From Bacillota bacterium (GTDB taxonomy: Bacteria > Bacillota > Clostridia > Oscillospirales > Acutalibacteraceae): a stretch of DNA of 37,838 nucleotides. Positions 1 through 37,838 of this stretch are shown here, piece after piece (within the stretch, counting starts at the first letter, position 1; every line of letters starts with the position of its first letter). The notes under the pieces were generated by a model that saw only the letters and a program-made list of their open reading frames with translations, was not told the DNA's origin and did not search any database. A program made the position numbers and the translations under genes. The stretch lies in the NCBI GenBank assembly GCA_029780875.1, contig JAKOXU010000096.1:1-37838 (forward strand), written 5' to 3'.

Positions 1-579
1 TCCCAAGCCGCCTTTTTCCTTGCGGCAGGCTCTTTGGGAGGCGACTGTGTTATAACACACCTAAACCCCGCCTCGAAACAGGGCGACAAAGCCATTGCCG
101 ACATACTCTCCCGCTTTGGCGCCAACATCGCGTGGCAGGGCGACGGTTCCATCCGCGCCACAAGCACCCCATTAAAAGCCATCGACATAGACGCCTCAAA
201 CATTCCCGATTTAGTGCCAATCCTGTCCGTCGTGGCAGCTTTTTCGGAGGGCACCACGACTATTTCCGGCGCCGCCCGCCTTAGAATTAAGGAAAGCGAC
301 AGACTGTCGGCGGTTTGTGACAACCTCACCCGCCTCGGCGTCGAAGTCACGGAAAAGCCCGATGGCCTAATCATTAAAGGCACAAACACAATAAAAAGCG
401 CCTCTCTTGAAGGCTACAACGACCACCGTATAGTCATGTCCATGGCAATTGCCGCCCTGAAAGCCCCCGAGCCGGTACTAATCACCGACTATTACAGCAT
501 CAATAAATCCTATCCCACCTTTTTTGAGGATTTCGGCAAGTTAGGAGGAGAATTTTATGTCATCAATATGGGGAAATAG
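1..579 (+). CDS. aroA: 3-phosphoshikimate 1-carboxyvinyltransferase (EPSP synthase), C-terminal part, truncated by window start
   Basis: Open frame from base 1 (SQAAFFLAAGSLGGDCV...), with ARLRIKESDRL and YNDHRIVMSMAIAAL typical of the EPSP synthase C-terminus; followed by aroC. Confidence 0.95.
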   Translation, partial: SQAAFFLAAGSLGGDCVITHLNPASKQGDKAIADILSRFGANIAWQGDGSIRATSTPLKAIDIDASNIPDLVPILSVVAAFSEGTTTISGAARLRIKESDRLSAVCDNLTRLGVEVTEKPDGLIIKGTNTIKSASLEGYNDHRIVMSMAIAALKAPEPVLITDYYSINKSYPTFFEDFGKLGGEFYVINMGK

Positions 580-1645
580 CCTGAAAATCGCCATTTTCGG
601 GGAAAGCCACGGAAAGGCAATCGGCGTCACCATCGACGGCCTGCCCCCGGGAGAGGAAATAGACATGGAGGAAGTGCTTTTCCAAATGGAAAGGCGCTCC
701 CCCGGCAGGGACAGGATGTCCACCAACCGCAAAGAGAGCGACTCCCCTTCCATTATATCGGGTTTCTATAACGGCAAAACCACCGGCACACCCCTGACAG
801 CCATAATTGAAAACACCGACACCCGCTCTGTGGACTACGAAGACTTAAAAATCCTCCCCCGCCCCTCCCACGCCGACTATACCGGCTTTATCCGATACAA
901 AGGCTTTGCCGACCCCCGTGGCGGCGGTCACTTTTCCGGTCGGCTCACAGCCCCTCTTGTCTTTGCAGGGGCAGTATGCCGCCAAATCCTCAAAAGGCGG
1001 GGCATTGTCATTGGCGCCCATATCTATTCCATAGGTGATATTGCCGACACTCCCTTTGACCCGGTAAACATCGACAAAGAGCCCCTCGAAAACCTTTCCC
1101 GCATGCCCCTCCCCCTCAACGACAGGGAAAAAGAACCCAAAATCCGCGCAGCGATAGAAGCCGCCCGCCTTGACTGCGACAGTTTAGGCGGCATCATAGA
1201 ATGCGCGGCGGTAGGCCTTCCCGCAGGCATCGGCTCCCCAATTTTCGACGGCGTCGAAAACGCCATCTCTTCCCTTGTCTTCGGCATTCCCGCCGTCAAA
1301 GGCGTTGAATTTGGCGCCGGCTTTGCCGCCGCCACAATGAAGGGCAGCCGGTGCAACGACGAATTTATCGTTCAAAAGGGCGAAATCAAAACCAAAACCA
1401 ACAACAGCGGCGGAATCCAAGGGGGCATTACAAACGGCATGCCCATAATATTACGGGTAGCCTTTAAACCCACGGCATCCATCGCCAAGGAACAAAACAC
1501 GGTAAACCTCCACACCCTCGAAGAGGAAAAACTTATCATAAAAGGCCGCCACGACCCCTGCATCGTCCCCCGCGCCGTCCCCGTGGTGGAATCTGCGATA
1601 GCGGTAGCCCTTTGCGACCTTTTAAAGGAGGTAAATGCCCTTTGA
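557..1645 (+). CDS. aroC: chorismate synthase
   Basis: GESHGKAIGVTIDGLPPG, RRSPGRDRMSTNRKE, FADPRGGGHFSGRLTAP, GGIQGGITNGMPI, KGRHDPCIVPRAVPVVESA; SD aggagg upstream; overlaps the aroA end by 23 nt. Confidence 0.97.
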   Translation: MSSIWGNSLKIAIFGESHGKAIGVTIDGLPPGEEIDMEEVLFQMERRSPGRDRMSTNRKESDSPSIISGFYNGKTTGTPLTAIIENTDTRSVDYEDLKILPRPSHADYTGFIRYKGFADPRGGGHFSGRLTAPLVFAGAVCRQILKRRGIVIGAHIYSIGDIADTPFDPVNIDKEPLENLSRMPLPLNDREKEPKIRAAIEAARLDCDSLGGIIECAAVGLPAGIGSPIFDGVENAISSLVFGIPAVKGVEFGAGFAAATMKGSRCNDEFIVQKGEIKTKTNNSGGIQGGITNGMPIILRVAFKPTASIAKEQNTVNLHTLEEEKLIIKGRHDPCIVPRAVPVVESAIAVALCDLLKEVNAL

Positions 1646-2769
1646 AGCTTGACAAAACCCGTAAAAAAATCGATAAAATCGACAACGAAATTCTTTCCCT
1701 ATTTATAGATCGCCTTAACTTATCCCGCGATGTTGCCGAGATTAAGGCAAAGGAAGGCATTCCTATCCTCAACCTTCAGAGGGAATTGGAAATCTTGGAG
1801 CGGCTTGCGTCAAAAAGCGGCGAAAACTCCGACTATGTCCGTCTCCTTTACTCCACTATATTTGACATCAGCCGGTCGCTGCAACATGACATAATCAACG
1901 GCGGCGGGGAAATCTCCGACCTCATTTCCCGATGCGCATCTTCCCTGCCCAAAGAGGCAAAGGTGGCATGCCAAGGCGTTACCTCCTCCTATTCCGACTT
2001 TGCCGCCCGGGCCATGATAGAAAAGGCCCAAGTCAGCTTTTACGACAGCTTTAGCCAAGTTTTTGAGGCGGTAGACAAAGGCCAAGCTGAAATAGGCGTA
2101 GTGCCGGTGGAAAACTCCACCGCCGGCTCGGTAAACGAAGTCTACGATCTTCTCATGAAATACCGCTTTTACATAGTGTCGGCAATCAACCTCCACATAG
2201 ACCACTGCCTGCTTGCAGTGGACGGCGCCGATTTGCGGGACATAAAAAAGGTCTACTCCCACCCCCAAGCCCTTCTCCAATGCTCTAACTTCATATCCGA
2301 AAAGGGATTTGAGCCCATACCTTACTTTAACACCGCCGGCGCCGCCAAAATGGTGGCGGAAAAACAGGACAAAACCATCGCCGCCATCGCTTCCCGCCGC
2401 ACCGGTGAAGAATTCGGCCTTTCCATCCTTGCCGAAAAAATCCAAAACAGCAAGGCCAACAGTACCCGCTTTATAGCGGTCTCCAAAAAGCTGATCATTC
2501 CGGAAAAAGCCGACAAAATCAGCGTCACCTTCACCCTATCCCACACAACGGGATCCCTTTACCGCACCCTTTCCCGCTTTGCCGCAAACGGGCTGAACCT
2601 CACCAAAATAGAGTCAAGGCCTATCGCCGACACAAACTTCGAATACTACTTCTACCTCGACTGCCAAGGCAGCGTCAAAAACGAGAAAACACGGCGGCTG
2701 CTGAATTCCCTGTCAAAAGAGCTCGAATCCTTCTCCTTTTTGGGCAACTACTCCGAAACCCAGCTATAA
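1642..2769 (+). CDS. pheA: bifunctional chorismate mutase / prephenate dehydratase with C-terminal ACT domain
   Basis: N-terminal AroQ-type helix (RKKIDKIDNEILSLFIDRLNLSRDVAEIK), PDT motifs (VVPVENSTAGSVNEV, NSTRFIAVSK), ACT motif (NLTKIESRP). TTG start at 1642 behind aaaggaggt is preferred over ATG 1612, and overlaps the aroC stop. Confidence 0.93.
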   Translation: MKLDKTRKKIDKIDNEILSLFIDRLNLSRDVAEIKAKEGIPILNLQRELEILERLASKSGENSDYVRLLYSTIFDISRSLQHDIINGGGEISDLISRCASSLPKEAKVACQGVTSSYSDFAARAMIEKAQVSFYDSFSQVFEAVDKGQAEIGVVPVENSTAGSVNEVYDLLMKYRFYIVSAINLHIDHCLLAVDGADLRDIKKVYSHPQALLQCSNFISEKGFEPIPYFNTAGAAKMVAEKQDKTIAAIASRRTGEEFGLSILAEKIQNSKANSTRFIAVSKKLIIPEKADKISVTFTLSHTTGSLYRTLSRFAANGLNLTKIESRPIADTNFEYYFYLDCQGSVKNEKTRRLLNSLSKELESFSFLGNYSETQL

Positions 2770-2770
2770 C

Positions 2771-2805
2771 AAAAAGGGCTGTGACAGTATCACAGCCCTT
2801 TTTTT
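2771..2805. terminator. bidirectional intrinsic terminator between pheA and the substrate-binding lipoprotein
   Basis: aaaaagggctgtga-cagta-tcacagcccttttttt: GC stem flanked by A-run and T-run, between convergent genes. Confidence 0.9.
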
Positions 2806-2817
2806 ATTGCTTTTTTA

Positions 2818-3753
2818 TCACTTTGCAGCTTCCGACCCTTCCTCAAAGGCATCGGGATACAGCGCCCTTGCCATCTGCTCTACCGCCTCGGCCATGCGGG
2901 AAGTCTGCCTTTCCAGCAAAACCGGGTCAATTTCAATTACCTTGTTGTTCTTCACCGCCGCCAAGGCTTTATACTTATCATTGTTTTTAATCTTAGAAGC
3001 CAACCCTTTGGGGCAAAAGATAACCTGCGGGTCGGCAAGCTTTAACTCGTCCAAACCAAACTCAAAATCTGCCCCCCCATGGGCCACATTTACGCCCCCC
3101 GCCATTTCAAGCAGCTGCCCTATCAAAGTATCCCCCGTGGCCATATGCCCCTCCGCCGAAGCGATATAGCACACGGTAGCGGGAAGGGTATCGGCATGGG
3201 ACTGAACCTGCACTTTAAGATTCCTGAACTTTGACATGAGCCTGTTGCCCGTCTCAATGCCGTTTTGTTTGCCGGTGACATTTCCGCCCAAAGCGGCGCC
3301 AAGATTCATATATATCTCGGAAAGCCCGTCCACATCGGAAGCACCCTTTACCACCAGCACATCAATGCCCTTGAGCTTTAACTGCTGCAAAGCTTCATCG
3401 GGCAGCTCCTGCTGTGCAATGACAAGGTCGGCCTCCAACTCAATGATCTCCTCGACTTTCGGCATGCCGGCAGTCCCCACCCGAGGCAGGTCCTCCACCT
3501 CCTCGGGCCAGTCGCAGTATTTGGAACAGGCCACAAGCTGTGGCCCGTTACCCAGCTCAAATACAATTTCCGTCAAAGTGGGCGACAGGGAAACAACTTT
3601 CTCAGGCCTCTTTTTTATCACTACACTGTTTACCGTTACGGGATACTCCTCGACAACAGTAGAAGAGCTCTCACTGCCCCCTTTTAAATCGCATCCCGCC
3701 GCAAGCATCAGCGCCATCAAGACGCAAATTGCCCAAAATAACGCTTTTTTCAT
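2818..3753 (-). CDS. ABC transporter substrate-binding lipoprotein, Fe3+-siderophore/cobalamin (BtuF-like) type
   Basis: Lipobox signal MKKALFWAICVLMALMLAAGC; PEKVVSLSPTLTEIVFELG, CDWPEEVEDLPRVGTAGMPKVEEIIELEADLVIA typical of PBP type III. Start set at MKKALFW rather than ORF start 3804. Confidence 0.85.
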   Translation of the reverse strand: MKKALFWAICVLMALMLAAGCDLKGGSESSSTVVEEYPVTVNSVVIKKRPEKVVSLSPTLTEIVFELGNGPQLVACSKYCDWPEEVEDLPRVGTAGMPKVEEIIELEADLVIAQQELPDEALQQLKLKGIDVLVVKGASDVDGLSEIYMNLGAALGGNVTGKQNGIETGNRLMSKFRNLKVQVQSHADTLPATVCYIASAEGHMATGDTLIGQLLEMAGGVNVAHGGADFEFGLDELKLADPQVIFCPKGLASKIKNNDKYKALAAVKNNKVIEIDPVLLERQTSRMAEAVEQMARALYPDAFEEGSEAAK

Positions 3754-3775
3754 CCGCAATCTTCCCTTCAAGGTA

Positions 3776-4093
3776 TTAACGGTGATACTTATAGTATCCA
3801 ACAATATTCATGTGCCTGCCGGTCGTCCTTTCCTCTCCCGACAGCACAAAACCCTCAAGGCTCATCAGCTCCCCCACCTTCACGGCGTCAGCCTTAAAGC
3901 GCAGGGAATCGGCCCCCTCAAAATCCACCACCACTTCGTCGCCGATAATGTTGATCGCCCCGCTCTTGCCCAAAATTATTTCGGTGTCTCCATCTTCCTT
4001 TTGCGTCACATATCGGAGCGCCTTTTTGTCAATACGGGAAAGCACCTGCCGCCGCTCTCTTGCAGACTGGGTACCCTTTTTCCGCCTAAACAT
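3776..4093 (-). CDS. small conserved hypothetical protein
   Basis: ORF whose likely start MFRRKKG overlaps the DUF815 gene stop (ATGTTTAG), suggesting translational coupling. No confident family match by eye. Confidence 0.6.
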   Translation of the reverse strand: MFRRKKGTQSARERRQVLSRIDKKALRYVTQKEDGDTEIILGKSGAINIIGDEVVVDFEGADSLRFKADAVKVGELMSLEGFVLSGEERTTGRHMNIVGYYKYHR

Positions 4094-5327
4094 CCCTATC
4101 ATCCAAACCGTCAAAATATCCCGATTTCAGGGCTATGACATACTGTTTTGCGATCCTCGGGGAACGGCCCCCTTTGAGCAGGGCCCACCGCTCGGCACCC
4201 TTCTCGAGCTTTTCTTTTTCCATTTCCACGCCGTAATCCTTTGCCAACTCATAAACAATGTCAAGATACTGCTTCTTATTCGGCAAAGAAAAGGTCACTG
4301 TAATCCCAAACCGGTCAGACAGGGACAAGGTCTCCTCAATAGTATCCCCCTCGTGGATATCATCTCCCGCCCGGTCGGAAAAGCTTTCCCTTACAAGGTG
4401 CCTGCGGTTAGAAGTGGCGTAAATCAAGGTATTGGAAGGCTTCCCCACAAGCCCCCCTTCCAACACCGCCTTTAAAGATGAAAAGGAATCGTCATTCCCG
4501 GAAAAGGACAAATCATCCACAAACACGATAAAGTAAAGTGGTATTTCGGCCAGCATCTCATTGAGCCTTGCAAGCTCCCCTAAAGACTCTTTAGGCACCT
4601 CAACCATCTTAAGGCCCTTGCCCTTAAACTCATTTAGCACCGCCTTGACAGTGGAAGATTTGCCCGTTCCTCTGTCGCCATAGAGCAGCACATTGTTGGC
4701 TGGCCGCCCCTCCAAAAAAGCAAGGGTATTGTTGACAACCAACTGCCGCTCCATCTCATAGCCTTTAAGGCTGCTAAGCTCCACCACATCCACATGCTTT
4801 ACCGGGCGGATTATACCTTTGCCCCACACAAAAGCATGGTACCGGGCAAAAATCCCAAATCCCTTTTTCTTGTGGTACTCCCGCAAAACATCTATCTTTT
4901 CGCCCCAGTTATCGCAAAGCACTTCCGCCTTGCCGTTTTGCCATATGGGAAGCCTTGCAAAATCCACATCGGGGTTTTCATCAAAAAAGTCAATGGGCCG
5001 CAGCGACGCCATTTCCTCCAAAGCCAAAAGGTCATTTTCCACGGCGTCCAGCACATTTTCGGGCAAAGGAGTATTGGCGCTGGCCGCCCTTGTAAAGGGG
5101 TTGTCGTCGCACAATATTTCGTTTTCAATACACTGCTTTAAATTGTCGCAGTGCCCGGCGGTGCAAAGGGCCGAGAAAAAGCCGCCCCAACACTTCCCAA
5201 AAGTGAAGGGATCCCCTTTTGAAGCCTTTATCAGCTCAAAAAGGGCCGCAGGTACCGGCGCCTTCAATACATTTTTATATATTGAAAGGGCGGAAAGGGA
5301 GAAAACCAATTTTTCCAAATCAGCCAT
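4086..5327 (-). CDS. DUF815 / COG2607-family AAA+ ATPase
   Basis: Walker A LLYGDRGTGKSSTVKAVL; VPKESLGELARLNEML, FIVFVDDLSFSGNDDSFSSLKAVLEGGL, NTLIYATSNRRHLVRESFSDR. Confidence 0.9.
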   Translation of the reverse strand: MADLEKLVFSLSALSIYKNVLKAPVPAALFELIKASKGDPFTFGKCWGGFFSALCTAGHCDNLKQCIENEILCDDNPFTRAASANTPLPENVLDAVENDLLALEEMASLRPIDFFDENPDVDFARLPIWQNGKAEVLCDNWGEKIDVLREYHKKKGFGIFARYHAFVWGKGIIRPVKHVDVVELSSLKGYEMERQLVVNNTLAFLEGRPANNVLLYGDRGTGKSSTVKAVLNEFKGKGLKMVEVPKESLGELARLNEMLAEIPLYFIVFVDDLSFSGNDDSFSSLKAVLEGGLVGKPSNTLIYATSNRRHLVRESFSDRAGDDIHEGDTIEETLSLSDRFGITVTFSLPNKKQYLDIVYELAKDYGVEMEKEKLEKGAERWALLKGGRSPRIAKQYVIALKSGYFDGLDDRDV

Positions 5328-5608
5328 AATTTCACCCGTATGTCGTTTTACCCTATTCTACTTCATCCCCATTACAATGTCAACAAGCCGCGATATTCCC
5401 GCCCCAACCTCAAAGCCCTCCCTTTTTTCAAAAAAGCGCCGCACTAACCCCTAAAAATCATCCGCACAAGCCGCCCTTCCGCAACTTTTCAAAAGTTTTG
5501 CCTTTCAACCCTCTTTTTTTGCTCACAAAACCTCTCCCTCCTTCGGAATTGCGCCCCTGAATTTACAAAATTTATCATAAATAAATTTTAAAAAATATCA
5601 CTTAATTG

Positions 5609-5637
5609 TTGATTTTTAATAAATTTTATTATATAGT
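5609..5637 (+). promoter_or_regulatory. candidate sigma-A promoter of the metallophosphoesterase gene
   Basis: TTGATT (5609-5614), 17-nt spacer, TATAGT (5632-5637), 39 nt before the ATG; SD aaaggagag follows. Confidence 0.5.
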
Positions 5638-5676
5638 ATATTAAGACTCTATATTATAAAGTAAAGGAGAGTTATT

Positions 5677-7518
5677 ATGGTCAAATTTAAAAGCCTACTT
5701 GTGATTGCTCTCGTAATCGCAATGGCCGTGGTTTTAAGCAGTGGCATCTTTTCAAGTGCCGCCTTTGATCCGCAAGCTAACATTTGGCTGCCCCGCGGAA
5801 CACAACCTGCTTTCGGTGAACCCGGCGACACCATTAGGGTAGAGGTAAGAGCAACACAGGCGCTTCCAACAACCGGTTGGACTGCAACCCTTGAAAACGA
5901 TGTGAGATCTTGGAATGCTGAAGTTGTGTCGGTAACCACCGGCAGAGTCAGATGCAACACCGAGGACGGCTACATTTTCCAGGTCAAGGTTCCCGATGAC
6001 ATGCCCATCGAACTTTTCACCCTCGTTCTCAAGAACGGAGACAAAGTATTGGTCTCCGACCGCAGCGTCAGCGTTGTGGAAGACCTTGATGCCAGCTTCT
6101 ACATCATGCAAGTAACTGACGAGCACACAAACCTTGAGCAGGCAAACGCCAACGGCACCACTTCTTCCGGTAAATCCTCTTTTGATCAGAAACTGTGGGT
6201 AAGGCCCACCTTCAACCTCATCAACCCGCGTTTCATTGTCTACACCGGAGACAACACACAGACCTATCACAAAGCTAATAACTGGGTCGGCCTTGCAACC
6301 GCTGAAGTGATGCTCAACAAGTACAGGGAAACTCTCAACGGCTACACTGTTCCGACTGTAGTGTTGCCCGGTAACCACGACATTGGCTGGTCTGACTATG
6401 TCCAGATCAATGAACGCAAGAAGCAGTGGGAGAGCATTATCGGAGCCCGCACATACTCCTTCCGCATGGGCGCCTTCTATGTAAACTGCTGCGAATTTAC
6501 CCTGAACGATTTCTACAACTGGGCTGTTAGCGACTACAATCAGGCTTACAGCGATCCTACTGTTAAATACCGTCTCATGCTTTCCCACTATCTTGAAGGC
6601 TACAACAGCTGGGTAACGGTAGCAAAAGCCGACAAGCCCGCTGATCTCATGATCGTGGGTCACGGCCATCAGACAAAGCTTCACCTCAACGATATTTATC
6701 CCGTTCTCATGCTGGGCGCCAGCCAGGCAAACGGCTTTAGCGGATTCTACAACTTCCAGAAGAGTGGCGAAACTTGGGTTTACAACAGAGTAACCACCCG
6801 CCAAAACGATGTCGACTACTTCAACCTCTACAACGGCAACTATGGCGCCGTTCAGAGAGTCAGGGCCGAATATGAAAAGGCCAACGACGGCACACAGACC
6901 ACCAACTCTGTGGATATTACCAACGAAATCAGGCAGAACTTCTATGACGGCCGCGTACGCTTCATCATGGCAAGAGGCGTTTACGAAGTTACCGGCGGCG
7001 AAATCGTATCCCAGTACGATGCCGGCACCAACAAGACCGTTGTCGATGTCCGCGTAAACATTCAGGCGGCAACCGCTTCCGCTCCCTTCACTACAACCGT
7101 TGAAATCGAGAAGGTAGAGAATTCCGACAACACCTCTTATCCGTTGCCCCAGTACTATGCGGCTCCCATCGACGAAGAGACATCCGAAGATCCTTCCGAA
7201 GATCCTTCCGAAGATCCTTCTGAAGAGCCCTCCGAAGCTCCCTCCGAGGCTCCTTCCGAAGATCCCTCTGAGTCTCCCTCCGAAGCTCCCTCCGAGGCTC
7301 CTTCCGAAGATCCCGGCGAATCTTCAGCGGCTCCTTCTCAGGGCACCAGCGAAGATCCTTCCCAGGCTCCTTCCTCTGTTGCTTCCGGTGACGAATCCTC
7401 CAAGCCCGGCAATGTCAAGACCGGCGACGCCAACTACATCCTCATCGCTTTGTTCGCCCTCACTGCTGCGGCTGCTGTAATCTTCGTCATCAGGCCGAAG
7501 GTTTTCAACAGCAAATAA
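5677..7518 (+). CDS. secreted cell-wall-anchored metallophosphoesterase (calcineurin-like) with PSEx repeat stalk
   Basis: Signal peptide; metallophosphoesterase motifs DxH (VTDEHTN), YTGDN, LPGNHDIGW, MLSHY, VGHGHQT; acidic PSED/PSEA repeats; C-terminal NVKTGDANYILIALFALTAAAAVIFVIRPKVFNSK resembling a sortase sorting signal. Confidence 0.85.
   Translation: MVKFKSLLVIALVIAMAVVLSSGIFSSAAFDPQANIWLPRGTQPAFGEPGDTIRVEVRATQALPTTGWTATLENDVRSWNAEVVSVTTGRVRCNTEDGYIFQVKVPDDMPIELFTLVLKNGDKVLVSDRSVSVVEDLDASFYIMQVTDEHTNLEQANANGTTSSGKSSFDQKLWVRPTFNLINPRFIVYTGDNTQTYHKANNWVGLATAEVMLNKYRETLNGYTVPTVVLPGNHDIGWSDYVQINERKKQWESIIGARTYSFRMGAFYVNCCEFTLNDFYNWAVSDYNQAYSDPTVKYRLMLSHYLEGYNSWVTVAKADKPADLMIVGHGHQTKLHLNDIYPVLMLGASQANGFSGFYNFQKSGETWVYNRVTTRQNDVDYFNLYNGNYGAVQRVRAEYEKANDGTQTTNSVDITNEIRQNFYDGRVRFIMARGVYEVTGGEIVSQYDAGTNKTVVDVRVNIQAATASAPFTTTVEIEKVENSDNTSYPLPQYYAAPIDEETSEDPSEDPSEDPSEEPSEAPSEAPSEDPSESPSEAPSEAPSEDPGESSAAPSQGTSEDPSQAPSSVASGDESSKPGNVKTGDANYILIALFALTAAAAVIFVIRPKVFNSK
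7180..7323 (+). repeat. 12-bp tandem repeat array encoding about 12 tetrapeptides (PSED/PSEA/PSEE/PSES)
   Basis: TSED PSED PSED PSEE PSEA PSEA PSED PSES PSEA PSEA PSED PGES; the PSEA-PSEA-PSED block occurs twice. Confidence 0.9.
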
Positions 7519-7534
7519 ACTAAATTAAACCGAT

Positions 7535-7566
7535 AATCAGGCCGGCAAGTCCGGCCTGATTTTTTT
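7535..7566 (+). terminator. intrinsic terminator after the metallophosphoesterase gene
   Basis: atcaggccgg-caag-tccggcctgat followed by ttttttt. Confidence 0.9.
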
Positions 7567-7576
7567 GCACAATTTC

Positions 7577-7606
7577 AAGGCGCCCCGATTCATCGGGACG
7601 CCTTTT
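7577..7606 (+). terminator. second hairpin, possible backup terminator
   Basis: aaggcgccccgat-tc-atcgggacgcctttt, one mismatch in the stem, short T-run. Confidence 0.5.
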
Positions 7607-7621
7607 CATTAATAAAAAGCA

Positions 7622-7650
7622 TTGACGCCGCCAAAAGAATTGTTTATAAT
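7622..7650 (+). promoter_or_regulatory. sigma-A-type promoter for ilvBNC
   Basis: TTGACG (7622-7627), 17-nt spacer, TATAAT (7645-7650), 30 nt upstream of the GTG start. Confidence 0.8.
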
Positions 7651-7680
7651 GATAAGAATTAAGGAAAAGGAGGAAACAGT

Positions 7681-9294
7681 GTGATTACGGGTGCACAGAT
7701 AATGGTAAAAGCTTTGGAGAAGGAAAATGTATCTGTAATATTCGGGTATCCGGGTGCTGCTATCTGCCCCTTTTACGACAGCTTGTCCTCCTCAATAAGT
7801 CATATATTAGTAAGGCAGGAACAAAACGCCGCCCACGCCGCCAACGGCTATGCCAGAATTTCCGGCAAAGTGGGCGTATGCGTCGCCACCTCCGGGCCGG
7901 GCGCTACAAACTTAATTACCGGAATTGCCACTGCATACATGGACTCCATCCCCCTTGTGGCAATCACAGGACAAGTAAGAAGCGACCTTATCGGCCGTGA
8001 TGTCTTTCAGGAAGCCGACATTACGGGCGCCACCGAGCCCTTTGTCAAGCACAGCTATCTTGTCAAAAAAGTAGAAGACCTGCCCAGGATAATGAAGGAA
8101 GCCTTTTACATCGCCAACAGCGGCAGAAAAGGCCCCGTTCTCATAGATATCCCCGAAGATATTCAAAAAAAGTCGATGCCGGACTTTGACTACCCCGAAT
8201 CCGTCAAGATAAGAAGCTACAACCCCACGGTTGACGGCCACGCCCTCCAGATAAAGCGCGCCGTTGAAGCCATTGCCAAAGCAGAGCGTCCCTTGATTTG
8301 CGCCGGCGGCGGTATCTTTTGCGCCAATGCCCAGGAGCAGCTGCGCGCCTTTGCGGAAAAATGCAATATTCCCGTAGTTGTAACCATGATGGGCATCGGC
8401 GTTTTGCCTACAAACCATGACCTTTTCTTCGGCATGGTAGGTACCCACGGCAAATCAACGGCTAACAAGGCAATCCACAACGCCGACTTGGTCATTCTCA
8501 TCGGTGCCAGGGTGGCAAACCGCTCCGTCTCCTCCCCTAACCGCATTGCCGACAACGCCAAAATAATTCACATAGATGTCGACCCTGCAGAAATCGGCAA
8601 AAACATGCCCGTTACCATCCCAATCGTGGGCGACGCGCGCCTGATTTTGCAAGGTGTAATCGAAAAATCCGACTACAAGGCCCCAGACAGCTGGCTTGAT
8701 ACCTTGCGGGATTTGCGCAGCAAGGCAAAGCCCTACAACGACAGATGCGACTTTGTCAACCCTAAACTCTTTATGTGCCGCCTGTCCCAACACATGGAGC
8801 CGGACGGTACCCTTGTGGCCGATGTCGGACAAAACCAGATATGGAGCGCCAACCACTTTGAGATAAGGGAAGGCCGTTTCCTCACTTCAGGCGGCATGGG
8901 CACAATGGGTTACAGCATTCCCGCCGCCATAGGTGCAAAAATAGCCTCCCCCGATAAACAGGTAGTGGCGGTATGCGGCGACGGAGCCTTCCAAATGAGC
9001 ATGTGTGAACTTGCCACGGCACGCCAGCACAATGTTCCCGTCAAAATAGTAATAATGCAAAACAACCACCTTGGCATGGTGTGCGAACTTCAAAACAAAC
9101 ATTACAACTGCAACCGAGTGGCAGTCTGCCTTGACGGCAGCCCCGACTTTACCACAATAGCCAAAGCCTACGGTATCAGGGCAAGGACTGCATCAAACGA
9201 CCAGGAAGCCGAATCCGCCATCAAGGAAATGCTATCGGATAACGAGCCCTACATCCTGATATGCAAGGTTTGCCCGGACGAAAGCTCAATATAA
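7681..9294 (+). CDS. ilvB: acetolactate synthase large subunit
   Basis: GYPGAAICPFYDSL, RQEQNAAHAANGYARISGKVGVCVATSGPGATNL, VCGDGAFQMSMCELATA...NNHLGMV (ThDP motif). GTG start with SD aggagg. Confidence 0.96.
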   Translation: MITGAQIMVKALEKENVSVIFGYPGAAICPFYDSLSSSISHILVRQEQNAAHAANGYARISGKVGVCVATSGPGATNLITGIATAYMDSIPLVAITGQVRSDLIGRDVFQEADITGATEPFVKHSYLVKKVEDLPRIMKEAFYIANSGRKGPVLIDIPEDIQKKSMPDFDYPESVKIRSYNPTVDGHALQIKRAVEAIAKAERPLICAGGGIFCANAQEQLRAFAEKCNIPVVVTMMGIGVLPTNHDLFFGMVGTHGKSTANKAIHNADLVILIGARVANRSVSSPNRIADNAKIIHIDVDPAEIGKNMPVTIPIVGDARLILQGVIEKSDYKAPDSWLDTLRDLRSKAKPYNDRCDFVNPKLFMCRLSQHMEPDGTLVADVGQNQIWSANHFEIREGRFLTSGGMGTMGYSIPAAIGAKIASPDKQVVAVCGDGAFQMSMCELATARQHNVPVKIVIMQNNHLGMVCELQNKHYNCNRVAVCLDGSPDFTTIAKAYGIRARTASNDQEAESAIKEMLSDNEPYILICKVCPDESSI

Positions 9295-9335
9295 TAAACA
9301 CTGCCGGCATACCATAGGGAAAGGAATGATAAGGC

Positions 9336-9833
9336 ATGAAACACACAATATCGGTTTTAGTGGAAAACCAGGCAGGCGTCCTGTCTAAAGTTGCCGGTCT
9401 TTTCTCCCGCCGCGGATTCAACATAGACAGCTTGGCGGTAGGGGTAACCGACGACCCCACCATTTCCCGCATGACCATAGTGGTAAACGGCGACGACTAT
9501 ATCGTTGAGCAAATTACAAAACAGCTCAATAAGCTCATCCCCGTCATCAAGGTCAAAACCCTTCCGGAAAATGAACAAATCAGCCGCGAGCTTTCCCTCA
9601 TAAAAGTGGCCTGCACCGCCTCCCAGCGGGGGGAGATAATGAAAATTGCAGAACTGATGAAGGCCCAAATCATAGATGTAACCGACCGCACCATCACCCT
9701 GCAGTTTGCCGACACCGCCGAGCGCACCGAAACGCTGGAGATGCTGCTGCGCCCCTACACCATCAGGGAAATAGTGCGCACGGGAATAATTGCTATCGAA
9801 AAGGGTTCCACTATTGCATACAATCCAAAATAG
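9336..9833 (+). CDS. ilvN: acetolactate synthase small (regulatory) subunit
   Basis: ISVLVENQAGVLSKVAGLFSRRGFNIDSLAVG ACT domain; downstream of ilvB. Confidence 0.96.
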   Translation: MKHTISVLVENQAGVLSKVAGLFSRRGFNIDSLAVGVTDDPTISRMTIVVNGDDYIVEQITKQLNKLIPVIKVKTLPENEQISRELSLIKVACTASQRGEIMKIAELMKAQIIDVTDRTITLQFADTAERTETLEMLLRPYTIREIVRTGIIAIEKGSTIAYNPK

Positions 9834-9841
9834 CTATATAA

Positions 9842-10924
<1,083 letters not shown>

Positions 10925-10933
10925 ATAAACAAA

Positions 10934-10963
10934 TAGCCCGTCCCCAATGGGACGGGCTTTTTT
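10934..10963. terminator. intrinsic terminator between ilvC and the convergent peptidase gene
   Basis: tagcccgtcccc-aat-gggacgggctttttttatt. Confidence 0.9.
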
Positions 10964-10965
10964 TA

Positions 10966-12138
10966 TTATATTAACTCGATTATATCCTCATCAAGCACAG
11001 TTATGCATTCGAGGCCATCCTTCGTCACAACATAAGTGTTCTCGGTGCCCACAGCCCCTACATGGGGTATCACAAACTTCGGCTCCAAGGCTATTACCAT
11101 TCCTGCCTTGAGCCTCTCTCTATTTTTGGGGAAAATCACAGGCAACTCATTTAACTGCACTCCAACCCCGTGCCCGATAAAGCCCGCCTTCTGGTCTCCT
11201 CCCATAAAGTACTGCTCAAGGCCCTGCTCCTTTACCATCTCATAGGCAAAGTTATACATATCCCCGCAGACAGCCCCCTCGCCGAAGTTTTGGGAAAGTT
11301 TCTTTTGTATCTCTAGCGACAAGTTATGTGCCCTGTAAGCAATTTCAGATATTTCCCCCACCCTAAAGGTCCTTGTCATGTCGGTGATATATCCTTCAAA
11401 ATTGCCCGTCATGTCCACCATAACGGTAGTGCCCTCGGTAATATCAATTCCCGCCAGCCCATTCGGGAAGGCCGTATGCAAGCCCGCGCCCCCCAGAGCA
11501 AAATCATAGGGCGACGGAGCGGCAGCGTTATCTCCGGCAAAAATCTGCCCCATATAGCACTCCATCCTAAACCCCGACACCCGCAAAAATCCGATATGTC
11601 CCCGTTTCCTAAACCCATGCTCTATCGCGGCGGAAAACTCAAGGTCGGTCATCCCCTTTTCATATAGAGACGGCACGAGTTTGTAAACCTCCGCCTGCCT
11701 TTGCCCCGTCCTTTTCAAAAACTCCATTTCAAGGGGGGTTTTAACTTCCCTTGCCCGAAGCAGTATTCCAGAGCCGCCAGAAACTCCCGCCCCTTCAAAC
11801 CCCTTCGAGAGTCTCTCAAACTCCGCGGCATTTATATCAATCTCCTCAAGGGCTATTTGCACGGGCAACGGCACTCCAAGGCTTTGCAGTATCTCCGGAA
11901 TATCCTCGGGTTTTCTTATATAGTGAATATTGTCCCCTTTCAGCCCCACAGGCCGGCGCACAAAGACAAAATAGTTCTCCTGAGTAATGAAGACATACCC
12001 GTTTATCACCATACCCGTCAAATAAAAAAGATTCGCGTTGCTAGTGACAAGCAAAGCATCAAATTTGCTGTCCTCCATCACCGCCCTGACCTTCTCAAGC
12101 CTTAATTCCAAATCCCATTGAAGTACCAAATCCGCCAT
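10966..12138 (-). CDS. M24-family metallopeptidase (Xaa-Pro aminopeptidase/dipeptidase-like)
   Basis: Candidate metal ligands intact: VDMTGNFEGYITDMTRTF, GHGVGVQLNELP, MVIALEPKF, GTENTYVVT; creatinase-like N-terminal domain. Confidence 0.9.
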   Translation of the reverse strand: MADLVLQWDLELRLEKVRAVMEDSKFDALLVTSNANLFYLTGMVINGYVFITQENYFVFVRRPVGLKGDNIHYIRKPEDIPEILQSLGVPLPVQIALEEIDINAAEFERLSKGFEGAGVSGGSGILLRAREVKTPLEMEFLKRTGQRQAEVYKLVPSLYEKGMTDLEFSAAIEHGFRKRGHIGFLRVSGFRMECYMGQIFAGDNAAAPSPYDFALGGAGLHTAFPNGLAGIDITEGTTVMVDMTGNFEGYITDMTRTFRVGEISEIAYRAHNLSLEIQKKLSQNFGEGAVCGDMYNFAYEMVKEQGLEQYFMGGDQKAGFIGHGVGVQLNELPVIFPKNRERLKAGMVIALEPKFVIPHVGAVGTENTYVVTKDGLECITVLDEDIIELI

Positions 12139-12333
12139 CTTACCTTCTCCATTCTATTATTTAGCCCTTATATTATACTAAATCAAAACCCATTTAACAA
12201 GGACGGTGAAACCAAAGTTGCCTTTTTGCTTCAATAGTATAAAATTTCATCAAAAGGAGATTTTTTTACTTTTTTGCAACAAATTGCCCGAAAAAATGCA
12301 CTTATATAATGCGAGCCGAAAGGTAGTGGCTGT

Positions 12334-12864
12334 ATGGACAAAAAGATGGCAGACCTTGTCCTTTTAGCGCAACAGGGGGAAGTAAACGCTTTTGGGGAAC
12401 TCTACTCTTTGTTTTGGCAGGAACTATACCGCTTTTCTTACTACTGTCTTTCCGACCGTCAGGATGCGGAAGACGCAGTACAAGAAGCGGCAGTTGACGC
12501 ATGGAGCAATATCGGCTCACTAAAGAACCCAAATTGCTTTAAAAATTGGTTTTTTTCAATTTTGTCGGCAAAATGCAGCAAGAAAATCCGCCATATAATG
12601 AGGAGAAGACAACAGCTAACCTTCGACGAGCTTCAAAATCAGGCCGACACCCTCTCCCCGGACCGAGACATCGCCCTCTCCCTTGAGATTTACCAGCACA
12701 TATTAAAACTCAAGGCCGACGACCGCATGATAGTTCTGCTCTCGGTAGTACAAGGTTATAAAAGCCACGAAATATCAAGCATTTTAGGAATAAACGCCAA
12801 TACAGTCCGCTCTCGGCTTCACAGGGCTTTACAAAAACTAAAAAACCACATTTCCTATGATTAA
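12334..12864 (+). CDS. ECF-type RNA polymerase sigma factor
   Basis: Region 2 (FGELYSLFWQELYRFSYYCLSDRQDAEDAVQEAAVDAWSNIGSLKNPNCFKNWFFSI) and region 4 (HEISSILGINANTVRSRLHRALQKLK). Confidence 0.93.
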   Translation: MDKKMADLVLLAQQGEVNAFGELYSLFWQELYRFSYYCLSDRQDAEDAVQEAAVDAWSNIGSLKNPNCFKNWFFSILSAKCSKKIRHIMRRRQQLTFDELQNQADTLSPDRDIALSLEIYQHILKLKADDRMIVLLSVVQGYKSHEISSILGINANTVRSRLHRALQKLKNHISYD

Positions 12865-12891
12865 CACAATGTCCTTTACCTCAAGAAAGGG

Positions 12892-15123
12892 ATGATTAAT
12901 TTGAAAAAAATCTCCGAAGAAGGCCTGCAACAAGAACTATCCCTTCTCTCCGAAAAGCTTTCTTCCCTCGATAATCTGATTCCTCCTGCGGAAGACATTT
13001 CCCCTGCCGAAATCATCAAAAAACTCCCCGCCCAGCGAAAACTAAAGCTAAATCGGCAAGAGTTTTTCTACCGTACTGCCTCTCTTGCAGCGGCTTGCCT
13101 TGCCCTGATTTTTGGTATCTACTATATAAACTTCCGCTTTCGTGACAACATTCCCACAAACGAAGGCGTAAACACTCCTTCCGTTCTCGAAGAAAGCGAA
13201 TTCACAAGCGAACAACCTCAACCGACCGAAAGCCTTAAACCCTCCGTCGAATCAGAGCAAAAATCCGAAAACTCCCGTGAGCCTTCTTTCGAATCGAATC
13301 TGGGATCAGAAAATTCCCGTGAGCCCAATTTATCAGAATCACCTGACACAAGTTCCAAGAACCCACCCCAAACACTGCCCGAAACAAATACCATCACCGC
13401 AACCAGCTACAAGGATATATCAAACGCCCTCAAATCCATTGCAGGCCGAAGCAAGGAGAAAATGGGATATTCTGACTATACAGATGGAGGCAGTTGGCTC
13501 GCAGATGGATCTCCAAAATCTAATCTGCCCGGAAACACCGATCACGGCGTCACCAATGTACAGGTAGGCGGCGTGGATGAAGGCGACATCCTCAAAAATG
13601 ACGGCAAATATATTTACTGGCTCTATAATGATAGACTTAATATCATAGACGCAAAAAACGCCGGCAGCATGAAGCTCGTTTCCTCAATTTCTCTTAAAAA
13701 TAACCCTAATCACTATAACAAAGAAATCTATATTTTCAAAAATAAATTGATAGTAATCGCCACTGATGAGGGTTCCCTCGCGTCATACAACAATAACGCT
13801 ACAGCCGAATTTACAAACGACTACTACAGCTTATCCCGTTCCGTTACAGTTACAATTTTCGACACAACCGATAAAAACAACCCCAAAAAAGAGCGCACCT
13901 TCAAACAAGACGGTTACTATGTATCAAGCCGCCTTATCGGCAGCCACCTTTATATTGCATCCGTTGCAAACATTAACCCCAAACTAATCGACGATGAAAG
14001 GCCCGAGCTATTTGTCCCCAACATCTCCGACTCCAGCGCGACGGGCAAATTTACCCCCATTGCCGCAAAAGACATAGCCATAATCCCCGACTCTTCAGTC
14101 CTCACCTACGCCGTGATAACCGGCCTTGACATTTCTGACCCTAAAGGGGAAGTCAACACCAAAGCATGCCTTGGCTCCGGACACTATGTTTACGGCGGCA
14201 CCGATAACATCTATATAGCTTCCGAAGACTATGAGTTTACAAAAGGTGTATTTTCTATAAAAACAAACATCATTAAATTCGGCATTTCCGGTGGCAAGGT
14301 AACATCAAAAGCCACCGGCACCGTCCCTGGCACCATAATTGGCCAGTTTGCTATGGACGAGTTCGATAGCCACTTTAGAGTCGCCACCACCACATATTCC
14401 TCCCTCACAAGTAATTATCTAAACAACATCTATGTGCTGGACAAAGACTTAAAACTCACCGGCTCTATTGAAGGCCTTGCCCCTGGCGAGTTAATCTATT
14501 CCGTCCGCTTTATGGGCGAAAGGGCATATATGATCACCTATATGACAACTGACCCTCTCTTTGTGATAGACTTAAAAGACCACACAAAGCCCAAAGTATT
14601 GGGCGAGCTTGAAATGCCGGGCTTTAGCTCATATCTGCACCCTTATTCCCAAAACCTGCTAATCGGCCTCGGTAAGGATACCGAAGAAATTGTAAACAGC
14701 AACGGCACAAAAACCGCGTTAAGCAAAGGCCTGAAAATTTCCCTCTACGATGTGTCGGACCCCGTGAACCCCACAGAAGTCACCAAACTGATTTTGGGCA
14801 ATCGGAGCTCCAACTCAATCGCCCTCGACGACCACAAAGCCTTCTTCTTTTCAAAGGAGAAAAATATAATCGCTTTCCCCGCAAATTTGGCAAACGAAAA
14901 TAACATCTTTTACTTTTCCGGCAGCATTGTGCTATCTTTAGACCCCGAAAAAGGATTTACAGTAAAGGCAGAGCTTCCAAATCACGACAATTCAATGAAC
15001 TTCAGCACAAGGGTCACCTACATCGGCAACACCTGCTACATGCTTTACAAAGACAGGATAACCGCCTACTCCATGGATAACTTCAGCCAAATCAGCTATC
15101 TTGACCTGACTTCCCCGAAATAA
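12892..15123 (+). CDS. membrane-anchored beta-propeller domain protein (PF09826-like), candidate anti-sigma partner
   Basis: Short cytoplasmic N-terminus, one TM helix (SLAAACLALIFGIYYINF), low-complexity Ser/Glu/Pro linker, then GVTNVQVGGVDEGDILKNDGKYIYWLYNDRLNIIDA. True start may be TTG 12901, better spaced from gaaaggg. Confidence 0.85.
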   Translation: MINLKKISEEGLQQELSLLSEKLSSLDNLIPPAEDISPAEIIKKLPAQRKLKLNRQEFFYRTASLAAACLALIFGIYYINFRFRDNIPTNEGVNTPSVLEESEFTSEQPQPTESLKPSVESEQKSENSREPSFESNLGSENSREPNLSESPDTSSKNPPQTLPETNTITATSYKDISNALKSIAGRSKEKMGYSDYTDGGSWLADGSPKSNLPGNTDHGVTNVQVGGVDEGDILKNDGKYIYWLYNDRLNIIDAKNAGSMKLVSSISLKNNPNHYNKEIYIFKNKLIVIATDEGSLASYNNNATAEFTNDYYSLSRSVTVTIFDTTDKNNPKKERTFKQDGYYVSSRLIGSHLYIASVANINPKLIDDERPELFVPNISDSSATGKFTPIAAKDIAIIPDSSVLTYAVITGLDISDPKGEVNTKACLGSGHYVYGGTDNIYIASEDYEFTKGVFSIKTNIIKFGISGGKVTSKATGTVPGTIIGQFAMDEFDSHFRVATTTYSSLTSNYLNNIYVLDKDLKLTGSIEGLAPGELIYSVRFMGERAYMITYMTTDPLFVIDLKDHTKPKVLGELEMPGFSSYLHPYSQNLLIGLGKDTEEIVNSNGTKTALSKGLKISLYDVSDPVNPTEVTKLILGNRSSNSIALDDHKAFFFSKEKNIIAFPANLANENNIFYFSGSIVLSLDPEKGFTVKAELPNHDNSMNFSTRVTYIGNTCYMLYKDRITAYSMDNFSQISYLDLTSPK

Positions 15124-15169
15124 TAATTGAATAAGTCACAAAACACCATTTTCCTGACCCATTTATATA

Positions 15170-15211
15170 GGCATGGGCTTACCCTACTTTTGGGAGCCCA
15201 TGCCCTTTTTT
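15170..15211. terminator. intrinsic terminator between beta-propeller gene and ykvI-like gene
   Basis: ggcatgggct...agcccatgcccttttttg between convergent genes. Confidence 0.8.
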
Positions 15212-16248
15212 GCCATTCTATATAAGTCTGCCAGTATCAAAGCAATCAGCCCCACACCCAAATACCCGAATAATCCATACAATCTGCCCACCAACTGCGC
15301 AAACCCCAGTTCCGCCACAAAAAGGGCCGCCACGCACATAAGAAGGCAAAAAAGCCACCTTTCTACCTTCAACGCACTGCATACTCTGCTTGCCAATGCA
15401 AACCCGCAGGAAACTGCCGTTGTAAGCATGGCAAAGACAAGGACGAGGGCATAGAAAAACTCAAAATAAGGCGAAAGCAGCGCCGCCGCCACCAGCATAG
15501 GCACTTCCCCCAACCCTTTGAGTTTGATGAGCACCAAAACCATAAAAACCGCCGTAACGCAAAGGAGCACCGGCCCCCCAACCCCGGCAAAAACCGCCCA
15601 CTTTTTACTTTTTACGCAATGCCCCAAAGCCGCCAGCACCGCCGCCCCCGTCAGTGTATTGTAGCTCACATAAATAACCGCCGACACAAAAAAGGTGTCT
15701 CCAAAGGGGCAAAATCCTCCAACCCAAACGGGCGCCGCGCCGAAAAAGGCGCAAAGACTTGCCACCAACATTCCAACCAGCATCAAAGGCGCGAGGATTG
15801 CGCTTGCCGCCGCAATACCCTTGAACCCAAAACAAAAAATTACAAAACACACCCCTAAAAAAACAAGGCAGGCGGCAACGGGCGGCACCTCAAATTTCTG
15901 CCTTCCCACAGCCCCTGCCCCGGCTACCATCACGCAAAAACAGGAAAACAAAAACAAAAGGCAGATAATATCTATCGCCGCCGCCACCTTGGAAGGGGCT
16001 ATAAGTTTTAAATATCCCCCGAAAGATTTCACTTTACTCTGATATACCCGCAGCAGCACAGACACCGAAGTCAAGGAAAAAAGCAACGCAGCCACAGCTA
16101 TCCCCGCCAGCCCCAAAAGGCCGTGCCGGGCAAAAAAAATCTCAATCTCTGCCCCCGAGGCAAACCCCGCTCCGATAACAGTCGCAGTATATATGCCGGT
16201 GATAATAAGGGCCCCTTTCAGCCCTTCAGCTTTCCCCTTTAAAAGCAA
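15184..16248 (-). CDS. YkvI-like multi-pass membrane protein (COG3949-type transporter-like)
   Basis: Starts GALIITGIYTATVIGAGFASGAEIEIFFARHGLLGL, characteristic of the YkvI family; about 10 hydrophobic segments. Confidence 0.8.
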   Translation of the reverse strand: MLLKGKAEGLKGALIITGIYTATVIGAGFASGAEIEIFFARHGLLGLAGIAVAALLFSLTSVSVLLRVYQSKVKSFGGYLKLIAPSKVAAAIDIICLLFLFSCFCVMVAGAGAVGRQKFEVPPVAACLVFLGVCFVIFCFGFKGIAAASAILAPLMLVGMLVASLCAFFGAAPVWVGGFCPFGDTFFVSAVIYVSYNTLTGAAVLAALGHCVKSKKWAVFAGVGGPVLLCVTAVFMVLVLIKLKGLGEVPMLVAAALLSPYFEFFYALVLVFAMLTTAVSCGFALASRVCSALKVERWLFCLLMCVAALFVAELGFAQLVGRLYGLFGYLGVGLIALILADLYRMAKKGMGSQK

Positions 16249-16253
16249 AAAAA

Positions 16254-16289
16254 CGCCCCCTTTTCATACCAATAATATGAAAAGGGGCG
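16254..16289 (-). terminator. intrinsic terminator after the yifB-like gene
   Basis: Minus strand cgccccttttcat-attattggt-atgaaaagggggcg followed by tttttttgctttt. Confidence 0.75.
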
Positions 16290-16313
16290 GGCTAAAATGC
16301 AAACCCGATATAC

Positions 16314-17843
16314 TCAAAACCTCTGCCAGTATTTCCTGTCAAGGCTGCGGTACTGGACAGCCTCGCCCACATGATGGGCGTCAATTACTTCGCTGTTGTC
16401 AAGGTCGGCGATAGTTCGGGATACCTTCAGCACCCTGTCATAGGCCCGCGCCGACAGCCCAAGCCGCTCAAAGGCGGATTTCAGCATTTCCTTTGCCCTG
16501 TCGGTAAGAGGGCACACCTTTCTTATAATATCAGGAGTAATCCTCGCGTTACAAAGTATCTTTGTCCCTTTAAACCTATCCTGTTGAATCTTGCGGGCCT
16601 TTACTACCCGTTCCCTTATGGTCGCGCTGCACTCGGCATCGCCCTCTGCAGAAATCTCCTCAAACTCCACCGCCGGCACTTCTACATGCAAATCCAGCCT
16701 GTCAAGGAGCGGCCCCGACACCCTTGATAAATACTGGGCCACCGCCCTCCTTGAGCAGATACACTGCCGCGTCGGGTGCCCGAAGTACCCACAGGGGCAC
16801 GGGTTCATAGCCCCCACCAGCATCACGGAGCAAGGATAAGACAAGGTAGCCGCCGCCCGAGAAATAGTCACCTTTTCATCTTCAATGGGCTGCCTCAGGA
16901 CTTCCATGGCGTTGCGGGAAAACTCGGGCAGCTCATCCAAAAAGAGCACCCCGTTGTGGGCAAGAGAAATCTCACCGGGCCTCGGAATTGCCCCTCCCCC
17001 CGTCAGCCCAGCGGGCGAAACGGTATGGTGCGGCGCCCTGAAGGGTCTAAATTTCATAAAAGGCACCCCGTCAGGCAGGCATCCCGCAATGGAGTGAATA
17101 ATAGTAGTCTCAATAGCCTCCTCAAAGGTCAGTTCCGGCAAAATAGAAGGCAGCCTCTTTGCAAGCATGCTTTTCCCCGACCCGGGCGGCCCTACAAGCA
17201 GGACATTGTGCCCGCCCGCCGCCGCAATCTCCATGGCGCGCCTTGCCTCATACTGTCCTCTCACATCGGCAAAATCAGGCAAAACCGGCGCCATTATATT
17301 TTCAAAACCCAAAGGCTTCATGGGCTCAATGTTAGCCTTGCCGCGAAAGAAATCCAAGAGCTCTACAATGCTTTCAACGGGATAAACCTCAATCCCCGGC
17401 ACAAAGGAGCCTTCAGCGGCATTTTTCGCCGGCACAAAAAGGCGCAAAATGCCATTTTTCTTTGCCTCAATAGCCATAGCCAAAACTCCGTTGACGGGCC
17501 GCACATCCCCTGTCAACGAAAGCTCTCCCACAAAGGCGCAATCGCTCAAATCAGCGTCAAACTGCCGTGAAGCCTTGAGCAGCGCCAACAAAAGGGGCAA
17601 ATCATAAATAGGCCCAACTTTTTTCACATCGGCAGGAGCTAAATTTACGGTAATCCTGCTGACAGGGAAATCAAGCTGGCAGTTTTTCATGGCAGACCTA
17701 ACCCTGTCCCGGGACTCCTTTACCGCCGTATCGGGCAAACCCACCACCTCAAAGCTGGGCAGCCCTTGGGAAATGTCTGCCTCCACGGTAACCATAAAAG
17801 CGTTTATTCCGAATAGTCCCAAGCTGTTGACCTTTGAGTACAT
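16314..17843 (-). CDS. YifB/ComM-family Mg-chelatase-like AAA+ ATPase
   Basis: MYSKVNSLGLFGINAFMVTVEADISQGLPSFEVVGLPDTAVKESRDRVRSAMKN, LLVGPPGSGKSMLAKRLPSILPELTFEEAIETT, AMNPCPCGYFGHPTRQCICS. Confidence 0.95.
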   Translation of the reverse strand: MYSKVNSLGLFGINAFMVTVEADISQGLPSFEVVGLPDTAVKESRDRVRSAMKNCQLDFPVSRITVNLAPADVKKVGPIYDLPLLLALLKASRQFDADLSDCAFVGELSLTGDVRPVNGVLAMAIEAKKNGILRLFVPAKNAAEGSFVPGIEVYPVESIVELLDFFRGKANIEPMKPLGFENIMAPVLPDFADVRGQYEARRAMEIAAAGGHNVLLVGPPGSGKSMLAKRLPSILPELTFEEAIETTIIHSIAGCLPDGVPFMKFRPFRAPHHTVSPAGLTGGGAIPRPGEISLAHNGVLFLDELPEFSRNAMEVLRQPIEDEKVTISRAAATLSYPCSVMLVGAMNPCPCGYFGHPTRQCICSRRAVAQYLSRVSGPLLDRLDLHVEVPAVEFEEISAEGDAECSATIRERVVKARKIQQDRFKGTKILCNARITPDIIRKVCPLTDRAKEMLKSAFERLGLSARAYDRVLKVSRTIADLDNSEVIDAHHVGEAVQYRSLDRKYWQRF

Positions 17844-17867
17844 TTTCCCACCAACTTCTGTCAAAAG

Positions 17868-20486
17868 TCAATTTTTCACTTTGGAAAACGGCCGGGTCAA
17901 TAACAATAAGCACCTTCCCAAAACAGCGGGCAGCGCCGACAGCATAATCAGTCTTGCCCACACCCCTCCATTTGAGGGGATAACAACCTCAAAATACCCC
18001 TTTGCGGGTGCAAAAAACATCCCGCAAAACACCACGCCAAAAACCAAAAGGGCGGCGCCAATAAGATACGGGTTCACCGTTGAAGGCAACCGCCTAATAG
18101 CAACTGCCGACAAATTAATAGCAAGGATTACAAGGGCGAAAAAGAGAACAACAAAGGCAGCACTCGTCCCAAGTACGGCAGCGCTTTGTTCCTCCATCAT
18201 ATAAGTTAGCCCGCCCCCGTAAATATAGGCGCCAGCCACAGCGCCCCCCAACAGGAGCCCGTAAAGATAAGCACCCACCCTGCAAAAGGAAGGGAAAACC
18301 GGCTCCCCCCTGCCTTTAGGCGGCTCTTTGCCCACTTTATGCCGCACTTTCCGGAACCTCAAAGCCGTCCCCAAAATCATGCTCGCAAAGCCCGCAATCA
18401 GCAACTGCAGCGGACTCAAAAATCCCTGATTCCAAAAAATCATGGCCAATACATAGGCCGTCAGGACAGCAATATGTGTCGAAAGCTTGAATTGCGCTAC
18501 TCGTTTTATCCTGTCAAAAACTCCCCTGCTCTCAAAAATCGCCTCGGCAACAGACACAATTCTGTCGTCCTCCACCACGATGTCAGCCGCCGACCTTTCA
18601 ATATCGGAGCCTGCCCTGCCCAAAGCGCATCCAATATCAGCCCTCTGGAGGGCGGAAATATCCTGCGCCCCGTTGCTCGTCAGCAAAACCACTTCGCCCC
18701 TCTGCTGAAAAGCTCTTACAATGCGCAGTTTATCGGCAGGGGTAACCCTCGCGAAGACACTGTAATTGCTTATACTGTCAACCAGTTCTTCATCTGTCAT
18801 AATCGTCAGCTTCCTGCTCTCCAAAACCTGCCCGCCGTTTGATATCCCCACTTTCCTGGCTACTGCAGCGGCAGCGGCAGGGCTGTCCCCCGACAGCAGT
18901 ACAGTTTTAATCCCCGCCCTGCGCAGCTCACTGATAGCGCCGGTAGCCTCTCTGTCAAAACTGTCGGCAAAGCCCATCAGCCCGGCAAAGGTAAGCCCGT
19001 TTTCCACTTCAGACAATGCGGAATTTGTGGGAGCCTCATTCAGCTTTCTAAAGGCCACGGCAATGACCTGCAGCCCCTTTGAAGCCATCTCATTGAACTT
19101 ATCCTCAATGGCGGCATGGTCACATCTCTCACAGCGGGGCAGCACCTCTTCCACAGCCCCCTTGACAATGGCAATGGCCTCCCCGTCAACTATATTGATG
19201 GTAGCCGCCATCCTCCTTGCCCGATCAAAGGGTGCCGCAGTAACCCGGGGATAGGCCAAATCCGCCTCCTGCTTTGACACCCCAAAGGTCCGCGCCGCCC
19301 GGACAATAGCGCTGTCCACAGCGTCGCCCTCATCCGGGTCATCACAGCACAAAACGGCAAACCGAAAAAGCGCCGTCACCTTAACCAATTCCCTGTCTCC
19401 CAAGGCGTCGGGATTGGAACAGTCTATCGTTTCCCGCGCGAAAGAAACCGCCTTAAAGGTCTTATCCCTAACTTTAAGCAAAAGATTCCTATCCAAACAG
19501 AAAACTGTAGTCCCGCTCAAAACCTCTACCTGCGGCAGCCCCTTGCACACAACCCCTTTTCTTGCCACAGCGCCAAGGCTGCCGGAAAAAACAGAGCGGA
19601 GGGTAATTAGCATATCTTTCGGCACAGCAACCAAAGCCAAGGCAAATGACACAAGCAGCGCATCAAGAAATGGCATCCCCTTTATCAGCCCAACAAAAAA
19701 GACAAATACAGCACCGAAAAGGGCCATGGAACTTACAAACCTTGAAATCCTCGATAGGGACTTTATGGCAGCGTCAATCTTTTTCCCCTGCACTCCAAGG
19801 CTGGTGGCAACCCTGTTAATTTCGCAATTTGCACCGGTTTCCGTCACAATGGCCAGGGCATTCCCCGACACCACGGCGCACCTGCTGTAAACCATGTTAT
19901 AGCGCTGATTCAAATGGGAAATCGCCAAAATCTTTGCCCCGGCATCCTTATTTACGGTAAAATCCTCCCCCGTCAAAATTGACTCATCGCATCTGAAGGA
20001 GTTGCACCTAATAATCCGGGCATCGGCGGGAACCAAGTCCCCCGTCTCCAGCATTATAATATCTCCCGGCACCAACAGTTTTGAGCTGATATTTACAACC
20101 TTGCCATCCCGCAGCACCTTTGCGCTGCACTCAAAGCTTTTAAACCGGGAGAAAACAGCCCTGTTAGCAAATAATTTCAGTATAAGTCCAACCAGAAAAT
20201 CCACAAAGACAAGTATGACCATAAAAACGGCGACGGCGTAGCTTCCTTCTCCGTTAATTTTAATGAAAATAACGGAAACAACAGCCGCCAGTAAAAAGGC
20301 CAACCTCAAAATATTTCCCAATCTTTCAAGGGGATCCTTTAAAAGGGCCTTGCCGCGTGCAAAATCCAACTCATTTTTCCCGTAAGCTTCAAGGCGCCCG
20401 GCTGCCTCATTTTCCGTCAACCCGGTAGAGATGTTGGAACCAAGCTCCTTTATAACCATGTCCAGCGGGGCGCAGTGCCATATCAT
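17868..20486 (-). CDS. P-type (P2-like) cation-ATPase homologue with degenerate catalytic motifs, probable pseudoenzyme
   Basis: Full-length 872-aa ORF with P2-type layout (cation-ATPase N-terminal domain, A domain with GDLVPADARIIRCNSFRCDESILTGED, N domain with PFDRARRMA and VKGAVEEVLPRC, P domain, C-terminal TM bundle). DKTGTLT is read as DRNLLLK and TGDGxNDxPA as TSNGAQDISA. Confidence 0.92.
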   Translation of the reverse strand: MIWHCAPLDMVIKELGSNISTGLTENEAAGRLEAYGKNELDFARGKALLKDPLERLGNILRLAFLLAAVVSVIFIKINGEGSYAVAVFMVILVFVDFLVGLILKLFANRAVFSRFKSFECSAKVLRDGKVVNISSKLLVPGDIIMLETGDLVPADARIIRCNSFRCDESILTGEDFTVNKDAGAKILAISHLNQRYNMVYSRCAVVSGNALAIVTETGANCEINRVATSLGVQGKKIDAAIKSLSRISRFVSSMALFGAVFVFFVGLIKGMPFLDALLVSFALALVAVPKDMLITLRSVFSGSLGAVARKGVVCKGLPQVEVLSGTTVFCLDRNLLLKVRDKTFKAVSFARETIDCSNPDALGDRELVKVTALFRFAVLCCDDPDEGDAVDSAIVRAARTFGVSKQEADLAYPRVTAAPFDRARRMAATINIVDGEAIAIVKGAVEEVLPRCERCDHAAIEDKFNEMASKGLQVIAVAFRKLNEAPTNSALSEVENGLTFAGLMGFADSFDREATGAISELRRAGIKTVLLSGDSPAAAAAVARKVGISNGGQVLESRKLTIMTDEELVDSISNYSVFARVTPADKLRIVRAFQQRGEVVLLTSNGAQDISALQRADIGCALGRAGSDIERSAADIVVEDDRIVSVAEAIFESRGVFDRIKRVAQFKLSTHIAVLTAYVLAMIFWNQGFLSPLQLLIAGFASMILGTALRFRKVRHKVGKEPPKGRGEPVFPSFCRVGAYLYGLLLGGAVAGAYIYGGGLTYMMEEQSAAVLGTSAAFVVLFFALVILAINLSAVAIRRLPSTVNPYLIGAALLVFGVVFCGMFFAPAKGYFEVVIPSNGGVWARLIMLSALPAVLGRCLLLLTRPFSKVKN

Positions 20487-20580
20487 CAGCCTATCCCCTC
20501 CGTCAAATTCTTATATTATTTTAGAGCATTTTGTCGCAATTTGCAACACATATTGCCCCCAATAAAATCCCAAAAACAAA

Positions 20581-20608
20581 GCCCCTTGCCTTTTTCAGGC
20601 GAAGGGGC
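20581..20608 (-). terminator. intrinsic terminator after the DUF2344 gene
   Basis: Minus strand gccccttcgcctgaaaaaggcaaggggctttgttttt. Confidence 0.8.
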
Positions 20609-20613
20609 AAACA

Positions 20614-21276
20614 CTATTCAAAAATCTTCCCGTCAAAGGTGAGAAGTCTCTCCCTTGTTACCTCTGCTATGTCAAATTCGGCATTTAACTCCCTTTCAAA
20701 GGCCAAGACCAGCAAAGCCGGATTAATATTCTCCTTTGACCCCGCCGGCAGCACAACCCAAAACCTTACCCTGCCGTCAGGCGTCTTGTCAAAGGCAAAA
20801 TCCTTCAACTTCTCCCTTAAATTGAGTACTGCCGTCTTTGATTTTGTCTTTTTCTCAATAATCAATTCCCGCCCGTCAAGGCATTGTTCCAAAAGGCTTT
20901 TGACTTCATCCCCGCTTTTCCCTTCAAACGCAAAATCTAAAAAGTACCTTGCAAAGGCAATTGCGGAAATCTTCATCTTCGGCTCCGTCACACCTGAAAT
21001 CTTCAGTCCCTCCGGCAATTGGGCGTTGAGCCTCTCCTCAATATCATTTAGCGGCACATCCTCAATCAGCCTTACATCCATAGATTCACGGCAACATTCA
21101 ATCCCCAAAGGCGCCGGCAGTGAAAAAACAATGTGGGGATGGGGATTAAACCCTTCGGTATGCCAGACAGGCAGCCGCGCCCGCCTAATCGCCCTTGCCA
21201 TAGTCCTGTTCAAGTCAAGGTGAGAAATATATCTTGCCCTACCCTTCTTTTCAAACCATATCCTGACCTGTTTCAA
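20614..21276 (-). CDS. DUF2344 / TIGR03936-type radical-SAM-linked protein
   Basis: RIWFEKKGRARYISHLDLNRTMARAIRRARLPVWHTEGFNPHPHIVFSLPAPLGIE; overlaps the partner radical SAM gene. Confidence 0.92.
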   Translation of the reverse strand: MKQVRIWFEKKGRARYISHLDLNRTMARAIRRARLPVWHTEGFNPHPHIVFSLPAPLGIECCRESMDVRLIEDVPLNDIEERLNAQLPEGLKISGVTEPKMKISAIAFARYFLDFAFEGKSGDEVKSLLEQCLDGRELIIEKKTKSKTAVLNLREKLKDFAFDKTPDGRVRFWVVLPAGSKENINPALLVLAFERELNAEFDIAEVTRERLLTFDGKIFE

Positions 21277-23122
21277 GACACACCCCTCCCCTCTCAGCCG
21301 CCAGCCCGCAGCCCGAGCACTTCTCTCTGCAGTTTCCGGTAGCCACAGCCTTTTGCGCCAACTGCAACTCCCGCAACAAAAAGCTTTTCGTCACCCCAAA
21401 ATCCAAATGGTCCCAGGGTAGCACTTCGTTTATTTCCCGCCGCCTATTTGCATAAAACTCGCCGGACAGCCCTTCCTCCTCTAAAGCCCGGAGCCACGCG
21501 TCCAAACTAAAAAATTGCTCCCAGCTGTCAAGCCGGCACCCTTTGCGCCATGCCCGCTCAATAGCGCCGCACAGCCTGCGGTCACCCCTTGCCAAAATCG
21601 CCTCGATTAGGCTTGTCCCGCTTTCATGCCATTTTTTAGATATGTGCTTTGAAGTGTTAACTTCCAAAAGCCTTGCCTGCTTTTCCCTCAACATTTCGGG
21701 CGAATCCTGCGGCTCCCACTGAAATGGGGTAAAGGGCTTTGGTACAAAGGAAGCCACGCTGACGGTAACTTTAACGGGCCTCCCCTTCTGCCTTGTGGGT
21801 ATGGAATAATACAAATCCACCAACCTTTGAGCCAATCGGACTATCCCTTCCACATCCTCCATAGTCTCAAAAGGCAGCCCAATCATAAAATACAGCTTTA
21901 CGGCAGTCCACCCCGCCTCAAAGGCAATCTTGCAGGTTTCAAGCAACTGCTCCTCGGTCACATTTTTGTTGATGATATCCCTCATCCTTTGGGTCCCCGC
22001 CTCGGGGGCAAAGGTAAGCCCGCCCCGCCGCACCTTCTTTAGCTGCTCCACAATCTCGGGGGTGACTTTGTCCACCCTCAAAGAGGGCAAGGTCATACTC
22101 ACTTTGTCTTTATCCGCCCACTCCGTCATCCTTTTCATCAGCTCGTTAAGCTTCCTATAATCGGTGGAACTCAAGGAAGAGAGGGACACCTCGTCATACC
22201 CCGTTGACTCGCAAAGGGCTCTGCCCTGCCTGTCCACGGTTTCAGGCGACTTCTCCCTCGCCGGCCGGTATATAAAGCCCGCCTGGCAAAACCTGCAGCC
22301 TCTGATGCACCCGCGCATTAATTCCGCCATAGCCCTGTCGTGGACAATGTCTATAAAGGGCACCACAAATTTGTCGGGATAATAGCTTTTATCCAAATTC
22401 TTTATAATTCGTTTCTTTATTTTCTCGGGCGCCCCATCACGGGCAGCCACCTCCCTGACGGTTCCGTCGGGATTGTAACTGACACTGTAAAGAGACGGCA
22501 CATACACCCCTTCAATTTTCGCTGCCTGACGCAAAAAAGCTTCCTTGCTGCTACCCGCCCTTTTGTGCTCCTTGTATAAGTCAATGAGCTCCAATATCAC
22601 TTCTTCCCCTTCGCCCAGCACAAAAAGGTCAAAAAACTCCGCAACAGGCTCGGGGTTACAGGCGCACGGCCCTCCCCCAATCACAAGGGGAGTGAGAGCC
22701 TTCCTATCCGCCGCCCTTACAGGCAGTCCCGCAAGGTCAAGCATATTCAAAACGGTGGTATAGCACAGCTCATACTGCAGGGTAAACCCGATAATGTCAA
22801 AATCCGCTACCCTGTCCTGGCTCTCAAGGGCAAAAAGGGGTACGCCGGCTCCACGCATCTCCTCCTCCATATCCTCCCACGGAGCAAAGACACGCTCGCA
22901 CCAAACATCCTCCCGCTCATTTAACAGCCCATACAATATTTTCATTCCAAGATGAGACATGCCCACCTCATATATATCGGGAAAACAAAAGGCAAACCTG
23001 ACATCTACGCGGCCCTTGTCCTTGACCACGCTGTTGAGTTCCCCGCCGCAGTATCTGGCAGGCTTTTGCGCTTTGGAAAGCAAGGCTTTTATTCTATCCT
23101 TCAAAAGAGCTCCTCCTGACAA
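21251..23122 (-). CDS. TIGR03960-family B12-binding-domain/radical SAM protein
   Basis: VRFAFCFPDIYEVGMSHLGMKILYGLLN, ELMRGCIRGCRFCQAGFIYRPAREKS (CxxxCxxC), FAPEAGTQRMRDIINKNVTEEQL. Confidence 0.95.
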   Translation of the reverse strand: MSGGALLKDRIKALLSKAQKPARYCGGELNSVVKDKGRVDVRFAFCFPDIYEVGMSHLGMKILYGLLNEREDVWCERVFAPWEDMEEEMRGAGVPLFALESQDRVADFDIIGFTLQYELCYTTVLNMLDLAGLPVRAADRKALTPLVIGGGPCACNPEPVAEFFDLFVLGEGEEVILELIDLYKEHKRAGSSKEAFLRQAAKIEGVYVPSLYSVSYNPDGTVREVAARDGAPEKIKKRIIKNLDKSYYPDKFVVPFIDIVHDRAMAELMRGCIRGCRFCQAGFIYRPAREKSPETVDRQGRALCESTGYDEVSLSSLSSTDYRKLNELMKRMTEWADKDKVSMTLPSLRVDKVTPEIVEQLKKVRRGGLTFAPEAGTQRMRDIINKNVTEEQLLETCKIAFEAGWTAVKLYFMIGLPFETMEDVEGIVRLAQRLVDLYYSIPTRQKGRPVKVTVSVASFVPKPFTPFQWEPQDSPEMLREKQARLLEVNTSKHISKKWHESGTSLIEAILARGDRRLCGAIERAWRKGCRLDSWEQFFSLDAWLRALEEEGLSGEFYANRRREINEVLPWDHLDFGVTKSFLLRELQLAQKAVATGNCREKCSGCGLAAERGGVCLETGQDMV

Positions 23123-23234
23123 TATAATTACATTTTAATGATACCAAAAAAAGCACCGATAATCAATCAAGACAAATTTTTCCCGAAAATTTAAGGCCCC
23201 CCGCTACCGGAAGGCCCTATTTCCCGCTAAACCT

Positions 23235-25112
23235 TTACCTGTAAAATAAATCTTTCAGCTTTTTGTCGCCGAAAACTATGTCGTTTTGAACAATCCGGTA
23301 AACCTCATCATACCTTTTATATTTTTCCGGCACAGACTTCGTCATTTTCCCATCCTTATCAACGGTAAAATAGTGCCCGACCACCGGGGTATTGTTATAC
23401 ATGTCCCATAAAAAGCTGTTAAACTCCGGCTTTTCAAGACCGAGATAATCTAAAAGGTAAGTGCCGAGGAAATTCACACTCATGTTCTCTGCCTCTGCCT
23501 TCTCCTGGCCAAAGTTGTTCCACAGCACAAAGGAAGTGGAAAGCAGCTTACCGCATTCCTCCAGCACCTCGTCGGTAATATTTTCCGGGTCACTGAATAT
23601 CAAATAGGAATCCTTAATAAACCCTAATTTTTTGTATATCGCGGCGTTTTCATCCAAGGCGGGCAGATGGTCCCCGAAAAACAAAATCACAGTGGGCTCC
23701 TCTACCTTGCTGAAATAATCCACCAACATCTTTAAACTGGCGTCGGCATCGCTAATACCCTGACAATAATTTTTAATCCTGTAAAGGTCGTCCTCATCCA
23801 AAAGATCGCTTTTCACCTCAAACTTGTTGTCAGGATAATAGTCGGGCAAGAAATAGGGCATGTGGTTTTGCATGGAAACCGAAAAGATAAACTGAGGCCC
23901 GTCGTCATTTGCCTCAAATTCCTCAATTATCTTTTTGGCCAACTCTCTGTCGGAGATAAAATTGCCCTTTATCTCTGGGCTTTCAAAGTCGTCCTCCGCC
24001 AAAAACTCGTCAAACCCAAAGTATGAATAAACTTTATGCCTTTTGAAAAACTTCCTCTTATAGGAGTGAATGGCGGTACATTCATAACCCATAGACTTAA
24101 AATAGCTGGCAAGGGAAGGAGTCTCCCCCCTCAAAAAAGTGGCATAGACATTTGACTCGGCGGGGAAATACTTGCAAGTAAGCCCCGTCAAAAACTCAAA
24201 CTCCACATTTGAAGTCACCCCGCCGTATGTAGGGGAAATGAGCCTGCCGGAAGCATACTGCTCCGACAGCGCCCTGAATGTAGGAATAGGGTCAGAGGAA
24301 ATCTCAATATTGGGAAGCTGCGTCACATCCCAGAAAGACTCACTCAAAACAACGATTACATTGGGCTTTTCTGCCGAAGCCGGCTTCTCGTCTTTGCCCG
24401 CGCACTGTAAAATCTCGTCCCTTATCTCTTTCTCGTCGAATGCAATGACTTGGTTTCTAAAATCCCCTAAAGATTTGGCGCTCTGCAAAAACCCGAGAGT
24501 GAACCCGTTTTGCTGGTACAAATTATCAGGCTTTATATACATATTCGCAGGTCTCGGTATTAAGCACAAAACCACAATCAGCAAAATAGCCGCCGCCAAA
24601 ACCACAAACCGCTCGATTTTTTTGAACCTCATCTTGCTTTTAAATACCACAGAAAGATAAATAATCCCCCCCAAAGCCAAAAGCAGGGGATATATCCACC
24701 ATAACTTGAATATATCAAAGTAGGAAATATGCAAATCAGGCAAAAGGGAAGCAAAGGAAGGATTTACAAGCAACACATCGGAAGGAATAAAGGGCGCCCC
24801 GAGATGGGCGTATTTGTAAAAGGAAATGACGCAAAAGGCAAGGTATAAAAGGAAAGTGATGATAAAGGCAATATAAAATCTGTTAATCAGCGCCCAAACA
24901 AGGGCAAGTATGGCAAAGGCGAAAACCACGCTAAAGGAAAAATGCAAAAACTTGTCGCTTATCCAGGAAAAAAACGAAAGAATGCTGCCTCTGCTTATAT
25001 ATTCCAAAACCGTCACCAAAAGCAGCGCACCGATGCCTAAAAGGCAAATCTTAAAGGCAATATCTTTAGCTGTATCCTTATATTTTTCAGTCTCCCCAGC
25101 CACTTTATCCAT
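23235..25112 (-). CDS. LtaS-family sulfatase / phosphoglycerol transferase-type membrane protein
   Basis: N-terminal TM helices, extracellular sulfatase domain with PNVIVVLSESFWD, SPTYGGVTSNVEFEFLTG, TVILFFGDHLPAL. Confidence 0.9.
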   Translation of the reverse strand: MDKVAGETEKYKDTAKDIAFKICLLGIGALLLVTVLEYISRGSILSFFSWISDKFLHFSFSVVFAFAILALVWALINRFYIAFIITFLLYLAFCVISFYKYAHLGAPFIPSDVLLVNPSFASLLPDLHISYFDIFKLWWIYPLLLALGGIIYLSVVFKSKMRFKKIERFVVLAAAILLIVVLCLIPRPANMYIKPDNLYQQNGFTLGFLQSAKSLGDFRNQVIAFDEKEIRDEILQCAGKDEKPASAEKPNVIVVLSESFWDVTQLPNIEISSDPIPTFRALSEQYASGRLISPTYGGVTSNVEFEFLTGLTCKYFPAESNVYATFLRGETPSLASYFKSMGYECTAIHSYKRKFFKRHKVYSYFGFDEFLAEDDFESPEIKGNFISDRELAKKIIEEFEANDDGPQFIFSVSMQNHMPYFLPDYYPDNKFEVKSDLLDEDDLYRIKNYCQGISDADASLKMLVDYFSKVEEPTVILFFGDHLPALDENAAIYKKLGFIKDSYLIFSDPENITDEVLEECGKLLSTSFVLWNNFGQEKAEAENMSVNFLGTYLLDYLGLEKPEFNSFLWDMYNNTPVVGHYFTVDKDGKMTKSVPEKYKRYDEVYRIVQNDIVFGDKKLKDLFYR

Positions 25113-25292
25113 GGTATCCTCCCAGATTTATCAGTTTGTGAAAATAGTATCACAACAGAATAATTTATGCAAGGTATTAACATAAAAGGACAAATAACAT
25201 TTTTCAACAAAATTTAGTTTCAGGGTAATTAACCGCCCGTTTTACGCATAGCTATTTCATGGAGGAAACATAAAGTAGAAAACCGGAAAGGA

Positions 25293-26261
25293 ATGGGCAC
25301 AGTTATGGAAATCGACAGACCCTACCGCACGCGGGCTTACAGGCGAAGGGCTGCAACGACCAATAGGGACACAGGTAAAAATGAAACTTATGTAATTCTG
25401 ACTCAAGTAGGTGTTTGTCTTGCAATTTTTGTCGCTGTTGCTCTTTTTAAAGTCGCAGGGGGAAATATTTTTGACAATCTGCGTCAAGAATATCTGCGGC
25501 TTACGGACAAAAAAATAACTGCAAGGGCGGCAATGAGAACCCTTGACTCACTGACGGAAAAATACACCTTTTTATCCCCTCTGGCCGAAGGCATTCGCCA
25601 AATCCGGGAAGTTTTCGCCCCAATCCCCCCCTCAAGCCAAGGCGAAAACAGCGAACCCGAAGAAGACACAGAGGACGAGGAAGAATCCGCTCTAACGGAA
25701 AGCAGCCAAAGCCCACAAAATGACGAAGAAGCGCAAGAAAGTTCCGGCTCCCTCCCCCCTCAAGGGGGGGAGGACGCTGTCTTTTCTCATACTCCTTACG
25801 AAAAGGTATTTTACCCGCCAAGGAGCGCCAGTTTTGCCCCCATTTTCACCACTGCAAAGCTCCATCCGCCATTAGCTCAAGGTAGAATCACTTCCGCCTT
25901 CGGCTACCGCACCCACCCCATCACCAAAAAATTCGGCTTTCACAGCGGCATGGACATCGCCGCCCCGCAAGGCACACCAATAGCCTGTGTCCTGCCCGGC
26001 ACAGTCAAGGAAACCGGCACCGACCCATCCTATGGCAACTACATATTAGTGGAACACCCCGGCGGAATTGACAGCTTTTACAGCCACTGCAGCGAGATTT
26101 TAGCCTCTGATGGCACCAAAGTCAACCGGGGGGACATAATAGCGACGGTAGGCAGCACAGGCTCCTCCACAGGCTATCACCTTCACTTTGAAATTCGGGC
26201 CAAGGGCAAACGCTACGATCCTTACTGGCTGCTAAAGGGTGTATTCCAAGATGAACTTTAA
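25293..26261 (+). CDS. membrane-anchored M23/LytM-domain protein, SpoIVFA-like
   Basis: N-terminal TM (ILTQVGVCLAIFVAVALF), LytM motifs GYRTHPITKKFGFHSGMDIAAPQGTPI and TGYHLHFEIRAKG; overlaps the M50 gene as spoIVFA does with spoIVFB. Start may be ATG 25305. Confidence 0.82.
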   Translation: MGTVMEIDRPYRTRAYRRRAATTNRDTGKNETYVILTQVGVCLAIFVAVALFKVAGGNIFDNLRQEYLRLTDKKITARAAMRTLDSLTEKYTFLSPLAEGIRQIREVFAPIPPSSQGENSEPEEDTEDEEESALTESSQSPQNDEEAQESSGSLPPQGGEDAVFSHTPYEKVFYPPRSASFAPIFTTAKLHPPLAQGRITSAFGYRTHPITKKFGFHSGMDIAAPQGTPIACVLPGTVKETGTDPSYGNYILVEHPGGIDSFYSHCSEILASDGTKVNRGDIIATVGSTGSSTGYHLHFEIRAKGKRYDPYWLLKGVFQDEL

Positions 26262-26847
26262 ATTCTTCGGCATGAGAGCCGAGGTCTGTTTTTACACATT
26301 AGCGGCCTCCTCAATCCTATTAATGCTGGACCGGAGCGGCATCGCCGCCATGTGTATACTCTTTGCGGCTCTCCACGAAGCAGGCCACATCATCGCCCTA
26401 AAAATTTTCCATTGCGCACCCGCCAAAATTAAAATCACTCCGGGAGGCATCAAAATTTCCGACACCCGCTTATCAGTCCGCAGCTTCAAAAATGAGATTA
26501 TTGCCGCCCTGTCAGGTCCCGCGGTTAACATAATCTGTTCAATCTTGTTCTATATCTTATGGAAAACCCTCTGCCGCGACTCATTTCTCCTTGCCGCGGC
26601 AGTCTCCCTTGTAATAGGCCTTTTCAATCTGCTGCCAATCTTCCCCCTTGACGGCGGCAGGGTGCTCTGCTCTCTAATGAGCCTTAAAACCGACCCTACC
26701 ACCGCCCAAAGAATAGTCACGGCAGTGTCCGCTGCAATCCTACTACCGGCAGCCGTAGTAGGGTTTATTCTCCTTTTAAAAAGCGGCTATAATGTAACCC
26801 TTCTCTTTACATGCTTTTACCTTGCCTACCTGCTCATCAAGCAGTAA
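26251..26847 (+). CDS. spoIVFB: M50-family intramembrane metalloprotease, SpoIVFB-like
   Basis: HEAGH in FAALHEAGHIIALKIF and NLLPIFPLDGGRVL; directly after an M23/LytM gene. ATG 26251 overlaps the previous stop. Confidence 0.85.
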   Translation: MNFKFFGMRAEVCFYTLAASSILLMLDRSGIAAMCILFAALHEAGHIIALKIFHCAPAKIKITPGGIKISDTRLSVRSFKNEIIAALSGPAVNIICSILFYILWKTLCRDSFLLAAAVSLVIGLFNLLPIFPLDGGRVLCSLMSLKTDPTTAQRIVTAVSAAILLPAAVVGFILLLKSGYNVTLLFTCFYLAYLLIKQ

Positions 26848-26850
26848 ACA

Positions 26851-26886
26851 AAAAAGCGGCAAAGGGTTTTCCCCTTGCCGCCTTTC
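26851..26886. terminator. hairpin terminator between convergent spoIVFB-like and spoIVA genes
   Basis: aaaaagcggcaaaggg-tttt-ccccttgccgcctttctttg, one bulge. Confidence 0.7.
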
Positions 26887-26897
26887 TTTGCTTTTCC

Positions 26898-28376
26898 TTA
26901 AAGGATTATGCAAATCAGCCCAGTGCAGCCTTCATTTATAATGCGCTCCACCGTCTCCTGCAGCTTTGCCCTGGCGTCGGGCGGCATACGGTACAGCTTG
27001 TTATGCAGCCCCTCATTGACCAGCTCATGGAGCGACTTGCCGAAAATGTTGGATTCCCAAATCTTTATGGGGTTCTCCTCAAACTCACGCAGCAAGTACA
27101 TCACAAGCTCTTCCGACTGTTTCTCCGACCCAACGATGGGCGACACTTCGGTAGTGATATCCGCCTTCATCATATGTATGGAAGGCGCCGAGGCCCGCAA
27201 TCTGACGCCATACCTGCCGCCCTGCTTCATAATTTCGGGTTCCTCCAGCGACAGTTCCTCCAACTGCGGCATTACAATTCCATATCCTGTAGCGTTGACC
27301 TCATCGAGGGCAGACTTAATTTTATCATACTCCCTCTTTATCTTCGCCATTTCAATCATGCAGGACATGAGCCCGGCTTCAGAGTCAATTTCAATGCCCG
27401 TAGTCTCCCCAAGAACTCGGTAAAAGAGCTTTACATTTATGCCTATATTTACAAGGACGCTTCCCTTGCCCAGATCAACAGAGAGAGTTCCGGCATTTTC
27501 AATGTTTTCGCATCCCTTGACCTGTTCCACAAAACTGCTGACCTCGCGAATTTTGGAGATATTCTGTGCGGACTCCTGTATGGCCGTAAAGACCGACGAG
27601 CGTAGCCAATGGTCCCTATCGAGGGAGGAAAGCCATTTGGGCATATCAACCCTGACTTCCCTAATGGGGAACTCAAAGAGCACGGTAGCCAGTATCTTTT
27701 TAATCTCCTCTTCATTCAGCTCCAAGCAGTTTACGGGAATGACAGGCACATCATATTTCTTTGAAAGCTGTTCCCCCAGCGCCGCGGCATGGTTTGAGGC
27801 GGGATACATGCAGTTGAGCAGCACCACAAAAGGCTTGTTTATCTCCTTTAACTCCTCTACAACCCGCTCTTCCGCCTCCTCGTATTCCTCCCGGGGTATA
27901 TCACTGATACTGCCGTCGGTAGTCACCACAATCCCGATGGTGGAATGCTCCGTGATTACCTTTCTTGTGCCAATTTCGGCGGCAAGGTTAAAGGGGATTT
28001 CCTCCTCATACCAGGGTGTCATGACCATTCTGGGCATATCCCCTTCGATATAGCCGAGGGAACTGGGCACAATATACCCCACGCAGTCGATCATCCTCAC
28101 ATTAAAGGAAGCGTTGGACTCAAGGGTAACCTGCACCGCCTCCTCCGGGATGAATTTAGGTTCGGTGGTCATAATAGTCCTACCCGCCGCCGCCTGCGGC
28201 AGCTCATCCAAAGCCCGCTCCCTCTGATACCCTACGGGTATATTGGGGATAACAAGGGTATCCATAAACCTTTTTATAAAGGTGGATTTGCCCGTTCTCA
28301 CAGGGCCCACGACCCCTATGTAAATATCGCCTTGGGTTCGTTCCGCTATATCAAGATAAATACTGCGATTTTCCAT
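26898..28376 (-). CDS. spoIVA: stage IV sporulation protein A (spore coat morphogenetic ATPase)
   Basis: MENRSIYLDIAERTQGDIYIGVVGPVRTGKSTFIKRFMDTLVIPNI, C-terminal INEGCTGLICIIL. Confidence 0.98.
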   Translation of the reverse strand: MENRSIYLDIAERTQGDIYIGVVGPVRTGKSTFIKRFMDTLVIPNIPVGYQRERALDELPQAAAGRTIMTTEPKFIPEEAVQVTLESNASFNVRMIDCVGYIVPSSLGYIEGDMPRMVMTPWYEEEIPFNLAAEIGTRKVITEHSTIGIVVTTDGSISDIPREEYEEAEERVVEELKEINKPFVVLLNCMYPASNHAAALGEQLSKKYDVPVIPVNCLELNEEEIKKILATVLFEFPIREVRVDMPKWLSSLDRDHWLRSSVFTAIQESAQNISKIREVSSFVEQVKGCENIENAGTLSVDLGKGSVLVNIGINVKLFYRVLGETTGIEIDSEAGLMSCMIEMAKIKREYDKIKSALDEVNATGYGIVMPQLEELSLEEPEIMKQGGRYGVRLRASAPSIHMMKADITTEVSPIVGSEKQSEELVMYLLREFEENPIKIWESNIFGKSLHELVNEGLHNKLYRMPPDARAKLQETVERIINEGCTGLICIIL

Positions 28377-28427
28377 TATTCCTCCCCCTCAAGGTAGAGA
28401 ATTGTTTCCATTATAAATGCCCGACCT

Positions 28428-29966
28428 TCAGCAAATCGGTATAAGCAGCATGGCTTTTTTCGCCATCACTTCGCTGTCCAAATTGTTCTCTTTAAAGACA
28501 GCCTCCACCGAAGTTTTATACTTTTTCGCAATATCCCAAACATTTTCGCCTTCATCGGCATAGTAAATGGTAAGGGCAGCCTCATCCTTGCTCACAGGTT
28601 TCCCCTCATCGGGCTGCAGGGAGCATATCACCTTCTCATTGGACACGGCAAAGACAAGTGCGTCCACCTTCATTTCGCACCGCACCTCAATGGTATTTGC
28701 CGCCGTTAGGCTAAAGCTTGCGGCCACCACGGTAACATCGGCCTCACAGCGGGAATTTTGAGGCATTCCCCGCACTTCGCACATATATTCATAATCGCTT
28801 TTCCTCTCATAGTAGGAAGGCGTCCCCTGAATATCGCAAGCCAGCATGCAGATTTTAAGGTCTCCCGTAATTTTATACCCGCCTTCCTCTTCCTTTAAGT
28901 TGAGGGAATCGGCCTCGCACCAAAGGTCAATGACCCTTTCCACCCCGTCCTCTGGCAAATCAAAAGCCTGCTTTGCAAGAAAGGTGTCGTGCTTTACCGT
29001 CGCTACCCTTTCCAGTTTGACGGGCTTCTGCTCCACATTTAGTTCGTATTCGGTGGAATAGGCGTCTGTCAGCACCGGGATTTCCATTTCCTTAAAGGCT
29101 CGGGCCGCGGCGTTTATCCTCACATCCACCGCCAGCATACGCCAATCCCCGTTTGAATCAATACGGGGAGTGACATCGCTGCTCACAACATCAAATCTCA
29201 CATCGCAAACCGAGTCCTCATCAACCCCGTCAATGTCGATAATCTGGCTGATGGGCACGGAATGTTCGGTAATGTCCATAATGCCCTTTGCCACATCGCT
29301 GGCATAAAGGACCCTGATGAGCAGCTCACCTTTGGCCAGAATTTTGTTGGGGATAGCCTTAAACTCATTCATGACTGCAACGGCGCTGTAAGATATAACC
29401 TGCTCAATTGGGGAATTATTTTGCCCCACATGCAGCATTTCCGCCACATTAAATCCGCGATCAGCCGACCCTATAATGCTGCTGACGGTAACCGATGCCT
29501 TTTTAAGCTGCACTCCCGCCCCTTGGGCTCCCGTGGTCACCTGCTCCTTTTTCTGCACATAAACCCTAGCGCACACCGAAAAGGCACCATGCAAGTCCAC
29601 CCGCCGCTGGCTGATAGCCCTGCAGTTTAGGTAATCCACTTTAGTTTTGACGCGCACCAAAGGGTTTTCCGGCACTCCCTTTAAGGCATACTGGGCTGTA
29701 AAGGGGACAGAGTGGCTGTAACTCCTAACACTGCCTCCCCCTTCCCCCACATAAAGCAGCCTTATCCCGGCGACGCCCTCCACCGTCAGGGAGTCGCCGC
29801 TGAACCGGTACCCGGTAACCCGCGGGTTTAACTGGCACTTTAAAATGCGGGATATATCGGGGCAGTAGTCCGGCAAGGTAAAGTCAAGGTCAACGGGCTG
29901 CTCGGAACAACCGTCAAAAGCCACCTCGTTTATGGTGACAACCTCCTGCATTTCCCTGAACTCCAT
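28428..29966 (-). CDS. sipL: SPOCS (DUF3794) and LysM domain protein, SipL-like SpoIVA-interacting protein
   Basis: Repeated DUF3794-type segments (PVDLDFTLPDYCPDISRILKCQLNPRVTGY), C-terminal LysM (YYADEGENVWDIAKKYKTSVEAVFKENNLDSEVMAKKAMLLIPIC), immediately upstream of spoIVA. Confidence 0.9.
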   Translation of the reverse strand: MEFREMQEVVTINEVAFDGCSEQPVDLDFTLPDYCPDISRILKCQLNPRVTGYRFSGDSLTVEGVAGIRLLYVGEGGGSVRSYSHSVPFTAQYALKGVPENPLVRVKTKVDYLNCRAISQRRVDLHGAFSVCARVYVQKKEQVTTGAQGAGVQLKKASVTVSSIIGSADRGFNVAEMLHVGQNNSPIEQVISYSAVAVMNEFKAIPNKILAKGELLIRVLYASDVAKGIMDITEHSVPISQIIDIDGVDEDSVCDVRFDVVSSDVTPRIDSNGDWRMLAVDVRINAAARAFKEMEIPVLTDAYSTEYELNVEQKPVKLERVATVKHDTFLAKQAFDLPEDGVERVIDLWCEADSLNLKEEEGGYKITGDLKICMLACDIQGTPSYYERKSDYEYMCEVRGMPQNSRCEADVTVVAASFSLTAANTIEVRCEMKVDALVFAVSNEKVICSLQPDEGKPVSKDEAALTIYYADEGENVWDIAKKYKTSVEAVFKENNLDSEVMAKKAMLLIPIC

Positions 29967-30030
29967 AAGGGTTATCTCTCCTTTTTTAAGTTCTATGCAA
30001 GTATATTAATCTTTTGTCCACTTTATGCAA

Positions 30031-30067
30031 AAAAACACCGGCCTCAACCAATCGAGCCGGTGTTTTT
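30031..30067. terminator. intrinsic terminator between spoVM and sipL
   Basis: aaaaacaccggc-ctcaaccaatcga-gccggtgttttt. Confidence 0.88.
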
Positions 30068-30150
30068 ATTTAAATGGGCAGGTCTAAGTCCCGCTCCGTG
30101 CATTTTGGGGCATTATTGCCCGTTTTCATAAAGCCGTACCTTGCAAGTCT

Positions 30151-30234
30151 TTATGTATCTTCCCTTTTAATCCTGAAGATAAACCTCAATAACCCTCTCA
30201 AGTAGCGAGGGCTCTTTACAACAACTATTTTCAT
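30151..30234 (-). CDS. spoVM: SpoVM-like membrane-curvature-sensing sporulation peptide (27 aa)
   Basis: MKIVVVKSPRYLRGLLRFIFRIKREDT aligns without gaps to B. subtilis SpoVM as recalled (MKFYTIKLPKFLGGIVRAMLGSFRKD), keeping M1 K2 K7 P9 L12 G14 R17. SD GGAGGG upstream of the ATG at 30234; lies downstream of thiN as in B. subtilis. Confidence 0.9.
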   Translation of the reverse strand: MKIVVVKSPRYLRGLLRFIFRIKREDT

Positions 30235-30257
30235 GACTGCAACCCTCCGAAAAAATG

Positions 30258-30398
30258 TCATCTCGACAAAATCAGCCCAAGGATGATAATTATCACAGCG
30301 GTAAGGCACACCAAAATGCCCGGCGGGAAAAAGCAGCAAGCCAAAATGCCTGCCCCAAAGGCCACAGCCCACAACCCGTTTCTAAAGGAGCACCGCAT
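30258..30398 (-). CDS. small hydrophobic membrane protein (46 aa)
   Basis: MRCSFRNGLWAVAFGAGILACCFFPPGILVCLTAVIIIILGLILSR: two hydrophobic segments around FFPP; weak SD-like GGTGGTGAT before ATG 30398. Confidence 0.6.
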   Translation of the reverse strand: MRCSFRNGLWAVAFGAGILACCFFPPGILVCLTAVIIIILGLILSR

Positions 30399-30450
30399 AT
30401 CACCACCGCCAATCCGCCATGGCCAAAAATAATCGACCGTATTACAGTAT

Positions 30451-30539
30451 ATAACCAAATGGCAATATTGGTGAAAAATAAATAACCATTTGGCTATATC
30501 GGTGAAAAATAGCCAAATGGCCGTATTGGTGAAAATAAA
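30451..30539. repeat. three imperfect ~30-nt repeats with alternating CCAAATGG/CCATTTGG cores; inverted pair forms a hairpin
   Basis: ataaccaaatggcaatattggtgaaaaata / ataaccatttggctatatcggtgaaaaat / agccaaatggccgtattggtgaaaataa. CCATTTGGCTAT (30486-30497) is an exact inverted repeat of ATAGCCAAATGG (30509-30520). Confidence 0.8.
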
Positions 30540-30554
30540 CAACATTAACAACCG

Positions 30555-31190
30555 TCAATAATTAAATACCGCAAGCAGCCGCCCTTCTGTAAAGGACACC
30601 TCAACCTTTTCTCCGATAAACTCATTGCTCGCCCCAACGGGAAAGGAGCAGTCTATTTCAGCCCTGTCAAGCTCATACTTTGCGCCCCTGATATTCAGCC
30701 CCTTTACCGGCGCCAGATAGGCAAACAGGGAAAAATACTTCCCCTTTTCCCCCTCAAAGTAGTACCTGCCCGGCTTTAGCATCCTCACTTCACAGCTTTC
30801 ATCGGCTAAAACAGCATTGCCCCCCCTTTCGGCGGCATAGAGTAAAACCGATATATTGGCAAGGGTATGGTCAAGTCTTCCCCCCAACCCGCCAAATATG
30901 AAAATATCCAAAAAACCACGCCCCAGTGCCTGCTGCACTGCAAGGAGGGTGTCGGTCTCGTCCTTTTCCGCCGAAGTCGTAATACACTCCACATTTTCCG
31001 GCACCTCCCGGGTAAAGGAATCCATATCCCCCACAATCAAATCGGGCCGCACCCCTAAAGCCTCGGCGTGCTTTAACCCAGCGTCGGCGCAGATTATAAA
31101 GTCCCCCGGCCGCAGCCTCCTTTTAATATCCGAATAATCGGCAATATCGGCGGCGGCAAAAATCACGCACCTGCTCATCTTACCTCCCAC
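30555..31190 (-). CDS. thiN: thiamine diphosphokinase
   Basis: LRPGDFIICADAGLKHAEALGVRPDLIVGDMDSF, SAEKDETDTLLAVQQAL, GGLGGRLDHTLANISVL. Confidence 0.95.
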   Translation of the reverse strand: MGGKMSRCVIFAAADIADYSDIKRRLRPGDFIICADAGLKHAEALGVRPDLIVGDMDSFTREVPENVECITTSAEKDETDTLLAVQQALGRGFLDIFIFGGLGGRLDHTLANISVLLYAAERGGNAVLADESCEVRMLKPGRYYFEGEKGKYFSLFAYLAPVKGLNIRGAKYELDRAEIDCSFPVGASNEFIGEKVEVSFTEGRLLAVFNY

Positions 31191-32098
31191 TCCCTTACAT
31201 TCCTCACCTCATCATACATGTCAAGGTAGCTTTTATACCGCGCAGGGCTAATCTCTCCCCGTTCCACTGCGTCCTTTACCGCGCAGCCCTCATCTTCTGT
31301 ATGGGTACAGGAAGTAAACCTGCACCTGTTTATATACTCCGAAAATTCGCGAAAACAGCCTGGCAGCTCATGGCGCAGTATAACTATACCCTTTTCAAAA
31401 TCAATGGAGGAAAACCCCGGCGTGTCTGCAACGAACCCTCCCTCCTCGATGGGAAAGAGCTCAAGGTGCCGGGTAGTATGCCTCCCTCTCTGAAGTTTCC
31501 TGCTTATCTCCCCCGTGGGAAGGTTTAGATTTGCAAACAAGGCGTTGAGCAGGGTGGATTTTCCCACCCCGGAATTGCCCGCAAAGGCACTCACCTTGCC
31601 GAAAAGCTCCTTTTTCAACCTATCGAGCCCCTCCCCCGTCTTGGAGGAAACCTCAACAACGGTAAACCCCGCCTTTTCATAGACCTCGGCATACTCCCTG
31701 CCATCGCATAAATCAACCTTGCTTATAACAATGCAAGGCTCAATCCCCTTGTACTCGGCAATGGCGATGAGCCTGTCCAAATTATATAGGTTTGGCGCCG
31801 GGTCCTTTACCGAAAATACGATAAAAAGCCTGTCGATATTCGCGATAGGCGGCCGCACAAGCTCGTTTTTCCTGGACAGTATATTCCAAATCAGCGGTAC
31901 CCCTTGCCCGGAAAACCCGACACTGACTCGGTCTCCCACAAGGGGCACCTTCCCGTCCTTTCTGAAAAGGCCCCTTGCTTTGCATGTAAATAACTCACCG
32001 GCGGTCTTTACTGTATAAAGACCGCCGACGCCCTTTAAAATAATTCCTTCACAGTTTTCCACGAATCCACCCCTCCGCAGAAAAGAGCTGTTCCTCAA
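31175..32098 (-). CDS. rsgA: ribosome small subunit-dependent GTPase A
   Basis: Circularly permuted GTPase: VISKVDL, AGNSGVGKSTLLNALF, DTPGFSS, C-terminal Cys/His zinc region CRFTSCTHTEDEGCAVKDAVERGEI. Confidence 0.95.
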   Translation of the reverse strand: MRNSSFLRRGGFVENCEGIILKGVGGLYTVKTAGELFTCKARGLFRKDGKVPLVGDRVSVGFSGQGVPLIWNILSRKNELVRPPIANIDRLFIVFSVKDPAPNLYNLDRLIAIAEYKGIEPCIVISKVDLCDGREYAEVYEKAGFTVVEVSSKTGEGLDRLKKELFGKVSAFAGNSGVGKSTLLNALFANLNLPTGEISRKLQRGRHTTRHLELFPIEEGGFVADTPGFSSIDFEKGIVILRHELPGCFREFSEYINRCRFTSCTHTEDEGCAVKDAVERGEISPARYKSYLDMYDEVRNVREWEVR

Positions 32099-32103
32099 AT
32101 CCG

Positions 32104-34125
32104 TTACTCATCCTCTTCGGACGAGCTTGTTTCCTCGGAAGAAGTAGAAGAAGAAGGCTCCTCGCTGCTGGTAGAAGAGCTGGAACCCGAACCGGGATCC
32201 AAATCTATGTCATAGTACTGAATGGGATCCCAAGTCCCTGTGGTAAAGTCAATGGTAGTGATAGCGTAATCCTTGCCATTGAGTTTTACGCGAACAGCAT
32301 TATTGCTGCCCGTCCCCTCAAAGGTGTACTCATAGGTACCCCTGTCTGCAGGAATATCAATGCGCTCGGATTTGACGAGCTTACCCCTGAAATAAACCGT
32401 CAAGGTCACCGGGCTATACACCTTTGGCAAATCAAAGCTGATTGTTACATTGGGTCCGGCGGGAGGATTGCCGTTGCTAACCTTTAAATCCACCTTATCG
32501 CCCTTGTTGAGTTCGGTCCCCTCCGCAGGGATACATTCTTTTACTGTGCCCGCCGGGCTTGCATCGTTAATTTCGATGATATCACCTAAAGTCAGCCCGC
32601 TCTCCTCCAGCTTTCTCTTCGCCGATTCAAGATTGAGCCCCACAAGCAAAGGCACTTTAGTAGGCTCCAGAGCCGGCCCAAGGCTTACATAAATCTGAAT
32701 TTCCTGCCCCTCGAAAATCTCCTGGTCCTTTTCAGGCACCGTCTTTATGACACAATCCACAGGAGTTTCAGCATCATACGCCAAAATTTCCTTGACGACA
32801 AGGTACTCATTTTTCAAAATGTTGGTCGCCGTCACCTTATCAAGACCGTAAACATCCGGCACCTTCAGCTTTCTCTTGCCGAGGCTCACCTTTACATGGA
32901 ATGTGGCGTTCTCCTTAATTTGGAAATTCGGCTTAAAAGAAGGATTCATCTCAAATATTACGCCTTCCGGGTAATCCATGTTATACTCGGGGCTTTCCTC
33001 CACAATCCGGAGCTTGGGATACTGCTCCCTTACCTCCTGAACAGTCATTCCCACAAGGTTAGGCATAACAATGCTGGGAACCTTGTTGCTGTTGAGCCAG
33101 AAAAGGAAAAGCACAAAGCCGATGGCAAAGACCACAAAGGCAGCGGCCACTCCCGCGAGAACGGGAATGGTATTCCCCGACTTCTCATTGTCGTCCTCGT
33201 CCTTGCTGCCCTTGTCCTTGACCCTCTTTATTGCGTCCACATACTTTGTGGGAGCATCGTCGATAAAGTACTTGTATTCGAAGTGTATGCTGGGATTTCG
33301 CTTAAATTCCTCAATGTCCTTTAACATCTCGGCAGCAGACTGGTACCTCTTTTCGGGATCCTTCTGCATAGCCCTCATGATAATTTCCTCAAGCCCCTCG
33401 GGTATGGTGTCGTTTAGCTCCCTCGGGCGCTGGGGCTCGCTCTGCATCTGCATAATAGCGATGGACACGGCGCTGTCAGCGTCAAAGGGCAGAGTACCCG
33501 TCAGCATCTCATACATCATAACCCCAAGGGAATAAATATCGGCCTTTTCGTCGGTAACCTGATTCCTGGCCTGTTCCGGAGCAATATAGTGCACCGAACC
33601 GATAGCCTTTTCGCCCAAAGCTGTGCGATTTTCAACCCTTGAAAAGCGTGCAATGCCAAAATCGGTAACCTTAATAGTCCCATCCCGGAGCAGCATAATG
33701 TTCTGGGGTTTGATGTCCCTGTGAACAATGCCCTTATCGTGGGCATGCTGGAGGGCGCGGAGTATCTGCTGGGCAAAATGGACAGCTTCCTTCCAGCGTA
33801 TATCCCTCTGCTGCTCAATGTATTCCTTTAGTGTAATGCCGTCGATGTACTCCATGACGATATACTGAAGCCTGTCGCCAAGGCTCACATCATAAACCTT
33901 CACGATATTCGGATGGGACAAAACGGCAATGGCTTTGGACTCGTTTTTAAACCTGCGGCGGAACTCCTCATTTGTCAGATACTCATCCTTTAAAATCTTA
34001 ATGGCAACAATCCGGTCATCGATGCAGTCATAGGCTTTATAAACAACAGCCATTCCTCCCACACCGATAATCTCCTGTATTTCATACCTGCCATCAAGTT
34101 TCTTTCCCACAAATTTATCCATGTT
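32104..34125 (-). CDS. prkC: PASTA-domain Ser/Thr protein kinase (PrkC/Stk1 type)
   Basis: KLDGRYEIQEIIGVGGMAVVYKA, VHRDIKPQNIMLL, VTDFGIARF; TM helix; three PASTA-type repeats. Start likely at MDKFVGKKL (ATG ~34122-34125 region) rather than ORF start 34179. Confidence 0.93.
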   Translation of the reverse strand, partial: NMDKFVGKKLDGRYEIQEIIGVGGMAVVYKAYDCIDDRIVAIKILKDEYLTNEEFRRRFKNESKAIAVLSHPNIVKVYDVSLGDRLQYIVMEYIDGITLKEYIEQQRDIRWKEAVHFAQQILRALQHAHDKGIVHRDIKPQNIMLLRDGTIKVTDFGIARFSRVENRTALGEKAIGSVHYIAPEQARNQVTDEKADIYSLGVMMYEMLTGTLPFDADSAVSIAIMQMQSEPQRPRELNDTIPEGLEEIIMRAMQKDPEKRYQSAAEMLKDIEEFKRNPSIHFEYKYFIDDAPTKYVDAIKRVKDKGSKDEDDNEKSGNTIPVLAGVAAAFVVFAIGFVLFLFWLNSNKVPSIVMPNLVGMTVQEVREQYPKLRIVEESPEYNMDYPEGVIFEMNPSFKPNFQIKENATFHVKVSLGKRKLKVPDVYGLDKVTATNILKNEYLVVKEILAYDAETPVDCVIKTVPEKDQEIFEGQEIQIYVSLGPALEPTKVPLLVGLNLESAKRKLEESGLTLGDIIEINDASPAGTVKECIPAEGTELNKGDKVDLKVSNGNPPAGPNVTISFDLPKVYSPVTLTVYFRGKLVKSERIDIPADRGTYEYTFEGTGSNNAVRVKLNGKDYAITTIDFTTGTWDPIQYYDIDLDPGSGSSSSTSSEEPSSSTSSEETSSSEEDE

Positions 34126-34228
34126 ATGTTCAACCCCCTGTAATAATTGGATAGCCTCAAACAAAAATTTTAAGGCCACCGGGTTTGAAATATTTTAGTA
34201 TCTGCAATAAAAGATATCGCTTTTACAT

Positions 34229-34954
34229 CTATGATATCACTACAATAGTAATGTTATCGCCTCCACCGCAGTTATTGGCCGCCTCAATCAGCTTATCAGG
34301 CAGCGCCTCTATGCTGTGCCCGAGGTAGTACCTGTAAATCTGCTCATCATCTATGTAATTTGTAAGCCCGTCAGTACACATAAGGACTGCCTCATTTTCT
34401 CCCAGCTGCTGCTGGCAGTAATCGAAATCTATCTTTTTCTCAACGCCGATTGCCTTGGTAATAATATTCTTTTTGGGATGCTTTCTTGCCTCCTGTTCGG
34501 TAAGCTGCCCTGTTTCAAGGAGGTCCTGCACCACGGAATGGTCCCTTGTAAGCCTGAAAATGCCCTCTTTGTTGAGATAATAAGCCCTGCTGTCCCCCAC
34601 ATGGGCAATATGGGCAATCCTGTCGACAACAAGGGCTAATACGGCGGTAGTCCCCATGCCTTCCAGATTTTCGTCGTTTAAAGCCATATCGAAAATGCTC
34701 GAATTTGCCTCGCCAACCACCGACTGCAGCATCTCCTTGATGGCGGCTTCAGGCATTCCTTCCCTATAGTATTCCTTTATCTTCTTTCCCATTATATCAC
34801 AAACCATCAAGCTGGCAACATTTCCGCCTTTGGCGCCGCCCATCCCGTCGCAAACAACAGCAAAAGCCGCACCGCCCGGAAGCTCTCCGACAGTGAACGC
34901 GTCTTGGTTGGTAGCCCTTGCCCTGCCGATATCGGATCTACCCAATAGTCTCAT
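34229..34954 (-). CDS. prpC: PP2C-family protein phosphatase (Stp1/PrpC type)
   Basis: RATNQDAF, VVCDGMGGAKGGNVAS, HVGDSRAYYLN, LTRDHSVVQDLLETG, LMCTDGLTNYI, GGGDNITIVVI. Confidence 0.95.
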   Translation of the reverse strand: MRLLGRSDIGRARATNQDAFTVGELPGGAAFAVVCDGMGGAKGGNVASLMVCDIMGKKIKEYYREGMPEAAIKEMLQSVVGEANSSIFDMALNDENLEGMGTTAVLALVVDRIAHIAHVGDSRAYYLNKEGIFRLTRDHSVVQDLLETGQLTEQEARKHPKKNIITKAIGVEKKIDFDYCQQQLGENEAVLMCTDGLTNYIDDEQIYRYYLGHSIEALPDKLIEAANNCGGGDNITIVVIS

Positions 34955-36002
34955 GAAAGTTTACCTCCCCAAAATCCCTTCTACCGCGAAGCTGGCCGCA
35001 CGAAGCATTAATGTCAGCTCCCAAGGTCCGGCGGATTGTCACATTCAACCCGCCCTTTTCGAGGATTGACTTAAACCTGTCCATCCTCTCTTTAGAGCTT
35101 TTTTTATGGTCCTTTCCCGAAACAGCGTTTGCGGGGATCAAGTTAACATGGCAAAGCATGCCTTTCAAGATTCTCGAAAGCTGCAGGGCACATTCATCAC
35201 TGTCATTTATTTCGTCAATAAGGGCATATTCAAAGGAAATACGCCGTTTCGTCATGTCAATGTATGTCTTGCAAGCCTCGATTAGCTCACAGATACCCCA
35301 TTTTTTATTTACAGGCATCAATTTTGTCCTAACTTCATCAAAAGGCGCGTGCAGCGATACCGACAAAGTCAAGGGAAACTTAAATTTCGCAAGTTCATAA
35401 ATCTTATCCACAATCCCGCATGTAGACAGTGTCACATGGCGAAGGCTCAAATTTGCCCCCTCTTTATGAGACACAAGCTCCAAAAAACCAATGGTGTTGT
35501 CGAAATTGTCTAAAGGCTCCCCCATTCCCATGAGCACAATGTTGGAAACCCTGACACCCATGTCCTTTTCCGCAGCATAAATCTGGGAGAGCATTTCAGA
35601 AGCTGTCAGGTTCCGGGTAAACCCGCCCATTCCCGTAGCGCAAAATGAACAGCCCATTTTGCACCCGCCTTGGGTAGAAATGCACATAGAATACCCGTGC
35701 CTGTACTTCATCAAAACGGCCTCAACCAACTCACCGTCAAAAAGCTTTAATAGATATTTTACAGTATCATCTATGCAAGATACAAGCTTTTTTTCAATTT
35801 TTGCGCCAAAAATGCTAAAATCAGCCTGCAATTTTTCCCTAAAGCCTGCAGGCAAATCAGTCATTTCCGAAAAGGAGCCGGCCTTTTTCCTGTGCAGCCA
35901 GTGAAAAATCTGCACAGCCCTATACCCCGGCTCATTGTAGCCTGCCAAAATCTCCTTCAGTTCCTCGGGAGTTTTCGACAAAATATCCCTGTCTATAAAC
36001 AA
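34938..36002 (-). CDS. rlmN: 23S rRNA (adenine2503-C2)-methyltransferase
   Basis: STQGGCKMGCSFCATGMGGFTRNLTASEM (CxxxCxxC), NIVLMGMGEPLDNFDN, RRTLGADINASCGQLR. Confidence 0.97.
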   Translation of the reverse strand: MFIDRDILSKTPEELKEILAGYNEPGYRAVQIFHWLHRKKAGSFSEMTDLPAGFREKLQADFSIFGAKIEKKLVSCIDDTVKYLLKLFDGELVEAVLMKYRHGYSMCISTQGGCKMGCSFCATGMGGFTRNLTASEMLSQIYAAEKDMGVRVSNIVLMGMGEPLDNFDNTIGFLELVSHKEGANLSLRHVTLSTCGIVDKIYELAKFKFPLTLSVSLHAPFDEVRTKLMPVNKKWGICELIEACKTYIDMTKRRISFEYALIDEINDSDECALQLSRILKGMLCHVNLIPANAVSGKDHKKSSKERMDRFKSILEKGGLNVTIRRTLGADINASCGQLRGRRDFGEVNFHETIG

Positions 36003-36003
36003 T

Positions 36004-37317
36004 TCACCTCTTTTTAAACCCGGCGATATAAAACCCGTCGGTGCCGTGGATATGGGGCATCAGGGTAATCTCAAACCCGCCTCCGCTTTCCTTTACAAAG
36101 GGCGGCAGCGAAAGGATAAGGGGCTCAAAATCCACCCTCTCGTTGAGGAACCGCTCAACAACCCGACTGTTTTCCTTCGGGTTTAAGGTGCAAGTCGAGT
36201 AAAATAGCCTGCCGCCTTCCTTTACAAGCTCCGCCGACAGGGAAAGTATCTTATACTGCAGCTCGGGCAGCTCTGGATTTGGCTCCCTCTCCTTTATCTC
36301 GGGCTTTCTTCTTATAATTCCAAGGCCAGAGCAGGGCACATCGCACAGCACCGCATCGGCATGCTCCAAATTAACTTGAGGCTCCGCCGCATCCCTCAAG
36401 ACAGCTTTTACATTGTTGAGTCCTAACCGGGCAGCCCCCTTCTCAATAAGGGAAAGGCGGCTTTCCCTTACATCGCAGGCCACAACCTCCCCTTTGCCTT
36501 CCATCATCTCGGCCATGGTAAAGGCCTTGCCTCCGGGAGCGGCGCACACATCAATCACCCTCTCCCCCGGTTTTGGGCCCACGCAAAAGGCGCAAATTTG
36601 GGAGGATAAATCCTGTATGTGAAAAAGGCCCTCACTAAAAGCCTTGAGCTTTTCAACAGCCCCCGCGTTCCGAAGCCGCACCGCATCAATAAGCCCTTCC
36701 ACAGGCTCGGCGTCAACCCCTTCCGCGGCCAATTTTTCCACCAATTTCTCAAGGGTAATTTTAGTGGTATTCACCCTTGCCGTCAAAGGAGCCGGCCCAA
36801 CTAAAGCCTTGATTAGCCCCTTTGCCTTTTCCTCCCCGTAAGCTTTGGTCCACAAGTCCACCAGCCACCGGGGAGCCGAATACCCTCCGTAAACATCATC
36901 TTCCAAAATGCCTAATAGCTTCTCTCTGCCCTCTCTCTGCACAGCCCTCAGCACTGCGTTGACAAACCCGGCCGCCGCTCCCTGCCCGCTGGATTTTGCC
37001 AAGGTAACACACTCATTTACCGCGGCAAAGGAAGGCACCTTGTCCATAAATAACAGCTGATAGACTCCCATCCGCAGTATCTCCAACACCACAGGGGAAA
37101 TTTTCTTCAGGGGCACCTTTGAAAACCTTGCGATGACCTTATCCAAAGGCTGCTTCCTCTCCAGCACCCCGTAAAAAAGGGCGGCGGCAAAGGAGGCGTC
37201 CCTGCTGTCAAGCCCCGCTTTTTCAAGGGCATTGTCAAAAACTATATTGGAGTATCCCTTTTTCACATCCACCTTGACAAGGGCATCAAGGACAATTTTT
37301 CTTGTATTTTTCATCAA
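36004..37317 (-). CDS. rsmB: 16S rRNA (cytosine967-C5)-methyltransferase
   Basis: N-terminal NusB-like domain; VIDVCAAPGGKAFTMAEMM, VLCDVPCSGLGIIRRKPEIK, FYSTCTLNPKENSRVV. Confidence 0.96.
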   Translation of the reverse strand: MMKNTRKIVLDALVKVDVKKGYSNIVFDNALEKAGLDSRDASFAAALFYGVLERKQPLDKVIARFSKVPLKKISPVVLEILRMGVYQLLFMDKVPSFAAVNECVTLAKSSGQGAAAGFVNAVLRAVQREGREKLLGILEDDVYGGYSAPRWLVDLWTKAYGEEKAKGLIKALVGPAPLTARVNTTKITLEKLVEKLAAEGVDAEPVEGLIDAVRLRNAGAVEKLKAFSEGLFHIQDLSSQICAFCVGPKPGERVIDVCAAPGGKAFTMAEMMEGKGEVVACDVRESRLSLIEKGAARLGLNNVKAVLRDAAEPQVNLEHADAVLCDVPCSGLGIIRRKPEIKEREPNPELPELQYKILSLSAELVKEGGRLFYSTCTLNPKENSRVVERFLNERVDFEPLILSLPPFVKESGGGFEITLMPHIHGTDGFYIAGFKKR

Positions 37318-37345
37318 AAGCCAAGCCTTTCAAACCCAAAAGGCA

Positions 37346-37838
37346 CTAATTTCTTCTCCTGTTCACCAGCAAAAGCAGCCTCAACAGCTGCAAAACGGAA
37401 ACCACAGTCGCCGCAACATAGGTCATGGCGGCAGCCGTCAAAACTTTTCTGGCGCCGTGCAGCTCTTGCTCATACAAAATCCCGTTATCGGCAAGCAGCT
37501 TCATGGCCCGCCTTGAAGCGTTAAACTCCACAGGCAGCGTCACAAAATGAAAGATTGCCGTCGCGGAAAAAAGGATAAGGCCGATATCTACAAGCAGGCT
37601 CGACCCGCCGGTAAAGAAAAGCCCCAACATAACAAGGAAAATCCCTACAGGATATCCGAGATTTGCAACGGGATATATGGCGCTGCGCAGCTTTATGGGC
37701 ACATAGCTGGTTCTATGCTGGATGGCGTGTCCCGCCTCATGGGCGGCAATCCCAACGGCGGCAACAGAAGTGCCATTGAAAACCTGAGGCGACAGCCTAA
37801 TCACATTTTTCCGGGGATCATAGTGGTCACCCAACATC
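37346..37838 (-). CDS. neutral zinc metallopeptidase (YugP-like, PF04298-type), truncated by window end
   Basis: GIAAHEAGHAIQH zinc motif, several TM helices, LPVEFNASRRAMKLL; adjacent to rsmB. The frame continues beyond 37838. Confidence 0.88.
   Translation of the reverse strand, partial: MLGDHYDPRKNVIRLSPQVFNGTSVAAVGIAAHEAGHAIQHRTSYVPIKLRSAIYPVANLGYPVGIFLVMLGLFFTGGSSLLVDIGLILFSATAIFHFVTLPVEFNASRRAMKLLADNGILYEQELHGARKVLTAAAMTYVAATVVSVLQLLRLLLLVNRRRN

Follow-up and report, generated by a model that had tools for sequence, protein, structure and literature searches.

P-type ATPases are textbook examples of an invariant catalytic machine. SERCA-type pumps no longer turn over once the Asp that is phosphorylated, the Lys next to it, or the Asp of the hinge is mutated. 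For an Asp to Asn change at the phosphorylation site, PMC13322241 states the same. Proteins that carry degenerate versions of these motifs are nevertheless described. Human TMEM94/ERMA is a maintained protein with a P-type fold in which DKTGT and GDGxND are degenerate (DKQGI and GSSANL, respectively), and its pump activity is disputed (PMC13322241, PMC12134183). The P4-ATPase domain of the apicomplexan guanylate cyclases (PfGCβ) likewise has degenerate signature motifs and is retained in a non-pump context (PMC6592433). In a limited search of the open literature, without subscription journals, pseudo-P-type ATPases of bacteria did not come up. The gene considered here, P0001, lies in a window of 37,838 nucleotides (the whole stretch of DNA that was analyzed) and encodes a full-length P2-type protein in which nearly all residues for ATP splitting and ion binding have been replaced.

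Residue state and predicted fold of P0001

The P0001 frame runs uninterrupted for 872 codons from the ATG at 20486 on the minus strand and has the P2-type domain order, as the initial annotation had read it. Five Pfam P-ATPase families score above cut-off, E1-E2_ATPase (1.8e-36), Cation_ATPase_C, Cation_ATPase, Cation_ATPase_N, and Hydrolase, and the A, P (HAD), and N domains and transmembrane core are present in canonical order, which places the protein in the P-type superfamily. The superfamily model TIGR01494 matches with 156 bits (cut-off 62.3), and the scores with TIGR01522 (337.7 bits) and TIGR01116 (252.7 bits) are below the equivalog cut-offs of 798.3 and 703.4, respectively. The best match among solved structures is LMCA1, the Listeria Ca2+-ATPase (phmmer 1.4e-79).

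The replaced motifs that had been listed from the sequence (CLDRNLLLK, the TSNGAQDISAL hinge, PKDM, DSFD, and AGFASM) and those given as kept (TGE, KGA, and PFDxxRRM) were all recovered by alignment (Table 1). The DKTGT motif reads DRNLL at residues 332–336, where the Asp (D332, codon 19491–19493) is retained but the other four residues are changed, and the hinge equivalent of GDGxND reads SNGAQD and has lost the Mg2+-ligand Asp, while the A domain keeps its TGE. None of the P2A ion ligands remains at the sites aligned, which are PKDM in M4, H671/V674 in M5, and G699/S702/M703 in M6. In SERCA numbering the substitutions are K352R, T353N, G354L, T355L, D703N, N706Q, R560Q, T625S, and E309K, with the ion-site residues N768, E771, N796, T799 (to Ser), and D800 also lost, and the residues retained are D351, D627, K684, D707, E183, F487, K515, and D601. 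The retained catalytic residues thus include D332, D534 of the TGD motif (here SGDS), K586 (SERCA K684), and the last hinge Asp, D609 (SERCA D707). The initial annotation took the near-invariance of DKTGT and GDGxND from established knowledge; in the present alignment DKTGT, TGD, GDGxND, TGE, and the M4 PE were found in 61 of 61 other P2 proteins from the same order, a set chosen as motif-keeping.

Table 1. Position and basis of the features described at the P0001 locus (window coordinates).
Feature	Position	Strand	Basis
P0001, candidate pseudo-P2A-ATPase gene, 872 aa	17868..20486	(-)	uninterrupted frame; matches to five Pfam P-ATPase families; AlphaFold model
Degenerate phosphorylation loop CLDRNLLLK, residues 330-338 (canonical CSDKTGTLT)	19473..19499	(-)	alignment
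Degenerate hinge TSNGAQDISAL, residues 603-613 (canonical TGDGVNDAPAL)	18648..18680	(-)	alignment
LLSGDS, residues 530-535 (canonical MITGDH), Asp kept	18882..18899	(-)	alignment
DSFD, residues 508-511 (canonical DPPR)	18954..18965	(-)	alignment
M4 PKDM, residues 289-292 (canonical PEGL), ligand Glu to Lys	19611..19622	(-)	alignment
M5 FKLSTHIAV, residues 666-674, Asn768 and Glu771 equivalents lost	18465..18491	(-)	alignment
M6 AGFASM, residues 698-703, Asn796/Thr799/Asp800 equivalents lost	18378..18395	(-)	alignment
A-domain TGED, residues 172-175, TGE kept	19962..19973	(-)	alignment
N-domain KGA, residues 442-444, kept	19155..19163	(-)	alignment
N-domain PFDRARRMA, residues 419-427, retaining Phe and Arg	19206..19232	(-)	alignment
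Terminator-like hairpin GCCCCTTCGCC-TGAAAAA-GGCAAGGGGC plus TTTGTTTTT, between upstream DUF2344 gene and P0001	20571..20608	(-)	direct sequence reading; absent from scan list
Promoter-like TTGCAA-17-TAAAAT before P0001	20518..20546	(-)	consensus match only
Shine-Dalgarno-like GGAGGGG before ATG 20486	20495..20501	(-)	sequence reading
yifB/comM (TIGR00368), downstream of P0001	16314..17843	(-)	24 nt from P0001 stop to yifB ATG
Strong terminator-like hairpin after yifB	16257..16287	(-)	sequence scan

Of 137 near-invariant sites, defined from 87 canonical rows, P0001 retains 72, and the loss is uneven, with 16 of 19 sites kept in the A domain, 6 of 16 in the P-loop, 4 of 13 in M3–M4, and 6 of 18 in M5–M10. 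With that many sites kept and the losses so uneven, chance does not come into question.

An AlphaFold2 model of P0001 (pLDDT 76.7, pTM 0.71) was built from an input alignment of eight canonical homologues, and its fold may therefore lean toward the canonical one. It contains ten transmembrane helices, of which M4 is interrupted at Pro289, and the A, N, and P domains are complete, in agreement with the intact A/N/P fold that had been anticipated. Foldseek aligned the model over nearly its full length with SERCA and Na,K-ATPase in their E1 states (TM up to 0.87), and the modeled protein adopts an E1-like state. Within the predicted membrane core, mid-M5 and mid-M6 have no acidic residues, and M4 carries a Lys-Asp pair (K290/D291).

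Gene setting and degenerate relatives

P0001 and yifB, which lies directly downstream, have the arrangement of a two-gene operon with P0001 first, as judged from the spacing and the flanking promoter-like and terminator-like signals. The codon adaptation of P0001 is 0.748, within the range of its neighbors (0.71–0.78), and its GC3 is also neighbor-like. An assembly artefact was discarded as an explanation, since the substitutions are spread along a single open frame whose codon usage is normal, and the contig also carries genes related to spores and ribosomes. The host genome is an 84%-complete assembly of 1.29 Mb in 130 contigs, and the host is likely a spore-former, since spoIVA and genes with SipL domains occur in the window. 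Near these two genes, an rsmB-rlmN-(prpC)-prkC-rsgA cluster occupies 31175–37317 of the window; in Bacillus subtilis the corresponding cluster lies near yloB, which encodes a sporulation-linked P-type Ca2+-ATPase. Two further genes in the window encode, downstream of yifB (15184–16248, minus strand), a 354-aa hydrophobic protein with GAGFASGAEI near its start and no Pfam or NCBIfam match, and at 5677–7518 (plus strand) a 613-aa protein with a marginal metallophosphoesterase match and no other.

The same genome encodes a canonical P2A paralogue (G000:C92, 13937–16525) with DKTGT, GDGVND, and PEGL, and P0001 consequently need not provide pump function. Two more P-type ATPases, probably of the heavy-metal type, are encoded close together on opposite strands at G000:C54:14818-19240.

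Searches of 398 genomes from the family, 199 from the order, and genome_contigs yielded no close orthologue of P0001, nor any orthologue sharing the exact DRNLLLK/TSNGAQD losses, so that the clade with shared losses looked for on the basis of the initial annotation did not appear. The best matches anywhere were canonical pumps (34%), and the protein of G117, itself degenerate, shares 28% identity. A survey did uncover other degenerate P2 pumps, 18 among 107 examined with P0001 included, a ratio that is not a frequency because later survey batches were partly chosen for weak or partial matches. All 18 come from the family of P0001 and represent 13 genera; an order-wide sample of about 45 pumps from outside the family, with L207 left out as a misassigned frame, held none, save one conservative change.

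The other degenerate pumps have intact frames and have lost GDGxND together with various TGE, PEGL, DPPR, and M5/M6 residues. GDGxND is altered in all 18 proteins, most commonly through Ser in place of Gly704 or an acidic residue in place of Asn706, and Asp351 is retained in 16. DKTGT is retained by all except P0001, G117/G234, G116, G049/G167, G179, and G065, and only P0001 changes the Lys, Thr, and Gly of this motif. P0001 is the most degenerate member of the survey set. G117 and G234 have CTNKTGSFTQN, in which the phosphorylated Asp is Asn, TGEGAED at the hinge, and TGD for TGE, and their M5/M6 ligands are absent.

Five of the 18 degenerate genes are directly before yifB: P0001, those of G117 and G234 (genus g118), that of G108 (g109), and that of G037 (g38). 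A canonical P2A pump holds the same position in genera g28 and g59 (G027, G152, G319, G410, and G058), and the pump-yifB spacing at these loci is about 4–90 nt, G058 excepted. The YifB-linked Asp to Asn homologues come from two species (G117:C27, L073:9061-11640, minus strand; G234:C40, L087:5412-7991, plus strand). Other degenerate P2A loci of the family are L118, L123, L119, L130, L131, L136, L132, L133, L137, L139, L143, L144, L145, L158, and L161; one subgroup (G182, G069, G116, G093, G004, and G125) adjoins prfB-prmA in divergent orientation, and another (G181 and G068) follows a DAK/FakA-like gene. A conserved partner gene beyond yifB was sought and discounted, as only housekeeping neighbors recur (prfB-prmA, an FAD dehydrogenase, and galactokinase) and these differ by subgroup. 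Three degenerate-bearing genomes (G196, G004, and G065, 94–99% complete) have the degenerate protein as their only P2-type match at E≤1e-50, which makes a universal role in regulating a canonical paralogue unlikely.

Selection, descent, and alternative explanations

The degenerate pair G117/G234 (87% identical) gave a dN/dS of 0.105 (NG86) and 0.081 (YN00), compared with 0.100 and 0.076 for the adjoining yifB pair. The G049/G167 pair gave 0.065, and G182/G069 gave about 0.065 with saturated dS and is supportive only; pairs of canonical pumps ranged from 0.03 to 0.10. For the G117/G234 pair, dN/dS is lower in the A and P/N regions (0.06–0.07) than in the membrane parts (0.13–0.17). These values, similar to those of canonical pumps and yifB, reveal that the degenerate pumps are maintained, not decaying, and about as constrained as working ones, directly for the relatives and indirectly for P0001. 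Simulated neutral decay produced at least six stops at 65% identity and at least ten at 50% (30 simulations each), where P0001 has none. By its intact frame, normal codon usage, and this simulation, with dN/dS taken from degenerate relatives only, P0001 does not look like a pseudogene, and we infer selection on P0001 itself from the intact frame and these relatives. The view that cycling is probably lost with the fold maintained, and that the gene was repurposed and is not in recent decay, is supported by the same evidence and by the predicted fold. A standard DKTGT in a sister gene, which had been named as a sign of isolated recent decay, does occur in the canonical pumps at yifB in g28 and g59, but the degenerate genes at this position in g118, g109, and g38, those of g118 being maintained between species, argue against isolated recent decay.

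In a quick tree of the 107 rows the 18 degenerate proteins group together, weakly (SH-aLRT 73), and long-branch attraction is likely in this grouping. When degenerate proteins were placed singly, G117 (100) and G037 (98) joined the canonical pumps linked to YifB, while G116, G179, G181, and G049 joined another canonical group; the single placements of P0001 and G108 are unreliable. The end branch of P0001, about 3.4–5.9 substitutions per site, is among the longest of all rows. A constraint that grouped the degenerate proteins at yifB with the canonical ones there gave a likelihood slightly better than the free search. In AU tests, P0001 with the canonical group had a p of 0.295 and a single origin of the six better-placed degenerates a p of 0.185; over the range of 0.19–0.65, obtained with sets smaller than 107 rows, a common origin was neither rejected nor shown. 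A single ancient degenerate clade was thus not adopted as settled history, since the single placements scatter and the AU test rejects neither view. Several independent conversions of canonical pumps are likely, and because of the synteny the simplest reading is that a canonical pump was converted in place at the yifB locus. A viral origin of P0001 was rejected, as viral_contigs yielded only ordinary canonical pumps (25–32%).

Three other accounts of P0001 were weighed. The long end branch, the canonical pumps at the same locus in other genera, and the failure to find an orthologue with its exact losses among the genomes searched would each suit a gene in slow decay, a pseudogene in the making that is free of stops by luck. 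We regard this as highly improbable, given that neutral decay predicts at least ten stops where P0001 has neither stop nor frameshift, that its codon usage is normal, and that the structural glycines are retained along with most of the invariant A-domain sites. The ribosome-binding site, the promoter-like site of its own, and the operon-like arrangement with yifB also speak against decay, as does the dN/dS of 0.065–0.10 in the degenerate relatives.

An active but unconventional transporter, in which D332 is phosphorylated or ATP drives another cycle and the altered M4–M6 core carries another substrate, would explain why D332, the SGD Asp, K586, D609, and TGE are all kept, and one group has reported Asp-dependent Mg2+ uptake for ERMA, with its DKQGI, GSSANL, and absent TGES (PMC13322241). 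However, another group did not find ATPase activity in TMEM94 (PMC12134183), and the equivalents of K352, T353, G354, T355, D703, and N706 are all altered together in P0001, where no acidic M5/M6 ligand remains and the M4 Glu is Lys. Moreover, the YifB-linked G117/G234 proteins have Asn for Asp and yet are under strong purifying selection, and a transporter of this kind is accordingly judged unlikely. The loss of the ion ligands from a core that still has its ten hydrophobic helices and its broken M4 could instead point to a repurposed passive or lipid-related membrane protein, its K290/D291 core being a channel, lipid-binding, or scrambling site gated by the headpiece; a phosphatidic-acid-shaped lipid is bound in the membrane domain of TMEM94 (PMC12134183). 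A lipid site in P0001 would be hypothetical, and the membrane parts of G117/G234 evolve faster than their A and P/N regions, so that the headpiece looks to be what is selected, which leaves the passive role distinctly unlikely.

Collectively, these data make it probable that P0001 is a P2A-derived pseudo-P-type ATPase that has lost phosphoenzyme cycling and its ion sites and is maintained as a ten-transmembrane A/P/N fold. The protein is very probably unable to complete an E1P/E2P cycle, because the Lys-Thr-Gly-Thr of its P-loop and the Mg2+-ligand Asp of its hinge are replaced and the M4–M6 carboxylate ligands are gone. Its ancestor would have been a P2A (Ca2+-ATPase-like) pump, most simply one located directly before yifB, as still found elsewhere; cycling and the transmembrane ion sites would then have been lost while the folded membrane protein was retained. 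Since it retains D332, D534, K586, and D609, some crippled or unconventional phosphorylation chemistry is possible.

Preservation in P0001 is best in the A domain, and in the N domain the ATP-site Phe and Lys are kept and the Arg560 equivalent is Gln, a change through which ATP binding may be weakened. P0001 is best read as a non-pumping, probably nucleotide-binding protein, perhaps a conformational sensor or scaffold. We suggest, tentatively, that the selected feature is a cytosolic headpiece responsive to conformation or nucleotide; on this view the protein would rest in an E1-like conformation and bind nucleotide but not turn it over, serving some partner protein as sensor or scaffold. The yifB product is a plausible candidate partner; yifB, the sole conserved neighbor, itself gives no clear functional hint. 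A broader proposition, that one bacterial family has repeatedly made P2A pumps into strongly conserved dead pseudo-pumps, tightly yifB-linked in several genera, and that these sense nucleotides or ions as regulators or act as scaffolds, a bacterial class of P-type pseudoenzymes, is doubtful.

Comparison with known P-type proteins

As far as sequence can tell, P0001 is a P-type superfamily member in fold and ancestry but not a P-type ATPase in mechanism, which bears on the practice of labeling all such proteins cation-transporting ATPases. It shares domain order and fold with the bacterial P2A Ca2+-ATPases (LMCA1 of Listeria, PDB codes 6zhf and 9evc; the PMR1/SPCA type of TIGR01522), canonical members of which stand at this yifB locus in some other genera, but has the catalytic loop, hinge, M4–M6 ion residues, and DPPR replaced. 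Among the degenerate P2A proteins of its family (G117, G234, G037, G108, G116, G049, G179, and others), four are YifB-linked, as is P0001. Together these proteins form a graded natural series, sometimes at one locus, from canonical pumps through hinge-only losses to the near-complete loss in P0001, with which one can test what parts of the pump serve a purpose other than pumping.

The known parallels of P0001, TMEM94/ERMA and the PfGCβ module, are eukaryotic. The latter is of the P4 type and fused to guanylate cyclase, whereas P0001 is a stand-alone P2A-like protein. TMEM94/ERMA is an endoplasmic reticulum protein that lacks TGES, keeps the Lys of DK, and has a GMN motif and an occluded N domain; P0001, in contrast, has DRNLL and TGE, and the likeness is drawn from published features with no close sequence relation claimed. 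By this analogy P0001 is perhaps a bacterial counterpart of TMEM94/ERMA, and the series to which it belongs is relevant to the disputed question of active pumping by TMEM94/ERMA.
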